Translations under genes and position numbers: made by a program
Shown: one piece after another, positions 1 through 64,000 of the stretch
Layout of the letters: the number at the start of each line of letters is the position of its first letter
How positions within the stretch are numbered: position 1 is the first letter of the stretch
Notes under the pieces: model-generated
Told to the model about the DNA's origin: nothing
Seen by the model: only the letters and a program-made list of their open reading frames with translations
The model's database searches: none
Source: Micromonospora coriariae
GTDB taxonomy: Bacteria; Actinomycetota; Actinomycetes; Mycobacteriales; Micromonosporaceae
Reading direction: 5' to 3'
DNA: 64,000 bases
NCBI RefSeq assembly: GCF_900091455.1
Contig: NZ_LT607412.1
Coordinates: forward strand, 5,518,001 to 5,582,000

Positions 1-102
1 CGCTCCTACCGGGGGGTGACGCCCCGCATGATCCGGCGTACCGCCGGTGGCGGCGCGACGGGCCGGGTCGAACCGAATCCCGCCCCTCGCGCGGCGCGGT
101 GA
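1..102 (+). CDS. C-terminal end of a probable AraC-family regulator (partial)
   Basis: The first reading frame is open from the window edge to a TGA at 100-102 and encodes 33 residues. It begins RSYRGVTPRMIRR, which resembles the last stretch of an AraC/XylS helix-turn-helix domain, where the pattern F-R-R-x-[FY]-G-x-[TS]-P-x-x-[YI]-R-R is usual. The remaining residues are Gly/Pro/Arg-rich, as tails after that domain often are. Only this end is visible, so the family call rests on a short pattern and could be chance. Confidence 0.4.
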   Translation, partial: RSYRGVTPRMIRRTAGGGATGRVEPNPAPRAAR

Positions 103-321
103 GAGGGCTGGACCGTCACCCGGAGGTGTGTTCGCGATAAGCGTCAGAAGCGGGGTAACTACCGGGATAAAATGCCTCATTACCGATGAAGCTGAACCGG
201 TCGGCGAGGAGGCGCGGGGGCGATGGCGGCGGGGCAGATCACCGAGCATCGCTGCCAGGCTTGGCGGCTGGAGGTCCCGGTGCCCGTGCCGGCGGCCCTG
301 GCCGGTAGCTGACCCCCTCCG
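103..321. other. Intergenic stretch before the LtrA gene
   Basis: About 220 bases without a convincing gene. Small open frames here lack a Shine-Dalgarno sequence and encode Arg/Pro-rich translations typical of non-coding high-GC DNA. A short AT-richer patch around 150-185 could hold the promoter of the downstream gene, but I see no clear -35/-10 pair. Confidence 0.5.
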
Positions 322-1521
322 GTGCTGACCGGCGCAGCGACTCGAGGGCTCGGGGACAGCAGGACCCCGGACCGGGCAACCGTCCTGGAGTTGCTCTTCG
401 ACATCGTCTACGTCTTCGCGCTCGCCCGCCTCGCCGGGCGGGTCGCCGACGACCTGACCATCGTCCGGCACGCGCTGCTGTCCGAGGCCGGTCAGACGCT
501 GCTGTTCTTCGCGGCGATGTGGATGATCTGGTCGCTGAACTCCCTGATGGCGAGCACCTACGACCCGCGCCGAGCCGATATCCAGATCGTCCTGCTGGCG
601 ACGATGTTCGGCACGCTGGTGCTGGCGGTCACCCTGCCCCAGGCGTTCGGGCAGCGTGGTGTGATCTTCGCCTGCGCGTACGTCCTCATCCAGGTCGGCC
701 GCCCGCTCTACCTGACGTGGGCCCTGCGGGGCCACCCGATGCGAGAGGTCTCGGCCCGGGTGCTGAGCTGGCACGCGGTGTCCGGCGTGCTGTGGATCGG
801 CGGCGGCATCAGCGGGGGGCTCGGCCGCGGCGTCTTCTGGACCGTCGCCCTCTGCATCGAAGTCGTCGGGGCGGCCACCAACTGGCCCGCCCTCGGAATT
901 TCCGGCGCGCGCCGCAGCGCCCTGGCCGGAGTCTCCTACACACACCTCGCCGAGCGGTACAACCAGTTCTTCATGATCGCGCTCGCCGAGGTGGTGCTGG
1001 AAGCTGGCATCACCATCAGCTACCCGGGCTTCTCGACCCTGCGGACCATCACCCTCATCGCCGCGTTCGTGGCCGTGGTGGCGTTCTGGCGGATCTACTT
1101 CTACCACGTGTATCCAGGTCGGGACACGACCGCCAGCTCGGCCGGAGAGGGGATGCAACTGTCCCGGTGGGCGAGCTTCAGCCTGCTGCTCATCGTCGGT
1201 GGCATCATCTGCACAGCGGTCGGCTTCGGGCAGGTCATCGAGGACCCGGATCCACCGATCGACTGGGCGTTGGTGGTCATCATCTTCGGCGGGCCGGTGC
1301 TGTTCCTGATCGGGCGGACCTACCTGGAACAGTTGTCCCCCGCCGGGCCGCGCTGCCGGGTGCTGCTGCTCGGCGCGCTGGCGCTGGTCGTCGCGGCGCC
1401 GCCCATGGTGTTCCTTCCGCCGATCGCCGCGGTTGTCACTGCCGCGTCGATCCTGGCCGCGATCGCCATCTTCGACGGGTTCGCCCATCGGCGCGGACCG
1501 GAAACCAATCCGCCGCTGTAG
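322..1521 (+). CDS. Low temperature requirement protein A (LtrA) family membrane protein
   Basis: 399 residues. The N-terminus contains VLELLFDIVYVFALARLA, the hallmark E-L-[FL]-[FY]-D-[LI]-[VI]-[YF]-[VA]-F-A signature of LtrA proteins. About ten hydrophobic segments then run to the C-terminus, so this is a polytopic inner-membrane protein of usual family size. LtrA was named from Listeria mutants that fail to grow in the cold; its biochemical role is unknown. The GTG at 322 is the most upstream in-frame start and lies just before the signature. It stands alone, with about 200 bases on each side. Confidence 0.85.
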   Translation: MLTGAATRGLGDSRTPDRATVLELLFDIVYVFALARLAGRVADDLTIVRHALLSEAGQTLLFFAAMWMIWSLNSLMASTYDPRRADIQIVLLATMFGTLVLAVTLPQAFGQRGVIFACAYVLIQVGRPLYLTWALRGHPMREVSARVLSWHAVSGVLWIGGGISGGLGRGVFWTVALCIEVVGAATNWPALGISGARRSALAGVSYTHLAERYNQFFMIALAEVVLEAGITISYPGFSTLRTITLIAAFVAVVAFWRIYFYHVYPGRDTTASSAGEGMQLSRWASFSLLLIVGGIICTAVGFGQVIEDPDPPIDWALVVIIFGGPVLFLIGRTYLEQLSPAGPRCRVLLLGALALVVAAPPMVFLPPIAAVVTAASILAAIAIFDGFAHRRGPETNPPL

Positions 1522-1628
1522 CCGTTCAATCTGCCCGGCCCCGCCTGGCACGACAGCCCGAGCGCCGTCTTGCGGGCGGCGAGCACCTCGGATAGATTTT
1601 CCAGCACGCCGTCGAGCCGGGAGGAGGT

Positions 1629-1650
1629 CAGAACAATGTCCGATGTTCTG
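1629..1650. promoter_or_regulatory. Inverted repeat CAGAACA-N8-TGTTCTG
   Basis: Perfect 7-base arms separated by 8 bases, about 70 bases upstream of the acetyltransferase start. The symmetry suggests a dimeric regulator site. It does not fit the actinobacterial LexA box, whose arms are spaced four bases apart. No regulator is assigned. Confidence 0.3.
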
Positions 1651-1718
1651 CGCCCCCTCCGCGCCCCGGCGTTTACGCGGATCTGACCCGGGGCGCTCGC
1701 TCCCCGGAGGATCAACCT

Positions 1719-2651
1719 ATGACCAACCTGGTCATCCGTCCGCTCGTCGCGGGCGAGGAACACCTGTTCGACTCCATGCCCGATCCGCTTCCCCAACTGC
1801 GCAAGGTCGGCTACGCCGACGGGATCACCGGCGGCGGCTACCGACCCGAGACCACCTGGATCGCCCTACGGAGCGGCCGCGTGGTCGCCCGGGCGGCCTG
1901 GCTCCTTCCGCCGGGCGCCGTCGGTGCGCCCTGGTTGGAGTGGTTCGACCTGGCCGCCGAGCCGGAGGTGGGCGCCGCACTCCTGCGCGCCGCCCACGAG
2001 GCGCTGGGCGGTCCCGGCCTGTACTTCGCCGCCATGCCGGCGCACTGGCGGCGGCGGCCCGAGGTGCTGGCCGTGATGGAGGCGCCGATGGCGGCGGCTC
2101 GACTCGTCGGCCTGGTCGAGCAGGGCGAGCGGCTGAGATGCTCGTGGACGGGCACGCCGTTGCCGGCCACTTCCGGGCGGTACGCCTTCCGCCCGGCCGC
2201 CGACCCGACCGAGATCAACGCCCTGGTCGCCCGGATCGCCGAGCCGGACGTGCTGACCGGCGTGGAGATAGCCCTGGCGGTCAGCGGCGTCGACCTGGCC
2301 ACCGACCCGCTGGCCTGGCTGCGGGGTCCTGCGGGGGACTGGCGGATCGCACTGGACGACGGCGTGCCGGTCGGGCTGGTCGGACCAGCGGGCGACGCCT
2401 GTTACCCGCTCATCGCCTACCTCGGTCTGCTCGACGAGGCCGTCCGGAGTGAGCTGCTGGTCGAGGCGGTCCGGGTGTTGGCAGCCGGTGGCGCCCGGGA
2501 GGTGATCGCCGACGTGGACGCCCACCGGGTGGCGGTGCTGGCGGAGTTGGAACGGACCGGATTCCGACAGCTGCGCTCGCGGGTCGTCTTCGCACCGGCG
2601 ACCGACACGCCGCCCGAACAGGCGGTCGCCGCCGCCGACCGTCTGGGCTGA
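1719..2651 (+). CDS. GNAT-like N-acetyltransferase
   Basis: 310 residues, preceded by CCGGAGG about nine bases before the ATG. The opening MTNLVIRPLVAGEEHLF is a typical GNAT beta-1 start. The protein looks like a tandem of two GNAT-like halves. The first (about residues 5-140) has a degenerate acetyl-CoA loop. The second (about 175-295) contains YPLIAYLGLLDEAVRSELL and ends in VLAELERTGFRQLRSRVVF, the usual alpha-4/beta-6 region where a Glu-x-x-G-F is common. No substrate can be inferred. A strong hairpin begins seven bases after the stop, so it is probably monocistronic. Confidence 0.65.
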   Translation: MTNLVIRPLVAGEEHLFDSMPDPLPQLRKVGYADGITGGGYRPETTWIALRSGRVVARAAWLLPPGAVGAPWLEWFDLAAEPEVGAALLRAAHEALGGPGLYFAAMPAHWRRRPEVLAVMEAPMAAARLVGLVEQGERLRCSWTGTPLPATSGRYAFRPAADPTEINALVARIAEPDVLTGVEIALAVSGVDLATDPLAWLRGPAGDWRIALDDGVPVGLVGPAGDACYPLIAYLGLLDEAVRSELLVEAVRVLAAGGAREVIADVDAHRVAVLAELERTGFRQLRSRVVFAPATDTPPEQAVAAADRLG

Positions 2652-2657
2652 CTGATC

Positions 2658-2690
2658 GGGGTACGCCCTGGCGCGACCAGGGCGTACCCC
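2658..2690 (+). terminator. Intrinsic terminator after the GNAT-like gene
   Basis: Perfect 14-bp stem, arms GGGGTACGCCCTGG (2658-2671) and CCAGGGCGTACCCC (2677-2690), around a 5-base loop. There is no U tract, as is common for actinobacterial terminators. Confidence 0.8.
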
Positions 2691-2780
2691 GTACCCACCG
2701 CCGCATCGACCGAACTGTCGGTGGGAGGATCTGGCGGTGCCCAAGATCGTTGCCAACCCCTGCCACCAGGCCTGACGTCG

Positions 2781-3797
2781 ATGGACCTGTTCGGTGGGCA
2801 CCACACCTTCTTCGACTACTGGGTCGCCCTCATCGGCGACGGGCTGACGCTCATCGTGGCGGCGGTCATCGGGCGCCTTCTCTGGCCGTTGGGCCGCAGT
2901 GAACCGCGTGGCGCACCTGCGGACCCGCTCGACTTCGCCGCCGCCACCCGCGTCGCCGAGAACATCGTCTCGGCGGAGGCCGCGGATCCGCTGCTCAGGC
3001 CGGAGTCACGCAGCCGGTTGCTGAGCCACGGCTCTCGTACCGGTAGGTCGGTGCTGCTGCTGCACGGATACACCCACGCGCCGGACCAGTACGACGAGCT
3101 GGCTGAGGAGTTCTTCGCCCGTGGCTACAACGTGTGGGTGCCGCGCGCTCCCCACCACGGCACCGTCGACCGGCGGGCCCATCACCAGGTCGAGGCCGGT
3201 GAGCTGACCACGTACGCCGCCGAGTCGCTCACCGTCGCGGCGGGTCTCGGGGACGAGGTCGGTGTCGTGGGGATCTCCGGCGGCGGGGTCCTGGCCGCCT
3301 GGCTGGCCCAGGTCCGCGGTGACGTCGTGCGGCGCGTGCTGCTGCTGTCGCCGTTCTTCGGCCCCGACCCTCGTCAGGCGCCGGCGTTCGCCGTCAAGCC
3401 GCTCATCCTGCTGTACGGGCGCCGCATCCTGCCCGACCGCGTCACCGCGCGCGGCTACTCCCTGTCCGCGGTCGCCCAGTACCTGGCGATCGCGCGCGGT
3501 CTCCCGCGCCGACCACGACGGACCGGTCTGCTGACCGCGGCGGTCGCGATCAGTCCACTCGACGGGGTGGTGGACCGTCGGGCGGCGGTGACGGTGCCGG
3601 CCAGGATCGCCGAGGCGAACGCGATCCCTCTGCGGGTCTGCGAGTTGCCGGAGTCGTTGGGCGTCCGCCACGACGTGCTGGACCTCGCCGCGCTCGGCAC
3701 CGACGGATCCGACCTGCGCCGGCGGTACGTCGAGCTGTACGAGGGAGAGTCCCAGCCCACGTCCGGACTCGCCCGGACGGCCGGCGCGAGCGAGTAG
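2781..3797 (+). CDS. Membrane-anchored alpha/beta hydrolase
   Basis: 338 residues from the ATG at 2781. An upstream in-frame GTG at 2721 would add an unconvincing N-terminus. One hydrophobic segment (VALIGDGLTLIVAAVIGRLL, about residues 12-31) is followed by the hydrolase domain. VLLLHGYTHAPDQ carries the oxyanion-hole HG. VGISGGG provides the nucleophile elbow G-x-S-x-G. RHDVLDL near the C-terminus offers a candidate catalytic histidine. Known relatives are esterases or lipases of unknown natural substrate. The gene converges on the aldo/keto reductase with a shared hairpin between. Confidence 0.75.
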   Translation: MDLFGGHHTFFDYWVALIGDGLTLIVAAVIGRLLWPLGRSEPRGAPADPLDFAAATRVAENIVSAEAADPLLRPESRSRLLSHGSRTGRSVLLLHGYTHAPDQYDELAEEFFARGYNVWVPRAPHHGTVDRRAHHQVEAGELTTYAAESLTVAAGLGDEVGVVGISGGGVLAAWLAQVRGDVVRRVLLLSPFFGPDPRQAPAFAVKPLILLYGRRILPDRVTARGYSLSAVAQYLAIARGLPRRPRRTGLLTAAVAISPLDGVVDRRAAVTVPARIAEANAIPLRVCELPESLGVRHDVLDLAALGTDGSDLRRRYVELYEGESQPTSGLARTAGASE

Positions 3798-3809
3798 CCG
3801 CCGGGCGTC

Positions 3810-3842
3810 GAGGAGGGCCTGGAGACCGTACTCGAAGGCCCT
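3810..3842. terminator. Possible bidirectional terminator between convergent genes
   Basis: Arms GGAGGGCCT (3810-3818) and AGGCCCTCC (3834-3842) form a perfect 9-bp stem with a 15-base loop between the hydrolase stop and the minus-strand aldo/keto reductase stop. Confidence 0.5.
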
Positions 3843-3860
3843 CCCCATCGTCGTGCTCGT

Positions 3861-4964
3861 TCAGTTGGCCGGCTGGGCGGCGCCGTTGAACACCGGCGGG
3901 GCGTAGCCCGCTGGCTTGTCGCCGATGCCGAGGCCGGGGCTCACGACCCAGGACTGGTACTGCGGGGTGAACATCCCGTAGGGCATCCCGACCTGCGGTG
4001 CGCTGGCCTCCTCGAGCCGGCGACGCGCGTCCGCCGGGATCTCGAAGTCGAGCGCACCGAGGTTGCTGTCCAGCTGCTCCGGGCTGCTAGCCCCGATGAC
4101 CACCGAGGCGACCGCCGGCTGGGTCGCCACCCAGTTGATCGCGACCTGGGCCATGCTGCGCCCCAGCTCCGCCGCCACGCCCTCCAGCGCGTCGATCACC
4201 TGCCAGTTCCTGGGATCGATCTCTCGACCCGGGGCGTCGGGGTTGGTCAACCGGCCGGTCCCGCTCATGCCCTCGCCGGTCCGTCGGTACTTGCCGCTGA
4301 GGAGGCCGCCGCCGATCGGGCTCCACGCGGTGAGACCCATGCCGAGGCTCTGGGCCATCGAGACGTACTCCGCCTCGATGTCGCGCGCCACCAGGGAGTA
4401 CGGAAGCTGCACGGTGATCATCGGGGCGAGCCCGTGCGCCTCGGCGTAGCTCTGTGCCCGTGCCGCGTACCAGGCCGGTACGTCGGAGAGTCCGGCGTAC
4501 CGGATCTTGCCGGCGCGTACCAGGTCGTCGAGGGTGTGCACGACCTCCTCGACCGGCGTGATCCGGTCCCAGGTGTGCAGCAGGTGCAGGTCGATGTAGT
4601 CGGTGCCGAGCCGGCGCAGCGAGGCCTCCACGGCCCGCACGATGTGCTTGCGACCGTTGCCGCTGGCGTTCGGGTCGGTCGGGTCGATGGTGTTGGTGGC
4701 CTTGCTGGTGAGCATGAGCCGGTCCCGGACACCGGCCCGGTCGATCAGGCGGCCGAGGATGCGTTCGCTCTCACCGGCGGTGTAGAAGTCCGCCGTGTCG
4801 ATGAGGTTCCCGCCCGCCTCGAGGTAGCGGCGGAAAAGAGGTTCCGCCTCCTGCTCGGTCCTGCCGTACGCGGCGTGGAACCCGTCCACGCCGAAGTTCA
4901 TCGTGCCCAGCGCCAGTCGGCTCACCCGCAGACCGGACCGCCCGAGCAGGTAGTACTGGTTCAT
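3861..4964 (-). CDS. Aldo/keto reductase
   Basis: 367 residues, a (beta/alpha)8-barrel NADPH-dependent oxidoreductase. The catalytic tetrad is recognisable: Asp and Tyr in LIDTADFYTAGESERILGR, Lys in LMLTSKAT, His in DLHLLHTWDR. The cofactor-binding end shows VASVVIGASSPEQL. The opening YYLLGRSGLRVSRLALGTMNFG is typical of the AKR11/12-like (YdjG/voltage-gated K channel beta) group. It is divergent from a TetR gene across 134 bases holding two palindromes, so it is probably that regulator's target. Substrate unknown. Confidence 0.9.
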   Translation of the reverse strand: MNQYYLLGRSGLRVSRLALGTMNFGVDGFHAAYGRTEQEAEPLFRRYLEAGGNLIDTADFYTAGESERILGRLIDRAGVRDRLMLTSKATNTIDPTDPNASGNGRKHIVRAVEASLRRLGTDYIDLHLLHTWDRITPVEEVVHTLDDLVRAGKIRYAGLSDVPAWYAARAQSYAEAHGLAPMITVQLPYSLVARDIEAEYVSMAQSLGMGLTAWSPIGGGLLSGKYRRTGEGMSGTGRLTNPDAPGREIDPRNWQVIDALEGVAAELGRSMAQVAINWVATQPAVASVVIGASSPEQLDSNLGALDFEIPADARRRLEEASAPQVGMPYGMFTPQYQSWVVSPGLGIGDKPAGYAPPVFNGAAQPAN

Positions 4965-5033
4965 CGTTGCGTCCTCCCGATCGCTCGCCGGCCCGGAGCG
5001 GACCGCGTGGCCCAGACTGTTGCTCGGCAGAAA

Positions 5034-5080
5034 TGGACCCGCAAGTCCAAAAGGCGAGCTAGGGTTGGACTGCTGGTCCA
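5034..5080. promoter_or_regulatory. Paired inverted repeats, probable TetR operators
   Basis: Two copies of TGGAC-N-GTCCA occur in the divergent promoter region: 5034-5049 with a 6-base centre and 5066-5080 with a 5-base centre. The second ends about 20 bases before the TetR start. The repeated half-site and position suggest operators for the adjacent TetR regulator, controlling itself and the aldo/keto reductase. Confidence 0.6.
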
Positions 5081-5098
5081 GACGAGGACGGAGGTGCC

Positions 5099-5704
5099 AT
5101 GAGGCGCGCGTTGACCCGCAAGGGCGAGGCGACCCGGGCGCGGATCGTCGCCGGCGCCGCCGCCGAGATCCGCGAGCGCGGCGTCGACGAGACGCGCCTC
5201 GAGGACGTGATGGCCCGCACCGGCACCAGCAAGGGCCAGCTCTTCCACTACTTCCCTGATGGCAAGGACGAGCTGCTGCTCGCCGTGGCCCAGCACGAGG
5301 CCGACCAGGTGCTCATCGACCAGGAGCCGATGCTCAGCAACCTGACGTCCTGGCCGGCGTGGCTGGCGTGGCGTAACCGGCTGATCGAGCGCTACCTCGC
5401 ACAGGGCGTGCAGTGCCCGCTCAACGGTCTGCTCGGCCAGGTGGGCCGGCGTGGGCCGGGCGCGCAGGCGGTGGTGACCGGGCTCATGCGGCGCTGGCAG
5501 GAGGCGATCGTCGAGGGCATCCGGCACATGCAGTCGACCGGGGACATCGCCCCCGAGGTCGACGCCGACCGTGCCGCCGCGGCGCTGCTGGCCGGCATCC
5601 AGGGCGGCGTCCTGCTGCTGCTCGCCACCGGAAAGATCGACCACCTTGAGGCCACCCTGGACGTCACCATCGACTCCCTTCGGGTGGGTGCCCGCACCGC
5701 CTGA
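5099..5704 (+). CDS. TetR/AcrR family transcriptional regulator
   Basis: 201 residues. The N-terminal helix-turn-helix is clear: GEATRARIVAGAAAEIRERG, then LEDVMARTGTSKGQLFHYF (about residues 35-55). The C-terminal helical ligand-binding region includes QCPLNGLLGQVGR, a feature of the group that often controls oxidoreductases. GGAGG lies five bases before the ATG. It is divergent from the aldo/keto reductase and probably represses it and itself through the paired TGGAC repeats. Confidence 0.9.
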   Translation: MRRALTRKGEATRARIVAGAAAEIRERGVDETRLEDVMARTGTSKGQLFHYFPDGKDELLLAVAQHEADQVLIDQEPMLSNLTSWPAWLAWRNRLIERYLAQGVQCPLNGLLGQVGRRGPGAQAVVTGLMRRWQEAIVEGIRHMQSTGDIAPEVDADRAAAALLAGIQGGVLLLLATGKIDHLEATLDVTIDSLRVGARTA

Positions 5705-5746
5705 TCGAGCTATTCTTCCGCCGAGTTGTGGGAGATCGGAGCAAGC

Positions 5747-5820
5747 GTGGCAGGTGACGACGACATCTCCGGGTGAGAGCCCGGACCGGCCGCCGACGGG
5801 CGCGTGATCGCGCCGCCGTC
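5747..5820 (+). promoter_or_regulatory. Possible attenuator leader of the ABC-F gene
   Basis: A 9-codon open frame (GTG at 5747 to TGA at 5776, peptide MAGDDDISG) has GGAG five bases upstream. Its stop overlaps a second GTG at 5773, which opens a frame beginning MRARTGRRRARDR. That frame overlaps a hairpin at 5795-5820 (GACGG-GCGCG / CGCGC-CGCCGTC, small bulge) and runs past the ABC-F start. Another stem, CCGGGC (5853-5858) with GCCCGG (5870-5875), follows. Leader peptides and alternative hairpins precede many ABC-F and Erm genes; that this one works that way is inference. Confidence 0.4.
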
Positions 5821-5897
5821 GCCGCGGCCTCTGTCGTCATGCCCTGCTCCCGCCGGGCCGCCTGTGTGCGCCCGGATCTTCTTCTCCGAGGTCCTCC

Positions 5898-7553
5898 ATG
5901 TCTACTCGACCCGCCCTCATCGCCCATGACCTCCTGCGCGTCCGGGGTGAACGCCGGGTGCTCGATGGTGTCTCCCTGACCGCCGCGCCCGGCCACCGGA
6001 TCGGCCTGATCGGCGAGAACGGCACCGGCAAGACGACCCTGTTGCGGGTCCTGGCCGGCGTCGACCAACCCGACTCCGGCACCGTCGCCCGCCCACCGAA
6101 CCTCGGCTTCCTGCACCAGGAGATGCCCTACGACCCATCCGCGACGCTCGCCGCGATCCTCGACGACGCGCTGCGCGAGGCCCGAGCGGACCTCGCCGAG
6201 CTGGACCGGCTCGGCGCCGCGCTGAGCGACGCGCCGGAGGGCGCCGAGCGGCACGCCCAGCTGCTGGCCGCGTACGGCGAGGCCCTGGAACGGGCACAGG
6301 ACCGTGACGCCTGGGACGCCGACCGGCGTGGCGTGACGGTGCTCGCCGGCCTCGGACTCGGCGAGATGGCACACGATCGGACGCTGAGCGAACTGTCCGG
6401 TGGGCAGCGTGGTCGCCTCGCGCTGGCCGCGATGCTGATCCGCCGGCCGGACGCATTGCTGCTCGACGAGCCCACCAACCATCTCGACGACGCGGCGGCG
6501 GCGTTCTGCGAGGACCAACTCCGCGCGATGCCCGGAGTGGTCGTGGTGGCGAGCCACGACCGGGCGTTCCTGGACGCGGTGTGCACCGACGTCATCGATC
6601 TGGACCCGGCGGTCGAGGGTCCGGTCCGCTACGGCGGTGGCTACAGCGCATATCTGGCGCAGAAACGGGCCGAGGCCGAGCGTTGGCGCCGGCGCTACGA
6701 CGACGAGCAGGTGCGGCTCGCCGACCTGCGGCAGGCCGCCGCTGTGACCGGGCATCAGGTCGCACCCGGTCGCGGCCCCCGCGACAGCGAGAAGATGGGG
6801 TACGGGCACACCGCCGGCCGGGTGCAGAACCAGATCTCCCGCCGCGTCCGCGACGCCACCCGCCGGCTGGAGACGCTGGAGCGCGAGCAGGTCGCTGCGC
6901 CGCCGGAGCCGTTGCGCTTCCACGCACCTGTTCTCGCCACCGGCGCCGGCGACGACGTCATCGCCACCCTGCGCCAGGTGCGGGTACCCGGCCGGCTGCG
7001 GGTGGCGCATCTCGAGGTCACGGCGAGCGACCGGCTGTTGGTGAGCGGCCCGAACGGTGCGGGCAAGTCGACTCTGCTCGCCGTCCTGGCCGGGCGCGTC
7101 GGCGGCACCGGCGCCGTCTGGCGGCGGCCGGACCTGCGCGTCGGCCTGCTGGCTCAGGACACCACCTTCGACGATCCGCTGCGCACCGCCCGGGACGTCT
7201 TCGGTCGTGCCGTCGGTGCGGAGCGCGCCGAGGCGGTGCCGCTGTCATCGCTCGGACTGCTCGCGCCCGCGGACCTCGACCGAGCGGTGGCGGAGCTGTC
7301 GGTCGGCCAGCGTCGTCGGCTCGCCCTCGCGGTGCTCGTCGCCGACCCGCCGGAGTTGCTCCTGCTGGACGAGCCGACCAATCATCTCTCCCCGCGACTC
7401 TGTGACGAGCTGGAGGAGGCCCTCGGCACCGGTCCGGGCGCCATCGTCGTCGCCAGCCATGACCGGCGACTCAGGTCCCGCTGGCCGGGTCGCCAGGTCA
7501 CTCTCGCCGTCGGGCCGTCCACTGTTGGAAACGTTTTCGTAACGAGCCCTTGA
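5898..7553 (+). CDS. ABC-F family ATPase (antibiotic-resistance or ribosome-protection type)
   Basis: 551 residues with two ABC cassettes and no membrane segments. Cassette 1 has Walker A GENGTGKT (about residue 40), signature LSGGQRGRLAL and Walker B ALLLDEPTNHLDD. Cassette 2 has Walker A GPNGAGKST, signature LSVGQRRRLAL and LLLLDEPTNHL. The linker (about 245-350) is charged and contains GRGPRDSEKMGYGHTAGRVQNQISRRVRD, as seen in actinobacterial macrolide, lincosamide or streptogramin ABC-F proteins. Known members bind the ribosomal E site and dislodge or sense drugs. A 193-base leader precedes it. The 3' end carries a LacI-type operator for the next transcription unit. Confidence 0.88.
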   Translation: MSTRPALIAHDLLRVRGERRVLDGVSLTAAPGHRIGLIGENGTGKTTLLRVLAGVDQPDSGTVARPPNLGFLHQEMPYDPSATLAAILDDALREARADLAELDRLGAALSDAPEGAERHAQLLAAYGEALERAQDRDAWDADRRGVTVLAGLGLGEMAHDRTLSELSGGQRGRLALAAMLIRRPDALLLDEPTNHLDDAAAAFCEDQLRAMPGVVVVASHDRAFLDAVCTDVIDLDPAVEGPVRYGGGYSAYLAQKRAEAERWRRRYDDEQVRLADLRQAAAVTGHQVAPGRGPRDSEKMGYGHTAGRVQNQISRRVRDATRRLETLEREQVAAPPEPLRFHAPVLATGAGDDVIATLRQVRVPGRLRVAHLEVTASDRLLVSGPNGAGKSTLLAVLAGRVGGTGAVWRRPDLRVGLLAQDTTFDDPLRTARDVFGRAVGAERAEAVPLSSLGLLAPADLDRAVAELSVGQRRRLALAVLVADPPELLLLDEPTNHLSPRLCDELEEALGTGPGAIVVASHDRRLRSRWPGRQVTLAVGPSTVGNVFVTSP

Positions 7554-7638
7554 CCTCTCCGCCACCGGCGGCGCAGACTCCCGGAAACGTTTACAGCTAT
7601 CCGGGTGGAGGTGCCGAACGTGGGTCGTAAACGTTTAC
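7527..7638. promoter_or_regulatory. Three LacI-family operators (AAACGTTT boxes)
   Basis: GGAAACGTTTTC at 7527-7538 (inside the end of the ABC-F gene), GGAAACGTTTAC at 7583-7594, and the perfect palindrome GTAAACGTTTAC at 7627-7638 (inside the start of the LacI gene). The AAACGTTT core with a central CG is the classic LacI/GalR operator core. Centres are 56 and 44 bases apart, so looping or stacked repression of the downstream operon is plausible. Confidence 0.8.
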
Positions 7639-8711
7639 AGGAACCGGCTGACGGCCGGCCCACTGTGCACACGGTCGCCGCCCGCGCCGGTGTCTCCATC
7701 GCGTCCGCCTCGCGAGTGCTCAACGGCATCGGCGGCAGCCCGGAGACGATCCGCAAGGTACGCGCCGCGGCGGCCGAGGTGGGCTATGTGCCGAACGCGA
7801 TCGCCCGTTCGTTGCAGTCCCAGCGCACCGGCCTTGTCGCGCTCGCCGTCGAGGACATCGGCAACCCGGTCTACGTCGAGATGATGCGCGCCATCGAGTC
7901 CGTGGTCGCCTCCTCCGGGCGGCAACTGCTGGTGCACGCCACCGGCGGACGGATCGACAACGAGACCGCCCTGCTGCGCCGGCTGGCCAACCGCTACGTG
8001 GACGGGATGATCGTCTCGCCGATCCGGGTCACCGACGACCACCTGACCGCGCTGGTGGACAGCCCGGTTCCGGTGGTGGTGGTCGGCCAGCTCGGCGCGG
8101 ACGCTCCGGTCGACAACGTGCGTACCGACTCGCGGCACGGTGTGGCGCTGGCCGTGGACCACCTCGTCGCCAGCGGCCGGCGCCGTATCGGCTTCGTCAA
8201 CGGCCCGCTCGACACCGTCCCGGGTACCGCCCGCGACGCCGGCTTCCGGGCCGCCCTGGCGCGACACGACATCCGGCTCGACGAGGACCTGATCGAGGTC
8301 GGCGACTTCCAGTACGCCGCCGGCCGGGCCGCCACCGAGCGGCTGCTCGCCCGCACCGACCCGGACGCCCTGGTCTGCGCCAACGACCTCATCGCGGTCG
8401 GGGCGCTGCACGCCCTGCTCGCCGCCGGGCGTCGGGTGCCGCAGGACGTCGCCGTCGTCGGCATGGACGACACCGAGCTCGCCCGGATGATGTTTCCCCA
8501 GCTCTCCAGCGTCTCGCTCGGGTCCGCCGCGCGTGGTCGCCGGGCGGCCGAGCTGCTCCTGCAACGCATCGCCGACCCGACAGTGCCGCCGCGGCGCGAG
8601 CAGGTACCTCCCAGCCTCGCCATCCGCGCGTCCAGTGGCCCGCCGCTGCCGGCACCCCGGCCGGCCGCCCCGGCGACCACCCACCCGACCAGCGAAGGGG
8701 TGACCGCATGA
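7605..8711 (+). CDS. LacI family transcriptional regulator of the downstream sugar operon
   Basis: 368 residues from the GTG at 7605; a GTG at 7620 is an alternative. The helix-turn-helix reads TVHTVAARAGVSIASASRVLNG, followed by the hinge helix VPNAIARSLQSQRTGLVALAVEDI. The rest is a periplasmic-binding-protein-like sensor domain, with FVNGPLDTVPGTARDAGFRAAL and VCANDLIAVGALHAL typical of sugar-sensing members. Three AAACGTTT operators sit upstream and within the first codons. The stop overlaps the first permease by four bases. It is expected to repress the whole 7.6-19.3 kb operon until a sugar ligand binds. Confidence 0.92.
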   Translation: MEVPNVGRKRLQEPADGRPTVHTVAARAGVSIASASRVLNGIGGSPETIRKVRAAAAEVGYVPNAIARSLQSQRTGLVALAVEDIGNPVYVEMMRAIESVVASSGRQLLVHATGGRIDNETALLRRLANRYVDGMIVSPIRVTDDHLTALVDSPVPVVVVGQLGADAPVDNVRTDSRHGVALAVDHLVASGRRRIGFVNGPLDTVPGTARDAGFRAALARHDIRLDEDLIEVGDFQYAAGRAATERLLARTDPDALVCANDLIAVGALHALLAAGRRVPQDVAVVGMDDTELARMMFPQLSSVSLGSAARGRRAAELLLQRIADPTVPPRREQVPPSLAIRASSGPPLPAPRPAAPATTHPTSEGVTA

Positions 8712-9643
8712 CCACGCTGGCCGAGCGGCCGGACGTCGAACGGGCCGGACCGGCCCGCCGGCCGAACCGGTTCCGTTCCGACCGGACCACCATCTACCTT
8801 CTGCTCCTGCCGTCGCTGCTGCCGATCCTGGTGCTGTCGGTGTTTCCGCTGCTGCGCGGCATCTATCTCGGCTTCACCGACGCCCGGGCCGGGCGCAACG
8901 TCGAGGTGTCCTTCACCGGCCTGGCCAACTACCGCGAACTCCTCGGCGACGAGCTGTTCTGGAACTCGTTCAAGATCGGTCTGCTCTGGGCGGTCGGGGT
9001 GACGGTGCTCCAGTTCCTGCTCGCCCTCGGGCTGGCCCTGCTGCTCAACCAGCAGTTGCGTTTCCGGGGTGTGGCCCGGGTGCTGGCCGTGGTGCCGTGG
9101 GCGATGCCGCCGGTCGTGGTCGGCATCCTCTGGAAGCTCGTCTACCACCCGGACGCCGGCCTGCTCAACGAGTTCTTCCACCGGGTCGGCGCCGACGGGC
9201 TGCGGACCAACTGGCTCGGCGACTTCAGCACGGCACTGCCCGCCGTGATCCTCGTCGGGGTCTGGGCCGGTATGCCGCAGACCACCGTCGTCCTGCTCGC
9301 CGGCCTCCAGGGGGTGGGCCGCGAGCTGCACGAGGCCGCCGCGGTGGACGGGGCCAGCACGTGGCACCGGTTCCGGCACGTCACGCTGCCCGCCCTGGCC
9401 CCGGTGATCGTGGCGATCACGTCGCTGGACTTCATCTGGAACTTCAACTCGTTCGGGCTGGTGTACGTGCTGACCGCGGGCGGGCCGGGCGGCAAGACCA
9501 TGCTGCCGATGCTCTTCGCCTACGAGGAGGCGTTCCGCTACGGCAACTACGGCTACGCCGCCGCGCTCGGCAACGTGATGGTCGTGCTCATCATCGCGCT
9601 GCTCGCCGTCTATCTCCGGCGCCGGCTGAGGGAGGCGAACTGA
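8708..9643 (+). CDS. Carbohydrate ABC transporter permease (MalF type)
   Basis: 311 residues with six predicted membrane helices. The cytoplasmic EAA loop reads ELHEAAAVDGASTWHRFRHV, matching EAA-x3-G-x9-I-x-LP for contact with the ATPase. A polar N-terminal tail precedes the first helix (TIYLLLLPSLLPILVLSVF), as in the CUT1 family that imports oligosaccharides and glycosides. It overlaps the LacI stop by ATGA and is one base from the second permease. No ATP-binding subunit is encoded in the operon. In actinomycetes a shared MsiK-type ATPase elsewhere commonly serves such importers. Confidence 0.92.
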   Translation: MTTLAERPDVERAGPARRPNRFRSDRTTIYLLLLPSLLPILVLSVFPLLRGIYLGFTDARAGRNVEVSFTGLANYRELLGDELFWNSFKIGLLWAVGVTVLQFLLALGLALLLNQQLRFRGVARVLAVVPWAMPPVVVGILWKLVYHPDAGLLNEFFHRVGADGLRTNWLGDFSTALPAVILVGVWAGMPQTTVVLLAGLQGVGRELHEAAAVDGASTWHRFRHVTLPALAPVIVAITSLDFIWNFNSFGLVYVLTAGGPGGKTMLPMLFAYEEAFRYGNYGYAAALGNVMVVLIIALLAVYLRRRLREAN

Positions 9644-9644
9644 C

Positions 9645-10484
9645 ATGTTCGGAAAGCCGAGCCGTACCGGGCGGGCGCTGCAGTACCTGGCGCTCCTCGG
9701 CTACCTGATCTTCCTCGGATTCCCGCTGATCTGGCTGCTCTCCACGGCCTTCAAGCCGCCGAGGGAGCTGGTGCGGCTGCACCCCACGCTGATCCCGAGC
9801 GACCCGACCGTGCAGAACTTCGTCCAGGCCTTCACCGAGCAGGAGCTGGGCCGGGCGGCACTGAACAGCCTCCAGGTCTCGCTGTCCTCGGCGGTGCTGA
9901 CCGTCCTGGTCGCCATGCCGGCCTCGTACGCGCTGGCCCGGTTCCGCTCCAAGCTCGGCACCGCGGCGTTGGGCTGGGTGCTGCTGTCGCAGCTCTTCCC
10001 GTTCGTGCTGCTGATCATCCCGATCTTCCTGGTGCTGCGGCAGGTCGGCCTGGCCAACACGCACGCCGGGCTGGTGCTGATCTACGTGGTCTGGGCGCTG
10101 CCGTTCGCGCTGTGGATGCTGCAGGGCTTCGTCCGCAACATTCCTCGCGAGCTGGAGGAGGCCGCCTCGGTGGACGGGGCGAGCCGCGTGCAGGTCCTGC
10201 GCCGGGTGGTGTTCCCGTTGCTCGCCCCGGGCCTGGTCGCGACCGCGCTCTTCTCCTTCATCTCGGCCTGGAACGAGTTCTTCTTCGCCCTGGTGCTGAT
10301 CAAGACGCCCGATCTGGCCACCTTGCCGGTGGCGCTGGCCCGGTTCGTCGGCATCGAGGGCACCGCCCGACTCGGGCCGCTCGCGGCCGGCTCGCTGCTG
10401 GCCACCCTGCCCAGCCTGATCTTCTTCGCGTTCATGCAACGCCGGCTCTCGTCCGGGTCGCTCGCCGGCGCGGTCAAGGGCTGA
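9645..10484 (+). CDS. Carbohydrate ABC transporter permease (MalG type)
   Basis: 279 residues, six membrane helices. The EAA loop reads ELEEAASVDGASRVQVLRRV. It opens with GRALQYLALLGYLIFLGFPLIWLLSTAFKP and contains the ASYALARFRSKLGTAAL segment usual for MalG-like CUT1 permeases. It pairs with the preceding MalF-type subunit to form the membrane channel. The start is one base after the previous stop, so translation is probably coupled. Confidence 0.92.
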   Translation: MFGKPSRTGRALQYLALLGYLIFLGFPLIWLLSTAFKPPRELVRLHPTLIPSDPTVQNFVQAFTEQELGRAALNSLQVSLSSAVLTVLVAMPASYALARFRSKLGTAALGWVLLSQLFPFVLLIIPIFLVLRQVGLANTHAGLVLIYVVWALPFALWMLQGFVRNIPRELEEAASVDGASRVQVLRRVVFPLLAPGLVATALFSFISAWNEFFFALVLIKTPDLATLPVALARFVGIEGTARLGPLAAGSLLATLPSLIFFAFMQRRLSSGSLAGAVKG

Positions 10485-10518
10485 ACCGTCCCCCAACCAC
10501 CACCAAGGAGGTACCCCC

Positions 10519-11811
10519 ATGCTCCGTACCCGATTCCGTCGACTGGCCGCGGCCACCGCGGTCGCGGTCGTCGGCCTCGGCGCGCTCGCCGCGTGCGGTG
10601 ACGGCGGCGGCGACGAGGCCACGTCCGGCCCGGTCAAACTGCGCTTCCTGAGCCTCGCCTGGCAGAAGGAGTCGCTGCAGGTCAACAAGGACCTCGTCGC
10701 CAAGTGGAACGCCGAGCACCCCGACATCCAGGTCGAGTACGTCCAGGGTGACTGGAACTCGGTGCACGACCAGTTGCTGACCTCCTTCGAGGGCGGCGAC
10801 GCACCGGACATCGTGCACTACGAGGCGTCCTCGATCGGTGAGTTCAGCAAGCAGGGTTACCTGGCCGATCTCTCCGGGCTCGTCTCCGACGACCTCAAGG
10901 GTCAGATCGACAAGGGCGTCTGGGACACCGCGACCTTCGACGGCAAGGTCGCAGGTGTGCCGTTCCTGCTGGAGTCGCAGGTCGTCATCGCCAACAAGAA
11001 GCTGCTCGACGCCGCCGGCGTCGCGGTGCCGCCGGCCGACGGCGGCTGGACCTGGGACGAGTTCCAGAGCAACGCGCAGAAGCTCACCAAGCCCGGCCAG
11101 TACGGCGTGGCCTGGGCGTTGAAGTCGCCGACCAACCGGGTGCTCAACCTGGCGCTCAACTACGACGGGAAGTTCTTCTACACCGACGGTGGGCGCACCG
11201 AGGTCAGGGTCGGTGACGCGGAGAAGGAGATCCCGAAGCGGATCCACGACATGATCTACACCGCGAAGTCGGCGTCCCCGGAGGCGCTCGGCATGAGCGG
11301 CGCGGACACCCTCCCCGGCTTCTTCGGCGGCAAGTACGCCATGCTGCCCGGCTCGGTGTCGCTGCGTCAGCAGATGGTCGAGCAGGCGCCGGCCGGCTTC
11401 GAGTGGGTCACCCTGCCGCCGGTCAAGGGGCTCTCCAGCAAGCAGGCCGCGAACCCGCAGACGCTCTCGGTCTCCGAGGACTCCAAGCACAAGAAGCAGG
11501 CCGCGCAGTTCCTCGAGTACTTCCTGAACCCGACCAACATGGCCGCCCTGGCCAAGGGTGACTGGCTGGTTCCGACCGGCAAGCAGGCCAACGAGGAGCT
11601 GGTCAAGGTCACCACCGGCAAGCAGGGCTGGGACGTCGCCGCGGACAGCGCCGCGGACCTGACCGTCGCCCCGTTCCAGCAGGCCGACGGCTACCCGGAG
11701 TGGAAGACCAAGTACGCCACCCCGGCTCTCCAGCAGTACTTCGCCAACAAGATCACCCTCGATCAGCTCGGTACGCAGTTGGTCGACGGTGGCAAGCAGG
11801 TTCTGAGGTAG
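10519..11811 (+). CDS. Sugar-binding lipoprotein of ABC transporter
   Basis: 430 residues. A type II signal peptide ends in the lipobox LAAC with the lipidated Cys at residue 26, followed by a Gly/Asp-rich tether. The body is a cluster B (SBP_bac_1) binding protein: VKLRFLSLAWQKESLQVNKDLVAKWN, then GDWNSVHDQLLTSFEGGDAPDIVHYE. Aromatic residues typical of sugar stacking are frequent. GGAGG lies close before the ATG. It is anchored outside the membrane and delivers substrate to the two upstream permeases. Ligand unknown; the operon context suggests a ribose-containing or other glycoside. Confidence 0.92.
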   Translation: MLRTRFRRLAAATAVAVVGLGALAACGDGGGDEATSGPVKLRFLSLAWQKESLQVNKDLVAKWNAEHPDIQVEYVQGDWNSVHDQLLTSFEGGDAPDIVHYEASSIGEFSKQGYLADLSGLVSDDLKGQIDKGVWDTATFDGKVAGVPFLLESQVVIANKKLLDAAGVAVPPADGGWTWDEFQSNAQKLTKPGQYGVAWALKSPTNRVLNLALNYDGKFFYTDGGRTEVRVGDAEKEIPKRIHDMIYTAKSASPEALGMSGADTLPGFFGGKYAMLPGSVSLRQQMVEQAPAGFEWVTLPPVKGLSSKQAANPQTLSVSEDSKHKKQAAQFLEYFLNPTNMAALAKGDWLVPTGKQANEELVKVTTGKQGWDVAADSAADLTVAPFQQADGYPEWKTKYATPALQQYFANKITLDQLGTQLVDGGKQVLR

Positions 11812-11813
11812 AC

Positions 11814-13007
11814 ATGTCACTCTTGCTCGACACATCGGTCGGCTGCCTGGTCGGCGCCGCGGTCGGAGACGCCCTCGGCGGCGCCACCGAGACGGCACTA
11901 CCGGAGCAGATCCGCGCACGGTTCGGCGGTTGGGTCGAGGGCATCGTGCCCCCGTACCACGCCGACTGGGCCACCGCGCGACCGCTCGCGCCGTACCACA
12001 AGGGCGACGGGCACATCACCGACGACACGTTGATGACCCACGCCCTGGTCCGCGCCTACGCGGCCAAACGCGACCACCTCGACGCGTACGACGTGGTGGA
12101 GCTGCTGGTCCCCGACCTGATCGAGCGGGTGGTCTACATCCCCGACCTGGAGCGGGAGGGGGTGACCTTCCACCGGCTCGCGGCCGCCGAGCGGTGGCTG
12201 GTCACCCGCCTGCACCACGCCCACGCGGACCCGCGCGAGGCCGGGGTCGGCAACATCGTCAACTGTGGAGCGGCCATGTACATGGCCCCGGTCGGCATCG
12301 TCAACGCGGGCGATCCGGCCGGGGCGTACGCCGAGGCGGTGGAGATCGCCGGGGCGCACCAGCACAGCTACGGGCGGGAGGCCGCCGCCGTCTTCGCGGC
12401 GGCGGTCGCCGCGGCGGCGACCCCCGGCGCCGGCGTCGAGGATGTCGTCACCGCGGCGCTGGACCTGGCCCGCGACGGCACCCGGGCGGCCATCGACGCG
12501 GTGGTCAAGGAGGCCCGGAGCCACCACGACTGGAAGCAGGCGATTCCGGCGCTGCGCGCGGCGGTCGCCCCCTACGACACGGTGGGGGAGGAGTACCGGA
12601 GTCCGGGCCTCGGTGCGCGGCGGCCCAGCCGGCTGCACGCCATCGAGGAGCTACCGGTGGCCATCGGCATGCTCGTGGTAGCCGGCGGCGAGTTCCGCCC
12701 TGCGGTGCTCGGCGCGGTCAACTACGGCCGGGACGCCGACTCGACCGCGACCATGGCCGCTGCCATCGCCGGGGCGCTCGGCGGCGCCGCCGCGGTGCCG
12801 ACGGAGTGGTCCGAGGTGGTCGCCACCGCCTCCAGGACCGACCTGGTGGAGCCGGGCCGGATCCTCGCGGCGGTGGCCGGCGAGGTCTTCGAGCGGGACC
12901 AGGCCCGGTTCACCCGGCGCGCGGAGCGCTTCGCCGGCCTGGCCGGCCTGGCCGGTGGCGCCGGGCGGGCCGTGCCGGACGCACCGGACGGGGAGCAGAC
13001 CCGGTGA
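11814..13007 (+). CDS. ADP-ribosylglycohydrolase (DraG/ARH) family protein, copy 1
   Basis: 397 residues from the ATG at 11814, two bases after the binding-protein stop. The all-alpha DraG fold is indicated by VGCLVGAAVGDALGGATE near the N-terminus, the dinuclear-metal motif TDDT at residues 69-72, and the C-terminal NYGRDADST (Asp307, Asp309) that completes the metal site. Known family members hydrolyse ADP-ribosyl-arginine and related N- or O-ribosides. In a sugar-import operon, with a ribokinase three genes on, a small imported riboside is a likelier substrate than a modified protein. Its stop overlaps the next GTG start. Confidence 0.88.
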   Translation: MSLLLDTSVGCLVGAAVGDALGGATETALPEQIRARFGGWVEGIVPPYHADWATARPLAPYHKGDGHITDDTLMTHALVRAYAAKRDHLDAYDVVELLVPDLIERVVYIPDLEREGVTFHRLAAAERWLVTRLHHAHADPREAGVGNIVNCGAAMYMAPVGIVNAGDPAGAYAEAVEIAGAHQHSYGREAAAVFAAAVAAAATPGAGVEDVVTAALDLARDGTRAAIDAVVKEARSHHDWKQAIPALRAAVAPYDTVGEEYRSPGLGARRPSRLHAIEELPVAIGMLVVAGGEFRPAVLGAVNYGRDADSTATMAAAIAGALGGAAAVPTEWSEVVATASRTDLVEPGRILAAVAGEVFERDQARFTRRAERFAGLAGLAGGAGRAVPDAPDGEQTR

Positions 13008-14356
13008 GGTTCACCTGGGTCCAGCCGGAGGACCTGCTGCCCCACGAGTTGGCGGCCGGCCGGGACGAGGGCCGCGACGTGGCGGCCCTCGCCCGGCGGT
13101 GGACCGAGGCCGGCGGGGACCTGACCCCGCCGGTCAGCGGAGCGTCGCCCACCCCGGCCTCGCCCGCGCTGCGGGCGCTCGCGGCGGAGCTGCTGGACGC
13201 CGCCGACGCGCTGCCCGCCGTCGCCACCGACGACGAGCCGGACGACCTGGCCGCGCTCCGGGCCCAGTGGCCGGACGCCTGGTCGCTGTCGACCGACGTG
13301 ACGTACGACCGGTTGCACGGCGCGTGGCTCGGGCGGGCGGCAGGATGCCTGCTCGGCAAGCCGGTGGAGAAGATCCCCCGCGAGGGGATCCGGGAGATCC
13401 TCACCGCCACCGGCCGATGGCCGCTGCGGGACTGGTTCACCGCGAAGGGACTGCCGGCCGACGTCGCCGCCCGCTGGCCCTGGAACCGGCGCAGCGCGCC
13501 GACCAGCCTCGCCGAGAACATCGACGGCATGCCCGAGGACGACGACCTGAACTACCCGCTGCTGGCCCTGCGGGTGCTCGAGACCCAGGGGCGGGACTTC
13601 ACAAGCGCCGACGTGGCGCAGGCCTGGCTGGACTGGCTGCCCGGTGGGCGGGTCTTCACCGCCGAACGGGTGGCATACCGGAACCTGCTGCTCGGGCTCG
13701 CGCCACCGCAGAGCGCCCGCCGGCACAACCCGTTCCGGGAGTGGATCGGCGCGCAGATCCGCACCGACGTGTACGGCTGGGTCAACCCCGGCCGGCCGGA
13801 CCGGGCCGCGGAGCTGGCCCTGCGGGACGCCACAGTCAGCCACGTCCGGGGTGGCGTGCACGGCGCGCTCTGGGCCGCCGCCCTGGCCGCCGCCGCGCCG
13901 GTCGCCGACACCGTCGACGAGGTGCTGGACGCGGCCGAGGCGGTGCTGCCGCCGCGCAGTCGGTTCGCGGCCACGGTCCGCGAGGCGCGCGCCCTCGGCG
14001 CGGGCACCGACGACTGGGAACGCGTGGTCGACGAGCTGTACGACCGCCACGGTCACCTGCACTGGGTACACGTGCGCAACAACGCCGCGCTGGTGGCCGC
14101 CGCACTGGCGTACGGCCGCGGCGACCTGGAGCGGTCCATCACCGCTGTGGTCAGTGGCGGCTGGGACACCGATTCGACAGGCGCGACCGTCGGTGCGGTG
14201 ACCGGGGCGCTCACCGGGGCGTCGGGGCTGCCGGCGCGGTGGATCGCCCCGCTGCGCAACCGGCTGGCCAGCAGCATCGCCGGTTTCGACGGGATCGGTT
14301 TCGACGAGCTGGCCGAGCGGACCCGGGCCCTGGCCGAGGCGGGGAGCGGGTCATGA
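13004..14356 (+). CDS. ADP-ribosylglycohydrolase (DraG/ARH) family protein, copy 2
   Basis: 450 residues from the GTG at 13004, overlapping copy 1 by four bases. A roughly 95-residue N-terminal extension (RFTWVQPEDLLPHELAAG..., sharing little with copy 1) precedes the fold, which starts at YDRLHGAWLGRAAGCLLGKP. Metal-site motifs are EDDDLNYPLLAL (residues 178 on) and GGWDTDST near residue 395. The two copies are divergent in sequence, so they probably act on different bonds or substrates rather than being a recent duplication. The extension may bind a partner or close the active site; that is inference. Confidence 0.85.
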   Translation: MRFTWVQPEDLLPHELAAGRDEGRDVAALARRWTEAGGDLTPPVSGASPTPASPALRALAAELLDAADALPAVATDDEPDDLAALRAQWPDAWSLSTDVTYDRLHGAWLGRAAGCLLGKPVEKIPREGIREILTATGRWPLRDWFTAKGLPADVAARWPWNRRSAPTSLAENIDGMPEDDDLNYPLLALRVLETQGRDFTSADVAQAWLDWLPGGRVFTAERVAYRNLLLGLAPPQSARRHNPFREWIGAQIRTDVYGWVNPGRPDRAAELALRDATVSHVRGGVHGALWAAALAAAAPVADTVDEVLDAAEAVLPPRSRFAATVREARALGAGTDDWERVVDELYDRHGHLHWVHVRNNAALVAAALAYGRGDLERSITAVVSGGWDTDSTGATVGAVTGALTGASGLPARWIAPLRNRLASSIAGFDGIGFDELAERTRALAEAGSGS

Positions 14357-14387
14357 CGCAGCACGGGTGGACGAAAGGGAGCACGGC

Positions 14388-15326
14388 ATGAGCGCGCGTG
14401 TGGCCGTGGTGGGCAGCAGCAACCTGGATCTGGTGGTGACGGCGTCCCGGCTGCCCCACCCCGGCGAGACGGTGCTGGGCGAGAACTTCCGGACCGTGCC
14501 GGGCGGCAAGGGCGCCAACCAGGCGGTGGCCGCCGCGCGGGCCGGCGCGGCCTGCGACTTCGTCGGCGCGGTCGGTGACGACGAGTTCGGTACGCAGATG
14601 CGGGCCAGCCTGGCCGGCGCCGGGGTGGGCGTTCGCGGCCTGCGGACCGTCGCCGGTGCCTCCGGCATCGCGCTGATCGCCGTCGACCGGGACGCGGAGA
14701 ACTTCATCGTCGTCGCGCCCGGCGCCAACGGCACGTTGACCGAGCTGGACGCCGACGACCGGGCGACCATCGCCGCGGCCGACGTGCTGCTGCTCCAGCT
14801 GGAGGTGCCGCTGGCCGCGGTGGTCCAGGCGGCCGGCTGGGCCCGGGGGGCGGGCACCACCGTCGTGCTGAACGCCGCACCGGCCGCCGTCCTGCCGACG
14901 GGGCTGTTCGACCTGGTCGACGTGCTGGTGGTCAACGAACACGAGGCGGCGGTCGTGGCCGGGGTCTTCTCCGAAGATCCGTCGGTGCTGCTCGACGCAC
15001 TGCTGGAGCTGGTGCCCCGGGTGGTGCTGACCCGCGGCGCGCGCGGTGCCGCGTACGCCGACCGACGTGGTCTGCGCCTGGCGGTCCCCGCCCCGCGCAT
15101 CGACGCGGTGGACACCACCGCCGCGGGCGACGCCTTCACCGGGGCGCTCGCCGTCGGCTGGGCCGAGCGTGGCGGCGCCACCACCGACGACACCGTCCTG
15201 GCGAGCCTGCGCTGGGCGTGCGCCGCCGGCGCGGCCTGCGCCCAGCGGCACGGCGCCTCCACCGCCCTGCCCGAGCGGTCCGCCATCGACGCCCTCTACG
15301 ACGCGACCTACCGAGGTACACCGTGA
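14388..15326 (+). CDS. rbsK: Ribokinase (PfkB family carbohydrate kinase)
   Basis: 312 residues from the ATG at 14388; a GTG at 14367 is less likely because GGGAGC sits just before the ATG. Motifs: VAVVGSSNLDLVV at the start, VPGGKGANQAVAAARAGA (PfkB signature 1, ribose-binding GGKGAN), and DTTAAGDAFTGAL (signature 2, catalytic Asp and anion hole). GGKGANQA followed by FVGAVGDDEFG is characteristic of true ribokinases. The reaction is ATP + D-ribose to ribose 5-phosphate. Placed after two DraG-fold genes, it probably traps the ribose they release. Confidence 0.88.
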   Translation: MSARVAVVGSSNLDLVVTASRLPHPGETVLGENFRTVPGGKGANQAVAAARAGAACDFVGAVGDDEFGTQMRASLAGAGVGVRGLRTVAGASGIALIAVDRDAENFIVVAPGANGTLTELDADDRATIAAADVLLLQLEVPLAAVVQAAGWARGAGTTVVLNAAPAAVLPTGLFDLVDVLVVNEHEAAVVAGVFSEDPSVLLDALLELVPRVVLTRGARGAAYADRRGLRLAVPAPRIDAVDTTAAGDAFTGALAVGWAERGGATTDDTVLASLRWACAAGAACAQRHGASTALPERSAIDALYDATYRGTP

Positions 15327-17302
15327 GCTTCAACCCGTACGTCCCGCGCCCGATCGACCGGCCGACCGAGGTGCCGCTCGGCGGACACGCCGACCTCACC
15401 ACTCTGGACGAGGCGAAGATCTTCGCCGCGCCGACCGACCCGGCCGACTGGCCGGCCTGGCGGGAGCAGCTCACCCGCTGGCGGGCCGACGCCCGCGAGC
15501 GCATCGGCTACAGCGGCGCGCACTACGACGAGATCCCCGGCGACTGCTTCAGCGTCTGCCTGGCGTGGCTCTGGGACGAGGCGCTCTACGACCACGAGCG
15601 CGGCGTCTTCACGGTCGACGAGTTCCTCGACGCGGCCGCACGGGACTTCGGCGGCTTCGACGGGGTGGTGCTCTGGCACGCGTACCCGGTCATCGGCCTG
15701 GACGACCGCAACCAGTTCGACTGGTACCGGGACGTGCCGGAGCTGCCCGAGGTGGTGCGGGCGTTCCAGGAGCGGGGGGTGCGGGTCTTCATCGACTACA
15801 ACCCGTGGGACACCGGCACCCGCCGCGAGCCGGGCAGCGACGCCGAGGAGGTCGCGGCCCTGGCCGGCAAACTCGGTGTCGACGGGGTCTTCCTGGACAC
15901 CCTGAAGGAGGGCGCCGGGGAGCTGCGCGCCGCGTTGGACGCCGTCCGCCCCGGCATGGTCCTCGAAGGTGAGAGCCGGGTTCCGCTGGCCCGGATCGCC
16001 GACCACGCGATGTCGTGGGCGCAGTGGTTCGCCGACTCCGAGGTCCCCGGAGTGCTGCGGGCGAAGTGGTTCGAACGGCGGCACGTGCTGCACCACACCC
16101 GGCGCTGGCACCGCGACCACCTCGACGAGTTGCACTCCGCCTGGCTCAACGGCGTCGGGGTGCTGGTGTGGGAGAGCGTCTTCGGGGTCTGGGTCGGCTG
16201 GAACGACCGGGACCGGGCGGTGCTGCGCGCGATGCGCCGGGTGCAGACCAGCCACGCCGCGTGGTTGCGCGCCGAGGACTGGGTCCCGCTCGCCGACCAT
16301 CCCGGCACGGGCCAGGTGTACGCGTCCCGCTGGACGCACCAAGGCAAGCCACTGTGGACGGTGGTGAACCGGGGCGCGGACCACGACGGACCGTGGCTGA
16401 TCACCGAGGCCCGGCCCGGCCGGCGCTTCGTGGACCTGGTCACCGGCGCCGAGCTGGACGTCACCGAGACCGGTGACGGGCGGCTGGCGGTGGGCGGTCC
16501 GCTGCCGGCCAGCGCCATCGCCGCCGTGGCGATGACCGGCGCCGCCGTCCAGCGGCACGAGCCACCCACCGGCGACCCGTCCTTCCCCGCCCGCGCCGCG
16601 GTGCGCGTGCGGACCCCGTGGGCGCCCCGGCAGCAGCTGCCGCGAGGCATGGCAGCCGTCGAGGCCGGCCGGCGGGACATCGTCGTCCGGCACCGCGTAC
16701 GGGAGACCGGGCTGTACGGCGAGGCGCCCTACGTCGACGAGTGGAAGCCACTGCCGCCCCGGCTGCACCACACCGGCACGCTGCGGCGCAGCATCCGGCT
16801 CGGCCGGTACGCCATCGCCACCCACGAGGTCACCCACGGCGAGTACGCCGAGTTCCTGCGGGCCACCGGCTACCGACCGGTGCGCCCCGAGCGGTTCACC
16901 GCGGGGCAGGGCCCGGCCCATGCCCCGGTCACCGGGGTGGAGTTGGTCGACGCCCGGGCGTACGCGACGTGGGCCGGGCTGCGGCTGCCCACCGAAGACG
17001 AGTGGCAGGTGGCCGCCGAGGCGGGGCTGCTCGTACGCCGGGAACCGCTGGTGTGGAACCTGACCGAGAGCGAGCACTCCGACGGGCGCACCCGGTTCGC
17101 CATCCTCAAGGGTGGCGCGGACCACCGGGCCGACGGCTCCGACTGGTACCTCGACGGCGGCCCCCAGTCGGCGGACGTCTCGGTGAAGCTGCTGCTCACC
17201 GGCGCCGGGCTCACCCGCTCCGACCAGGTGGGCTTCCGCTGCGCCGTGGACCTGGTGCCCGACTCCCGTGTGGCACCCGACGCGACGGAGGTGACCCGGT
17301 GA
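15323..17302 (+). CDS. Barrel-type putative glycosidase fused to an FGE-sulfatase-like domain
   Basis: 659 residues from the GTG at 15323, overlapping the ribokinase stop. Residues about 50-400 look like a TIM-barrel hydrolase: FDGVVLWHAYPVIGLDDRNQF, VRVFIDYNPWDTG, VDGVFLDTLKEG, MVLEGES. These give acidic residues at strand ends, as in retaining glycosidases. A beta-rich region follows. Residues about 475-655 resemble a formylglycine-generating-enzyme/EgtB-type fold: IATHEVTHGEYAEFLRATGY, LRLPTEDEWQVAAEAG, VWNLTESE, and the terminal GFRCA. The paired cysteines that catalyse oxidation in true FGE are not visible; only the final Cys remains. The domain is thus more likely a binding module. Exact function unknown. 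Confidence 0.65.
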   Translation: MSFNPYVPRPIDRPTEVPLGGHADLTTLDEAKIFAAPTDPADWPAWREQLTRWRADARERIGYSGAHYDEIPGDCFSVCLAWLWDEALYDHERGVFTVDEFLDAAARDFGGFDGVVLWHAYPVIGLDDRNQFDWYRDVPELPEVVRAFQERGVRVFIDYNPWDTGTRREPGSDAEEVAALAGKLGVDGVFLDTLKEGAGELRAALDAVRPGMVLEGESRVPLARIADHAMSWAQWFADSEVPGVLRAKWFERRHVLHHTRRWHRDHLDELHSAWLNGVGVLVWESVFGVWVGWNDRDRAVLRAMRRVQTSHAAWLRAEDWVPLADHPGTGQVYASRWTHQGKPLWTVVNRGADHDGPWLITEARPGRRFVDLVTGAELDVTETGDGRLAVGGPLPASAIAAVAMTGAAVQRHEPPTGDPSFPARAAVRVRTPWAPRQQLPRGMAAVEAGRRDIVVRHRVRETGLYGEAPYVDEWKPLPPRLHHTGTLRRSIRLGRYAIATHEVTHGEYAEFLRATGYRPVRPERFTAGQGPAHAPVTGVELVDARAYATWAGLRLPTEDEWQVAAEAGLLVRREPLVWNLTESEHSDGRTRFAILKGGADHRADGSDWYLDGGPQSADVSVKLLLTGAGLTRSDQVGFRCAVDLVPDSRVAPDATEVTR

Positions 17303-18486
17303 CCGCGCCCCTGGACGGGATCAAGGTCGTCGACCTGGCCACCCTCTTCGCCGGGCCGCTCGCCGCCGCGTTCCTCGGCGACTTCGGCGCCGACGTGCTC
17401 AAGGTGGAGCACCCCACCAAGCCGGACCCGTCGCGGGGGCACGGCCCGGCCCGGGACGGCGTCGGCCTCTGGTGGAAGGTGCTCGGCCGCAACAAGCGGA
17501 CCGTCACCCTCAACCTGTCCGACCCGGACGGCGCCGCGCTGCTGCGCCGCCTGCTCGCCGACGCCGACGTGCTGGTGGAGAACTTCCGCCCCGGCACGCT
17601 GGAGCGGTGGGGACTCGGCCCGGCCGAGCTGCACGCCGTCAACCCCCGGCTGGTCATCACCCGGATCAGCGGCTTCGGGCAGGTCGGCCCGTACGCCCGC
17701 CGGCCCGGCTTCGGCACCCTCGCCGAGGCGATGAGCGGCTTCGCCGCGGCCACCGGGGAACCGGACGGTCCACCGACCCTGCCCCCGTTCGGGCTGGCCG
17801 ACTCGGTGACAGCGCTCGCCGCCGCGTACGCGGTGATGCTGGCCCTGCGCGCCCGGGACACCACCGGCACCGGGCAGGTGGTGGACCTCGCCATCATCGA
17901 GCCGATCATGGCGATGCTCGGCCCGCAGATCACCTGGTACGACCAGCTCGGCTACATCCAGCCCCGGCTGGGCAACCGGTCCAACAACAATGCCCCGCGC
18001 AACACGTACCGGTGCGCGGACGGGCGCTGGGTGGCCGTCTCCACAAGTGCGCAGAGCATCGCCGAGCGGGTGCTGCGGCTGGTCGGCCGACCCGAACTGA
18101 TCGACGAGCCGTGGTTCGCCACCGGCAGCGGTCGGGCCGCCCACGCCGACGAGCTGGACGCCGCGGTGAGCGCCTGGGTGGCGAAGCGGGACCGCGACGA
18201 GGTGGTGACCGCGTTCGAGGCGGCGCAGGCGGCGGTCGCGCCGGTCTACGACGTGCGGGACATCCTGGCCGACCCGCAGTACGCGGCGCTGGGCACCGTG
18301 CGCAGCGTCCCGGACGAGGAGTTGGGTGAGGTGCGGATGCAGAACGTGCCGTTCCGGCTCACCGACACTCCGGGGGAGATCCGGCACGCCGGCCGGCGAC
18401 ACGGCCAGGACACCGACGCGGTCTTCGGCGCGCTCGGCCTGAACGCCGACGAGCTGGCCGCACTGCGCGAGCGGGGAGTGCTCTGA
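17299..18486 (+). CDS. CaiB/BaiF family CoA-transferase
   Basis: 395 residues from the GTG at 17299, overlapping the previous stop. A class III CoA-transferase: LDGIKVVDLATLFAGPLAAAFLGDFGADVLKVE at the start, NKRTVTLNL, LVENFRPGTLERWGLG, and FGLADSVTALAAAYAV with the probable catalytic Asp168 that forms the aspartyl-CoA anhydride. Family members move CoA between carboxylic acids (formyl/oxalyl, succinyl/malyl, succinyl/itaconyl). The next gene is a CoA-ester lyase. The pair could therefore activate a hydroxy-dicarboxylic acid and split it, as in malyl-CoA or citramalyl-CoA pathways. No hydratase is present here. Confidence 0.92.
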   Translation: MTAPLDGIKVVDLATLFAGPLAAAFLGDFGADVLKVEHPTKPDPSRGHGPARDGVGLWWKVLGRNKRTVTLNLSDPDGAALLRRLLADADVLVENFRPGTLERWGLGPAELHAVNPRLVITRISGFGQVGPYARRPGFGTLAEAMSGFAAATGEPDGPPTLPPFGLADSVTALAAAYAVMLALRARDTTGTGQVVDLAIIEPIMAMLGPQITWYDQLGYIQPRLGNRSNNNAPRNTYRCADGRWVAVSTSAQSIAERVLRLVGRPELIDEPWFATGSGRAAHADELDAAVSAWVAKRDRDEVVTAFEAAQAAVAPVYDVRDILADPQYAALGTVRSVPDEELGEVRMQNVPFRLTDTPGEIRHAGRRHGQDTDAVFGALGLNADELAALRERGVL

Positions 18487-19307
18487 TGCTGCTCAGCTGG
18501 CTCTACGTGCCCGGCGACCGCCCGGACCGGTTCGCCAAGGCGGTCGCCTCGGGTGCCGACGCGGTCATCCTCGACCTGGAGGACGCCGTCGTCGCCGGGC
18601 GCAAGGCGTACGCCCGGGACGCGGTCGCCGAGTTCCTCGCCGAGACGCACCAGGTGCCGGTGCAGGTTCGGGTCAACGAGCTGACCGGGCCGGACGTCGA
18701 CGCCGACCTGGCCGCGGTGTCCGGTCGACCCGGACTGGCCGGGTTGCGGCTGCCGAAGGTGGAGTCGTCCGCGACGGTGGCGGCGCTCGCCGACCGGGTG
18801 AACGTGCCGCTGCACCCACTGGTCGAGTCGGCGCTCGGGCTGGAGGCCGCGTACCCGATCGCTTCCGCCCACCCCGCGGTGGCCTCGATCGGTCTCGGCG
18901 AGGCCGACCTGCGCTCCGACCTCGGGGTGAACGACGACGACGGGCTGCTCTGGGCGCGCGGCCGGGTGGTGGTGGCGGCCCGCGCCGCGGGCCTGGTCCC
19001 GCCGGCGATGTCGGTGTTCGCCGATGTCACCGACGTCGCCGGTCTGGCCGCCTCCTGCGCCGTCGGGCGGCGGCTCGGCTTCCTCGGCCGCGCGGCGATC
19101 CACCCGCGTCAGCTGCCGGTGATCGTCGAGGCGTTCCGGCCCGCCGACCGGGAGGTGGCCCGCGCTGCGGAGCTGCTGGCCGCCGTGGCCGAGGCGCTGC
19201 GACGGGATTCGGGAACCGTGGTGCTGCCCGACGGCCGTTTCGCCGACCGGGCGATGGTCGCCGCCGCCCGGCGCACCGTGGACCTGGCCGCCCGCTACGC
19301 CGCCTGA
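18486..19307 (+). CDS. HpcH/HpaI (CitE-like) CoA-ester lyase
   Basis: 273 residues, overlapping the CoA-transferase stop by one base. Markers of the CitE/malyl-CoA lyase group: SWLYVPGDRPDRFAKAVASGADAVILDLEDAV (phosphoenolpyruvate/pyruvate barrel, acidic Mg ligand), VRVN, LRLPKVES, PLVESALGLEAAYPIA (catalytic Glu), IGLGEADLRSDLG and AIHPRQLPVI. Known relatives cleave malyl-, citramalyl- or beta-methylmalyl-CoA to acetyl- or propionyl-CoA plus glyoxylate or pyruvate. As the last gene of the LacI operon it probably finishes breakdown of the non-sugar half of the substrate. Its last 13 bases overlap the convergent DUF305 gene. Confidence 0.9.
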   Translation: MLLSWLYVPGDRPDRFAKAVASGADAVILDLEDAVVAGRKAYARDAVAEFLAETHQVPVQVRVNELTGPDVDADLAAVSGRPGLAGLRLPKVESSATVAALADRVNVPLHPLVESALGLEAAYPIASAHPAVASIGLGEADLRSDLGVNDDDGLLWARGRVVVAARAAGLVPPAMSVFADVTDVAGLAASCAVGRRLGFLGRAAIHPRQLPVIVEAFRPADREVARAAELLAAVAEALRRDSGTVVLPDGRFADRAMVAAARRTVDLAARYAA

Positions 19308-19987
19308 GCGTCGCCGGCCGTGTGTTCCCCGGTGGCGGTCGATGGCCTGGTCAGGCAGATCACCGGCATGGACCCCCGGATTTCGTCCACCCCGGGGTCG
19401 AGCCGGTCGAGGCGCGCGAGGTCGGTGGTGCCGGCCCGGACCACGGCCGCGGCCAACGCGATGGTCTCCGGGTGTACGCCGCCCCGCTGCTCCGCGGCGG
19501 CGATCCGGACCGCCTGCGTCAGGTGCGCACGCAGGTGCCCGGCGAGCAGCCGCTGGAACGCCTTCCCGGTGGCCGACCGCAGCGCCGCCAACTCGTCGGC
19601 GCTGATCATGCCAGGCATGTCGTGGCCCTCGTGCGGGTTCGTCGCCGGCGCACCAGAGCTGCCCAGCAGCCGACGCGACACGGTCAGGTCGGCGCGGTGG
19701 GTCGCCTCGACCTGGGCGGCCAGGCGCCGCCAGGCCGGGTCGGTGGTCCGGGCGGGCACCAGGTCGAGCACCGGCAGCACCCGTTCGGCCATCGCCACCG
19801 TCAGCTGGAGCCAGGCGGTGTCGGTCGGGCTGAACGGTCCTGCCGTACTCACGGGTGCCGCGACGCTCGGCGGCGCGACCGCCGTCGGCGCGGTGGTGCC
19901 GGCCGGGTCCGATGACCCGGCAGCGCACCCGGCGACGAGCAGGACGGCGATGAGCAGCGTGGGTGGTGCGGCGACGAGGGCTCGCAT
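19295..19987 (-). CDS. DUF305 lipoprotein
   Basis: 230 residues. A signal peptide ends in lipobox VAGC (Cys21), followed by a Ala/Pro/Thr-rich linker. The domain contains LQLTVAMAERVLPVLDL, HRADLTVSRRLLG and NPHEGHDMPGMISADELAAL. The HEGHDMPGM stretch, rich in His and Met, is typical of DUF305/ferritin-like proteins and suggests metal (copper) contact. The usual DUF305 D-[VI]-x-F-[AL]-x-x-M-I-x-H-H opening is degenerate here. Its 3' end overlaps the convergent CoA-ester lyase. GGAGG precedes the ATG. Confidence 0.75.
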   Translation of the reverse strand: MRALVAAPPTLLIAVLLVAGCAAGSSDPAGTTAPTAVAPPSVAAPVSTAGPFSPTDTAWLQLTVAMAERVLPVLDLVPARTTDPAWRRLAAQVEATHRADLTVSRRLLGSSGAPATNPHEGHDMPGMISADELAALRSATGKAFQRLLAGHLRAHLTQAVRIAAAEQRGGVHPETIALAAAVVRAGTTDLARLDRLDPGVDEIRGSMPVICLTRPSTATGEHTAGDAQAA

Positions 19988-20009
19988 CCGACCTCCTTTC
20001 CGCCCGGGT

Positions 20010-20038
20010 GGGCGGGCCCGGCGCGACCGGGCCCGCCC
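20010..20038 (-). terminator. Terminator after the DUF1996 gene
   Basis: Perfect 12-bp stem GGGCGGGCCCGG / CCGGGCCCGCCC with a 5-base loop, between the two minus-strand genes. It suggests that the DUF305 gene is transcribed separately or only by read-through. Confidence 0.7.
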
Positions 20039-20057
20039 TCGGGTTGACCGTCTCGAC

Positions 20058-20951
20058 TCAGATCGGTCGACCGTCGTGCCCGCACTTGATCACCGGACGG
20101 ATGCAGTCCTGGACGCGCCGCGCCATCTCCGCCACCGGCCAGGCGTTGAAGAAGTCGCCGTGCATGGTGTAGCCCGGCCCGGAGGCCAACCGGAACTGCG
20201 CGGGGTTGCCGTTGACCGGGTACCGCAGCACCTGCCGCAGCTTCGGCACGTGCACCGGGTGCGTCGCCGGGCAGGCCTGATTCACCGGGTACGCCATGTG
20301 GCTCTTGTGGTCGGGCGAGTCCAGGTCGCGGCCGTTCCAGCACTGCGGGAAGTCCAGGTACGACTCCAGCATCGTCCCGGCCGGGCAGGTGACGAAGTTC
20401 TTCGACGGCGGCACCTGGCCCGCGTGCAGGCAGGACCAGCGGGCGATGCTCTCGTTCGGCCCGGCCGCCTTGGCGTTGCCCGCCACGATCCGCAGCCCCT
20501 GCGGGATGGGCTGGGTGGCCGCGACGACATCGGCGCGCACGCCCTCACCCAGGTAGTAGAACGTGGAGATGGCCGGCTCGACCGGAACGTTGTTGTTGTA
20601 CAGGGTGGGCACCCAGTACGACGACACATCCGTCCGCGGATTGCAGGTGGTTGGCGAGTTGACCAGGTCGGGAAGCGTGGTGTGGGCGTTCGTCACCGTG
20701 CTGCCGAAGAAGCTGTGCATGTGCGAGGCCCCGGGCAGCCCGGGAAAGATGATCGGGTCGTCCGGCAGCCGGTGGCTGTACGTGCAGTCGGCGGGGAACT
20801 CCGCGACCCGGATGACGTTGACGCCCGGGGCGGCGTCGGCCCGGGCCGTGGTGGAGACCATGTACGTGCCGAGTAGTGCCAGCAGGGCACCGATCGCCGT
20901 GGCGAGGCGCAGCCGGCGGGGGATGCCGGAGAGGGGTGCGGCCCTGTCCAT
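20058..20951 (-). CDS. DUF1996 secreted protein
   Basis: 297 residues from the ATG at 20951, which has AGGAG ten bases upstream; the frame is open further upstream but without such a site. A signal peptide (RRLRLATAIGALLALLGTYMVSTTARADA, about residues 12-40) is followed by the DUF1996 domain: PDDPIIFPGLPGASHMHSFFGS, TCNPRTDVSSYWVPTLY, FPQCWNGRDLDSPDHKSHMAYP and CPATHPVHVPKLRQVLRYP. Conserved histidines and cysteines suggest an extracellular metal-binding or carbohydrate-active fold. Function is unknown, though actinomycete and fungal homologues are common among wood-decay secretomes. A LacI-type palindrome lies upstream. Confidence 0.88.
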   Translation of the reverse strand: MDRAAPLSGIPRRLRLATAIGALLALLGTYMVSTTARADAAPGVNVIRVAEFPADCTYSHRLPDDPIIFPGLPGASHMHSFFGSTVTNAHTTLPDLVNSPTTCNPRTDVSSYWVPTLYNNNVPVEPAISTFYYLGEGVRADVVAATQPIPQGLRIVAGNAKAAGPNESIARWSCLHAGQVPPSKNFVTCPAGTMLESYLDFPQCWNGRDLDSPDHKSHMAYPVNQACPATHPVHVPKLRQVLRYPVNGNPAQFRLASGPGYTMHGDFFNAWPVAEMARRVQDCIRPVIKCGHDGRPI

Positions 20952-21062
20952 CTCGTGACTCCTGTCGGGGGGACGGGTCAGGGACAGCTCCGGCGCCGCC
21001 GCCGAAGACATCGGAGTTTTCCCTGGCCAGACTGGTGGTGGTCTGTTGAGCCGGGAGTACGA

Positions 21063-21110
21063 GAGAGCGCTCTCACCGTCCAGCCTCACCTTGAAGTCGA
21101 CGGTTGTCAA
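21063..21110 (-). promoter_or_regulatory. Promoter and GAGAGCGCTCTC operator of the DUF1996 gene
   Basis: On the minus strand a TTGACA -35 element (21105-21110) is followed, after the expected weak -10 region, by the perfect 12-base palindrome GAGAGCGCTCTC (21063-21074), about 110 bases before the ATG. GAGCGCTC-centred palindromes are bound by LacI-family regulators of polysaccharide use in actinomycetes, so the gene may be induced by a plant polymer. Confidence 0.5.
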
Positions 21111-21143
21111 TACGTGCCGCAGTTGGTGGCAATGACGACGCAG

Positions 21144-21176
21144 AAGGGCCGGACCCCTGGTGGGGGTCCGGCCCTT
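21144..21176 (-). terminator. Terminator after the C39-like peptidase gene
   Basis: Perfect 14-bp stem, arms AAGGGCCGGACCCC and GGGGTCCGGCCCTT, 5-base loop TGGTG, 19 bases after the minus-strand stop. Confidence 0.85.
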
Positions 21177-21194
21177 GTCGGTATTGGTTGGGTG

Positions 21195-21854
21195 TCAGCT
21201 GGTGGCGTAGCCGCGGGTGGCGATCCAGTCGGCGAGGTGCTCGATGGTGACCTCGTAGGAGGCGGTGTTGGCATCGGCGGAGTCGGCGATCTTGACGATG
21301 TTGCCGCCGTCGCGGTAGCCCACGACGCTGATGTAGTGCCCGCCCTCGAAGGAGTGCATCGCGCCGTCGGTGTCGGTGCTGGTGCCGGCGATGTTCGCGA
21401 CCACGGCCCGGCCGTCGTTGACGGTGCGCACGACGTCGGCGCGCAGGGTGTCGGTCTGCTTGTCGTCAGCGTTGGGGCTGCTGATCTCGACCGAGTGGTA
21501 GGCGTTGTTCTTGCCGGTCTCCTTGTTCAGCACCGGGGTGATGTCGTTGATGGAGTTGGTGCCGGCCTCGGTGGTGCCCATCTCCTTGGCCATGGCGTCC
21601 ACGCTGATGTCCTTGCCCTGCACGGACAGGGCGTTACGCGTGGCGGCGGGGCCGCAGTAGTAGAAGTTGGGCTGCGCCTCGTAGCGCACGCCGAGCTGAC
21701 GCTCACCGGCGGGCTTACGGTCGCTCTGGGTCTGGGTGGTCGGCTTGGCGTCCGACGCGGCGTAGGCGGCGGTGACGGGGCCGGCGATGGCGCCGCCGGT
21801 GAACGCGAGGCCGGCAGCGGTCAGGGCGGTCTTGCGGATCAGATCGGTACGCAT
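21195..21854 (-). CDS. Secreted C39-like cysteine peptidase
   Basis: 219 residues from the ATG at 21854, with AGAGGAG nine bases upstream. A Sec signal peptide (LIRKTALTAAGLAFTGGAIAGPVTAAYA) ends near residue 32. The mature part is a papain-fold Peptidase_C39_2 domain: QPNFYYCGPAATRNAL with the nucleophile Cys67, GGHYISVVGY with His173, and IVKIADSAD with Asp191 as the third catalytic residue. No transporter is fused, so this is a free exported enzyme rather than a bacteriocin exporter. Substrate unknown. It is monocistronic, with a strong terminator after it. Confidence 0.85.
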   Translation of the reverse strand: MRTDLIRKTALTAAGLAFTGGAIAGPVTAAYAASDAKPTTQTQSDRKPAGERQLGVRYEAQPNFYYCGPAATRNALSVQGKDISVDAMAKEMGTTEAGTNSINDITPVLNKETGKNNAYHSVEISSPNADDKQTDTLRADVVRTVNDGRAVVANIAGTSTDTDGAMHSFEGGHYISVVGYRDGGNIVKIADSADANTASYEVTIEHLADWIATRGYATS

Positions 21855-22388
21855 GATGGCGTGCTCCTCTGCGATGGGGGATACGCGTGACACCCCAAGC
21901 GGGGGCGGGTGTCGCACGGGAAGTTCGAAGGGGATCTGCCCGGCGGCCGGGGGGCCTGCTCGGGTGTCCGGGGGATGTAACCGCGGCGGGCCGGCGGGTG
22001 TTCCCGGCGGCTGCCGCACCGGCCCCGACGGGGGCGCGGTGATCTGCCAGGTATAACCACCCCGCCCGGCCCCCGATTCCAGCCCACGGGTGGCCCCGAC
22101 CACGGGACGCCCACCCCGAAACCGGACACCGGCACCCAGCCGTGCCCACCGCGAACCGGACAGTCAGGTCGCCAAGGCTTCAACCCGGCGGGCTCCACGG
22201 GGGCGCACCTCGGGGGACAGTGCTGTCAGTCGACGCGCCGAGGCCGGAAAAGTCGCGCAGCTCGACCCACCCCGCGCAGGCACAGGAAGGGCGCAAGGGG
22301 CACGCGATCCGACGTGGTCAGGCGGGTCAGGCGCCGAGGGAGGGGCAGGACCCTTTCCGAGCGGGCGGGACAGTGGGCGCGAAGCCGT

Positions 22389-22424
22389 ATACCTGTGAGG
22401 TATCAATATGACTCTGAGGTATCA
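22389..22424. promoter_or_regulatory. Repeated TGAGGTATCA elements with an embedded palindrome
   Basis: TGAGGTATCA occurs at 22396-22405 and again at 22415-22424, 19 bases apart. The first copy completes the inverted repeat ATACCT-GTG-AGGTAT (22389-22403). The patch is markedly AT-richer than its surroundings, as promoters and operators in this DNA are. No adjacent start codon makes the target obvious. Confidence 0.4.
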
Positions 22425-22479
22425 CGCTCTCTGGTGCGGATGCGGCCCGTGACGTCCGCGCGCGCCGCCCGCCCGAAGT

Positions 22480-22499
22480 CACCCGCAGGGTAGCGGGTG
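22480..22499 (-). terminator. Weak hairpin after the histone-like gene
   Basis: Arms CACCCGC (22480-22486) and GCGGGTG (22493-22499) with a 6-base loop, about 40 bases past the minus-strand stop. Confidence 0.4.
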
Positions 22500-22540
22500 C
22501 CGGGCCGGGCGGTGGGCTTCGCGGCGTCGCCAGGGAACGG

Positions 22541-22969
22541 TCAGGCCTTGCGGGCCGTACGCCGGTTGCCGAACGACTCCATCGTGGTCGCCTTCTTGGC
22601 CGGCGCCCTGGTGGCGGATGTGGTGCGGGCCCGGGCCGGCGCGGCCTTCTTCGCGGGGGCCTTCTTGGCGGCGGCTCTCGTCGCGGGAGCCTTCTTCGGC
22701 GGAGCGTTCTTGGCCGCGGCCGCCTTCGCCGTCGGCCTGCGCGTGGGAGTGGCTGTGGTGGCGGAGGTGTCCTTCTTGCGGGCGACGCGGGGCGTGGTCG
22801 GCGTGGGCTTCTCGCCGGGCGTCTTGGCCGCGCTCGCGCCGGTGGCCCGCTTCGTGGCAGCGGCGACCTTCTTCGCCGCGACCTTCCGGCTCGGCGGCAT
22901 CTTCTTCGCCTCGGTGGCCTTGGCCGGCCCGGGCGACCTGCGCGCTGGGGTGAACGTCCTGCGGGTCAT
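22541..22969 (-). CDS. Histone H1-like, Lys/Ala/Pro-rich DNA-binding protein
   Basis: 142 residues from the ATG at 22969, preceded by GAGGAGGAG. Almost the whole protein is low-complexity and basic: repeated units such as AAKKVAAATKRA, AAKNAPPKKAPATRAAAKKAPAKKAAP. They recall the C-terminal tails of eukaryotic H1, AlgP/AlgR3 and the tail of actinobacterial HupB. There is no HU core, so this is a free-standing tail-like protein expected to bind DNA non-specifically and to be disordered. It ends ESFGNRRTARKA. Chromosome compaction or protection is an inference from composition only. Confidence 0.75.
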   Translation of the reverse strand: MTRRTFTPARRSPGPAKATEAKKMPPSRKVAAKKVAAATKRATGASAAKTPGEKPTPTTPRVARKKDTSATTATPTRRPTAKAAAAKNAPPKKAPATRAAAKKAPAKKAAPARARTTSATRAPAKKATTMESFGNRRTARKA

Positions 22970-23080
22970 CGTCACTCCTCCTCGGGTAACGCCGGCGTCG
23001 CCAGCACTGCCGGGCGACAGGTGTCGGCGGGCCGCCCGGCCCGATCGGCGAGGTCTTCCCGCGCCCCAGCCCCCCAAACG

Positions 23081-23118
23081 CAGGTGGGGCAGCCCGACGC
23101 GTCGGACTGCCCCACCTG
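23081..23118 (-). terminator. Terminator after the S15 peptidase gene
   Basis: Perfect 12-bp stem CAGGTGGGGCAG (23081-23092) with CTGCCCCACCTG (23107-23118). The loop itself contains the palindrome CCGACGCGTCGG. Confidence 0.85.
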
Positions 23119-23133
23119 TTCGGAAAGACTGAC

Positions 23134-25017
23134 TCAGAACCCGAGTACGCCGCGCCCCCCGACCACCGGCAGCCGCAGCTCGCTGTCGTTCGGCGCGACC
23201 CGCAGCTCGGTGCCACCGGCCGGCAGCAGGGTGTACTCCTGGTCACTGGAGAAGACGACCACGCCGATCCGGTGGCCCGCCGGGAAGATGTAGTCCTTCG
23301 GCTCCAGGGTCCACCGGTAGTCGTACAGCTTGCCCTGCTTCACCGGCTCGGTGCGGGCCGGGCCCTTGCGGTTCTGCGGGTCCATCCAGCCCCGGGTCAC
23401 CACGGTCGGCGCGGCGGTTGAGCCGACCGGGCCATAGTCGACCAGGTACGCGGTGAGGTTCGCGTCCGGCTTGTTGTCGATCGCCATCCGCAGCCGCATC
23501 TCCGGGCGTCCGGAGATGCGGACGTTCTGGGTCAGCGCGGGGGAGCGGTAGGCGAGCCGGTTCGGGCTGGCGGTGTCCGGATTGGCCACCAGCGTGTCCG
23601 GGTGGATGGTCCGGCCCTCGTCGACGAAGCCCTGCTCGACCCGCGCCTTCGGCGACTTGCCCGAGGTGAGTGCCCCCGGGGAGGTCACGTCGGTGGCGGC
23701 GAACCGCAGTGCGACCGTACGGGCGGCCGGGTCGGGCCAGTTGGCGTACGTGGTGTAGGCCCGGTCCTCCCGCTGCAGCACCGCGGTCGGCTCGTCCATG
23801 ATTCCGTTGCGCACGTTCCACAGCCAGAAGTCGAACCAGCGGTTCTCGGTCTGCTTGTACGTCCACGTCCGCCCGTCCGGCAGGGTCACCGACGCGTTGC
23901 TGCCCGGGCCGCCGTGCCCGCCCTGGTGCAGCCAGATCTTGCGCGGTACGTGGCGCTTGGCGAGCTCGTCCCACCAGCCGGCGAAGTGCTCGGTCTTCAC
24001 GTTCCAGTCGTTGAGGCCGTGCACCACGAAGACGCTCGCCTCCACGTCCCGGGCGTCGAGGTAGTCACGGTCCTGCCAGAACTTCGAGTAGTCGCCGGTG
24101 ACCCGGTCCTGCTCCTCGGTGATCTTCGCGATCTCGTCGGCGCAGGGCCCCTCGGCTCGTGCCTGCCCGGCGGTGTACTGGGCCAGGATGTCGGTGTCCT
24201 CGCCCTGGAACGTTCCGGGGGCGACGACCAGACCGTTGGCGCGGTAGTAGTCGTACCAGCTGCTGATCGCGGAGACCGGCACGATGGTCTTGAGGCCCCG
24301 GACGCCGGTGGTGGCCACCTGGTTGGGCAGCGTCCCGTTGTAGGAGACGCCGGTCATGCCGACCGCGCCGGTGGTCCAGCCGGCGGTGATCGCTGCGCCG
24401 TTCGCGTCGTACCCCTTGGCCCGGCCGTTCAGCCAGTCGATGACCGCCTTGGTGCCGAGCGTCTCGGCCTGGTCGCCGCTGGTCGGGCAGCCGTCGGAGT
24501 CGCCGGTGCCGACGCTCTGGCCGAGCACCACCGCGTACCCCCGCGGCACGTAGTAGTCGTCGAGCGAGCCGGGCAGGTTGGCCTTCGCCTGCGCCCGCTG
24601 GGCTCCCGCGTCGAGCGCCCGGCGCCCGGAACGGTCGGTCAGGCCGTTCTGCGGCAGGTCGTCGACCAGCACGCTCGGGTAGGGCACGTCGCCCCAGGTG
24701 CCCTTGCGGTACGGGCTGTGCTCGAAGATGACCGGCACCTTGAAGCCCTGGGTGGCGGTCTCCCGGGGCCGGGAGATGTCGATCGCCACCCGATCGAGGC
24801 GGCCGTCGTGGTCGGTGTCGACAGGGGTCTGGACGAACACCCGCTCCTCGATCGCGTCGGCGAGCGAGAACACCGGCTGCGTCATGCCGTCGCTGACCAC
24901 GATGCCGGTGGGTGTGGCCGCCGTGGGTGGGGCAGCCGTCGCCGCCGGTGCTGCGCTGAGGACCAGTGCGCCGGACACACCGACGCTGAGCAGTGCCAGA
25001 TGGCGGGGTCGACGCAT
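23134..25017 (-). CDS. Secreted Xaa-Pro dipeptidyl-peptidase, S15/CocE-NonD family
   Basis: 627 residues from the ATG at 25017, with GGGAGA upstream. A Sec signal peptide (HLALLSVGVSGALVLSAAPAATAAP) is followed by an alpha/beta hydrolase: VIFEHSPYRKG, YAVVLGQSVGTGDSDGCP, nucleophile Ser225 in MTGVSYNG, Asp337 in GLNDWNV, His368 in QGGHGG. A C-terminal jelly-roll (from about residue 440, ending in PAGHRIGVVVFSSDQEYTL) is characteristic of the family. Xaa-Pro peptidases remove N-terminal dipeptides ending in Pro from the outside of the cell. Terminated by a strong hairpin. Confidence 0.92.
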   Translation of the reverse strand: MRRPRHLALLSVGVSGALVLSAAPAATAAPPTAATPTGIVVSDGMTQPVFSLADAIEERVFVQTPVDTDHDGRLDRVAIDISRPRETATQGFKVPVIFEHSPYRKGTWGDVPYPSVLVDDLPQNGLTDRSGRRALDAGAQRAQAKANLPGSLDDYYVPRGYAVVLGQSVGTGDSDGCPTSGDQAETLGTKAVIDWLNGRAKGYDANGAAITAGWTTGAVGMTGVSYNGTLPNQVATTGVRGLKTIVPVSAISSWYDYYRANGLVVAPGTFQGEDTDILAQYTAGQARAEGPCADEIAKITEEQDRVTGDYSKFWQDRDYLDARDVEASVFVVHGLNDWNVKTEHFAGWWDELAKRHVPRKIWLHQGGHGGPGSNASVTLPDGRTWTYKQTENRWFDFWLWNVRNGIMDEPTAVLQREDRAYTTYANWPDPAARTVALRFAATDVTSPGALTSGKSPKARVEQGFVDEGRTIHPDTLVANPDTASPNRLAYRSPALTQNVRISGRPEMRLRMAIDNKPDANLTAYLVDYGPVGSTAAPTVVTRGWMDPQNRKGPARTEPVKQGKLYDYRWTLEPKDYIFPAGHRIGVVVFSSDQEYTLLPAGGTELRVAPNDSELRLPVVGGRGVLGF

Positions 25018-25157
25018 GCGCGTCTCCCTTCGGTTGGGCTGGTTGCCGGGGTGGGCAGTGGCCAATCTCGAAGATCCATTCGCCGCCATGCTAGGACCGG
25101 GCCGCTGTCCCGTCGATCCCTTCGGACCGGGATGCGCCCTTCGTCCACAAAGTGCGG

Positions 25158-25694
25158 TCAGGGGGTGGGTGGCGTCACCGCGATGATCAGGTGAGCGCGT
25201 TGCTTGCTGGCGTTGCGGTAGAGGTGCGCCAGACGTGAGTCGAAGGTGACCGACTCGCCGGCGGTGAGGGTGTAGGACTCGCCGCCGATCTCGGCGACGA
25301 CCTCGCCGGTGACGACGATCGCGCACTCGGTCGACGGGTGGGCCCACGGTTCGGCCGAGCTGGCGTCACCGGGGGCGAGGTGTGCCTGAAGCACCTCGAG
25401 GTCACCGCGGCCGGGGGTGAGCCGCTCGTAGGTGATCTGGCCGGGGGGAGCCGCCAGTCGGGTGCGGGCGCCGACCCGGCTGACGTGCACCGGCGGCGCC
25501 TCGGGCTCGGAGAACAGCTCCGCGATCGAGGTGTCGAAGACCTGGGCGAGTTTGCGCAGGGTGGACAGGCTGGGGTCGGTCGCGCCGTTCTCGATCTGGC
25601 TCAGCAGCGCGGGGGACACGTCGGCGGCTGTGGCGAGCTGACGCAGCGTGAGGGAGTGCTGCTGACGCAGGTCGCGGAGTCGGTCACCGAGCAT
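25158..25694 (-). CDS. XRE-family regulator with C-terminal cupin
   Basis: 178 residues. The N-terminal HTH_XRE reads LRDLRQQHSLTLRQLATAADVSPALLSQIENGATDPSLSTLRKLAQVF (residues 5-55). A cupin_2 sensor occupies about 95-175: APGDASSAEPWAHPSTECAIVVTGEVVAEIGGESYTLTAGESVTFDSRLAHLYRN. PuuR-like proteins of this architecture sense small amines, amino acids or sugars. It is divergent from the 25.9-36.1 kb importer operon across 199 bases holding a good promoter and a perfect inverted repeat, so it most probably controls that operon. Confidence 0.9.
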   Translation of the reverse strand: MLGDRLRDLRQQHSLTLRQLATAADVSPALLSQIENGATDPSLSTLRKLAQVFDTSIAELFSEPEAPPVHVSRVGARTRLAAPPGQITYERLTPGRGDLEVLQAHLAPGDASSAEPWAHPSTECAIVVTGEVVAEIGGESYTLTAGESVTFDSRLAHLYRNASKQRAHLIIAVTPPTP

Positions 25695-25733
25695 CTGTCC
25701 TCGTTCCCAAAAAACAGTGTGGCTGAATCTTGA

Positions 25734-25763
25734 TTGACCGCACTATACGGCTCTGTTTAGGAT
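25734..25763 (+). promoter_or_regulatory. Promoter of the second importer operon
   Basis: TTGACC (25734-25739) and TAGGAT (25758-25763) are separated by 18 bases, a good fit to the housekeeping sigma-70 consensus. It points toward the binding-protein gene at 25894. Confidence 0.55.
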
Positions 25764-25767
25764 CACT

Positions 25768-25788
25768 GAACATCAGCCGGTGATGTTC
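25768..25788. promoter_or_regulatory. Inverted repeat GAACATCA-N5-TGATGTTC, probable XRE operator
   Basis: Perfect 8-base arms around GCCGG, overlapping the expected transcription start of the plus-strand promoter. Repressor binding there would block initiation. The divergent XRE-cupin protein is the natural candidate. Confidence 0.55.
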
Positions 25789-25893
25789 GATCGTACTGGA
25801 CAAGCCGCGTTGAGGCGCGAACCGGACGACTGACAGTCCGGCCTACATGCGGATCCCGCACGGCGGGCCGCGCGATACGAAGGTAGGAACAGC

Positions 25894-27498
25894 ATGTCGG
25901 TGTCCCCCCGCCGGCTCCTCGCCGGAGCGTCCGCTCTGGCGACGCTGGCCGTCCTCTCCGTCAGCGCCTGCAGCGCCGGCGGCAGTGGTGGAAACGCGAA
26001 CGGTGCGGCCAAGACCCTCACCGTGAACACGTCGTTCGTGCTCAAGACCCTCGACCCCGGCCGGGTCTACGAGGCGACCGGCCTGACCGCCGTGCACGCC
26101 CTCTACGACACGCTGCTCACCTTCAAGGGCTCGGACGTGAGCAAGCCGACGCCCGCGCTGGCCGAGTCGTACGAGGCGTCGCCGGACGCCAAGACCTTCA
26201 CCTTCAAGCTCCGGCAGGGCGTGACGTTCGCCGACGGCAGCCCGCTCACCGCCGACGACGTCGTCTTCTCACTCAACCGCCTGAAGAACATCAAGGCCAG
26301 CCCGGCGGTCACCGTCAGTGGCCTGACCGTGACGAAGACCGACGACAGTACAGTCGTGGTCGCCTCGGCCACCCCCGACCCGAACATCCCGGTGGTGCTG
26401 TCGATGCCGTCGACCGCGGTGCTCAACTCGAAGGCCGCGAGGGAGCACGGCGCCCGGGACGCCGCCGACGCCGCGCAGAGCGACACCGCGCAGCAGTACC
26501 TGGACACCAACTCCCTCGGCAGCGGCCCGTACGTGCTGAAGTCGTACGACCCGTCAGCGCAGGTGGTGCTGGAGGCCAACCCGAAGTACTGGGGAGCCAA
26601 GCCCCAGTTCGCCCGGGTGGTGCTGCGCAACATGGACGCGCAGACCCAGAAGCTGACCATGCAGCGCGCCGAGGCCGCCGAGATCTCCCTGGACATCTCC
26701 GGCAAACTCCTCGACGGACTGCCAGGTGGTCTGCAGACCTCCGGGGTGCAGGACACTGTCTACTTCCTCTTCCTCAACGCCGACCCGGCCGTGTCGAAGG
26801 TGACCTCCAACCCGAAGTTCAACCAGGCACTGCGCGCCGCCATCGACTACCAGGGGATCGCCGCCCTGTACGGCAAGGGCGCCGCCCCCGGAGCCGGGCT
26901 GGTCGCGCCCGCCTTCCCGGGCGCGCTGCCGGCCGGCGAGGAGTCCAAGCGGGACGTGGCCAAGGCCAGGGCGCTGCTCGCCGAGGCCGGCCTGACCAAC
27001 CCCGCTGTGAAGTTCAACTACCCGGCCATCACGTACAAGGGGGTCGACCTCGGCACGGTGGCCACCAAGGTGCAGGGAGACGCCGCCGAGGCCGGCATCA
27101 AGCTGGAGCTGAACCCGCAGCCGCTCACCACGTTCCTCGACGAGATGCGCGGCGGGAAATCTCCCCTCGGGTTCACCCCGCAGAGCCTGAACTACCCGGT
27201 CGCCGACTCGCTGATCAACAACATGGCACCCGGGCAGGCCACAGCGCTGCGCTCGGGCTGGACCGTCGAGCGGGCCGACCCGGCGATCGTGGCCGCCGGC
27301 AAGAAGGTCACCGCGACCCTCGACCTGGCCGGTCGGGCCGCCGCCATGCAGGAGTGGCAGCGGCTGATGAACGCGTCCTCGCCGTACCTCGTGCTGGCCA
27401 GCAACTCCTCCATGGTCGTGGCGACCACCGACCTGACCGGGGCGGACTACACCGCCGCCGGCTGGCAGGTGGACCTCGCCGCGGTCGGCCGCAAGTAG
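25894..27498 (+). CDS. Peptide-type ABC transporter substrate-binding lipoprotein (SBP_bac_5)
   Basis: 534 residues. Signal peptide with lipobox VSAC, lipidated Cys26, then a Gly/Ser/Asn tether. The cluster C fold is shown by PALAESYEASPDAKTFTFKLRQGVTFADGSPLTADDVVFSLNRL, and by NPKYWGAKPQFARVVLRNM. This DppA/OppA class binds di/oligopeptides, nickel chelates, opines or glycosides. First gene of a nine-gene run. Ligand unknown; the downstream hydrolases point to an amide- or peptide-containing compound. Confidence 0.93.
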   Translation: MSVSPRRLLAGASALATLAVLSVSACSAGGSGGNANGAAKTLTVNTSFVLKTLDPGRVYEATGLTAVHALYDTLLTFKGSDVSKPTPALAESYEASPDAKTFTFKLRQGVTFADGSPLTADDVVFSLNRLKNIKASPAVTVSGLTVTKTDDSTVVVASATPDPNIPVVLSMPSTAVLNSKAAREHGARDAADAAQSDTAQQYLDTNSLGSGPYVLKSYDPSAQVVLEANPKYWGAKPQFARVVLRNMDAQTQKLTMQRAEAAEISLDISGKLLDGLPGGLQTSGVQDTVYFLFLNADPAVSKVTSNPKFNQALRAAIDYQGIAALYGKGAAPGAGLVAPAFPGALPAGEESKRDVAKARALLAEAGLTNPAVKFNYPAITYKGVDLGTVATKVQGDAAEAGIKLELNPQPLTTFLDEMRGGKSPLGFTPQSLNYPVADSLINNMAPGQATALRSGWTVERADPAIVAAGKKVTATLDLAGRAAAMQEWQRLMNASSPYLVLASNSSMVVATTDLTGADYTAAGWQVDLAAVGRK

Positions 27499-27508
27499 TC
27501 ACGACGAC

Positions 27509-28594
27509 ATGACGACAGTCCACAACGGCGCCCCGGACGCGGTCTCCACGACCGCGCCCCGGGCCCGGGGTGCCCACCCGCTGCTGACCTTCCTGGCCAA
27601 GCGGGTGGCGATCACCGCCGGATTGCTGCTGGGCGTCACGGTGGTGACGTTCGGGCTGGTCAACGTGGTCCCCGGTGACCCGGTCACCGCCAACCTCTCC
27701 GACCAGGCTCTCAACGACCCGGCCGCGGTGGCCGCCTTCCGGCAGAAGTGGGGTCTGGACCAGCCACTCTGGGCGCAGTACCTGCACTACCTGGGCAACC
27801 TGCTGCACGGCGACCTGGGCCAGTCCCAGCAGACCGGCCGAGCCGTCCTGGACGATCTGCTCCACTACGTGCCGGCTACCCTCGAGCTGGCCATCCCGAG
27901 CATGGTGCTGGCACTGCTGATCGGCACCGGGATCGGCATGCTCGCGGCGATCCGAAACGGCCGGCTCACCGACCAGCTCGTCCGGGTCGGCGCTCTGCTC
28001 GGGCTCTCCACCCCGCCGTTCTGGCTGTCCCTCGTCGTGCTCTACGTCTTCTTCTACCAGCTCGGCCTGGCACCCAGCGGCGGACGGCTGTCCCCGGACT
28101 TCAGCCCGCCGCCCACCGTCACCGGCATGTACACCGTCGACGCGGCGCTCGCCGGGCAGTGGGACGTCGCCTGGGACGCCGCCCAGCACCTGTCCCTGCC
28201 GGTGCTCGTGCTGACCTCGCTGACCGTGGCGATGCTGGTCCGGTTCGTCCGCTCGGCGATGCTCGAAGTGCTCCAGCAGGACTACATCCGCGCCGCGTAC
28301 GCCAAGGGCCTGCCGACCCGGGTGGTGCTGCGCCGGCACCTGCTGCGCGCCGGCCTGGTCCCGGTGGTCACCGTCTCCGGGCTGGCCTTCGCCTCGCTGC
28401 TGTCCGGAACGGTGCTGGTCGAGAGCATCTTCGGCTGGCCCGGCGTGGGCCAGTACGCCTACCGCAGCGCCACGGCGCTGGACCTGCCCGCGATCCTCGG
28501 CGTCAGCCTGTTCGTGGCAATGGTCTACACGCTGGTCAACCTGACCGTCGACCTGCTGTACGGGCTCATCGACCCGAGGATCCGCCTGTCATGA
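27509..28594 (+). CDS. Peptide-type ABC transporter permease (DppB type)
   Basis: 361 residues, slightly long for the family because the second periplasmic loop is expanded (GGRLSPDFSPPPTVTGMYTVDAAL). Six membrane helices. The opening LLTFLAKRVAITAGLLLGVTVVTFGLVNVVPGDPV is the DppB signature, and the EAA-like loop IRAAYAKGLPTRVVLRRHLLRAG contacts the ATPases. Overlaps the next permease by four bases. Confidence 0.93.
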   Translation: MTTVHNGAPDAVSTTAPRARGAHPLLTFLAKRVAITAGLLLGVTVVTFGLVNVVPGDPVTANLSDQALNDPAAVAAFRQKWGLDQPLWAQYLHYLGNLLHGDLGQSQQTGRAVLDDLLHYVPATLELAIPSMVLALLIGTGIGMLAAIRNGRLTDQLVRVGALLGLSTPPFWLSLVVLYVFFYQLGLAPSGGRLSPDFSPPPTVTGMYTVDAALAGQWDVAWDAAQHLSLPVLVLTSLTVAMLVRFVRSAMLEVLQQDYIRAAYAKGLPTRVVLRRHLLRAGLVPVVTVSGLAFASLLSGTVLVESIFGWPGVGQYAYRSATALDLPAILGVSLFVAMVYTLVNLTVDLLYGLIDPRIRLS

Positions 28595-29508
28595 CCACAC
28601 TCGCGCCCGGTCCGGTGACCCCGGACCCGAAGGCGGAGCGCGCCCTGACCCGGCGCCGTTGGCTCGGCCGCCTGCGCGGCGCACCGACGAGCCGGCCGGT
28701 CTGGCGCCAGCCGATCGCCGTGGTGGCCCTGGCCATCCTCGGCGGATGGTTGCTGGTGGCGCTTCTCGCCGGCGTTCTCGCCCCGTACGATCCGCTGGCG
28801 CAGAGCCCCGACGCCTACGCGCCGCCGTCCGGGGCGCACTGGTTCGGCACCGACTCGCTCGGCCGGGACATCCTCAGCCGGGTCGTCCACGGTGCCCGCC
28901 TGTCCATCCCCCTCGCGTTGGCCATCGTCTCGTTGGCCCTGCTGGTCGGCGGCCTGCTCGGGCTCGTCGCCGGATACGTCGGCCGGTTCGTCGACGAGGC
29001 GTTGATGCGCCTCACCGACCTGGTGTTCGCCTTCCCGCAGATCATCCTGGCCATGGCGGTGACCGCCGCGTTCGGCCCGAACACCCGCAACGCCGTGCTG
29101 GCTCTGGTCATCGTCTCCTGGCCGGTGTACGCCCGGGTCATCCGCAGCGCCGTGTTGAGCATGCGCGGCGACGACTACCTCAACGCCGCCCGGCTGCTCG
29201 GCGTCGGGCCGATCCGCGCGTTGCGCCGCGACGTGCTGCCCAACAGCATCGGCCCGGCGATCGTGCTGGCGACCCTGGAGCTCGGCAACGCGGTGCTGCT
29301 GCTCGCCGCGCTGTCCTTCCTCGGCCTGGGCCCCCGCCCACCGGCCGCCGAATGGGGCTCGATGGTGGCCCTCGGCGCGCAGGACCTGTCCATGTGGTGG
29401 GTCAGCGTGTTTCCCGGTCTGGCGATCCTCACCGTCGTGATGGCCTTCAACGTGCTCGGCGACGCGCTGCGTGACCGGCTCGACCCCCGCTACGCGAAGG
29501 GACGCTGA
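28591..29508 (+). CDS. Peptide-type ABC transporter permease (DppC type)
   Basis: 305 residues from the ATG at 28591, overlapping the DppB-type stop. N-terminal OppC-like tail and first helix (VVALAILGGWLLVALLAGVLAPYDPLAQ), then FGTDSLGRDILSRVVHGARLSI, the DppC signature. The EAA loop is DYLNAARLLGVGPIRALRRDVLPN. Forms the channel with the DppB-type subunit. Confidence 0.93.
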   Translation: MTTLAPGPVTPDPKAERALTRRRWLGRLRGAPTSRPVWRQPIAVVALAILGGWLLVALLAGVLAPYDPLAQSPDAYAPPSGAHWFGTDSLGRDILSRVVHGARLSIPLALAIVSLALLVGGLLGLVAGYVGRFVDEALMRLTDLVFAFPQIILAMAVTAAFGPNTRNAVLALVIVSWPVYARVIRSAVLSMRGDDYLNAARLLGVGPIRALRRDVLPNSIGPAIVLATLELGNAVLLLAALSFLGLGPRPPAAEWGSMVALGAQDLSMWWVSVFPGLAILTVVMAFNVLGDALRDRLDPRYAKGR

Positions 29509-29509
29509 G

Positions 29510-30487
29510 GTGGCACCGCTGCTCGACGTCGATTCCCTGGCCGTCACCCTGCCCTCGCCGCGTGGCCCGCTGCCGATCCTGCACGACGTGTCGCTGACCG
29601 TCGGCGAAGGGGAGTTGGTCGGCATCGCGGGGGAGAGCGGCTGCGGCAAGAGCCTCACCGCGCAGGCCCTGCTCGGGTTGCTGCCACCGGGTGCGGCCGT
29701 CAGCGGCTCGGCCCGGTTCGCCGGCACCGAACTGCTGGGCCTGGATGCTCGGGGCTGGCAGCGGGTCCGCGGGGCCGGCATCGCCATGGTGTTCCAGGAT
29801 CCGACCGCCGCCCTGCACCCGATGCTCACCGTCGGCCGGCAGCTCACCGAACACATGCGGGTGCACCTGCGGTTGGACCGCCGGGCCGCGACCCGGCGAG
29901 CTGTCGAACTGCTCGACCAGGTCCGCATTCCGGATCCGGAGCGGGCCCTGCGCGCGTACCCGCACCAGTTCTCCGGGGGGATGCGCCAGCGGGTGGCCAT
30001 CGCCATCGCCCTGGCCGCCCGCCCCCGGCTGCTGATCGCCGACGAACCGACGACCGCCCTCGACGTCACAGTGCAGGCCGGCATCCTCGCCCTGCTGGAC
30101 CGGCTGCGCGCCGAGACCGGGCTGGCGGTCGCGTTCATCACCCACGACCTCGGGGTGCTCAGCGCCCTCACCACCCGCGCGTACATCTTCTACGCCGGGC
30201 GGGTCGTGGAGACCGGTTCGACGGGCGCACTGCTGACCGCACCCACCCACCCGTACACCGCCGCGCTGCTCGGGGCCCGCCCGCACGGCACCCAGACCGG
30301 CGGGACGCTGCGGCCCATCCCGGGTGCCCCGCCGGCACCGGGCGAGGCGCCGCCGGGATGCCCGTTCGAACCCCGGTGCGGGTACGCCGAACCGTCCTGC
30401 GGCACCGCCCCGCCCCCGCTCATCCCCGCCGGTGTCGACCGGTCGGTGGCCTGCGTAGTCCGTCCGCAGCTGGAGGTGGCCGCATGA
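29510..30487 (+). CDS. Peptide-type ABC transporter ATPase (DppD type)
   Basis: 325 residues from the GTG at 29510, one base after the permease stop. Walker [10 protein letters not shown]-loop VFQDPTAALHPM, signature [12 protein letters not shown], Walker [15 protein letters not shown], switch His in ITHDLGV. The C-terminal oligopeptide-transporter extension carries four cysteines (CPFEPRC and so on), which in this class may bind an iron-sulfur cluster. Overlaps the next gene by four bases. Confidence 0.92.
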   Translation: MAPLLDVDSLAVTLPSPRGPLPILHDVSLTVGEGELVGIAGESGCGKSLTAQALLGLLPPGAAVSGSARFAGTELLGLDARGWQRVRGAGIAMVFQDPTAALHPMLTVGRQLTEHMRVHLRLDRRAATRRAVELLDQVRIPDPERALRAYPHQFSGGMRQRVAIAIALAARPRLLIADEPTTALDVTVQAGILALLDRLRAETGLAVAFITHDLGVLSALTTRAYIFYAGRVVETGSTGALLTAPTHPYTAALLGARPHGTQTGGTLRPIPGAPPAPGEAPPGCPFEPRCGYAEPSCGTAPPPLIPAGVDRSVACVVRPQLEVAA

Positions 30488-31464
30488 ACGTCCCCGCGCC
30501 AACGAGCCGGCTGTGCTTCAGCGACGTGGAGGTCGAGTACCGGTCCCGGGGACGCGGGCGGGTGCGTGCCGTAGCCGGGGTCAGCCTGGAGGTGTTGCCC
30601 GGCCAGATCGTCGGACTGGTCGGCGAGTCCGGCTGCGGCAAGTCCTCGCTGGCCCGTGTGGCGGTTGGGTTGACCGCGCCGAGCGCCGGCAGCGTCCGGT
30701 ACGCCGACCGACCGGTCACCCCGCTGGGCTGGCGGCCCCGCCCGGGCGCCGAGGTCGGCCTGCAGATGGTCTTCCAGAATCCGTACGCCTCGCTGAACCC
30801 CCGGCGCACCATCGGCTCCCAGCTCCTCGACGGCGTGCCGGCGACGATCACCGGGGCGAACCGCCGGGCCCGGGTGCGTGACCTGCTCGACCGGGTGGGC
30901 ATGCCGGCCACCGCGGCGGAGCGGTACCCGCACCAGTTCTCCGGAGGCCAACGGCAGCGCCTGGCGATCGCCCGCGCACTCGCCCCGGAACCTCGGATGA
31001 TCATCGCCGACGAGCCGGTCACGGCGCTGGACGCCTCGTCCCAGGCCCAGGTGGTGAACCTGCTCGTCGGGCTGGTCCGCGACCTGGACATGGGCATGCT
31101 GTTCATCTCCCACGATCTCGCGCTGGTGCACGAGATCGCCGACGTGACAGCGGTGATGTACCTGGGCCGGATCGTCGAGGCCGCGCCCACCGGCGAGCTG
31201 TGGCGCGAGCCCCGGCACCCGTACACCCGGGCGTTGATCGACGCGGTGCCGCAGATCGGGCCCACCCCGCGCCTGCCCGCCATCCTCCCCGGGGAGGTGC
31301 CCGATCCGGCCAACGCGCCGGCCGGATGCCGGTTCCGGCCGCGCTGCCCGCACGCGTTCGACCCGTGCGGCGACCAGCCGCCCACCGTCGACCTGGGCGG
31401 CCGCAGCGTCGCCTGCTGGCTCACCGACACCGCGGCGGCGCCCGACGTCGCGCGCTCACTCTGA
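30484..31464 (+). CDS. Peptide-type ABC transporter ATPase (DppF type)
   Basis: 326 residues from the ATG at 30484. Walker [11 protein letters not shown]-loop VFQNPYASLNPRRTIG, signature FSGGQRQRLAIA, Walker B IIADEPVTALDAS, switch ISHDLALV, and the C-terminal CRFRPRCPHAFDPC. VFQNPYASLNPR is diagnostic of the DppF subunit. With the preceding ATPase it makes the heterodimeric motor. Confidence 0.92.
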   Translation: MNVPAPTSRLCFSDVEVEYRSRGRGRVRAVAGVSLEVLPGQIVGLVGESGCGKSSLARVAVGLTAPSAGSVRYADRPVTPLGWRPRPGAEVGLQMVFQNPYASLNPRRTIGSQLLDGVPATITGANRRARVRDLLDRVGMPATAAERYPHQFSGGQRQRLAIARALAPEPRMIIADEPVTALDASSQAQVVNLLVGLVRDLDMGMLFISHDLALVHEIADVTAVMYLGRIVEAAPTGELWREPRHPYTRALIDAVPQIGPTPRLPAILPGEVPDPANAPAGCRFRPRCPHAFDPCGDQPPTVDLGGRSVACWLTDTAAAPDVARSL

Positions 31465-31473
31465 GGACACCCC

Positions 31474-32712
31474 ATGCGCATACCCACCGAGCAGGTCCTG
31501 GTCAACCTCGCCCTCTATGACGGCGTCGAGGACGCCGTCCAGCGGGACCGGGGTATCTGGATCGACGCCGACGGGATGATCCGTGCCGTCGGCCAGGTCG
31601 ACGACGTACTCGCCGAAGCCGGTGACGCCCGCGTGGTCGACCTCGGCGGCGACCACGTCATGCCCGGTCTGACCAACATGCACGTGCATCTCTCGCTCGG
31701 GCTGCCCGGCCACCTCGCGGAAACGGTGCACGGCTCCAACCTGGCCGAGTTGGTGCTGCTGATGGCCGACTCGGCCCGGCGCACCCTGCACGCCGGCGTC
31801 ACCACCGCTCGGCTGGTCGGGGAGAGCCGGTACGCCGACTTCGCCCTGCGCAAGGGGATCGAGGCCGGCGCCGTCGACGGACCCCGCATCTTCACCGCCG
31901 GGCACGCGCTCTGCTGCACCGGTGGGCACGGCTGGGAAGCGGACGCCCTCGAAGCCGACGGCGCGGACGGTTTCCGCCGGGCCACCCGGGAACAGATCCG
32001 CGCCGGAGCTGACCTGATCAAGGTCTGCATCTCCGGCGGTATCGCCGGCCAGTTCGAGGCGATCGACACGCCACAGCTGCTCGACGACGAGATGGCGGCG
32101 GTCATCCGCGTCGCGCACGACTGGGGGCGCAAGGTCACCGCGCACGCCGGCCCAGCCGACTCGGTCCGCCGCGCGGTGGAGCTCGGCCTCGACTGCGTCG
32201 AGCACGGCTACGAGCTGACCGACGAGGTCACCCGACTGATGGCTGAGCGGAATGTCTGGTACGTGCCGACCATCGTGGTGAGCCGGTGCGAGCAGTTCTT
32301 CCGCGACTCCGGGGTGCCGGGCTGGCTGATGGACCGCGCCCTGGCCGCCGGCCCACGGCACTGGGAAAGCCTCCAGCACGCCATCGGCAACGGCGTGCCG
32401 ATCGCCCTGGGCAGCGACATGCCCCCGCACGCCGGCTACGACGAGACCACCGCGACCGTCCGCGAACTGGAGTTCATGGTGGACGCCGGGATGCCGGTCC
32501 CGGACGCGCTCAAGGCCGCCACCACCCGCCCCGCACAGTGGCTGGGTCGGGCCGACACGCTCGGCAGCGTCGAGGTCGGCAAGCACGCCGACCTGCTGGT
32601 GCTGCGCGACGACCCGACCCGCTCCGTCTCCGCGCTGCGCACCCTGCACGTGGTGATGAAGGGCGGCGTCGTGTACCGCGACGACCACGGACGTACCCGG
32701 GCGCCGCGATGA
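31474..32712 (+). CDS. Imidazolonepropionase-like amidohydrolase
   Basis: 412 residues. A metal-dependent amidohydrolase barrel: HVMPGLTNMHVHLSLGL (HxH metal ligands), ADLIKVCISGG (candidate carbamylated Lys bridging two metals), VTAHAG, CVEHGYELT, and IALGSDMPPHAGYDET (metal-binding Asp). VITPGLIDxHxH at the start and VGKHADLLVL at the end are standard. This subgroup includes prolidase-like enzymes that cut Xaa-Pro or N-acyl amino acids. Next to a peptide importer it probably hydrolyses an amide bond in the imported molecule. Stop overlaps the next start. Confidence 0.88.
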   Translation: MRIPTEQVLVNLALYDGVEDAVQRDRGIWIDADGMIRAVGQVDDVLAEAGDARVVDLGGDHVMPGLTNMHVHLSLGLPGHLAETVHGSNLAELVLLMADSARRTLHAGVTTARLVGESRYADFALRKGIEAGAVDGPRIFTAGHALCCTGGHGWEADALEADGADGFRRATREQIRAGADLIKVCISGGIAGQFEAIDTPQLLDDEMAAVIRVAHDWGRKVTAHAGPADSVRRAVELGLDCVEHGYELTDEVTRLMAERNVWYVPTIVVSRCEQFFRDSGVPGWLMDRALAAGPRHWESLQHAIGNGVPIALGSDMPPHAGYDETTATVRELEFMVDAGMPVPDALKAATTRPAQWLGRADTLGSVEVGKHADLLVLRDDPTRSVSALRTLHVVMKGGVVYRDDHGRTRAPR

Positions 32713-34352
32713 CCAGCATCACCGCCGTTGCCGACGGCTACCTCGACGCGCTCGCCGACCTGGACCCGCAGGCCGCCGAGGCCGCCGGGCGTACCGCCGA
32801 CTCGCAGGTCCCGGACCTGTCGCCGGACGGGTTCGACGCCCGGGCCGAGCTGGCCCGACGCGCCGCGACGGCCGCCGCCGCCGCGACCGCGCACGGCCCG
32901 GCCGAGCGCGCGCTGGCCGGCGCCCTGCTCGACCGGCTGGCCAGCGAGGTCGACCTGTACGACGCGGGCTTCACCACCCGGCTGCTCGCACCCCTCGCCA
33001 CCCCGGTGCACCTGGTCCGGCAGATCTTCGACAACCTCCCTCGGAACACCGAGGACGACTGGGCCGTCGTCGCCGCCCACCTGCGTCAGGTGCCCGCGGC
33101 GCTCGACAGGTACGCCGCGACGCTGCGCCGCTCAGCGCAGCGCGGACACCTGGTCGCCCGCCGTCAGGTGCTGGTGGTCGCCGAGCAGTGCACCGCCTGG
33201 ACCACCGCCGACTTCTACGGCCGGTTGGTGGCCGGCTACCCCGGTGGGCTGCTCGCCGGGCAGCTGCACCTCGGCGCGCGGCTGGCCACCACCGCCACCG
33301 CGGACTTCGCCGCCTTCCTCCGAGCCGAGCTGGCTCCCGCCGCGTCCGAGGTCGACGGCGTCGGCAGCGATCTCTACAGGGTCACCGCCCGCAGTTTCCT
33401 CGGCGCTGCCGTCGACCTCGACGACCTGTACGCCTACGGCTGGGAGGAGCTGGACCGCACCGCCGCCGAGCTACGCGCGGTCGCGAACGAGCTGGGCCAC
33501 GCCGACGTGGCGGCGGCCCGGGCGGCGCTGGACGCCGACCCGGACGGTCGCGTCCCGGCTGGTCCCGCCCTCGAGCAGTGGTTGCGACAGCGGACCGCGC
33601 AGCTGACCGACGCGCTCGACGGCACGCACTTCGACATACCGCCGGCCACCCGACGGGTGGTGTGCCGGATCAGCCCCGCCGCGTCCGGCGTCATGTACTA
33701 CACGCCTCCGGACCCGGCGCTGACCCGTCCCGGCGCGATCTGGTGGTCGGTGCCCACGGGCCAGTCGACAGTGCCGGTGTGGCGGCACGTCGGGACGCTC
33801 TGCCACGAAGGGCTTCCCGGTCACCATCTCCAGCACGCCATCACCCTCACCACCGCCGATCTGCACCCCTGGCAGCGCAACCTCTGTCAGGTCCACGGGT
33901 ACGCCGAAGGCTGGGCGCACTACGCCGAGCGGCTCGCCGACGAGATCGGCCTCTACACCGCCCCGGCCGAGCGGCTCGGGATGCTCGACGGCCAGATGTG
34001 GCGCGCCGCCCGCGTCGTCATCGACCTCGGCCTGCACCTCGGCCTGTCGATCCCGGCCGGTAACGGGTTCACCCGGGAGCGGCGGTGGACCCGTGCGCTC
34101 GGGGTGGACATCCTCACCCGCGTCGCCGGGCTGGACGCCGAGACAGCGCGTTTCGAGGTCGACCGGTACCTCGGCTGGCCGGCGCAGGCCCTGGCGTTCA
34201 AGGTCGGGGCGCGGCTGTGGCAGCAGGCCCGCCGGGACGCCGAACGGCGTGCGGGCGCCGCGTTCGACCGCAAACGGTTCCACCACACCGCGCTGGCGCT
34301 CGGACCCATGGGACTGGATCCACTGCGCGCCCGTCTCGCCGACCTGCCCTGA
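32709..34352 (+). CDS. DUF885 family protein, probable zinc metallopeptidase
   Basis: 547 residues from the ATG at 32709, overlapping the amidohydrolase. Helical throughout. The centre holds HVGTLCHEGLPGHHLQHAI, the DUF885 version of HExxH (H-E-x-x-P-G-H-H), followed 45 residues later by YAEGWAHYAERLADEIG, whose Glu and His would complete the zinc site, as in gluzincin-like folds. YYTPPDPALTRPG and VHGYAEGWA are family hallmarks. No signal peptide, so it acts in the cytoplasm. Known homologues are uncharacterised or cleave small peptides. It is the second hydrolase of the module. Confidence 0.85.
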   Translation: MTSITAVADGYLDALADLDPQAAEAAGRTADSQVPDLSPDGFDARAELARRAATAAAAATAHGPAERALAGALLDRLASEVDLYDAGFTTRLLAPLATPVHLVRQIFDNLPRNTEDDWAVVAAHLRQVPAALDRYAATLRRSAQRGHLVARRQVLVVAEQCTAWTTADFYGRLVAGYPGGLLAGQLHLGARLATTATADFAAFLRAELAPAASEVDGVGSDLYRVTARSFLGAAVDLDDLYAYGWEELDRTAAELRAVANELGHADVAAARAALDADPDGRVPAGPALEQWLRQRTAQLTDALDGTHFDIPPATRRVVCRISPAASGVMYYTPPDPALTRPGAIWWSVPTGQSTVPVWRHVGTLCHEGLPGHHLQHAITLTTADLHPWQRNLCQVHGYAEGWAHYAERLADEIGLYTAPAERLGMLDGQMWRAARVVIDLGLHLGLSIPAGNGFTRERRWTRALGVDILTRVAGLDAETARFEVDRYLGWPAQALAFKVGARLWQQARRDAERRAGAAFDRKRFHHTALALGPMGLDPLRARLADLP

Positions 34353-34393
34353 CCACCCTTACCGCCCCCGGCTCCGATCGGAAGTGACCGCCG

Positions 34394-34768
34394 ATGACCA
34401 CCGATGAGCTCACCACCACCATCACCGGCCTGTACCGGTCGCTCGGCGACCGGCCGGCCTTCGACGCGCACCTGCATCCGGAGGTGACTATCTGGGAGTC
34501 CGACGCCGACGGCCTGCTGTGCGGCCTGACCGCGCTGGACGACCTGCGGGACCGACGGGCGGCCCGGGCGGCGGGGTCGTCCCCGGTCGCGGTGGCGCCG
34601 GAGGATCTGCGCGCCGAGGCCTGGGGCGACACCGGCCTGGTCCGCTACGTGTTGCGAGCCCGGTACGACGGCGCCCGGCCGGACGAGTGCTTCCGGGTGA
34701 CCGACGTGCTGCGCCGCGAGGGAAACGCCTGGCGGATCGTGCACCACCACGCGGAGGCCGTGCGATGA
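34394..34768 (+). CDS. SnoaL-like / DUF4440-type small protein
   Basis: 124 residues, a cone-shaped alpha+beta barrel of the NTF2/SnoaL superfamily: TTTITGLYRSLGDRPAFDAHLHPEVTIWESDADGLLCGLTALDDL, then ECFRVTDVLRREGNAWRIVHHHAEAV at the end, the usual closing strand. Family members range from polyketide cyclases to nuclear-transport folds to ketosteroid isomerases, so the reaction is not predictable. Translationally coupled to the next gene (ATGA overlap) and embedded in the importer module. Confidence 0.75.
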   Translation: MTTDELTTTITGLYRSLGDRPAFDAHLHPEVTIWESDADGLLCGLTALDDLRDRRAARAAGSSPVAVAPEDLRAEAWGDTGLVRYVLRARYDGARPDECFRVTDVLRREGNAWRIVHHHAEAVR

Positions 34769-35091
34769 GCGCCGACGAACCGACCACCGACCTGTACGAC
34801 CTGCGGGTCGTGGTGGAGCGGATCGAGGGCCGCTCGGTGTGTGGTCTGAAGCCGGGCGACCATATCGACCTGACCGGTTCCAGCCGGCTCACGATCCCCG
34901 CCGGCGGGCACTTCTGCCTGTACGCCCTCGCCGCGTGCCTGCCCCTGCTCCCGGCCAAGCAGCGGGAGTTGGCCGAGGGTGACTGGCTGGCCCGGGACAG
35001 TCACGTCGCCTGCCCGGACCCGGAGGAGCGGGTCATCCTGCGCATCGAGCGGACCAGCCGCCGGCAGATCCCCACCGGAGAGTTGACGTGA
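34765..35091 (+). CDS. TIGR04076 family small protein
   Basis: 108 residues from the ATG at 34765. DLRVVVERIEGRSVCGLKPGDHIDLTGSSRLTIPAGGHFCLYALAACLPLLPAKQRE, then DWLARDSHVACPDPEERVILRIER: the conserved Cys residues and the GD pair match the TIGR04076 pattern (V-x-[GS]-x-C-x-x-x-x-x-x-G-D, then C-P-D-P). Function unknown; the paired cysteines suggest metal or redox chemistry. It overlaps both neighbours by four bases, so it is made in step with the SnoaL-like and LLM proteins. Confidence 0.75.
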   Translation: MSADEPTTDLYDLRVVVERIEGRSVCGLKPGDHIDLTGSSRLTIPAGGHFCLYALAACLPLLPAKQRELAEGDWLARDSHVACPDPEERVILRIERTSRRQIPTGELT

Positions 35092-36080
35092 GCGCAGGGC
35101 TGGTCGGCATCGGCCTGCAGTCCGACAAGTCCGCCGACGAGTACGCCGAGCTGGCCGAGCTGACCGAACGGCACGGGTTCGACGTCCTGTCGGTCTTCGG
35201 TGACCTGATGTACCAGCCGCCGATCTTCCCGCTGCTGGTGGCGGCGCGGCACACCCGGCGGATCCGCCTCGGCGCGGCGTGCCTCAACCCGTTCACCATG
35301 CACCCGGTGGAGGTCGCCGGTCAGGTGGCCGCGCTGGACCTGGCCTCGCACGGTCGGGCCTACCTCGGGCTGGCCCGGGGCACCTGGCTCAACGAGATCG
35401 GCGTGCCGCAGGTCCGGGCCATCCGGCGCATCGTCGAGACGGTCGACGTCGTCCGACTCCTGCTCGCCGGTGATGACAGCGGCTTCCAGGGTGGAGAGTT
35501 CAGCGTGGCGCCGGGCACGTCGCTGCGGTACACGCCGGCCCGTGCCGACGTACCGGTCCTGGCCGGCACCTGGGGGCGGCAGACCGCGCGGGCGGCGGCG
35601 GGGTTCGCGAGCGAGGTCAAGGTCGGCGGGTCGGCCAACCCGGCGATGGCCCGGATGATGCGGGCCTGGCTGGACGGCGCGACGCTGACTGGGGGCGATG
35701 GCACAGGTGTCGTGCTCGGGGCGGTCACCGTCGTCGACGAGGACGGTGCGCTGGCACGTCGGATGGCCCGCCGTGAGGTGGCCATGTACCTCGCGGTGGT
35801 CGCCGCCCTCGACCCGACCATCGAGGTGGATCCGGAGCTGCTGGCACGGATCCAGCAGCACGTCGGCCGCCGGGAGGACGACCTCGCCGGCGCGCTGATC
35901 GGTGACGACCTGCTCGATCTGTTCGCCTTCTCCGGCACCCCCGAGCACGTCGCGGCGCAGGCCGCGGCGGTGTTCGACGCCGGGGCGAGCCGGGTGGAGT
36001 TCGGCACTCCGCACGGGTTGACGCCGCGCCACGGGATCGATCTGCTCGGCCGGCGGGTGCTTCCGCTGTTACGCGGGTGA
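35088..36080 (+). CDS. LLM-class flavin-dependent oxidoreductase
   Basis: 330 residues. A luciferase-like barrel: LVGIGLQSDKSADEYAELAELTERHGFDVLSVFGDLMYQPPIFPLLVAARHTRRIRLGAACLNPFTMHPVEVAGQVAALD. The last segment is the typical F420/FMN-binding strand pattern, with a non-prolyl cis bond region at GAACLNP. GLARGTWLNEIG replaces the common GLGRG-x-W. Mer-like members use F420H2; others are FMN monooxygenases. Last gene of the 25.9 kb operon, likely an oxidation or reduction step on the imported compound or its fragment. Confidence 0.88.
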   Translation: MSAGLVGIGLQSDKSADEYAELAELTERHGFDVLSVFGDLMYQPPIFPLLVAARHTRRIRLGAACLNPFTMHPVEVAGQVAALDLASHGRAYLGLARGTWLNEIGVPQVRAIRRIVETVDVVRLLLAGDDSGFQGGEFSVAPGTSLRYTPARADVPVLAGTWGRQTARAAAGFASEVKVGGSANPAMARMMRAWLDGATLTGGDGTGVVLGAVTVVDEDGALARRMARREVAMYLAVVAALDPTIEVDPELLARIQQHVGRREDDLAGALIGDDLLDLFAFSGTPEHVAAQAAAVFDAGASRVEFGTPHGLTPRHGIDLLGRRVLPLLRG

Positions 36081-36161
36081 AAACTCCTCATCAAGGACTC
36101 TCGAAGATCACGCACTCGCGCATCTGATCTTGCAGAAAGCCGCCCGAAGAGGCGCTTTCGT

Positions 36162-36401
36162 CCACATTGGACGAGGAGGCACGGCGTCAAGGCGCAGAAG
36201 GTGACCTCGTTCCAGGTGTGGACCTCGACCGACGACGGTGCCACCTGGAAGACGGCGCGGGTCACCGGCGCGGGGGACAACTACCGGGTCGAGCTGCCGA
36301 AGGCCGCCGCCGGGCAGCCCGTCTCGCTGCGGGTGAAGGCTGCCGCGAACGGCGGTAGTGGTATCGACCAGACCATCATCCGGGCGTACAACGCCGGCTG
36401 A
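36162..36401 (+). pseudogene. Decayed 3' end of a large secreted protein (S8-protease type tail)
   Basis: A frame readable from about 36162 ends at 36401 with VTSFQVWTSTDDGATWK, then VELPKAAAGQPVSLRVKAAANGG and QTIIRAYNAG. Multi-domain secreted S8 proteases of actinomycetes end with exactly this kind of beta-sandwich (S-[YF]-D-D-G-x-T-W ... VSLR-x-x-A ... QT-[VI]-IRAY). Upstream the sequence is the end of the LLM gene, so nothing of the protease domain remains. It has no start codon with a ribosome site. A strong hairpin 12 bases after its stop is presumably the original terminator. Confidence 0.7.
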
Positions 36402-36413
36402 TCGTCACCGGAG

Positions 36414-36448
36414 CTGGTGCGGCCCGGCCCTGCGCCGGGCCGCACCAG
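36414..36448 (+). terminator. Terminator after the exoprotein relic
   Basis: Perfect 15-bp stem CTGGTGCGGCCCGGC / GCCGGGCCGCACCAG with a 5-base loop. It may now terminate the LLM operon. Confidence 0.85.
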
Positions 36449-36586
36449 CACCACGGACCGGCCGACGACCGACGCTCGGCAGGGCTTCCCGCGCGGGCCA
36501 GCACGGGCAGCATCTCTCCTGGCGAGCGCGCGAGGACGTGGCCTGACCGGGGTGGCGGCGTCGTACGGGAGTGAGAGCATCCCGTC

Positions 36587-37027
36587 ATGGCGACAGCGAA
36601 AGAGCCGGTGACGGTCCCGACCGAGGTCAGCGTCGATGACTTCCTGGCCGCGGTTTCTGATGAGCGTAGGCGGGCCGACGCGGGGCGGCTCCGCGCGATC
36701 ATGGGCGAGGTGACCGGCGAGCCGGCGGTGATGTGGGGTCCGAGCATCGTCGGCTTCGGCAGCTACCACTACAGCTACGACAGCGGGCGTACGGGCGAGG
36801 CGCCACTTGTGGGTTTCTCGCCGCGCAAACAACACCTCGTCGTCTACCTGGTGGGCGGTTTCGAGCAGCGGTACGGCCGGATCCTCGAACGGCTCGGCCC
36901 ACACCACGCCGGAAAGGGCTGCCTCTACCTGAAGCGGCTCGACACCGTCGACGAGAGCGCGCTGCGCGAGCTGCTCGACCGCACCGCGCGGGTGCACCAG
37001 GGCGTCGACCGGGCCAGCGGACGCTGA
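36587..37027 (+). CDS. DUF1801 domain protein
   Basis: 146 residues. TEVSVDDFLAAVSDERRRADAGRLRAIMGEVTGEPAVMWGPSIVGFGSYHYSYDSGRTGEAPLVGFSPRKQHLVVYL matches the DUF1801 (YdhG-like) pattern, including the G-x-x-x-M-W-G-x-S-I-V-G-F-G core and the F-S-P-R-K-x-x-x-[NV]-[VL]-Y strand. Ends with CLYLKRLDTVDESALRELL. Function unknown; structurally a small alpha+beta cytoplasmic protein. Stands alone. Confidence 0.88.
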   Translation: MATAKEPVTVPTEVSVDDFLAAVSDERRRADAGRLRAIMGEVTGEPAVMWGPSIVGFGSYHYSYDSGRTGEAPLVGFSPRKQHLVVYLVGGFEQRYGRILERLGPHHAGKGCLYLKRLDTVDESALRELLDRTARVHQGVDRASGR

Positions 37028-37046
37028 CCCGCACCGCCGGTTCTGG

Positions 37047-37547
37047 TCACTGACCCGTCCAGACCGCCTTCGCGCCGGAGTCGCCGGTGCGGATCACGTA
37101 GTAGAGGGCGACGCCGGCGGCCACCAAGGACAGCACCTGCAGCGACAGGGTCAGCGCTCGGCTGGTGACGCCGCCTGCGGTCGCGCTCGCCTCGGCCGCG
37201 CGGGGCGGGACGAACCAGACCAGTGCCAGCGCCACGATCGCCAGCCCGATGGTGGCCCAGAGCGTGAAGTCGCCGAACTGCTGGTGGGCCTCGATCGTTG
37301 GGACGAACTCCGGGGTTACCCGGTTGGCGGCCCGCATGCGGTCGAAGAAGGCGTCACCGGTGAGTTTCGCCAGCAGCGCGGCGAGCGGTGCGCCCAGGGC
37401 GAGCAGCCCCAGCACCCAGCGGGTGTGCGGCCGGAGCGGCGCGACGAGCGCGTAGGCCACCGCCAGGAGGGCCAGCAGCGGCACGAACACGACCGCGGCG
37501 TGCAATACGAGAGGATGGGCGGGGATGCCCATGAACTCCTCGAACAT
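37047..37547 (-). CDS. DUF2231 membrane protein
   Basis: 166 residues with four hydrophobic segments. GIPAHPLVLHAAVVFVPLLALLAVAYAL is the DUF2231 signature, with the conserved H-P-[LI]-x-[LV]-H at the membrane face. A cytoplasmic or periplasmic loop contains VTPEFVPTIEAHQQFGDFTLWA, with another conserved His. The histidine pattern resembles haem or metal sites in related membrane proteins, but the function is unknown. Convergent with the DUF1801 gene. Confidence 0.85.
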   Translation of the reverse strand: MFEEFMGIPAHPLVLHAAVVFVPLLALLAVAYALVAPLRPHTRWVLGLLALGAPLAALLAKLTGDAFFDRMRAANRVTPEFVPTIEAHQQFGDFTLWATIGLAIVALALVWFVPPRAAEASATAGGVTSRALTLSLQVLSLVAAGVALYYVIRTGDSGAKAVWTGQ

Positions 37548-37676
37548 CGGCGTCTCCTACGGCGGTGGCGGGCGGACCGTGATCGTCCACCGATGGACGC
37601 TATCGGTACCGGCTGGGTGTGTCAGCCCCCAATGTGCGAGCGCTCGGCGGCAGGCGGGGATGCATAGGGTGCGACG

Positions 37677-38339
37677 GTGCTCAAGGGACTGCTGCTCGAC
37701 TTCTACGGCACGGTGGTCGAGGACGACGACGCCATGATGGCGGCGATCGCCGACCAGGTGGCCGCCCGCGCCTCGGTGCCGGTCTCCGGCAGCGATGTCG
37801 CCACGGCCTGGGCAGCGGAGTACGAGGCGGTGGCGTCCGGGCCACGGTTTCGCTCTTTGCGGGACAGCGCGATGGCGAGCCTGGCCTCGGTGATGGCCGA
37901 GGTCGGCTGCGCCCGTGACCCGGCCGCCCTGTGCGCGGAGCAGTTCAGGTACTGGCGCTCACCACCACTGCGGCCCGGCACCGCTGAGTTCCTGTCCCGC
38001 GTCACAGTGCCGATCTGCCTGGTGTCCGATGTGGACACCGATGACGTGCGTGCGGCGATGGCACACCACGGCCTGGCCTTCGCGGCCGTGGTGACCAGCG
38101 AGGCCACCCGCGCGTACAAGCCGGACCGGGCCATGTTCGGCCGGGCGCTCGCCGCCCTCGGGCTGGAGGCGCACGAGGTGCTGCACGTCGGTGACTCGCT
38201 CACCGCCGACGTGGGCGGGGCGCACGCGGCGGGCATCCGGGCCGTCTGGGTCAACCACCGGGGGCAGAGCGCGCCGCGCGATGCCCCGGTCGCGTACGAG
38301 ATCGCCGACCTGTCCGAGCTGGCCGGGATCCTCCGATAG
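37677..38339 (+). CDS. HAD-superfamily hydrolase
   Basis: 220 residues from a GTG. Motif I DFYGTVVED (Asp nucleophile and second Asp, with Tyr replacing Asp at the third position of the usual DFDGT), motif II LVSDVD, motif III Lys in AYKPD, motif IV HVGDSLTADVGGA. The helical cap between motifs I and II places it in subfamily IA with phosphatases and haloacid dehalogenases. Substrate unknown, probably a small phosphorylated metabolite. Confidence 0.85.
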   Translation: MLKGLLLDFYGTVVEDDDAMMAAIADQVAARASVPVSGSDVATAWAAEYEAVASGPRFRSLRDSAMASLASVMAEVGCARDPAALCAEQFRYWRSPPLRPGTAEFLSRVTVPICLVSDVDTDDVRAAMAHHGLAFAAVVTSEATRAYKPDRAMFGRALAALGLEAHEVLHVGDSLTADVGGAHAAGIRAVWVNHRGQSAPRDAPVAYEIADLSELAGILR

Positions 38340-38393
38340 CGGCCGTCCGGCCGGCAACCGTCCTGGCCGGTGCTCGGCGGGCGGGCGCTCGGC

Positions 38394-39083
38394 TCAGGTC
38401 ACCACGGACCGCACACCGAGGCCGAGCAGGATCACGCCGGTCAGCCGATCGAGCATGCGTCGGACGCTGGCCGTGCGGAGCAGCCGGGCGGCGGCACCGG
38501 AGACGGCGGTCCATCCCGCGAGCCAGCAGGTGTGCAGCGCGGCGTGCGCCGTGGCGAGAAGCAGCATCGGCACCAGCACCGGTCGGCCCGGTTCGAGGAA
38601 CTGCGGTGCCAGGGTGAGGTAGACGGCGGCTGCCTTGGGATTCAGGACGTTGCCCAGCAGTCCCTGAAGGTAGGGGTGGTGCACGCGCCACGGCAGCCTC
38701 CGGGCGCGGACCGGAGCCGGCCGGCCCGCCGCGGCCGTCGCCTCCGCCGTGGCCACGTCCGACGCCCCTGACCTGGTCGCAGTGCGGCGGTAGGTCGCGG
38801 ACCAGAGAAGCCACAGCCCGAGCCCGATCAGGTAGGCGGCACCGACCAGCTTGACGACCCAGAACACCTGCGACGAGCGAAGCAGCAGCGCGGCCAGGCC
38901 GGCGGCGGCCAGGGTGGCATGCACGTAGATCCCGGTGACCGTACCCAGGATCACCCACCATCCCTGCCGCCGCCCGCCGGTGGCCACCCGTGAGACGACA
39001 AGCGTCATGCTCGTTCCCGGTGTGGTGGTGATCGGCGCGACGGCGGCCAGGAAGCTGAGCACCGCGACCCCGTGTGTGCTCAT
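38394..39083 (-). CDS. LysE/RhtB family amino-acid exporter
   Basis: 229 residues from the ATG at 39083. Six hydrophobic segments. VLSFLAAVAPITTTPGTSMTLVVSRVATGGRRQGWWVILGTVTG is the LysE/RhtB start (P-G-P-x-x-x-x-V replaced by P-G-T-S-M-T), and FLQGLLGNVLNPKAAAVYLTLAPQFL matches the conserved central G-x-x-x-x-x-N-P-K-x-x-x-[FY]. Exports amino acids or homoserine lactone-type compounds. It follows the metallophosphoesterase gene with a four-base overlap. Confidence 0.88.
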   Translation of the reverse strand: MSTHGVAVLSFLAAVAPITTTPGTSMTLVVSRVATGGRRQGWWVILGTVTGIYVHATLAAAGLAALLLRSSQVFWVVKLVGAAYLIGLGLWLLWSATYRRTATRSGASDVATAEATAAAGRPAPVRARRLPWRVHHPYLQGLLGNVLNPKAAAVYLTLAPQFLEPGRPVLVPMLLLATAHAALHTCWLAGWTAVSGAAARLLRTASVRRMLDRLTGVILLGLGVRSVVT

Positions 39084-39826
39084 ACCACCACCCGGTAGTG
39101 GGTCGTGAGCAGTCCGGTGTCGTCGTACACGTGGAATGCGACGCCGGGCGGCTGGGTCTGGGTGGTCAACGGTCCCTGGCCCTCCCAGGGCATCCGAAGG
39201 GTGGAGACCACGCCCGGCGCGATCCGCAGCGGGCGGCCGGCGAAGGTGCTCGCGGCCGCGGTGTGGAAATGCCCGGTCAGCACGGCGACGACCTGCGGGT
39301 GGGCGGTGACCAGGTCGGCCAGGGGGTCGGCGGGCAGTAGCCGCATCGGGTCGATGACCGGGTGGTGCAGCACGACCGGCGGGTGATGAAAGGCGATGAA
39401 CGTCGGCGTGTCGGCCGGCACCGAGCCCAGTTCGTCGGCGAGCCACGTCACTGTCTCGTCGTCCAGGTGGCCGTCGTCCTGGCCGGGTACGGAGGAGTCG
39501 GCGAGGAGGAAGACCGCGCCGGCCACGTCGTACCGGGTGTTGATCGGGCCGGTGCCGCCACCGCCGTCGCCGAGCAGACCCTTGCGGTACGCGTCGCGCA
39601 CATCGTGATTGCCGGGACAGATCATGACCGGCAGCGGGGAGTCGAAGAGCTTCGCGGCGGTCTCGTATTCGGCCACCTCGCCATGGTCGGCGATGTCCCC
39701 GGTGATCAGGATCGCGTCGACCGGTCGTGGCAGGGCGTGCAGGTGGTCCATCACCCGGGCGGTCCGTTCGGCCGATCGGGGGTGATGGTCGATGTGAGTG
39801 TCACTGAGGTGCGCGATGACCAACAC
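39080..39826 (-). CDS. Metallophosphoesterase (CpdA-like)
   Basis: 248 residues. Calcineurin-type motifs: AHLSDTHID (DxH), LITGDIADHGE (GDxxD), VMICPGNHDVR (GNHD), FIAFHHPPV and LTGHFHTAAA (GHxH). These coordinate two metals. The class III cyclic-nucleotide phosphodiesterase group (CpdA/Rv0805) shares this architecture, so cAMP or another cyclic nucleotide is a possible substrate. Co-transcribed with the LysE gene. Divergent from the CGNR regulator. Confidence 0.85.
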   Translation of the reverse strand: MLVIAHLSDTHIDHHPRSAERTARVMDHLHALPRPVDAILITGDIADHGEVAEYETAAKLFDSPLPVMICPGNHDVRDAYRKGLLGDGGGGTGPINTRYDVAGAVFLLADSSVPGQDDGHLDDETVTWLADELGSVPADTPTFIAFHHPPVVLHHPVIDPMRLLPADPLADLVTAHPQVVAVLTGHFHTAAASTFAGRPLRIAPGVVSTLRMPWEGQGPLTTQTQPPGVAFHVYDDTGLLTTHYRVVV

Positions 39827-39832
39827 GACGAC

Positions 39833-39865
39833 CCCTAATGGTTATCGACGGCAAATGCATTAGGG
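39833..39865. promoter_or_regulatory. Inverted repeat CCCTAATG ... CATTAGGG in divergent promoter
   Basis: Perfect 8-base arms (39833-39840, 39858-39865) with a 17-base spacer, between the metallophosphoesterase and CGNR regulator starts. The inner right side also forms AATGCATT. The CGNR protein is the obvious candidate binder. Confidence 0.45.
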
Positions 39866-39916
39866 AAGTTACACTGGGCGGCGTCGGCCACACAAGCCAG
39901 AACAGGAGGGGCCGCG

Positions 39917-40522
39917 ATGTCAGCCCAACTCGCGCTCGCCCTGGTCAGCACGATTCGACACGACGGCAACGGCGGCGTCGCCGATGACCTCGCCGACCTC
40001 GCCGGCCTGAACGCCTGGCTCCGCGAGCAGGCCGAGCCACTGCGGGAGTACGTGGGCGGGTTCGAGATTCGTGGCGGCGTGGTCGACGAGCGGACCCGGC
40101 TCGACGTGGTGGCGGTGCGCCGCGCCGCGCGTACGCTCTTCGCGGTGGCGGTCCGCCCCGGCCCGCCGAGCCGCGCCGACTCCGCCTCGCTGCTCCCTCC
40201 ACAGGAGGCGGTCGCCCGGCTCAACCAGGCCGCCGGGGCGTTGCCGGTCCGGCCGGTGCTGAGCTGGGCGGAGGAGGACACGCCGTCCCTCGCCTGGCGT
40301 GGCGAGGCGGCTGACACGCGGCTGGCGATCACCGCGGGGCTGGCACGTGCCGCCATCGAGTTCATCGCCGGTCCGGCCCGCGACCTGTTGCGGGCCTGCC
40401 CCGCGCCACGCTGCGTACGCTACTTCGTCAAGGACCACCCGCGTCAGGAATGGTGCAAGCCCTCCTGCGGCAACCGTGCCCGCGTCGCCCGCCACTACCA
40501 GCGGCACACCGCAGGTCGATAG
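39917..40522 (+). CDS. ABATE-CGNR zinc-finger transcriptional regulator
   Basis: 201 residues. The N-terminal ABATE sensor region covers about residues 1-150 (ALALVSTIRHDG, DLADLAGLNAWLRE). The C-terminal CGNR zinc finger reads LRACPAPRCVRYFVKDHPRQEWCKPSCGNRARVARHYQRH, with four cysteines and the Cys-Gly-Asn-Arg signature. This family is described as stress-linked transcription factors with unknown ligands. The divergent spacer to the metallophosphoesterase holds an inverted repeat. Confidence 0.88.
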   Translation: MSAQLALALVSTIRHDGNGGVADDLADLAGLNAWLREQAEPLREYVGGFEIRGGVVDERTRLDVVAVRRAARTLFAVAVRPGPPSRADSASLLPPQEAVARLNQAAGALPVRPVLSWAEEDTPSLAWRGEAADTRLAITAGLARAAIEFIAGPARDLLRACPAPRCVRYFVKDHPRQEWCKPSCGNRARVARHYQRHTAGR

Positions 40523-40531
40523 CTACCGCGA

Positions 40532-41581
40532 TCAGCTACGGGAGCGTGGCAGGCAGTCCTTCTTGTACTTCAAACCCGAGCCGCACCAACAGGGGTCGTT
40601 GCGCTCGGGTGGCCAGGGAATCCGTGCGCCGGGTCGAGCCGCGAGTTCGCTCGCGTAGCCGGCCCGGATCTGTGGGTCGGCCAGATCGCCGTTGAGTCGG
40701 CTGGCATGGGCGCCCAGGCCGGCAACCGTCGCGCTGAGCACGCTCAGGCCGGTCCCGCCGGCGCTCGCCAGCCGGACCAGCTCCTTCTCCAGCCGGGCCC
40801 GATGCTCGTCCCAGTCCGGCCCGTACGCCTCGCTCAGGGCGGGGTGCTCGGCCAGCAGGCGGTCGAACTCGGCGCGGGGCCAGAAGAGCAGGTCCTGCTG
40901 ACCGCCCTCGCGCTGCGCGGCCCGACGGACGAGCTGGGTCTCCAGCCGGTCCGCCAGGTCGTCGTGCCGGTCGTGCGGCAGGTTGAGGTCCCGGCGTACC
41001 CGGTGCCGCTGTTGCAGCAGGAAGAACAGGACGCCGGGCGATTCCGGGGGGCCCACCTCGACCGGAGGCTCCACGGCGGTGATGGCCTGCGCCGACGCTC
41101 CGGCGGCGGTCGCCCGCTCGCCGAGCAGCGTGTCGACGGCCTCGCTCAGCCATCTCTCGGCGATCGCCGAACGACCACCGGAGTCCAGCGCCGCGCTCAC
41201 GTAGGCGGGGGCGTCGGGCTGGATGAGCAGGAACGGGCGAAGCGCGGTCAGCTCCGCCATCGCCTCGTCCTCCCGGCCGGCGGCCTGGAAAAGGGTCCGG
41301 GCCCGCAACGCCCGGGCGAACCCGGCCCGCGGGTCGTCCCCTGACGGGTACGCCGCCAGGGCGCGGTCCGCGTACCGGAGCGCGGCATCTGACTTCCCCC
41401 GGATCTCGGCGATCTCGGCGGCCAGGGTCAGCGCGTCGCCGGCGTCGTCCGGGTCCTCCAGCCTGTCCTGCTGCGCCGCGTCGGCCAGGTCGGCGGCGAC
41501 ACCGAGCGGGTCGGCCATCCCGAGCGCCGAGCGGCGAATTTCAGCGAGGTCAGCCTTGGTGAGTACGTCTTTCGTCGGCAC
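40532..41581 (-). CDS. SEC-C metal-binding motif protein
   Basis: 349 residues. The C-terminus IPWPPERNDPCWCGSGLKYKKDCLPRS is a SEC-C zinc motif (N-D-P-C-x-C-G-S-G-x-K-Y-K-x-C), like that at the SecA tail. The N-terminal two thirds are helical and TPR-like (LADAAQQDRLEDPDDAGDALTLAAEIAEIRGKSDAALRYADRALAAYP). The middle region is a charged helical segment (RRDLNLPHDRHDDLADRLE). Proteins of this build are uncharacterised. Converges on the CGNR gene. Confidence 0.8.
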   Translation of the reverse strand: MPTKDVLTKADLAEIRRSALGMADPLGVAADLADAAQQDRLEDPDDAGDALTLAAEIAEIRGKSDAALRYADRALAAYPSGDDPRAGFARALRARTLFQAAGREDEAMAELTALRPFLLIQPDAPAYVSAALDSGGRSAIAERWLSEAVDTLLGERATAAGASAQAITAVEPPVEVGPPESPGVLFFLLQQRHRVRRDLNLPHDRHDDLADRLETQLVRRAAQREGGQQDLLFWPRAEFDRLLAEHPALSEAYGPDWDEHRARLEKELVRLASAGGTGLSVLSATVAGLGAHASRLNGDLADPQIRAGYASELAARPGARIPWPPERNDPCWCGSGLKYKKDCLPRSRS

Positions 41582-41585
41582 GATC

Positions 41586-42146
41586 TCACGCTACGTCGGG
41601 GTGCTCCCGGTGTGCCGGCAGATCAGCTGTAACGCCGCTCTCACGTTGGTGCGAGGTGAACATGATGCTCGGCGCCGTGGCCGGGCTCTCGGTGTCGCGC
41701 ACGGCCACGCCCGCCTCGCGCACCATGAACACGTCCACCGGATCCTCGGTCTCGAGTCTGAACCCGTGCCGTTCGTACAGCCGCCGGGCCGGACTGCCCT
41801 GCAGCACGTTCAGCCGGACCGGGGTGCCATCGCGGTCGCACTGCTCCAGCAGCCCGCGCAGCAAGGCCCCACCGATGCCGCTGCCCTGCAGGTGCGGGGC
41901 CAGGTAGAAGTGCTCCAGCCAGTGGGCGTCCCCGGCCGGCCGCAGCGACACGCAGCCGGCGAACGCGCCGGCCACCTCGATCACCCAGGTGTGCGCCGGC
42001 GCGAACCCGTCCCGCAGTCGTTGCCGCACCCGCTGCTCGTCGTACCGCCCGAGCCGCTCCAGATCCGCCCGCAGCACCAGGGCCCGCAACTCAGCCACCG
42101 CCTCGACGTCCGCCGCCGACGCCGGCCGGATCTTCCAGTCCGCCAT
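41586..42146 (-). CDS. GNAT family N-acetyltransferase
   Basis: 186 residues. WKIRPASAADVEAVAELRALVLRADLERLG opens the fold. Acetyl-CoA-binding motif A is LEHFYLAPHLQGSGIGGALLRGLLEQC ([QR]-x-x-G-x-[GA]). Motif B is NVLQGSPARRLYERHGFRLE. A C-terminal extension of about 40 residues lies beyond the standard fold. The N-terminal Leu/Arg-rich helix and the LGRYDE stretch are typical of aminoglycoside-like or small-molecule acetyltransferases, but no substrate can be named. Confidence 0.88.
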   Translation of the reverse strand: MADWKIRPASAADVEAVAELRALVLRADLERLGRYDEQRVRQRLRDGFAPAHTWVIEVAGAFAGCVSLRPAGDAHWLEHFYLAPHLQGSGIGGALLRGLLEQCDRDGTPVRLNVLQGSPARRLYERHGFRLETEDPVDVFMVREAGVAVRDTESPATAPSIMFTSHQRESGVTADLPAHREHPDVA

Positions 42147-42170
42147 GGTCGGCAGACTACTGAGGGCCGC

Positions 42171-43007
42171 TCAGAACTCCTCGTACACCGCCGGGTCCTG
42201 GTCCGCCAGGCGCCCGTCCGGGCGGCCCAGCGCGGTGATGGCCTCGACCTCCGCGTCGGTGAGCTTGATCCCGAAGACGTCCAGGTTCTCGAGCTGCCGC
42301 TGCGGGGAGGCGGCCTTGGGCAGCGGGATCACCTGGCGGGTCACGTGCCAGGCGAGGATCGTCTGCGCCGGGCTGACGCCGTGAGCGGTCGCGATCTCCA
42401 CGATGACGGGGTGCTGTTGCAGGTCGTTGCCATGGCCGAGTGGGCTCCACCCCTGCACGAGGATGCCGTGCTCCCGGTGGTAGTCGATCGCCTCCTGCTG
42501 CGGGAAGTACGGATGCACCTCGATCTGGTTGACCACCGGAGCAACCCCTGTCTCGGCCACCAGCCGGTCGATGTGCTCAGGTAGGAAGTTGGAGAGACCG
42601 ATGTGCGTGACCAGGCCGCGCTCGCGGGCCTCGATCAGCGCCTGCCACGCCTGCACGTACAGGTCGACAGTGGGGTTCGGCCAGTGGATCAGGTACAGGT
42701 CGACCCGGTCGAGGCCGGTGCGGAACACACTCTCCTCGATGGTGGTAAGCGCCTCGTCGTAGCGGTGGTGCCGTCCCGGCAACTTCGAGGTGACGACCAG
42801 CGCGTCCCGTACGTCGCCCGCCGCACGCGCGGCCCGGCCGACCGCGCCCTCGTTCTCGTAGTTGACCGCCGAGTCGAGCAACCGGTATCCCGCCCGGATC
42901 GCCTGACCGATCGCGTCGACACCCGCCGAGCCGTTCAGGCGGTAGGTGCCGAGCCCGATCGCCGGCAACGTAGTGCCGTCGGCGGCCGTCAGGTGAGGAA
43001 TTGCCAT
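42171..43007 (-). CDS. Aldo/keto reductase (2,5-diketo-gluconate reductase type)
   Basis: 278 residues. AIGLGTYRLNG, then LLDSAVNYENEGAVGRA (catalytic Asp and Tyr), VVTSKLPGRHH (Lys), DLYLIHWPNP (His), and the cofactor segment VIPLPKAASPQRQLENLDVF. IGLGTxxL and LIHWP are hallmarks of AKR family 5/3. It reduces aldehydes or ketones with NADPH. Tandem with the GNAT gene on the same strand. Confidence 0.9.
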   Translation of the reverse strand: MAIPHLTAADGTTLPAIGLGTYRLNGSAGVDAIGQAIRAGYRLLDSAVNYENEGAVGRAARAAGDVRDALVVTSKLPGRHHRYDEALTTIEESVFRTGLDRVDLYLIHWPNPTVDLYVQAWQALIEARERGLVTHIGLSNFLPEHIDRLVAETGVAPVVNQIEVHPYFPQQEAIDYHREHGILVQGWSPLGHGNDLQQHPVIVEIATAHGVSPAQTILAWHVTRQVIPLPKAASPQRQLENLDVFGIKLTDAEVEAITALGRPDGRLADQDPAVYEEF

Positions 43008-43070
43008 GGTTGATCTGCCTTTCGTCGACCGTGGCTGGACCCTACCCGCACCAGTTGCGCACCGCCCTTC

Positions 43071-43487
43071 TCAACGATGGGAGGCCGGTTCTGACTGGCT
43101 GGTGTCTGATGCCGACCTGGCAGCGAAGCTGCTGCACTCGGGGCAGGTCGACACCACCGGGTGCGCGCAGGCGAGTACGTGATCGAGGAAGTCCTGCGCG
43201 GCGTGCAACCGGCGGATCTGGTCGGCGATCCGGTCCCGCCGGTCACGCACCAGCGCTGTGCGGCGCTGGCCGTCGCCGCGATACAGGTCTCCGATCTCGG
43301 TCAGTGACATGCCAGCCCGCTGGCAGAGCCGGATCAGACGCGCCCGCGTGATCGTCTCGTCGTCGTAGATCCGGTGTCCGTTGGCAAGCCGGGCCGGTTC
43401 GAGTGCCCCGACCTCCTCCCAATGCCGCAGGACATGCGTCGGGACGCTGACCAGCGCCGCCGCGTCTCCGATTCGCCACGTCGTCAC
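43071..43487 (-). CDS. MerR family transcriptional regulator
   Basis: 138 residues from the GTG at 43487, which has AAGGAG five bases upstream; longer frames lack such a site. WRIGDAAALVSVPTHVLRHWEEVGALEPARLANGHRIYDDETITRARLIRLCQRAGMSLTEIGDLY is the MerR winged helix with the H-W-E variant of the usual RYYE. A long dimerisation helix follows (RDRIADQIRRLHAAQDFLDHVLAC), then a Cys-containing tail, CAHPVVSTCPEC, that may bind metal or an electrophile. Divergent from the MBL hydrolase whose promoter carries a textbook MerR site. Confidence 0.9.
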   Translation of the reverse strand: MTTWRIGDAAALVSVPTHVLRHWEEVGALEPARLANGHRIYDDETITRARLIRLCQRAGMSLTEIGDLYRGDGQRRTALVRDRRDRIADQIRRLHAAQDFLDHVLACAHPVVSTCPECSSFAARSASDTSQSEPASHR

Positions 43488-43504
43488 ACAGGCTCCTTGG
43501 GGAA

Positions 43505-43535
43505 TTGACTTCAGGTCGACCTGAACTTCTACGGT
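43505..43535 (+). promoter_or_regulatory. MerR-type promoter with 19-bp spacer and palindromic operator
   Basis: -35 TTGACT (43505-43510) and -10 TACGGT (43530-43535) are separated by 19 bases instead of 17. The spacer holds the perfect 16-base palindrome TTCAGGTCGACCTGAA (43510-43525). Overlong spacers with a central dyad are the defining feature of promoters activated by MerR proteins through DNA untwisting. It drives the MBL hydrolase. Confidence 0.85.
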
Positions 43536-43578
43536 GCTCCCCGCGGCGCGCGATGCGCCAGGGTAGGGGGAGAAGTTC

Positions 43579-44484
43579 ATGATCCACGCGATCCGGGAGG
43601 CCGCGGTGGCGGCCGGTGCGTTGGCTGCGGTGCCGTACCGCCTGATTCGGCCGCGTCCGATCGACCGACACTTCCTGGCCGGGCTGTCCGACGCCGGTAC
43701 CCCGCGCGGGGATGTCGAAGTCGAGCTGATCACATTGAACCAGACGGTGCGGTCGGTGCCGACGCCGCTGATCGCCGAGGCCGTCCGGAAACCGCGCCGG
43801 GTCGGCAACGCCCTGACCACGTACGTGATCCGGCATCCGGAGGTCACCGTGCTGCTCGACCCGTCGGTCTGTACCGACGTCGGCGCCCGGGTGATCGGCG
43901 AGCTGCCGTGGACGTTGCGGCCGGCGGTGCGGCCGCGCTATCAGGTGCTGCCGACCACGACGGCGCTGGAGCGGGCCGGCATTCCGGCCGACACGATCAA
44001 CTTCGCACTACCCACCCACCTGCACTGGGATCACGTCTGCGGCTTGCTTGACCTTCCCGGCCTGCCGGTCATGGTGCGGGAGCGGGAACGGGACTGGATG
44101 ATGTCCGGCGACACCGCACCGGCAGGCGGCGTCCGAGCTGCCCTGCGGGGCCGGCGGCTGGACAGCTACGAGTTGGAGGGGCCGCCGGTGCTCACCTTCG
44201 AGCGCAGTCACGACCTGCTCGGCGACGGGTCAATGATCATGGTCGAGCTGGCCGGGCACACGCCGGGGAGTGTCGGCGTCCTGCTACGTACCCCCAACGG
44301 ACCGGTGCTGGTCGCTGGTGACGCAGCCTGGCACGGGCTGCAGATCGAACACGTCCGGCAGAAGGCGCCGTACCCGGGACGGCTCGTCGACGACGATCGC
44401 GACGGAGCCTTCCGTGCACTGCACCGGCTGCACGCCGTCCGGAACAAGGTCCGCATCATCCCGACCCACGACCCGAGCGCCTGA
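43579..44484 (+). CDS. MBL-fold metallohydrolase
   Basis: 301 residues. Metal-binding motif THLHWDHVCG (HxHxDH), then ELAGHTPGSVGVLL (His), VLVAGDAAWHGLQ (bridging Asp) and a final IIPTHDPS (His). The layout matches AHL-lactonase-like or other lactonase/hydrolase members rather than beta-lactamases. The N-terminal segment (IREAAVAAGALAAVPYRLIRP) is hydrophobic and could be a weak membrane anchor. Its promoter is MerR-type, so expression is switched on by the neighbouring MerR regulator in response to an unknown inducer, perhaps the enzyme's own substrate. Confidence 0.88.
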   Translation: MIHAIREAAVAAGALAAVPYRLIRPRPIDRHFLAGLSDAGTPRGDVEVELITLNQTVRSVPTPLIAEAVRKPRRVGNALTTYVIRHPEVTVLLDPSVCTDVGARVIGELPWTLRPAVRPRYQVLPTTTALERAGIPADTINFALPTHLHWDHVCGLLDLPGLPVMVRERERDWMMSGDTAPAGGVRAALRGRRLDSYELEGPPVLTFERSHDLLGDGSMIMVELAGHTPGSVGVLLRTPNGPVLVAGDAAWHGLQIEHVRQKAPYPGRLVDDDRDGAFRALHRLHAVRNKVRIIPTHDPSA

Positions 44485-44687
44485 TCCCTGATCCGAACCT
44501 ACGGGATCGATCCAGGTCCGATGAGCCAGCGGTACGTCGACCGGACTCTTCCCGATGTCGACTCTCACCGGGAGCGCACCACAAGATCGACACGCCGTCC
44601 CGGTGGGTCCGGACATCAACGTGACCATCGGTCGCCTTGTGTCCGAATCCGAACCACGGGGCGATCAGGTCAACGAGGATTGTCCCC

Positions 44688-46622
44688 GTGACGAGCGACG
44701 ACCCGCGCCGGCGATGGTCCGCCCGGACCGCCTGGGTCGGCCGGTTCAACTCTCCGCTGCGCGCGTTCCTGCACACCGAGACCGGCGGCGCACGGGTGGT
44801 GCTGGTCGCCGCGGTGGTGGCGCTCCTGTGGGCCAACATCCACATGTCGTCGTACGAGTCGCTCTGGAGCACGTCCCTCTCCGTCCAGCTCGGCGACTGG
44901 CACGTGTCCCACGACCTGCGTACCTGGGTCAACAGCGGACTCATGACGTTCTTCTTCCTGGTCGCCGGGCTGGAGCTGCGCCGCGAGTTCGACATCGGCG
45001 AGCTACGGGATCGGCGTCGGCTCGCGTTGCCGCTGCTGGCCGGGCTCGGCGGGATGCTCCTGCCGATCGCGATCTATCTCGTGATCAATGCCGGGCGCAC
45101 CACCGCCGCGGGCTGGGGCGCGGTGATGGCCACGGACACGGCGCTCGCGCTCGGCGCGCTGGCCGTCTTCGGCCCGCGCTTCTCGGATCGGTTGCGGGGT
45201 TTCCTGCTGACGGTCTCCGTCATCGACGACCTGGTAGCGATCGCGGTGCTGGCGGTCGCCTATCCGAAACATCCTTCGGCGCCGGCGCTGCTCGCCGCGG
45301 CGGGGATCTTCGTCGTCGTCCTGCTCGTCCGGGCCCTGGGCGTGCGGTTCGGGCCGGTCTACGCGCTGCTGGGGGTGGCGGCCTGGCTCGCGGTCTCGGA
45401 GTCCGGTGTCGATCCGGTCGTGGTAGGCCTGGTGATGGGGTTGCTGTCCTTCGCCTACGCCCCCGGTCGCAGTGAACTGCAGCGGGCGAGCGACCAGTTC
45501 CGCCTCTTCCGGGAACAGCCCACCCCACAGCTCGCCCGTTTGGCCCGGGCCGGGCTCACCTCGGCGCTGTCGCCGAACGAGCGGCTGCAGACCCTCTTCC
45601 ACCCGTGGGCGAGCTACGTGATCGTGCCGCTCTTCGCGCTGGCGAACGTCGGGATCATGATCGACGGCGAACTGCTGGGCAGGGCTGTGGCCTCCCCGGT
45701 CACGCTCGGCGTCGTGACGGCGTACATCGTCGGCAAGCCGGCCGGGATCGTGGCCACCTCGTGGCTGATGGCGCGGCTGAGCGGCAACCGGTTCCGGCCA
45801 CCGGTCGGGTGGGTCGCCGTCGCCGGGGTCGGCACGGTGTCCGGCATCGGGTTCACCGTCGCGCTCCTGATCGCCACCCACGCGCTGCACGGCCCGGCTC
45901 TGGAGGAGGCGAAGCTCGGCATCCTCGTCGCGACGGTTGGCTCGTCCGTCATCACCTGGCTGGTGTTCCGCTCTGCCGCCCGGCTCCCGCCGGCCCGGCG
46001 TGCCCACGCGATGCTGGGCGTCGCCGAGGCCATCGTCGACCTGATGCCTCCGGTCGATCTGGAGCGCGACCACGTGCGCGGGCCGCGCGAGGCACCGGTG
46101 ACGGTCGTGGAGTACGGCGACTTCGAATGCCCCTACTGCGGGCAGGCCGAGCCGGTGGTCCGGGAGCTGCTGGCCGACTTCGCCAACATCCGGTACGTCT
46201 GGCGACACCTGCCGCTGACCGACGTCCACCCGCATGCCCAACTCGCCGCCGAAGCGGCCGAGGCGGCGGGCGAACAGGGCGCGTTCTGGGAGATGCACGA
46301 TCTGCTGCTCGCGCACCAGGACGCCCTCAATCCCGACGATCTGCTGAACTACGCCGAACAGATCGGCCTGGACCTGGACCAGTTCCGGGAGCACATGGTC
46401 AAGTTCAAGGGCGTCGACCGGGTCGCCGGGGACATCGAGTCCGCCGACCTCAGCGGTGTCACCGGCACCCCGACCTTCTTCATCAACGGCCGGCGCCACC
46501 ACGGCGCGTACGACATCGCCGCGCTCTCCGCGGCGGTGAAGTCGGCGTTCGCCAGCGCGAAGCTCCGCCCCGAGTACCGTCGCGACCCCGGGCACCGCGA
46601 CGAGGGCGAACCAGCGACCTGA
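44688..46622 (+). CDS. nhaA: Na+/H+ antiporter NhaA fused to a DsbA-like thioredoxin domain
   Basis: 644 residues from the GTG at 44688, which has GAGGA eight bases upstream; an in-frame GTG at 44637 is an alternative. Residues about 25-410 are NhaA with about twelve helices: FFFLVAGLELRREFDIGEL, VMATDTALALGALAVFG (cation-site Asp), SVIDDLVAIAVLAV (the two adjacent Asp residues needed for Na+/H+ exchange). Residues about 440-640 are a DsbA-like thioredoxin fold with FECPYCGQAEPVV (Cys481-x-x-Cys484) and the cis-Pro loop TGTPTFFING. This fusion is known in actinobacteria. It would tie antiport to redox state, but the coupling is not understood. Confidence 0.92.
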   Translation: MTSDDPRRRWSARTAWVGRFNSPLRAFLHTETGGARVVLVAAVVALLWANIHMSSYESLWSTSLSVQLGDWHVSHDLRTWVNSGLMTFFFLVAGLELRREFDIGELRDRRRLALPLLAGLGGMLLPIAIYLVINAGRTTAAGWGAVMATDTALALGALAVFGPRFSDRLRGFLLTVSVIDDLVAIAVLAVAYPKHPSAPALLAAAGIFVVVLLVRALGVRFGPVYALLGVAAWLAVSESGVDPVVVGLVMGLLSFAYAPGRSELQRASDQFRLFREQPTPQLARLARAGLTSALSPNERLQTLFHPWASYVIVPLFALANVGIMIDGELLGRAVASPVTLGVVTAYIVGKPAGIVATSWLMARLSGNRFRPPVGWVAVAGVGTVSGIGFTVALLIATHALHGPALEEAKLGILVATVGSSVITWLVFRSAARLPPARRAHAMLGVAEAIVDLMPPVDLERDHVRGPREAPVTVVEYGDFECPYCGQAEPVVRELLADFANIRYVWRHLPLTDVHPHAQLAAEAAEAAGEQGAFWEMHDLLLAHQDALNPDDLLNYAEQIGLDLDQFREHMVKFKGVDRVAGDIESADLSGVTGTPTFFINGRRHHGAYDIAALSAAVKSAFASAKLRPEYRRDPGHRDEGEPAT

Positions 46623-46663
46623 ACGCCGGGCACGACAACCACCCCGTGATGACGAACGTGGCG

Positions 46664-49207
46664 TCAGGGCGACTCCAGGGCGTCACCTTCCGGAACCCGG
46701 CGACGCTGGGTCGAAATCTGGTCTGTCAACTGGCGGGACCGCTCGTCGTCGCCAAGAGCGGCCAGATTGATGGCAAGGCCGGCGGCCGACTTCAGGGTGT
46801 CGGGGTGATTCGTGCCGAGCACGCGCCGACGACGGTTCAGGGTGTCCTCGTTCAGCTGGCGAGCCTGTTCGTGATGCCCCAGAACGGTCAGGTCATAGGC
46901 CAGGTTGTTGGCCGCGCTGAGGGTGTCGGGGTGATCGTCGCCCAGGACGCGGCGTCGGCGGTTCAGGGTGTCCTCGTCCAACTGACGGGCCTGCTCGTCC
47001 TCACCGAGTGCGGTCAGGTTGACGGCCAGGTTGTTGGCCGCGCTGAGCGTGTCGGGGTGATCGTCGCCCAGGACGCGGCGTCGGCGGTTCAGGGTGTCCT
47101 CGTTGAGTTGTCGGGCCCGCTCGTGATCGCCGGAAGCGGCCAGGTTGATCGCGAGGTTGTTGGCTGAGCGCAGGGTGTCGGGGTGATCGTCGCCCAGCGC
47201 GCGGCGTCGGCGGTTCAGGGTGTCCTCGTTGAGTTGTCGGGCCCGTTCGTGATCGCCGAGAGCCGCCAGGTTGACGGCCAGATTGTTGGCCGAGGTCAGG
47301 GTGTTGGAGTGATCGTCACCCAGGGCGCGGCTGTGACGGCTGAGCGTGTCCTCGTTGAGTCGGCGGGCCTGCTCGTGGTGTCCAAGGCGATGGTGCGCGG
47401 TGGCGACCTGGTTGGCGGCCCACAGGACGTGACGATCATCCGGGCCGGCGGCTGCCAACCAGTGCCGGTGCCATGCTTCCGCGAGCGAGAGCGCGGTCTG
47501 GTACTCGCCGCGCATGACCAGGTAATACAGGGCGTTGCAGGCCACCGTCCAGACGCGACGGCCGGCGGTGGCCGGGTCGAGGGTCAGGAGGTGGGGTAGC
47601 AGCGTTGCCCACGCAGGCCAGGAGGCTGGGTCGCTGCCGTCGTTGTCGGGTTCGACGCTTGCGATGAGGCCCTCGACGCGCTGGCGGGCCATCTCGCACT
47701 CTTGCGGGGTGCCTTGGTCGCGCAGGACGGCCTGGGTCAACCGGTGCAACTGCATGCCATCATCGGTGAGGCGGGCCAAACCGACGCGTGCCAGCCGCCG
47801 AAGGCTGAGGCGAAACGCCAACCGCGCGGTGACCACTGTGGCAAGGGGTTCGTCGAGCGCGTCGGCGCCCGCGGCGGTGAACCAGTCCAGCGGGATGGGC
47901 TCCGGGGCCAGGTAGGCGCAGAGGTTCAGCAGCTGAAAAGCGGCCGGGTCTTCTGTCCTGAGTTGGCTCGTCGAAAGCTGGACCGCGGCGGCAAGTGGCG
48001 CGGTATATGACGCCGGTTTGCTCTCCGCCAACACCATCGCGGCACGCACGTCGAGTTCGGCCAGATATTCAGGAACAGTCATCTTGGTCTCGACAATCAG
48101 GCCGCCGGCCTGCGCCAACCCCAGAGGGAGATCTCCCAGTGCGTGCGCCAACCGGTCGGCCTCCCGATCGCCCAGCAGTGGCAGATATTGCCTGAGGAGG
48201 GTAATCGACTCACTCCGGGTGAACACATCGAGTTCGACAGGAATGGCGACGTCGGCAAATGTGCTGCTTCGCGACGTGATGATGACGTGACCGTTCTGCG
48301 GCGGCAGCCATGACGCGAGGTGCTCAGCGGACTCGGCGTTGTCGAAGATCATCAGCCACCTGGACACCGCCCGTAGCCGCTGCATCGTGGTTGTCAGGGC
48401 AGTCGTCACGATCGTCTCCGGGTCGACCCAGCCCGCCGCGACCGCCAGGGCGGAAATCTGTTCGCCAATCAGGTCAGGGCGCTCCGCATCGATCCACCAC
48501 ACCAGTTCGTAGGCGCCCCCGAACAGGTGCGCGTACTCGATGGCCACCTGCGTCTTGCCCACACCGCCCCACCCGTGCAGTGCCTGCACAACGGCACGGT
48601 CGCCGGATGTCAGTCGCTCCCGCAGTGAGGCCAACGCGGCTTCGCGTCCGGTGAACGCGGGATGCCGATGGGGGACGTTCCAGACCGCCGGGTACGTGCC
48701 GGGCCTCCGGGGGCCGTCCCCACCGGAGAACGCCCGTCTTCCGGGAAAGTGCGGTGAAGTCGATGGTTTCCCCGCCACACCCTCGACTGCTTTCAGCAAC
48801 ACCTCGAGGGCATGCTGCTCATCCAGCCCGAACAAGTCCCCGTACACCAGCGGCGCCAGGATCGTCGGCGGATTGACGGCCTCCACCCGTACCGGCACCA
48901 ACCTGCGTCGGCCATGCGCATCCGGGCGTTCCGCCAACACCGCAGTCCACTCATCGAGGGAGAACCGGTTCCGCTCGAAGTAGGCCGCTGAGTATAAGGC
49001 CACCACCCGCCTGGCCCGGTTGAGCGCACCGTCCATGTTCAATACGGCGTTGCTGCCGACTGACCAATTCCAGACATCCAACTCGACCGAGTACCCGGCG
49101 GTGAGCAGTTGATGAGCCACCCACTCCGCCCATGGACGGTCAGGGCCCGCATAGCTGACGAACACGTCAACCGGATCGGCGGTCGGCGACACATTCACGC
49201 AGTCCAT
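46664..49207 (-). CDS. TIR-NB-ARC-TPR STAND protein, possible immune receptor
   Basis: 847 residues from the ATG at 49207; an in-frame GTG at 49261 would add an unlikely W-rich leader. Residues about 10-140 are a TIR domain (VDVFVSYAGPDRPWAEWVAHQLLTAG, then SLDEWTAVLAER). Residues about 175-560 are NB-ARC: Walker A GWGGVGKTQVA, Walker B WLMIFDNAE, HVIITSRSS and the GLPL-type motif GDLPLGLAQAGG. The C-terminus is six TPR units of about 42 residues. STAND ATPases with TIR effectors serve in bacterial anti-phage defence (NAD+ depletion, signalling). Whether this TIR is catalytic is not proven. It is convergent with nhaA. Confidence 0.9.
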   Translation of the reverse strand: MDCVNVSPTADPVDVFVSYAGPDRPWAEWVAHQLLTAGYSVELDVWNWSVGSNAVLNMDGALNRARRVVALYSAAYFERNRFSLDEWTAVLAERPDAHGRRRLVPVRVEAVNPPTILAPLVYGDLFGLDEQHALEVLLKAVEGVAGKPSTSPHFPGRRAFSGGDGPRRPGTYPAVWNVPHRHPAFTGREAALASLRERLTSGDRAVVQALHGWGGVGKTQVAIEYAHLFGGAYELVWWIDAERPDLIGEQISALAVAAGWVDPETIVTTALTTTMQRLRAVSRWLMIFDNAESAEHLASWLPPQNGHVIITSRSSTFADVAIPVELDVFTRSESITLLRQYLPLLGDREADRLAHALGDLPLGLAQAGGLIVETKMTVPEYLAELDVRAAMVLAESKPASYTAPLAAAVQLSTSQLRTEDPAAFQLLNLCAYLAPEPIPLDWFTAAGADALDEPLATVVTARLAFRLSLRRLARVGLARLTDDGMQLHRLTQAVLRDQGTPQECEMARQRVEGLIASVEPDNDGSDPASWPAWATLLPHLLTLDPATAGRRVWTVACNALYYLVMRGEYQTALSLAEAWHRHWLAAAGPDDRHVLWAANQVATAHHRLGHHEQARRLNEDTLSRHSRALGDDHSNTLTSANNLAVNLAALGDHERARQLNEDTLNRRRRALGDDHPDTLRSANNLAINLAASGDHERARQLNEDTLNRRRRVLGDDHPDTLSAANNLAVNLTALGEDEQARQLDEDTLNRRRRVLGDDHPDTLSAANNLAYDLTVLGHHEQARQLNEDTLNRRRRVLGTNHPDTLKSAAGLAINLAALGDDERSRQLTDQISTQRRRVPEGDALESP
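46814..47317 (-). repeat. Four tandem 126-bp repeats encoding TPR units
   Basis: Repeats at 46814-46939, 46940-47065, 47066-47191 and 47192-47317 each encode one 42-residue unit of the form DDHPDTLxSANNLAxxL and QLNEDTLNRRRRxLG. The stretch GTGTCGGGGTGATCGTCGCC recurs at a period of exactly 126 bases. Flanking units at 47318-47440 and 46667-46813 are more diverged. Near-identity at the DNA level implies recent unit duplication or gene conversion. Confidence 0.92.
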
Positions 49208-49469
49208 AATGCCGCGCACCTGCAGCGGTCGCGACCACCAAACGGGCAGAGCCCACCACATCCCGTTACTGGACGACGATCGGAAGGGGTCAGCGCCTGG
49301 GAATGTCAGCCGGAATCGTCAAGCGATGGCGACCGGGCTCGTCCTCCGAATGGCTACGGGAGTAGCGCAGCGGGAGTTCCTGTCCACCGCGTCACCGCAG
49401 GTCGCTCAGGCGCTCGCCGGGCTGCTGAACAGCGGGTGCACCGAACCCACCCGGCGTGCGCGTACTGGC

Positions 49470-49952
49470 CGAGGGCAGCCACGGGTTCGCAACCTCGTCG
49501 GCGACGCGCCGCAGTGGCCGATCGGCGAGGTGTGGAACTACCACGACTGGTCCACCATCGGTAACCAGCGCGTCGGCACCTACCAGGCCGCGATCGACGC
49601 GCGGCTCGGCGAGTCCGGCTCGCTCGGCGAGTTCGCCGCCCGGGCACAGTTCGTCAACTACGAGAGCCACCGCGCGATGTTCGAGGCGTGGAACGCCAAC
49701 CTGTGGCAGGACGCCACCGGCCTGCTGCTGTGGATGTCGCACCCGGCCTGGCACAGCACAGTCTGGCAGACCTACGACTACGACCTCGACGTGAACGGCG
49801 CCCACTACGGAGCCCGCAAGGGCTGCGAGCCGCTGCACGTCCAGGCCGACCCCGGCACCTGGCAGGTGGGGGTGGTCAACCAGCCCGCGCGGTCCGGTCT
49901 CGCCCGTCAGGTCAAGGTGACGGCTCAGGCGTACAACTCGGCCGGCAACTAG
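49470..49952 (+). pseudogene. Fragment of a GH2 exo-beta-glucosaminidase-like protein
   Basis: The frame ending at 49952 contains GDAPQWPIGEVWNYHDWSTIGNQ, VNYESHRAMFEAWNANLWQDATGLLLWMSHPAWHSTVWQTYDYDLDVNGAHYGARKGCEPLHVQADPGTWQV. These match the end of the GH2 barrel of exo-chitosanase/glucosaminidases (CsxA type). Full members are about 900-1000 residues, with sugar-binding, Ig-like and catalytic domains upstream and an Ig-like domain downstream. Here only about 160 recognisable residues remain. The catalytic acid/base region is absent, and the frame stops early after AYNSAGN. The sequence before 49470 does not read as this family. Confidence 0.8.
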
Positions 49953-49960
49953 GGCCTACA

Positions 49961-49994
49961 CGGTGGGAAGCGGCGCCCGGGCCGCTTCCCACCG
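49961..49994. terminator. Terminator between the GH2 relic and the NAD(P)-binding gene
   Basis: Perfect 14-bp stem CGGTGGGAAGCGGC (49961-49974) / GCCGCTTCCCACCG (49981-49994) with a 6-base loop, serving either strand. Confidence 0.85.
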
Positions 49995-50053
49995 CGATCG
50001 CGGCGCCGGCGAACACTGCTCGGCCCGCCGCGTCCGATGCGGGCCGCGGCGCG

Positions 50054-50749
50054 TCACTTCTTCTTCAGCACGGCCTCGCGCCAGATCAGACCCGCGATAC
50101 TCGGCCTGACCTCGGTGGTGATCACCGCCATCGCCCGGCGGACGAACCGGGCGTCGGTCAACTGCGCCACCATGCTCGCCGCCAGATCGGCCCGTGCCGT
50201 GAACAGGCCGTCCGCGACGTTCTCGGCCACCTGGTAGCGCGTGACGGCCGGGTGGTCGAACAGCCCGGAAGGCCGGGCGATGGTCCAGTCCAGGTCGCTG
50301 TCGCGTACGAGGGACTCCATGCGGCGCATGTCGTCGTGCGCGGTGCGGCCCACCCTGCGGTTGAAGAGCGGATCCAGCACGTTGTTGAAGAAGAACTCGC
50401 CGGTCGGTCGCCAGGTTGGATCCATGACGCTGGAGCTGACCGTGACAAGGCGCTTCACACCGTGCCGGTGCATCGCGGCCAGGATGTTGGCGTTGCCCCG
50501 CGAGTACACGGTGATCGGCTTCGAGGTGAGCGGGACACCCAGGCTGGACAGGACCGCGTCGCTGCCGCCGACGGCCCGGTGCACGGCGTGCGGGTCCGCG
50601 ACGTCGGCGCCGACCACGGTGAGACCGGGGCGGGGTTGCACGGTGTGTGGGCGGCGGGTGACCGCGACGACCTCGTGGCCCGCGGTCAGGGCCTGCTCGG
50701 TGATGTGGCGGCCGGTGGGACCGGTGGCGCCGAAGACGACAGTGCGCAT
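50054..50749 (-). CDS. NAD(P)H-binding (atypical SDR) oxidoreductase
   Basis: 231 residues from the ATG at 50749. MRTVVFGATGPTGRHITEQALTAGHEVVAVTRRP is the NmrA/atypical-SDR dinucleotide-binding start (G-A-T-G-x-x-G). Then VVGADVADPHAVHRAVGGSDAVLSSLG, VKRLVTVSSSVMD and MESLVRDSDLDWTIARPSGLFD, the last with the usual T-I-[VL]-R-P. It lacks the YxxxK of classical SDRs, so it may act as a redox sensor or reductase. Divergent from a TetR gene with a shared operator, which likely controls it. Confidence 0.85.
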   Translation of the reverse strand: MRTVVFGATGPTGRHITEQALTAGHEVVAVTRRPHTVQPRPGLTVVGADVADPHAVHRAVGGSDAVLSSLGVPLTSKPITVYSRGNANILAAMHRHGVKRLVTVSSSVMDPTWRPTGEFFFNNVLDPLFNRRVGRTAHDDMRRMESLVRDSDLDWTIARPSGLFDHPAVTRYQVAENVADGLFTARADLAASMVAQLTDARFVRRAMAVITTEVRPSIAGLIWREAVLKKK

Positions 50750-50804
50750 GTGCTCGCTCCTCGTTGCGGGTTGATGGCGTTGACCGTCCCACCGCGCAGG
50801 AGCA

Positions 50805-50825
50805 TTATTCAACCGTGTTGAATAA
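50805..50825. promoter_or_regulatory. TetR operator overlapping the TetR start codon
   Basis: TTATTCAAC (50805-50813) and GTTGAATAA (50817-50825) form a perfect 9-base inverted repeat around three bases. The preferred GTG start of the TetR gene (50815-50817) lies in the centre of the repeat. It also sits 56 bases upstream of the divergent NAD(P)-binding gene start. Confidence 0.8.
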
Positions 50826-51399
50826 AACCCGGGGTCGGCCCCGCGGCAACCCCGATACCAAGGCCCGCATCGCCGAGGTCGCCCGCGAGCTGTTCCTGAA
50901 GCACGGATATCCGGGTACGACCGTCCGGGCGATCGCCGCCGCGGCGGGCGTCGACTCGGCGCTGATCAGCTACCACTTCGGCTCCAAGCAGGGTCTCTTC
51001 AGTCAGTCACTGACCCTGCTGTGCGTCGATCCCGCCGCTCTCGACCAGGCTCTGCGGGGTGACCGGGCCGGGCTGGCCGACCGCCTGCTCGACTCGGTCA
51101 CCGGCCTGTGGGATGCCACCGCGCCCGCCGGGAACCGGATGGCGGTGCAGGACGACGACACGATGCGCGCCCTGCGTGACTACCTGGACGGTGAGCTGCG
51201 CCTCCGCATCGCTGAATTTCTCGGCGGGCCCGATGCGACGCTGCGCGCCACCGCTGCGGTAGGCGTGCTGGGTGGGCTGATCTTCACGCGGTACCTCAAC
51301 CCGATCCGCTCGATCGGTGTGCTGTCCCCGGCCGACGTCCGGCGCGTCTTCGGGCCGGCGCTGCGGGCCGCCCTGTCTGGCCAACCCCGACGGGCGTGA
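50815..51399 (+). CDS. TetR family transcriptional regulator
   Basis: 194 residues from the GTG at 50815; an upstream GTG at 50764 is possible but adds a non-conserved leader and has no better ribosome site. The HTH reads DTKARIAEVARELFLKHGYPGTTVRAIAAAAGVDSALISYHFGSKQGLFSQSL. The C-terminal domain has the pattern of the TetR_C_17 group (LGGLIFTRYLNPIRSIGVLSPADVRRVFGPALRAAL). The operator over its own start predicts tight self-repression and control of the divergent NAD(P)-binding gene. Confidence 0.9.
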   Translation: MLNKTRGRPRGNPDTKARIAEVARELFLKHGYPGTTVRAIAAAAGVDSALISYHFGSKQGLFSQSLTLLCVDPAALDQALRGDRAGLADRLLDSVTGLWDATAPAGNRMAVQDDDTMRALRDYLDGELRLRIAEFLGGPDATLRATAAVGVLGGLIFTRYLNPIRSIGVLSPADVRRVFGPALRAALSGQPRRA

Positions 51400-51439
51400 A
51401 CCGCGGCGAGAGGCATCCACGGAGGTCTTGCGTGGGTCA

Positions 51440-51455
51440 TCGTATACAACATACG
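51440..51455. promoter_or_regulatory. GntR-type operator before the third importer operon
   Basis: TCGTATACAACATACG holds two GTAT/ATAC half-sites. Its minus-strand reading TTGTATACGA shares TGTATACGA with a site 35 bases upstream of the GntR gene at 59559-59567. FCD-type GntR proteins commonly bind T-x-GTATAC-x-A palindromes. Confidence 0.65.
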
Positions 51456-51486
51456 CTCCCCGAATCGTCCACTCGAGGAGCTCCCC

Positions 51487-53163
51487 ATGACGAACCTCTC
51501 CCTCAGCGAAACGAGCCTGCCCCGGCGCCGTTCACTCCGGGCCGCAGTGGCGGCGGTCGCTGTTGCCTGCGCGGTCGTTGCCTGCTCACCGGTGTCGAAC
51601 GGCGGGGATGACAACCAGTCCGGCGACAACCAGTCGGCAGGCCAGGATTCCTTCGGTACGCCGGCAGACCCCGCTGCCGTGAAGCAGGGCGGCAAGCTGG
51701 TCATCGCCCTCTCGGCAGAACCCGACGCGCTGGACCCGACACTGTCGCGCAGCCTCTACTCCCGCTACGTCTTCCAGGCGATGTGCCAGAAGCTCTACGA
51801 CGTGAACGAACAGGCGCAGGTCGTACCGCAGCTCGCGACCGCCCTGCCCACCACGAGCAGCGACGGCAGGACGGTCACCATCCCGCTGCGCCAGGGCGCC
51901 CGCTTCGCGGACGGGACACCGTTCGACTCCGCCGCGGTGAAGGCCACCATCCAGCGTCACCTGACCCACGCCCGGTCGGCGCGCAAGAGCGAACTCGGTC
52001 CCATCGACGGCGTCGACACCCCCGACGCGCAGACAGTCGTCCTGCGGCTGAAGCAGCCGTTCGCACCCCTGCTCGGCGCCCTCGCCGACCGCGCCGGCAT
52101 GATCATGAGTGCGAAGGCGTTGCAGAGCCTCGGCGACGACTTCGCCTCGGCGCCGGTCTGCGTCGGCCCCTTCAAGTTCGCCAAGCGGGTGCCGCAGAAC
52201 TCCATCGAGGTCGTGAAGGACCCGAACTACTACGAAACCGACAAGGTCCACCTGGACGGCATCTCGTGGCGCATCCTCAGCGACGCCAGCATCCGCGCGG
52301 CCAACCTGCGCGCCGGTGACGCCCAGGTCGCCGACAGCATCTCCACACAGGATGTCGCCTCCCTGCGGCAGGAGGCCTCGATCTCCGTCCTGCAGTCGCA
52401 GTCCCTCGGCTACCAGGGCCTCACGATCAACATCGGCAACGTCGACGGGATCGGCACCGCGCCCAAGCCGATCAACCGCCCCCTTGCGCAGAACGCCAAG
52501 GTCCGGCAGGCCTTCGAGCACGCCATCGACCGGAAGGCGCTGGTCGACGCGGTCTTCAACGGCATCCACACCGCTGCCTGCTCACCCATCTCTCCGGCCA
52601 GCCCGTTCTCGTCTCCCGAGGCGCAGACCTGCCCGGCGCACGACCCCGCCAAGGCCAAGCAGCTCCTCACCGAGGCGGGCGTGCAGATGCCGTACACGAT
52701 CACGATGCTCGCGTCGAATACGCCCGACACGCTGCGCCTCGCGCAGGCACTGCAGTCCATGCTCAAGGACGGCGGATTCGACCTGAAGATCAACCCGGTG
52801 GAGTACTCCTCCCTCCTGGACGAGCAGGACCGCGGCAACTTCGAGCTGCTGCAGCTCGGCTGGAGCGGGCGGATCGACCCGGACGCCAACATCACGAACT
52901 TCGTCGGCACCCGCGCGAGCCAGAACGTCTCCGGCTACAGCAACCCCCAACTCGACACCCTGCTGACCCAGGCCCGCCAGGCCGGCGACATCGAGGAGCG
53001 CAAGAAGCTGTACGGGCAGGCTGTCACGCTGCTCCAGCAGGACGACGCCCTGATCTACCTCTACCGGCAGCGGAACCTCACCGCCGTCAGCAAGCAGATC
53101 CAGGGCCTGCAGGTCTTCCCGGACGGCGTGATCCGCGCGGCCTTCGCCGGTTTCACCAAGTAG
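51487..53163 (+). CDS. Peptide-type ABC transporter substrate-binding lipoprotein
   Basis: 558 residues. Twin-arginine-like basic N-terminus (PRRRSLR), hydrophobic core and lipobox VVAC (lipidated Cys33), then an Asn/Gly/Gln tether. SBP_bac_5 body: GGKLVIALSAEPDALDPTLSRSLYSRYVFQAMCQKLY, then PLRQGARFADGTPFDSAAVKATIQRHL. GAGGAG precedes the ATG. It heads an operon of five transporter genes plus gamma-glutamyltransferase, so gamma-glutamyl peptides such as glutathione or related amides are a likely ligand class. That rests on context. Confidence 0.93.
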   Translation: MTNLSLSETSLPRRRSLRAAVAAVAVACAVVACSPVSNGGDDNQSGDNQSAGQDSFGTPADPAAVKQGGKLVIALSAEPDALDPTLSRSLYSRYVFQAMCQKLYDVNEQAQVVPQLATALPTTSSDGRTVTIPLRQGARFADGTPFDSAAVKATIQRHLTHARSARKSELGPIDGVDTPDAQTVVLRLKQPFAPLLGALADRAGMIMSAKALQSLGDDFASAPVCVGPFKFAKRVPQNSIEVVKDPNYYETDKVHLDGISWRILSDASIRAANLRAGDAQVADSISTQDVASLRQEASISVLQSQSLGYQGLTINIGNVDGIGTAPKPINRPLAQNAKVRQAFEHAIDRKALVDAVFNGIHTAACSPISPASPFSSPEAQTCPAHDPAKAKQLLTEAGVQMPYTITMLASNTPDTLRLAQALQSMLKDGGFDLKINPVEYSSLLDEQDRGNFELLQLGWSGRIDPDANITNFVGTRASQNVSGYSNPQLDTLLTQARQAGDIEERKKLYGQAVTLLQQDDALIYLYRQRNLTAVSKQIQGLQVFPDGVIRAAFAGFTK

Positions 53164-53169
53164 GTCGCC

Positions 53170-54126
53170 GTGGCCCGATATCTCCTCACCCGAGCCTGGC
53201 AGTCCGCGCTGACCCTGCTGTTGTCGACGATCGTGGTGTTCTTCGGCGTACGGGCGCTCCCCGGTGATCCGGCCCTCGCGCTGGCCGGCGAGGACCGCTC
53301 GCCGGAGGCCCTCGAAGCCATCCGTCGGCACTACGGGCTCGACCAGCCGCTGCCACTGCAGTTCGCGCAGTACGTGGAACGCATGGTGCAGGGCGACTTC
53401 GGGGTGTCGATCCGCACCGGTACGCCGGTCTCGTCGATGCTCACGACCGCCCTGCCGGTGACCGTTGAACTCTCCGTCCTGGCGATCCTGCTCGCCACGG
53501 CGCTCGGCGTCGGCGCCGGGGTGCTCGCGGCGGTCCGCCGCGGGCGCCCGGCGGAGTGGGTGGCCAACGGCATGGCCCTGATCGGCCTGTCGGTGCCGCA
53601 CTTCTGGCTCGGGCTGCTCGCGATCCTGTACCTGTCCGTGGCGACCGGGTTGTTTCCCGCCTCCGGCTTCGTGCCGATCCTGGAGGATCCGGTGGACAAC
53701 CTGCACCACATCGTCCTGCCGGCGGTGATCCTCGGGACCGGCCTCGCCGCCATCATCATGCGGCAGACCCGGTCGGCGGTGCTGGACTCGCTCTCCTCGG
53801 ACTACGTACGAACGGCGAAGGCGAAGGGCCTGCGGCCGCGCGCCGTCATCACCCAGCACGCCCTGCGGAACAGCCTGATCGTGGTGGTGACCGTCGTGGG
53901 CCTCCAGCTCGGGGGCCTGATCTCGGGTGCCGTCGTTACCGAACAGATCTTCGGGCTGCCGGGCTTCGGCAAGATGACCATCGACGCGGTGTTCCAGCGG
54001 GACTACCCGGTGATCCAGGCCGTCGTCCTGCTCACCGCGACGGCGTACATCGTGATCAACTTCTTCGTCGACCTGCTCTACTCGGTCATCGATCCACGCA
54101 TCAGGGTGACGGGAGATCCGGCATGA
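53170..54126 (+). CDS. Peptide-type ABC transporter permease (DppB type)
   Basis: 318 residues, start GTG. RYLLTRAWQSALTLLLSTIVVFFGVRALPGDPALALAG is the DppB opening, the periplasmic loop is short, and the EAA loop reads DYVRTAKAKGLRPRAVITQHALRN. Six membrane helices. Four-base overlap with the next permease. TSGF-type stretch FPASGFVPILEDPVDNLHHIVLPA is standard. Confidence 0.93.
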   Translation: MARYLLTRAWQSALTLLLSTIVVFFGVRALPGDPALALAGEDRSPEALEAIRRHYGLDQPLPLQFAQYVERMVQGDFGVSIRTGTPVSSMLTTALPVTVELSVLAILLATALGVGAGVLAAVRRGRPAEWVANGMALIGLSVPHFWLGLLAILYLSVATGLFPASGFVPILEDPVDNLHHIVLPAVILGTGLAAIIMRQTRSAVLDSLSSDYVRTAKAKGLRPRAVITQHALRNSLIVVVTVVGLQLGGLISGAVVTEQIFGLPGFGKMTIDAVFQRDYPVIQAVVLLTATAYIVINFFVDLLYSVIDPRIRVTGDPA

Positions 54127-55010
54127 CCGTCCTCACCGTTCCCATGGCGGAGACCGGTTCGGTCAGCATCAGCCGGCGTACCCGCGTCCTGCGGCGGTTG
54201 CGACGCAACCCGCTCGCCGTCGTGAGTTTCGTCGTGCTCGCGCTGGCAGCCGTCATCGCGCTGCTCTCGCCCTGGATCGCGCCGTACTCCGTCGACCAGA
54301 CCGATTTTGCCCGCACGTTCGCACCCCCCGGCAGCCCCGGCCACCTGCTCGGCACCGACGACCTCGGGCGGGACGTGCTGTCCCGGATCATGCTCGGGGC
54401 GCGGGCGTCGCTCCAGGTGGGGCTCCTGGCGGTGGCCACCTCCCTGGTCATCGGTGTTCCGCTCGGGCTCGCCGCCGGTTACTTCCGGGCCTGGGACGCC
54501 GTCATCTCACGCTTCACCGACCTGCTGCTCGCGTTCCCGTTCCTGATCATGGCGGTCGGGTTGGCGGCCATCCGGGGCGCCAGCCTCGGCAACGCCGCCG
54601 TGGCCATCGGCATCGCCCAGATCCCCGGCGTGATCCGGGTGGTGCGCTCGGACACGCTGCGGCTCAAGTCGCTGGACTTCGTCGCCGCCGCCGTCGTGGA
54701 CGGCGCGAGCGACCTGTGGGTGCTCGCCCGGCACATCCTGCCGAACGCGACATCGGTGATCCTGGTGCAGGCGACGGTCGCGATTCCGGCCGCGATCCTC
54801 GGCGAGGCGGTGCTCTCGTTCCTCGGCCTCGGCATCCAACCCCCGAACCCCAGCCTGGGCACCATGCTGGCCACCGCCCAACAGTTCGCCGCCCGAGCCC
54901 CGTGGGCGGCGGTTCTTCCCGGCGTCGTGATCATGGGGCTTGCGCTCGCGTTCAACGTCTTCGGCGACGCCCTCCGGGACGCCCTCGACCCGAAGGGAGA
55001 CCGGGGATGA
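54123..55010 (+). CDS. Peptide-type ABC transporter permease (DppC type)
   Basis: 295 residues from the ATG at 54123. RNPLAVVSFVVLALAAVIALLSPWIAPY, then LLGTDDLGRDVLSRIMLGARASLQVG (DppC signature), EAA loop DFVAAAVVDGASDLWVLARHILPN, and LGEAVLSFLGLGIQPPNPSLGTML. Pairs with the preceding permease; overlaps the following ATPase gene by four bases. Confidence 0.93.
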   Translation: MTVLTVPMAETGSVSISRRTRVLRRLRRNPLAVVSFVVLALAAVIALLSPWIAPYSVDQTDFARTFAPPGSPGHLLGTDDLGRDVLSRIMLGARASLQVGLLAVATSLVIGVPLGLAAGYFRAWDAVISRFTDLLLAFPFLIMAVGLAAIRGASLGNAAVAIGIAQIPGVIRVVRSDTLRLKSLDFVAAAVVDGASDLWVLARHILPNATSVILVQATVAIPAAILGEAVLSFLGLGIQPPNPSLGTMLATAQQFAARAPWAAVLPGVVIMGLALAFNVFGDALRDALDPKGDRG

Positions 55011-56056
55011 CCACAGCCGAACGGGCGGGACCCGCCGCCGCGGTCGCCACACCCGTCCTGGCGGTACGCGACCTCTCGGTCTCGTTCCCCACCGAGACCG
55101 GGACCGTCTCGGCGGTCGACGGGGTCAGCCTCGATCTCGCACCCGGAGAGATCGTCGGGATGGTGGGCGAGTCGGGATGCGGAAAGAGCGTCACCGCGAT
55201 GAGCATCGCGGGCCTGCTCCCCGGCAGCGCCCGGATCTCCGGATCGGTGCGACTGAACGGCACCGAACTCGTCGGCACCCGTGAGGCGGCGCTTCGCCGC
55301 GTACGCGGCAAGGAGATCGCCTACATCTTCCAGGAGCCCATGACGTCGCTCAATCCGGTGCTCACCGTCGGGCGGCAGATCGGCGAGGTGCTCCAGATCC
55401 ACGAACGGATGTCCCGGCGAGCCGCCCGGGCCCGTGCCGTCGAACTGTTGACGCTCGTCGGGATCCCGTCCGCCGCGAAACGCGTCGACAACTATCCGCA
55501 TCAGCTCTCGGGAGGCATGCGCCAACGCGTGATGATCGCGATGGCGGTGGCCTGCGGCCCCAAGGTGCTGGTGGCCGACGAACCGACCACCGCGCTGGAC
55601 GTCACGGTCCAGGCCGGCATCCTGCAGGTGCTGCGGGACCTGCGCGACCGGCTCGGCACGAGCATCCTGGTCATCACGCACGACCTCGGCGTGATCGCCG
55701 ACATCGCGGACCGCGTCGTCGTCATGTACGCGGGGCGGGTGGTGGAGCGCGCACCGGTCACGGACCTGTTCGCGCACCCCTACCACCGGTACACCGCCGG
55801 GCTCCTGTCGGCGTCACCGACGCCGGGCAGACACGCGGGCACCGACCGGTTGCAGGAGATCCCCGGTCTGGTGCCGGTCCTGTCGGTCCAGCCGGACGCG
55901 TGCACCTTCGCGGACCGGTGCCCCGCAGCAGACGCGCGGTGTCGCGAATCCAAGCCGCCCCTGGAGGTGGTGGGAGCCGGCGGCACCGACCACCTCGCGG
56001 CATGCTGGCACCCGTGCCCATCGCCCCGATCGCACCCCGAGGAGGCGCACCGATGA
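55007..56056 (+). CDS. Peptide-type ABC transporter ATPase (DppD type)
   Basis: 349 residues from the ATG at 55007. Walker [12 protein letters not shown]-loop [16 protein letters not shown], signature [12 protein letters not shown], Walker [15 protein letters not shown], switch ITHDLGV. C-terminal cysteines [14 protein letters not shown] match the oligopeptide-transporter extension. Overlaps the next ATPase by four bases. Confidence 0.93.
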
Positions 56057-57054
56057 CGGCCCAGCCGGACGCCCTGGTGATCGAGGACCTGGTGATGCAC
56101 TTCGGCCCGGTACGGGCCGTGGACGGAGTGTCCCTCACCATTGCGAGGGGCCGGGTCACGGCCCTGGTGGGGGAGAGCGGCTCCGGAAAGTCGACTGTGG
56201 GCCGCTGCGTGGTGCGGCTCGTGGAACCGACAGCGGGTGTGGTCCGGATCGCCGGAACGGACGTCACGCACCTGTCTCGGCGACAGCTACGCCCGCACCG
56301 CAGTGCGGTGTCGATCGTCTTCCAGGACCCCGCCGCCTCGCTGGACCCGCGCATGCTGGTGGGCGAGGTCGTGGCCGAGCCGTTGCGACTGTCCGGGAAG
56401 CGGATCCCGCGGCGTGACCGGGAGGCACGGGTCGCCAGCGAACTCGAGCGGGTGGGTCTGCGTGCCGAGGTGGCCCGCCGCTATCCCCATGAGCTCTCCG
56501 GCGGGCAGCGCCAGCGGGTCAGCATCGCGCGGGCCCTGATCTCCGAGCCCCGGTTGCTCATCGCGGACGAACCGACGAGCGCACTCGACGTGTCCGTGCA
56601 GGCGTCGGTGCTCAACCTCCTCGCCGACCTGCAACGCGACATCGGGTTCGCCTGCCTCTTCATCACCCACGACCTGTCCGCCGTCGAGTACCTGGCCGAC
56701 GACATCGCCGTCATGTACCTGGGCCAGCTCGTCGAGAAGGGTTCGCGCGAGCGGATCTTCGCTCGGCCCGCCCACCCCTACACGCAGGCGCTGCTGTCGG
56801 CCGCGCCGGTGGCGGACCCGGTCCGGCAGCGGCAGCGTCAGCCGGTGCTGCTCGGCGACGACCTTCCGTCCGCGCTGGATCCGCCGTCCGGTTGCCGCTT
56901 TCGCACCCGGTGCCCGCTCGCGTTCGACCGGTGCGCGACGGAGGTACCGGCGCAGGTGGGAATCGGCGACGGCATGGCCGCGTGCCACCTGGTCAAGCCG
57001 GACGGCACCGGCCCCGACGTCCGGACCGCAGAAACGAGTGAGGTGTTGTCATGA
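56053..57054 (+). CDS. Peptide-type ABC transporter ATPase (DppF type)
   Basis: 333 residues from the ATG at 56053. Walker A GESGSGKST, Q-loop VFQDPAASLDPRMLVG, signature LSGGQRQRVSIA, Walker B LLIADEPTSALDVS, switch ITHDLSAV, C-terminal CRFRTRCPLAFDRC. Completes the importer; its last four bases overlap the gamma-glutamyltransferase start. Confidence 0.93.
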   Translation: MTAQPDALVIEDLVMHFGPVRAVDGVSLTIARGRVTALVGESGSGKSTVGRCVVRLVEPTAGVVRIAGTDVTHLSRRQLRPHRSAVSIVFQDPAASLDPRMLVGEVVAEPLRLSGKRIPRRDREARVASELERVGLRAEVARRYPHELSGGQRQRVSIARALISEPRLLIADEPTSALDVSVQASVLNLLADLQRDIGFACLFITHDLSAVEYLADDIAVMYLGQLVEKGSRERIFARPAHPYTQALLSAAPVADPVRQRQRQPVLLGDDLPSALDPPSGCRFRTRCPLAFDRCATEVPAQVGIGDGMAACHLVKPDGTGPDVRTAETSEVLS

Positions 57055-58841
57055 CGTTCACCACCAGACCGACGTTGCAGGGAACCTTCGGCATGGTGTC
57101 CTCGACGCACTGGCTCGCCAGCCAGGCGGCCATGGGGATCCTCGAACGCGGTGGCAACGCCTTCGACGCCGCGGTCACCGCCGGGTTCGTCCTGCACGTC
57201 GTCGAACCACACCTCAACGGGCCGGGCGGCGAGGTGCCGGCCATCGTGGCGACCGCCCAGGACCCGACCCCGAAGGTCCTGTGCGGGCAGGGGCCGGCGC
57301 CGGCCGGCGCCACCATCGCGCACTTCCGGAACCTCGGGATGGACCTCATCCCCGGATCCGGCCCGCTCGCGGCGGCCGTGCCCGGCGCCGTGGACGCCTG
57401 GCTCCTGCTGCTGCGCGACAACGGCACGCTCTCCCTCGACGAGGTGCTGGAGCCGGCGATCGGCTACGCCGGGGCGGGCCACCCACTGCTGGGTCGGGTC
57501 GGGGACACCGTGGCCACCGTCCGGTCGCTGTTCGAGGAGCACTGGCCCACCTCCGCCCAGCTCTGGCTGCGCGACGGCCGGCCCCCCGCGGCGGGGGAGT
57601 TGTTCGCCAACCCGGCCTACGCGCGCACCCTGCAGAAACTGGTTCAGGCCGGGCAGGCGGCCGGCGCCGACCGGGAGGCACAGATCGAGGCCGCACGACG
57701 GGCCTGGAGTACGGGTTTCGTCGCCGAGGCGATCGACCGGTTCAGCAGGGAGCCGTTCCAGGACTCCAGCGGGAGCCCGCACGCCGGGCTCGTCACCGGC
57801 GCCGACCTGGCCGCCTTCTCGGCGACCTGGGAGAAACCGGCCACCCTCGACTGGCACGGCTACTCGGTGTCGAAGACCGGCTTCTGGGGTCAGGGCCCGG
57901 TGCTGCTGGAGACGCTCTCCGTCCTCGACGCGCTCGACGACCCCGACGCGTACGACCCGTCGACCGCGGCCGGCATCCACGCCCAGGTCGAGGCGCTCAA
58001 GCTCGCCTTCGCCGACCGCGAGGCCTGGTACGGCGACGGCGCCGACGTGCCGGCCAAGGCGCTGCTCTCCCGGGAGTACGCGCGCGAGCGGGCGGCCCTG
58101 ATCGGCACCCGGGCGTCGGCGGAGCTGCGACCGGGGCGGCCCGACGGGGCGGAACCGCACCTCCCGGCCCACGTCCGACCCGGTGCCGTCCGCCGGGCCG
58201 ACCCGACGGACCCGACGACGGGGGAGCCGACGGTGCAGGCGGACGGGGTGACCCGTGGCGACACCTGCCACGTGGACGTGGTCGACCGCTGGGGCAACAT
58301 GATCTCCGCTACCCCGAGTGGTGGCTGGTTGCAGAGTTCGCCCACCATTCCGGAGCTCGGCTTCCCGCTGGGCAGCCGGCTGCAGATGTTCTGGCTGGAG
58401 GAGGGTCTCGCGTCGTCGCTCGCTCCGGGCCGGCGACCGCGTACCACGTTGAGCCCGACGATGGTGCACCGTGACGGGGAGCCGGTGCTGGCGTGTGGCA
58501 CACCCGGCGGCGATCAGCAGGACCAGTGGCAGTTGCCGTTCCTGCTGCGCCACCTCGCCGGCGGTCAATCCCTTCAGCAGGCCATCGACGCGCCCGCGTG
58601 GCACACCGTCAGCCTGCCGGGGTCGTTCTACCCGCGCGCGATGGAGCCCGGTGTCCTGGTGGTGGAGGACCGCATCGACGAGGACGTGCTGGCCGCGCTG
58701 CGGGCGTACGGGCACGAGGTGCGGCTCTCCGACGCGTGGAGCCTCGGTCGGCTCTGCGCGGTGACCCGCGACCCGGCCACGGGCGTGCTCGCCGCCGGGG
58801 CGAACCCGCGGGGCATGCAGGGCTACGCGTGCGGTCGTTAG
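57051..58841 (+). CDS. ggt: Gamma-glutamyltransferase family protein (Ntn-hydrolase)
   Basis: 596 residues. The GGT fold is shown by MVSSTHWLASQAAMGILERGGNAFDAAVTAGFVLHVVEPHLNGPGGE and by the small-subunit start GDTCHVDVVDRWGNMISATPS, whose Thr405 should become the N-terminal nucleophile after self-cleavage. Usual motifs D-T-[TC]-H-x-x-V-x-D and G-x-x-[LM]-Q are met. TPGGDQQDQWQLPFLLR closes the active site. No signal peptide, unlike the classical periplasmic GGT, so it acts on imported substrate in the cytoplasm. Overlaps the DppF-type ATPase and converges on the GntR gene with a four-base overlap. Confidence 0.9.
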   Translation: MTFTTRPTLQGTFGMVSSTHWLASQAAMGILERGGNAFDAAVTAGFVLHVVEPHLNGPGGEVPAIVATAQDPTPKVLCGQGPAPAGATIAHFRNLGMDLIPGSGPLAAAVPGAVDAWLLLLRDNGTLSLDEVLEPAIGYAGAGHPLLGRVGDTVATVRSLFEEHWPTSAQLWLRDGRPPAAGELFANPAYARTLQKLVQAGQAAGADREAQIEAARRAWSTGFVAEAIDRFSREPFQDSSGSPHAGLVTGADLAAFSATWEKPATLDWHGYSVSKTGFWGQGPVLLETLSVLDALDDPDAYDPSTAAGIHAQVEALKLAFADREAWYGDGADVPAKALLSREYARERAALIGTRASAELRPGRPDGAEPHLPAHVRPGAVRRADPTDPTTGEPTVQADGVTRGDTCHVDVVDRWGNMISATPSGGWLQSSPTIPELGFPLGSRLQMFWLEEGLASSLAPGRRPRTTLSPTMVHRDGEPVLACGTPGGDQQDQWQLPFLLRHLAGGQSLQQAIDAPAWHTVSLPGSFYPRAMEPGVLVVEDRIDEDVLAALRAYGHEVRLSDAWSLGRLCAVTRDPATGVLAAGANPRGMQGYACGR

Positions 58842-59524
58842 CGGGTGCCGGTGCCGTAGCCGCCCTCGGCGTTCTCGTAGGCGGCCGCGGACGCCGCGTC
58901 GAGGTGGGCGAGGGCGGCCCGCTCGGCGCGGTCGCCGTCACCTGACTCGATGGCGTCGACCAACTGGATGTGCTCGGCCCACGAGTGCGGCGCGCGTTCG
59001 GCGGCCCCCAGCCGGAAGACCCACTGGACATGGAGGTACAGCGCCTTGGCGATCGACGACAGCCAGGGGTTGCCGCTGATCTGGAGGATCCGCAGGTGCA
59101 GGGCGCTGTTCAGGTCGGCGACCCGGCGCAGGTCCTGCCGCTCCGTCGCGTCCCGGCCCCGCTCCAGCAGCACGCGCAGGGCTGCCACGTCCGCCGTGGT
59201 CGCCCGCTCGGCCGCCAGCCGGGCGGCCAGTGCCTCCAGGCGCTCGCGGACGACGAACATGTCCGAGATGGTGCCGCTGCTCGGGGAGGCGACGACCGCA
59301 CCGCGGCGGGGGAGGATCACGACGAAGCCCTCCGCCTCCGCGACGCGCAGCGCCTCGCGGACCGGGTTGCGCGAGACGCCGAAGTCCTCGGCCAGCCGGT
59401 CCTCGGTCAGCCGCTCGCCGGGCAGGTAGTCGCCGTCGATGATGGCGGTCCGCAGGGCGGCGAGGACCTGGTCGCGTAGCGGCAGGTGTTGAGTGCCGAG
59501 CTTGTCCCGCAGATCTTCAGCCAC
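58838..59524 (-). CDS. GntR family regulator with FCD domain
   Basis: 228 residues from the GTG at 59524, which has GGAGAG about eight bases upstream; an ATG at 59548 lacks a ribosome site. Winged helix LRDQVLAALRTAIIDGDYLPGERLTEDRLAEDFGVSRNPVREALRVAEAEGFVVILPRRGAVV is the FadR-type pattern. The FCD ligand domain follows (MFVVRERLEALAARLAAERAT, NSALHLRILQISGNPWL, HIQLVDAIESGDGDRAERAALAHLD), with Asp/His residues that bind metal in many members. The shared TGTATACGA sites upstream of it and of the importer argue that it controls the 51.4-58.8 kb operon. Confidence 0.9.
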   Translation of the reverse strand: MAEDLRDKLGTQHLPLRDQVLAALRTAIIDGDYLPGERLTEDRLAEDFGVSRNPVREALRVAEAEGFVVILPRRGAVVASPSSGTISDMFVVRERLEALAARLAAERATTADVAALRVLLERGRDATERQDLRRVADLNSALHLRILQISGNPWLSSIAKALYLHVQWVFRLGAAERAPHSWAEHIQLVDAIESGDGDRAERAALAHLDAASAAAYENAEGGYGTGTR

Positions 59525-59558
59525 CTGGATCGCCTCTCCGTGAATCATCCGGGCAAAG

Positions 59559-59567
59559 TGTATACGA
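59559..59567. promoter_or_regulatory. TGTATACGA element before the GntR gene
   Basis: Nine bases identical to the minus-strand site at 51440-51449, centred on the GTATAC palindrome, 35 bases upstream of the chosen GntR start. Suggests autoregulation. Confidence 0.6.
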
Positions 59568-59594
59568 AGAACAATCTTTGGAGGATAGCCGACA

Positions 59595-60311
59595 GTGTCG
59601 AGCACAGCGCCCCACGTCACCCGCCCCTCCACCACCGCGCCGGCAAAGCAGCGCCTCCTGCGGCGACGGCACGCCCTCGTCGTCGTGCTCACCTTCCTCA
59701 CCGGCAGTGCCGACGCCATCGGCTTCCTCTCCCTGGGCGGAGCCTTCTCCAGCGTCATGACCGGCAACATGGTCCTGCTCGGACTCTCGGCCGGTAGAGG
59801 TGACGCCGAGCTCGCCCTGACCTCCGGGTGCGCCATCGTCAGCTTCATCGTCGGCGTCCTCGCGGGCGCGCGCCTCGTCGGCTCGGCCCAGCCGGACGAC
59901 CCCGTCTGGCCACGGCGGGTCACCTGGGCGCTCGTCCTGGAACTCCTGGTGTTCGTCGTGTTCCTCATCGTCTGGGAGGTCAACCTTCCGCACCACGACG
60001 ACCACGTGGACCTCGCGCTCCTGTTGCTGTCGGCAGCGGCGCTGGGCGTGCAGAGCAGCGCGATCCAACGCTTCGGCGTACCGGGCCTGTCCTCCACCTA
60101 CCTGACCGGCACCCTGACGAGCCTGATCGCCGGCGTGGCAGCGCGCAGCCCGTGGGACAGCCTGCGGCCCAAGGCGCAGGTCCTGCTGGCCCTGATCACC
60201 GGCGCGGCGATCGGAGCCCTGGTCGCCCTGCACCTGCCGGTGGTCGCGCCGGCGCTGCTGATCGTGCCGCTCCTGGTCGTCATCGCCGTGTCCACACGGA
60301 TACGGGCCTGA
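59595..60311 (+). CDS. DUF1275 (YoaK-type) membrane protein
   Basis: 238 residues from a GTG. Six hydrophobic segments. LRRRHALVVVLTFLTGSADAIGFLSLGGAFSSVMTGNMVLLGL is the DUF1275 signature (G-x-x-D-[AS]-x-[GS]-[FY]-x-x-x-x-x-x-F-x-x-x-x-T-G-N). GVQSSAIQRFGVPGLSSTYLTGTLTSLIAG is its second half-repeat. Function unknown, proposed transport. Divergent from the GntR gene. Confidence 0.88.
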   Translation: MSSTAPHVTRPSTTAPAKQRLLRRRHALVVVLTFLTGSADAIGFLSLGGAFSSVMTGNMVLLGLSAGRGDAELALTSGCAIVSFIVGVLAGARLVGSAQPDDPVWPRRVTWALVLELLVFVVFLIVWEVNLPHHDDHVDLALLLLSAAALGVQSSAIQRFGVPGLSSTYLTGTLTSLIAGVAARSPWDSLRPKAQVLLALITGAAIGALVALHLPVVAPALLIVPLLVVIAVSTRIRA

Positions 60312-60489
60312 ACATCCACCGGCCCGAGATGGCGCGCCGATGTCGGTGGGGCCAACGCCCGATGGCGGAGACCCGCCATGTCCGTGCTTCGCCAGCGATC
60401 ATGCCGCTCCACCGGGTGCTGCGCGGCTGAGAATCGGCGACGGCGGTGTCGGCCTTCCCCGGGCGACCGCCCGAGGGAGGAACGTCTTC

Positions 60490-63400
60490 ATGCTCAGATC
60501 CAGACACCGGGCACCCCGTGCCATGAGCGCCATCGGCGCCGCGCTGGCCGTCGTGCTGGCCCTGCCCACCGGCGTCGCCGTGGCCGCACCCACGCCCGCG
60601 CCCACCGGCGGCGCGGTCGACCCGCTGCGCAAGGTGGACCCGCACGTGCTCGGGCCGGCCCGCACCGGCGCCAGCACCAGCTTCTTCGTCGAGCTGACCG
60701 ACGAGGCCACCCTGGACCAGGGCGACCTGGACCGTGTCGAGCGGTCCGTCGGCGGCCGCGCCGGCCGTGTCGCTCGCACCAAGCGGGTCTACGAGACCAA
60801 GGTGGCGCACGCCGAGACGACCCAACGCGGGCTCCGCTCGCTGCTGCGGGACCGGCACGCCGACTTCACCCCGTACTGGATCGCGAACGTCATCGAGGTC
60901 AGCGGTGACCTGAACCTGCTGACCGAGTTGGCCCGCCGGGCGGACGTCGAGCGGATCACCGCGATCGGCGGAACCCGACTGCAGGAGCCGGTCCGCACCG
61001 CCGGAGCAACCGCCGACACCACCCAACTGCCCTGGAACCTCGGCGCGGTCGGCGCCGACAAGGTCTGGCGCGAGTACGGCACGCGCGGCGAGGGCGTCGT
61101 CGTCGGCAGCATCGACTCCGGCGTGCAGTACGACCACCCGGCGCTGGTCCGGCAGTACCGCGGCAACAACGACGACGGCACCTTCACCTCCGACTACAAC
61201 TGGTTCGACCCGACCGGGATCTGCCTGCCCTCGACGCCCTGCGACAACTACGGGCACGGCACCCACACCGTCGGGTCGATGCTCGGCGACGACGGCGAGG
61301 GCCGGATCACCGGGGTGGCCCCGGGCGCCACCTGGATCGCGGCCAAGGGCTGCGAGGCCAACTACTGCAGCAACAGCTCGCTGCTCGCCGCCGGCCAGTG
61401 GATGCTCGCGCCGACCGACCACAACGGCGAGAACCCCCGCCCCGACCTCGCGCCGGACATCATCAACAACTCCTGGGGCGGCCACGACGGTGACCCCACC
61501 TTCTACGACACGATCATCGACTCCTGGGTCGCCGCTGGCATCTTCCCGGTCTTCGCCGTCGGCAACGAGGCGCAGGAGATGCCCGAGCCGTGCGGCACGG
61601 CCGGCCACCCGGCGATCAACCCGCTGGCGTACGCGGTCGGCGCGACCGACGCCGGCGGTGTGATCGCCTCGTTCTCCAGCCGTGGACCGGGCCCGGACGG
61701 CACGGTCCGGCCCGACATCACCGCCCCCGGCGTCGGCATCCTGTCCACGATCCCGGGCAACGACTGGGGTCTGAGCGACGGCAGCTCGATGGCCGCCCCG
61801 CACGTCGCGGGAGCGGTCGCGCTGGCCTGGTCGGCGGTGCCGAACCTGCGCCGTGACCTGGTGACCACCCGCGAGCTGCTGGATCGCACCGCACACGACG
61901 TCAACGACCTGCAGTGCGGCGGGACCCCGGCCGACAACAACGTCTACGGCGAGGGCCGGCTCGACGCGTACGACCTGGTGACCCAGGCCTCGACCGAGCA
62001 GCTCGGCGGTGTGGTGGTGCACGCGACGCTGGGCGGGGGCGCGCTGTCCGGGGCGCGGATCACCCTCACCTCCGCTTTGGTCACCCGCAGCGCCCGCAGC
62101 GACGCACGCGGCACCGTCCAGCTGGGTCGTGTTCCGGCCGGCGAGTACACGCTGACCGCGTCGTTCTTCGCGCGCAAGACCGTGCGACAGACGATCACCG
62201 TGCCGGCCAGTGGTACGACCAACACGACACTGGACCTGTCCGAGCCCGCGGCCTGGCAGCCCGTCCAGGGCCGGGTCACCGATCCGGCCGGGAAGCCGGT
62301 CGTGGGTGCGCGGCTGGCGCTCGTCGGGGAGACGTTCCCGCCGTTCGTCACCGACGCCAAGGGCCGCTACAGCGGGATGCTGCCCGAGGCCGACTACGAC
62401 CTGCTGGTCGAGTACGGCCGGTGGCTGGCTCCGAAGACGGTGGCGTTGACCGTGGACGGGCCGCAGACGGTGGACGTGGCGCTCGCCGCGAAGGCCGACC
62501 GGCACGGTTACCGGGCCGGAACAGCCGCCGCCGGTTGGACCGACGGCGGCAGCGTGCTCGCCCTCACCGGAGACACCGCGAGCCGGGGCGTCGACCTGCC
62601 GTTCCCGATGACGTTCTACGGCAGCACCTACCGCCGGATCACCGTGCACACCGACGGCTACCTGACCTTCGGCGCCGACGCGACCACCTCGGTCGGCGAC
62701 AACGGGCCGCTGCCCGCGCCGGCGGTCTCGGCCCCGGCCGTCTACGCGTTCTGGGACGACCTGGTCCTGGACCACGCCTCGACCGTGCGCACCCGGGTCT
62801 CCGGAGCCGGTATGAACCGGCAGTTCGTGGTCAGCTGGACCCGGGCTGCGCTCAAGAGCGCGCCGAAGACCCGGGTCGACGTGCAGGTACGCCTCGGTGA
62901 GAACGGCAACGTCACAATCGAGTACCGCAAGCTCGGCGCCACCGGGGCGGCGGCCGGCGGTTCGGCGACCGTCGGCATCGAGGACGCCACCGGCCGGGAC
63001 GCGTTGACGTACTCCCGCGACGAGCAGGTGCTCGACGCCGCGCGCGCGGTCACCTTCCGGCTTCCCGGCCGCGGTCTGCTGCGGGGCACGGTGAGCGACG
63101 CCAACGACCGCCAGCCGCTGGCCGGCGCGACGGTACGCATCGAGTCACCCAACGCCCCGCAACCGATCACCGCGACAACCGACCCCGACGGCTTCTACCA
63201 GGTGGAGGCGCCGGTCGGGCCGGTCACCGTGACCGCCCTGCAACCGGGCTACGACCTGCCGGGCACCTCGGTCGCCCTGGCGGAGGCCAAGGTGGTCAAG
63301 CGTGACCTGGCACTGCGTACGCCGCTGCTGCTGGCCAACCGCAACGCGGTCGCGCTGACCGCGCGGGCCGGGGTGACCCGGACCGCGACGGTGACCCTGA

Positions 63401-64000
63401 CCAACCGGGGCGACCTGCCGGCCACCTGGTTGGCCCGGGAAATCAACTCGGCCACCCCGCCGTCCGGCATCCCCGGTCGGGTGCTCAGCTCGTTCCCGGT
63501 GAAGGAGCTCTACAACGCGTTCGGTGTCGGGTACCGCAACGGTGAGTTGATCGTCTCCAACTCGTACCTGTTCGGGCAGATGCAGCGCTTCACCACCGAC
63601 GGCCGCTCGCTCGGCAAGGGCGTGCTGCCGATCGGCGGCTGGCCGTCGGACATGGCGTACGTGCCGAACCGGGACCTGATGTGCGCGCCGAAGATGTCGT
63701 TCGTCGGGGACCTGCCGATCGTGTGCTTCGACCCGGACACCCTGGAGGTGAAGGAGAACATCACCGGGCCGTGGGCCGGCAAGCTCTACTACGGGCTGGC
63801 CCACCGCGCGTCGGACGACACCTTCTACCTCAGCGGCGACGGGGTCATCCGGCACCTCGCCGGCCTGTCCCACCCGCAGCCCGGGTCGGTGCTGGGCGAG
63901 TGCACCCCGCCCATCCCGTGGATGACCGGGCTGGCCCTCAACGAGGAACACAACGTGTTGTGGGGCATCAACCAGGATTCCAAGGAGTCGATCTGGGCAC
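60490..64000 (+). CDS. Secreted S8 (subtilisin-like) protease with carboxypeptidase-regulatory-like domains, partial at window end
   Basis: The ATG at 60490 has GGGAGGAA upstream and the frame is open for 1170 codons to the window edge. Sec signal peptide about residues 12-33, then an inhibitor-I9-like propeptide (FFVELTDEATLDQG..., to about 160). The S8 catalytic domain is complete: Asp209 in VGSIDSGVQYDH, His256 in YGHGTHTVGS, Ser433 in DGSSMAAPHVAG. From about residue 500 come repeated Fn3/CarboxypepD_reg-like modules, each with GRVTDPAGKPVVGARL- or GTVSDANDRQPLAGATV-type openings. A beta-propeller-like end begins at ELYNAFGVGYRNGELIVSNSYLFGQ. Large actinomycete exoproteases share this plan; the C-terminus lies outside the window. 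Confidence 0.93.
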   Translation, partial: MLRSRHRAPRAMSAIGAALAVVLALPTGVAVAAPTPAPTGGAVDPLRKVDPHVLGPARTGASTSFFVELTDEATLDQGDLDRVERSVGGRAGRVARTKRVYETKVAHAETTQRGLRSLLRDRHADFTPYWIANVIEVSGDLNLLTELARRADVERITAIGGTRLQEPVRTAGATADTTQLPWNLGAVGADKVWREYGTRGEGVVVGSIDSGVQYDHPALVRQYRGNNDDGTFTSDYNWFDPTGICLPSTPCDNYGHGTHTVGSMLGDDGEGRITGVAPGATWIAAKGCEANYCSNSSLLAAGQWMLAPTDHNGENPRPDLAPDIINNSWGGHDGDPTFYDTIIDSWVAAGIFPVFAVGNEAQEMPEPCGTAGHPAINPLAYAVGATDAGGVIASFSSRGPGPDGTVRPDITAPGVGILSTIPGNDWGLSDGSSMAAPHVAGAVALAWSAVPNLRRDLVTTRELLDRTAHDVNDLQCGGTPADNNVYGEGRLDAYDLVTQASTEQLGGVVVHATLGGGALSGARITLTSALVTRSARSDARGTVQLGRVPAGEYTLTASFFARKTVRQTITVPASGTTNTTLDLSEPAAWQPVQGRVTDPAGKPVVGARLALVGETFPPFVTDAKGRYSGMLPEADYDLLVEYGRWLAPKTVALTVDGPQTVDVALAAKADRHGYRAGTAAAGWTDGGSVLALTGDTASRGVDLPFPMTFYGSTYRRITVHTDGYLTFGADATTSVGDNGPLPAPAVSAPAVYAFWDDLVLDHASTVRTRVSGAGMNRQFVVSWTRAALKSAPKTRVDVQVRLGENGNVTIEYRKLGATGAAAGGSATVGIEDATGRDALTYSRDEQVLDAARAVTFRLPGRGLLRGTVSDANDRQPLAGATVRIESPNAPQPITATTDPDGFYQVEAPVGPVTVTALQPGYDLPGTSVALAEAKVVKRDLALRTPLLLANRNAVALTARAGVTRTATVTLTNRGDLPATWLAREINSATPPSGIPGRVLSSFPVKELYNAFGVGYRNGELIVSNSYLFGQMQRFTTDGRSLGKGVLPIGGWPSDMAYVPNRDLMCAPKMSFVGDLPIVCFDPDTLEVKENITGPWAGKLYYGLAHRASDDTFYLSGDGVIRHLAGLSHPQPGSVLGECTPPIPWMTGLALNEEHNVLWGINQDSKESIWA

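Follow-up and report, generated by a model that had tools for sequence, protein, structure and literature searches.

In those parts of a review that were considered here (PMC7050489), DraG/ARH enzymes figure as erasers of ADP-ribosylation, and this raises the question what two proteins of this fold do in an operon of Micromonospora coriariae. The operon lies in a window of 64,000 nucleotides, the whole stretch of DNA that was analysed, and judged by its genes it looks like a ten-gene set with which a soil bacterium would consume a sugar-and-acid compound. Similar gene sets are present in other bacteria. The features of the locus are:

7527..7538, + strand: operator 1, a LacI-type palindrome within the 3' end of the ABC-F-like gene upstream
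7583..7594, + strand: operator 2, in the stretch that separates the ABC-F-like gene from lacI
7620..8711, + strand: LacI-family repressor (Pfam, NCBIfam)
7627..7638, + strand: operator 3, inside the 5' end of lacI
8708..9643, + strand: ABC permease, UgpA/MalF-like (Pfam, NCBIfam)
9645..10484, + strand: ABC permease, GlcU/MalG-like (Pfam, NCBIfam)
10519..11811, + strand: extracellular solute-binding lipoprotein (Pfam; lipobox LAAC read by eye)
11814..13007, + strand: DraG1, ADP-ribosylglycohydrolase-family hydrolase (Pfam; TDDT and GRDxDS motifs)
13004..14356, + strand: DraG2, ADP-ribosylglycohydrolase-family hydrolase (Pfam; PEDDD and GWDTDS motifs; ARH3-type fold)
14388..15326, + strand: ribokinase-type PfkB kinase (Pfam, NCBIfam, PDB matches, motifs)
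15323..17302, + strand: fusion of a glycosidase-like TIM barrel with an FGE/SUMF1-like domain (FGE part by Pfam)
17299..18486, + strand: class III (CaiB/BaiF) CoA-transferase (Pfam, NCBIfam, alignment)
18486..19307, + strand: CitE/RipC-type CoA-ester lyase (Pfam, NCBIfam, alignment)

ORF and Pfam analysis of the window confirmed ten genes in one direction, all of them open on the + strand at these places. The sequence-only reading had most of them overlapping by 1–4 bases, which holds for five of the nine junctions, whereas two lie within 2 bp and two are gaps of 31–34 bp (in order −4, +1, +34, +2, −4, +31, −4, −4 and −1 bp). Pfam agreed with the family names given earlier except for the barrel part of the fusion, which had no Pfam match; the match of its FGE/SUMF1-like domain was partial. 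The start of lacI, previously placed at 7605, the longest possible start, is probably the GTG at 7620, 7 nt after GGAGGT. One LacI gene and three operators are indeed present, but operator 1 lies within the ABC-F-like gene, whose stop is at 7553, and operator 3 within lacI. The operator pattern gave five strand matches at the three places versus 0.09 expected in shuffles, an expectation formed after the fact from a pattern drawn from these same three sites. Genome-wide, GKAAACGTTTWC without mismatch matched these three places only, the reversed-pattern control had zero genome matches, and exact matches to the pattern gave no regulon outside the operon. The right-hand neighbour, a DUF305 gene, is on the opposite strand, and the unit therefore appears to stop at 19307. 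No match was returned by Rfam or tRNA scans of the window, a sigma-70-type promoter scan found no promoter, and a terminator scan returned a single terminator-like match, below the shuffle mean.

Both DraG-fold proteins belong to PF03747 (160.9 bits for DraG1 and 169.2 bits for DraG2, gathering score 26.2); the alpha-helical ARH fold of this family is present, of the ARH3 type in DraG2, which carries an N-terminal extension of about 95 residues. As in DraG, ARH1 and ARH3, the dinuclear-metal motifs are intact (TDDT and DxDS in DraG1; EDDD and DTDS in DraG2), and these motifs and the glutamates E26 of DraG1 and E122 of DraG2 are invariant in 32 and 36 sequences, respectively. In family members of solved structure, the position of E26 and E122 is also occupied by a Glu, presumably the Glu-flap glutamate as judged by counting residues. 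In contrast to the known enzymes, DraG1 and DraG2 are encoded in a sugar-uptake operon, in a family of operons with two to four DraG-fold genes each, and together with no ADP-ribosyltransferase gene. They also fall far below the DraG equivalog TIGR02662 (50.3 and 32.9 bits, cut-off 337), for which reason we did not file them as nitrogenase-type DraG, and the NCBIfam Tri1 equivalog cut-off was likewise missed by far. In rhizobia, Enterobacter and Deinococcus, the C-terminal 400 or so residues of DraG proteins of approximately 700 residues had no Pfam match, nor did a 370-residue Deinococcus protein match a Pfam family.

NCBIfam matches to the MalE, MalF, MalG, UgpA and GlcU families, all below cut-off, place the importer among those for sugars and oligosaccharides, and an ATP-binding subunit is absent among the ten genes. 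Bacterial rbs operons combine a LacI-family repressor, ABC uptake and ribokinase as the present operon does, but here the importer is MalEFG/Ugp-like and accompanied by hydrolases that would free the sugar intracellularly. The kinase has ribokinases as its best PDB matches and falls below the ribokinase equivalog TIGR02152 (265.1 bits, cut-off 299.65). The stretches GGKGaNQA, QLExP and DtTxaGD, which we take to be ribokinase signatures, are mostly preserved across 73 aligned rows. Across loci, the identity of the kinase to that of the window is 45–95%, compared with 66–98% for CaiB, while CitE is as variable (43–96%). A PfkB protein of Salmonella that has ribose kinase activity resides, according to the part of its report considered here, in a different gene neighbourhood (PMC13432705).

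The CoA-transferase belongs to PF02515 (413.5 bits, gathering score 23.3) and conserves GQvvD, the region in which the catalytic Asp of class III CoA-transferases lies. The lyase belongs to the superfamily PF03328; its best NCBIfam model is RipC (145.6 bits, cut-off 375), closely followed by CitE (142 bits, cut-off 443.4), and both cut-offs were missed. Citramalate, malate, 3-hydroxy-3-methylglutarate and citrate were considered as the acid, which we leave unnamed because CaiB and CitE both stay below the equivalog cut-offs. In itaconate/citramalate and malyl-CoA routes, a class III CoA-transferase acts with citramalyl-CoA or malyl-CoA lyase; here, too, a CitE-fold lyase comes after a class III CoA-transferase, but with no hydratase, with glycosidase-type partner genes and with scores below both equivalog cut-offs. 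The operon contains a single lyase in place of a complete route, which speaks against the explanation favoured below. In three of five other contexts examined, CaiB relatives have lyase, hydratase or aldolase-type neighbours, which would fit a hydroxy-dicarboxylate; among the neighbours viewed in Sphingomonas (57%) and Burkholderia (67%), no lyase gene was found. A single origin for the CaiB proteins of all DraG operons was tested by a tree and rejected. This test compared 11 actinobacterial (window included) and five of six rhizobial DraG-operon CaiBs with five others, was set up after a first tree had been viewed, contained long branches and excluded rows P0135–P0199, which came without gene context.

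The gene-neighbourhood search suggested by the sequence-only reading, which had named a lack of conservation as refuting its scheme, found a conserved operon-like set in Actinomycetota and a parallel DraG-containing set in Alphaproteobacteria, with DraG-fold genes repeatedly coupled to CaiB/CitE. The loci surveyed are the best 80 of at least 573 confirmed and are biased towards close relatives; ribokinase was uncalled in 11 and the barrel in 21 of these 80, some of which end early. Four Streptomyces loci (L063, L066, L071, L072) keep the enzymes without LacI/ABC, one locus has DraG2 and ribokinase only (L074), another neither kinase nor CaiB/CitE (L084), and in three (L052, L058, L070) CaiB-CitE lies upstream of lacI. 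DraG2 was found in 37 of 121 Micromonospora genomes at E ≤ 1e-60 and in 12 of 296 genomes of an even phylum sample at E ≤ 1e-20, the genome under study included in both. A DraG1 match was present in 23 plasmid records, and the analysis covered 12 of them, namely 11 rhizobial-type loci and Microvirga L120, whose DraG gene (27% identity) adjoins ABC-importer and galactonate dehydratase genes. The 11 rhizobial loci contain ribokinase or CaiB, never both, and hence the two halves may act on different molecules.

The explanation we favour, to which we give an even chance, is a substrate-inducible catabolic operon for an imported glycoconjugate. LacI would repress it from three sites around its own start, and the binding protein and two permeases would import an intact small glycoconjugate with an ATPase encoded elsewhere. 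The cytoplasmic dinuclear-metal DraG-fold enzymes would then hydrolyse glycosidic bonds. These are most likely alpha-ribofuranosidic, given that in ARH1 and ARH3 two metals bind the cis 2'',3''-diol of ribose and that both enzymes are selective for alpha-1'' links, as stated in the part of the review considered (PMC7050489). The barrel/FGE protein may cut one more glycosidic bond, ribokinase would convert ribose to ribose 5-phosphate, and the CoA-transferase would place CoA on a hydroxy-dicarboxylic acid of the malate/citramalate type, whose CoA ester the CitE-type lyase would cleave to an acyl-CoA of the acetyl-CoA type and an oxo acid. We infer the repression and import, each catalytic step, the sugar and the acid, and their common source molecule. 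The riboside-acid scheme proposed earlier gains from the conservation, the metal motifs, the ARH3-type fold, the ribokinase-type motifs and the CaiB contexts, but some relatives break it. The missed equivalog cut-offs of kinase, lyase and transferase and the occurrence of DraG2 in only 37 of 121 Micromonospora genomes at E ≤ 1e-60 also speak against the favoured explanation.

Alternatively, one repressor might control two modules, one of DraG-fold enzymes, barrel and ribokinase for the degradation of a ribose-containing oligosaccharide and one, CaiB/CitE, for an acid that had been esterified to it and was freed extracellularly by an esterase, rather than for a glycosidic aglycone. We consider this doubtful, although a PF00756 esterase with beta-propeller repeats and an N-terminus that by eye resembles a signal peptide clusters with 20 of the best 80 of at least 573 loci, in 13 directly before CaiB, the family matches of the importer, all below cut-off, would suit oligosaccharides, and each rhizobial set relies on a single half. 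However, the esterase is missing from most of these 80 loci, the window included, and in Actinomycetota CaiB is joined to the DraG genes by short junctions. Salvage of an unusual nucleoside, with DraG-fold nucleosidases, ribokinase for the ribose and a base opened to a dicarboxylate for CaiB/CitE, appears unlikely. It would agree with a Halostella DraG2 relative beside PnrA-type transporter genes, a nucleoside hydrolase and a PfkB kinase, with a Rhizobium DraG2 relative after a BMP-type ABC transporter, with CaiB relatives in Rhodococcus and Haloferax that adjoin dihydroorotase-like, amidohydrolase and isochorismatase-family genes, and with the DraG gene, predicted nucleoside symporter and putative sugar kinase of E. 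coli yegTUV, as far as described in the part of its report considered (PMC10819704). However, common nucleosides are beta-linked whereas ARH1/ARH3 select alpha links (PMC7050489, in part), the importer resembles those for sugars, and Pfam recognised no ring-opening or deaminating enzyme in the operon. Cleavage of a cis-diol sugar other than ribose, with a shifted kinase specificity, is very unlikely. In its favour, the kinase is below the ribokinase cut-off and more variable than CaiB, though CitE varies equally, but the presumed signature stretches and the PDB matches point to ribokinase. DraG reverses ADP-ribosylation of nitrogenase reductase, and family name and fold would allow DraG1 and DraG2 to regulate enzymes or transporters of the operon in this way, but this is highly improbable given that Pfam found no ADP-ribosyltransferase among the ten genes, that a switch would need fewer than the two to four DraG-fold genes of each operon, and that the scores are so far below the DraG and Tri1 equivalogs.

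The favoured catabolic reading has a partial precedent in E. coli yegTUV (GgaR regulon), whose YegV we take to be of the PfkB family. According to the part of its report considered, yegTUV likewise joins a DraG-family gene, a sugar kinase and a transporter in a repressor-controlled operon of a function unknown to its authors, but it has an MFS nucleoside-type symporter, a GntR-type regulator and a single DraG gene, where the present operon has an ABC importer and LacI, and that part lists no CoA-transferase, lyase or barrel (PMC10819704). The earlier claim that a catabolic role of DraG-fold proteins would be new is weakened by this precedent. Among the open-licence PMC papers listed, no other relevant precedent was found and, by title or start of the abstract, no operon of this kind is described, which is not proof of absence.

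That a recurrent operon combines DraG-fold proteins with a sugar importer, CoA-ester chemistry and a ribokinase points to a second role of this fold as catabolic glycosidases. A tentative extension is that DraG-fold proteins are recurrent catabolic alpha-ribofuranosidases, employed two to four at a time to take apart an alpha-riboside whose acid part is a hydroxy-dicarboxylic acid, and that this riboside is so common in soil that actinobacteria and rhizobia assembled the pathway separately. The binding protein, the cytosolic enzymes and a repressor with an exact operator pattern unique in the genome offer a direct path to assays. If the catabolic role is true, many genes annotated as 'ADP-ribosylglycohydrolase' would be misread, and the operon would point to an unrecognised nutrient for bacteria of soil and roots.

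The ten genes that the sequence-only reading had described as a one-direction operon are all located on the + strand between 7620 and 19307 of the window, which corresponds to C1:5518001-5582000 of the single 6.93 Mb contig (C1) of genome G000. The operon extends from the lacI gene to the gene for the CitE-type CoA-ester lyase:

7620-8711, +, lacI (gene call, Pfam LacI)
18486-19307, +, CitE-type lyase (gene call, Pfam HpcH_HpaI)

The nine junctions measure, in order, -4, +1, +34, +2, -4, +31, -4, -4 and -1 bp, and Pfam assigned the products to LacI, two BPD permeases (PermF, PermG), SBP_bac_1, two ADP_ribosyl_GH (DraG1, DraG2), PfkB (ribokinase-type), FGE-sulfatase, CoA_transf_3 (CaiB) and HpcH_HpaI. 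The FGE-sulfatase match in BarFGE, a fusion with a TIM barrel, was limited to residues 489-576 of 659. The first gene 3' of the operon is a DUF305 gene on the opposite strand. Three more ADP-ribosylglycohydrolase-family genes lie outside the operon (C1:39785-40672, 517447-518253 and 1423839-1424747). The nearest precedent for the operon is yegTUV of E. coli.

The three operators claimed from the sequence were likewise recovered as palindromes GKAAACGTTTWC at 7527, 7583 and 7627, the only exact matches in the whole genome, where a reversed-pattern control without mismatches gave 0 matches. A closely similar pattern occurred in the window far above chance, although it had been derived from these same three sites. 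Among 67 loci with LacI directly before a permease, 54 contained at least one AAACGTTT between -150 and +60 of the called lacI start, and 13 had none in this interval. The simple reading of these motifs is a local repressor dedicated to the operon, which would bind the operators. The first operator overlaps the 3' end (7527-7553) of the gene for an ABC-F-like ATPase (5898-7553) in its final codons, and this overlap could couple both units.

Conservation of the neighbourhood was analyzed by gene calling and clustering in the 80 loci with the best DraG2 matches, the closest of at least 573 confirmed relatives, from Micromonospora, Asanoa, Jiangella, Streptosporangium, Microbacterium, Amycolatopsis, Streptomyces and others. 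DraG2 was found in 79, DraG1 in 78, CaiB and CitE in 73 each, the ribokinase in 69, BarFGE in 59, PermG and the binding protein in 73 each, PermF in 72 and LacI in 67, absences being partly due to contig ends and missed calls. The earlier observation stands, with greater support than sequence alone could provide. Gene order was identical to that of the window in 20 of the 80 loci, and 10 others differed from it by one esterase gene ahead of CaiB. An esterase of family PF00756 that carries beta-propeller repeats is clustered with 20 loci. DraG2 was present in 37 of 121 Micromonospora genomes (E<=1e-60, own included; one match only 44% identical) and in 12 of 296 genomes of an even phylum sample (E<=1e-20, own included).

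Four Streptomyces loci (L063, L066, L071, L072) lack LacI and the ABC genes and keep an enzyme row of extra DraG genes, DraG1, DraG2, ribokinase, CaiB and CitE, unlike Streptomyces L057, which has LacI and ABC genes; to the right of the row are apparent trp and lgt genes, named by eye from translations. CaiB-CitE precedes lacI in L052, L058 and L070, CaiB is on the opposite strand in L053, L074 has DraG2 and ribokinase with no other operon member, and L084 is without kinase and CaiB/CitE. Additional DraG-fold genes occur in 26 of the 80 loci (two in 18, a fused pair in five, one in three), giving up to four per operon in Actinomycetota; in alignments, the third retained GTDDTEY and GRDADT, and the fourth had lost clear motifs.

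Related sets were detected by tblastn on rhizobial megaplasmids, with a DraG1-like gene of 40-47% identity across 58-71% of the query. Of 23 matching records, 11 loci were examined; in these the gene comes after genes for LacI, two permeases and a binding protein, and a second DraG, a protein of about 700 residues, generally follows next (10 of 11; not seen in L088). DraG proteins of this length, in rhizobia and elsewhere, include:

L087:13021-15120, ~700-residue DraG protein
L117:9022-11121, ~700-residue DraG protein
L090:9980-12115, ~700-residue DraG protein

Their C-terminal ~400 residues had no Pfam match (L087, L090, L086). CaiB is downstream in six loci (L096, L114-L118), adjoined by CitE in all but L114, where it was not seen; a full-length ribokinase match is nearby in two (L087, L113), neither is present in three (L086, L088, L093), and CaiB and ribokinase occurred together in 0 of 11. 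The set of Rhizobium sp. RCAM05350 (L115:3418-14309) is broken, with LacI and DraG genes annotated as fragments and CaiB unannotated, and looks decayed. Other rows are LacI-ABC-hypothetical-DraG-ribokinase-DraG in Deinococcus and LacI-DraG-ABC-ribokinase-UgpC in Mycolicibacterium. An Enterobacter gene for a ~700-residue DraG is flanked by LacI and binding-protein genes. On a Subdoligranulum variabile plasmid (L091:3388-14694), an ABC importer is followed by DUF4127, AAC(3)-like, PfkB, DUF4434, two DraG-family genes, an F420-ligase-like gene and an ORF of 734 residues that matches no Pfam family, a further DraG-centred set with unexplained partner genes. An archaeal DraG2 relative (Halostella pelagica plasmid, L095:7648-19119) has nucleoside-like surroundings: its neighbours are a gene set for a PnrA-type ABC transporter and genes for a nucleoside hydrolase, a PfkB kinase, an enolase-family protein and a GFO/IDH protein.

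With respect to the acid, CaiB relatives of 49-67% identity were inspected in five other contexts, three of which fit a hydroxy-dicarboxylate. The Haloferax relative occurs with HMG-CoA lyase and LeuCD (L126:5750-11983, Haloferax gibbonsii, in a row that also contains isochorismatase-family and amidohydrolase genes and is possibly an uncharacterised route to a dicarboxylate), that of Rhodococcus has a CoA-ester lyase gene and a gene of the PrpD family as neighbours, and that of Pararhizobium is accompanied by genes for CitE, RraA and a hydroxyacid dehydrogenase. The other two give no support: the Sphingomonas gene lies amid oxidoreductase, dioxygenase and other CoA-transferase genes, and no lyase was found in nine ORFs scanned in Burkholderia. 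These contexts name no particular acid.

In the CaiB tree, the rhizobial DraG-operon proteins group with the Pararhizobium CaiB of another operon, and the actinobacterial ones are on the side of the Burkholderia, Sphingomonas, Rhodococcus and Haloferax rows. A single clade of the 16 DraG-operon CaiBs against the five others was rejected (p-AU 1e-10), and again with the Haloferax row dropped (p-AU 4.9e-13), in a test performed after the first tree was known and on data with long branches. On this post-hoc test, DraG-fold genes most likely became coupled with CaiB/CitE on two occasions, and two origins are a stronger argument for a functional link than one inherited neighbourhood would be. A catabolic role of the operon is well supported, and a riboside of a hydroxy acid is a plausible candidate for its substrate.
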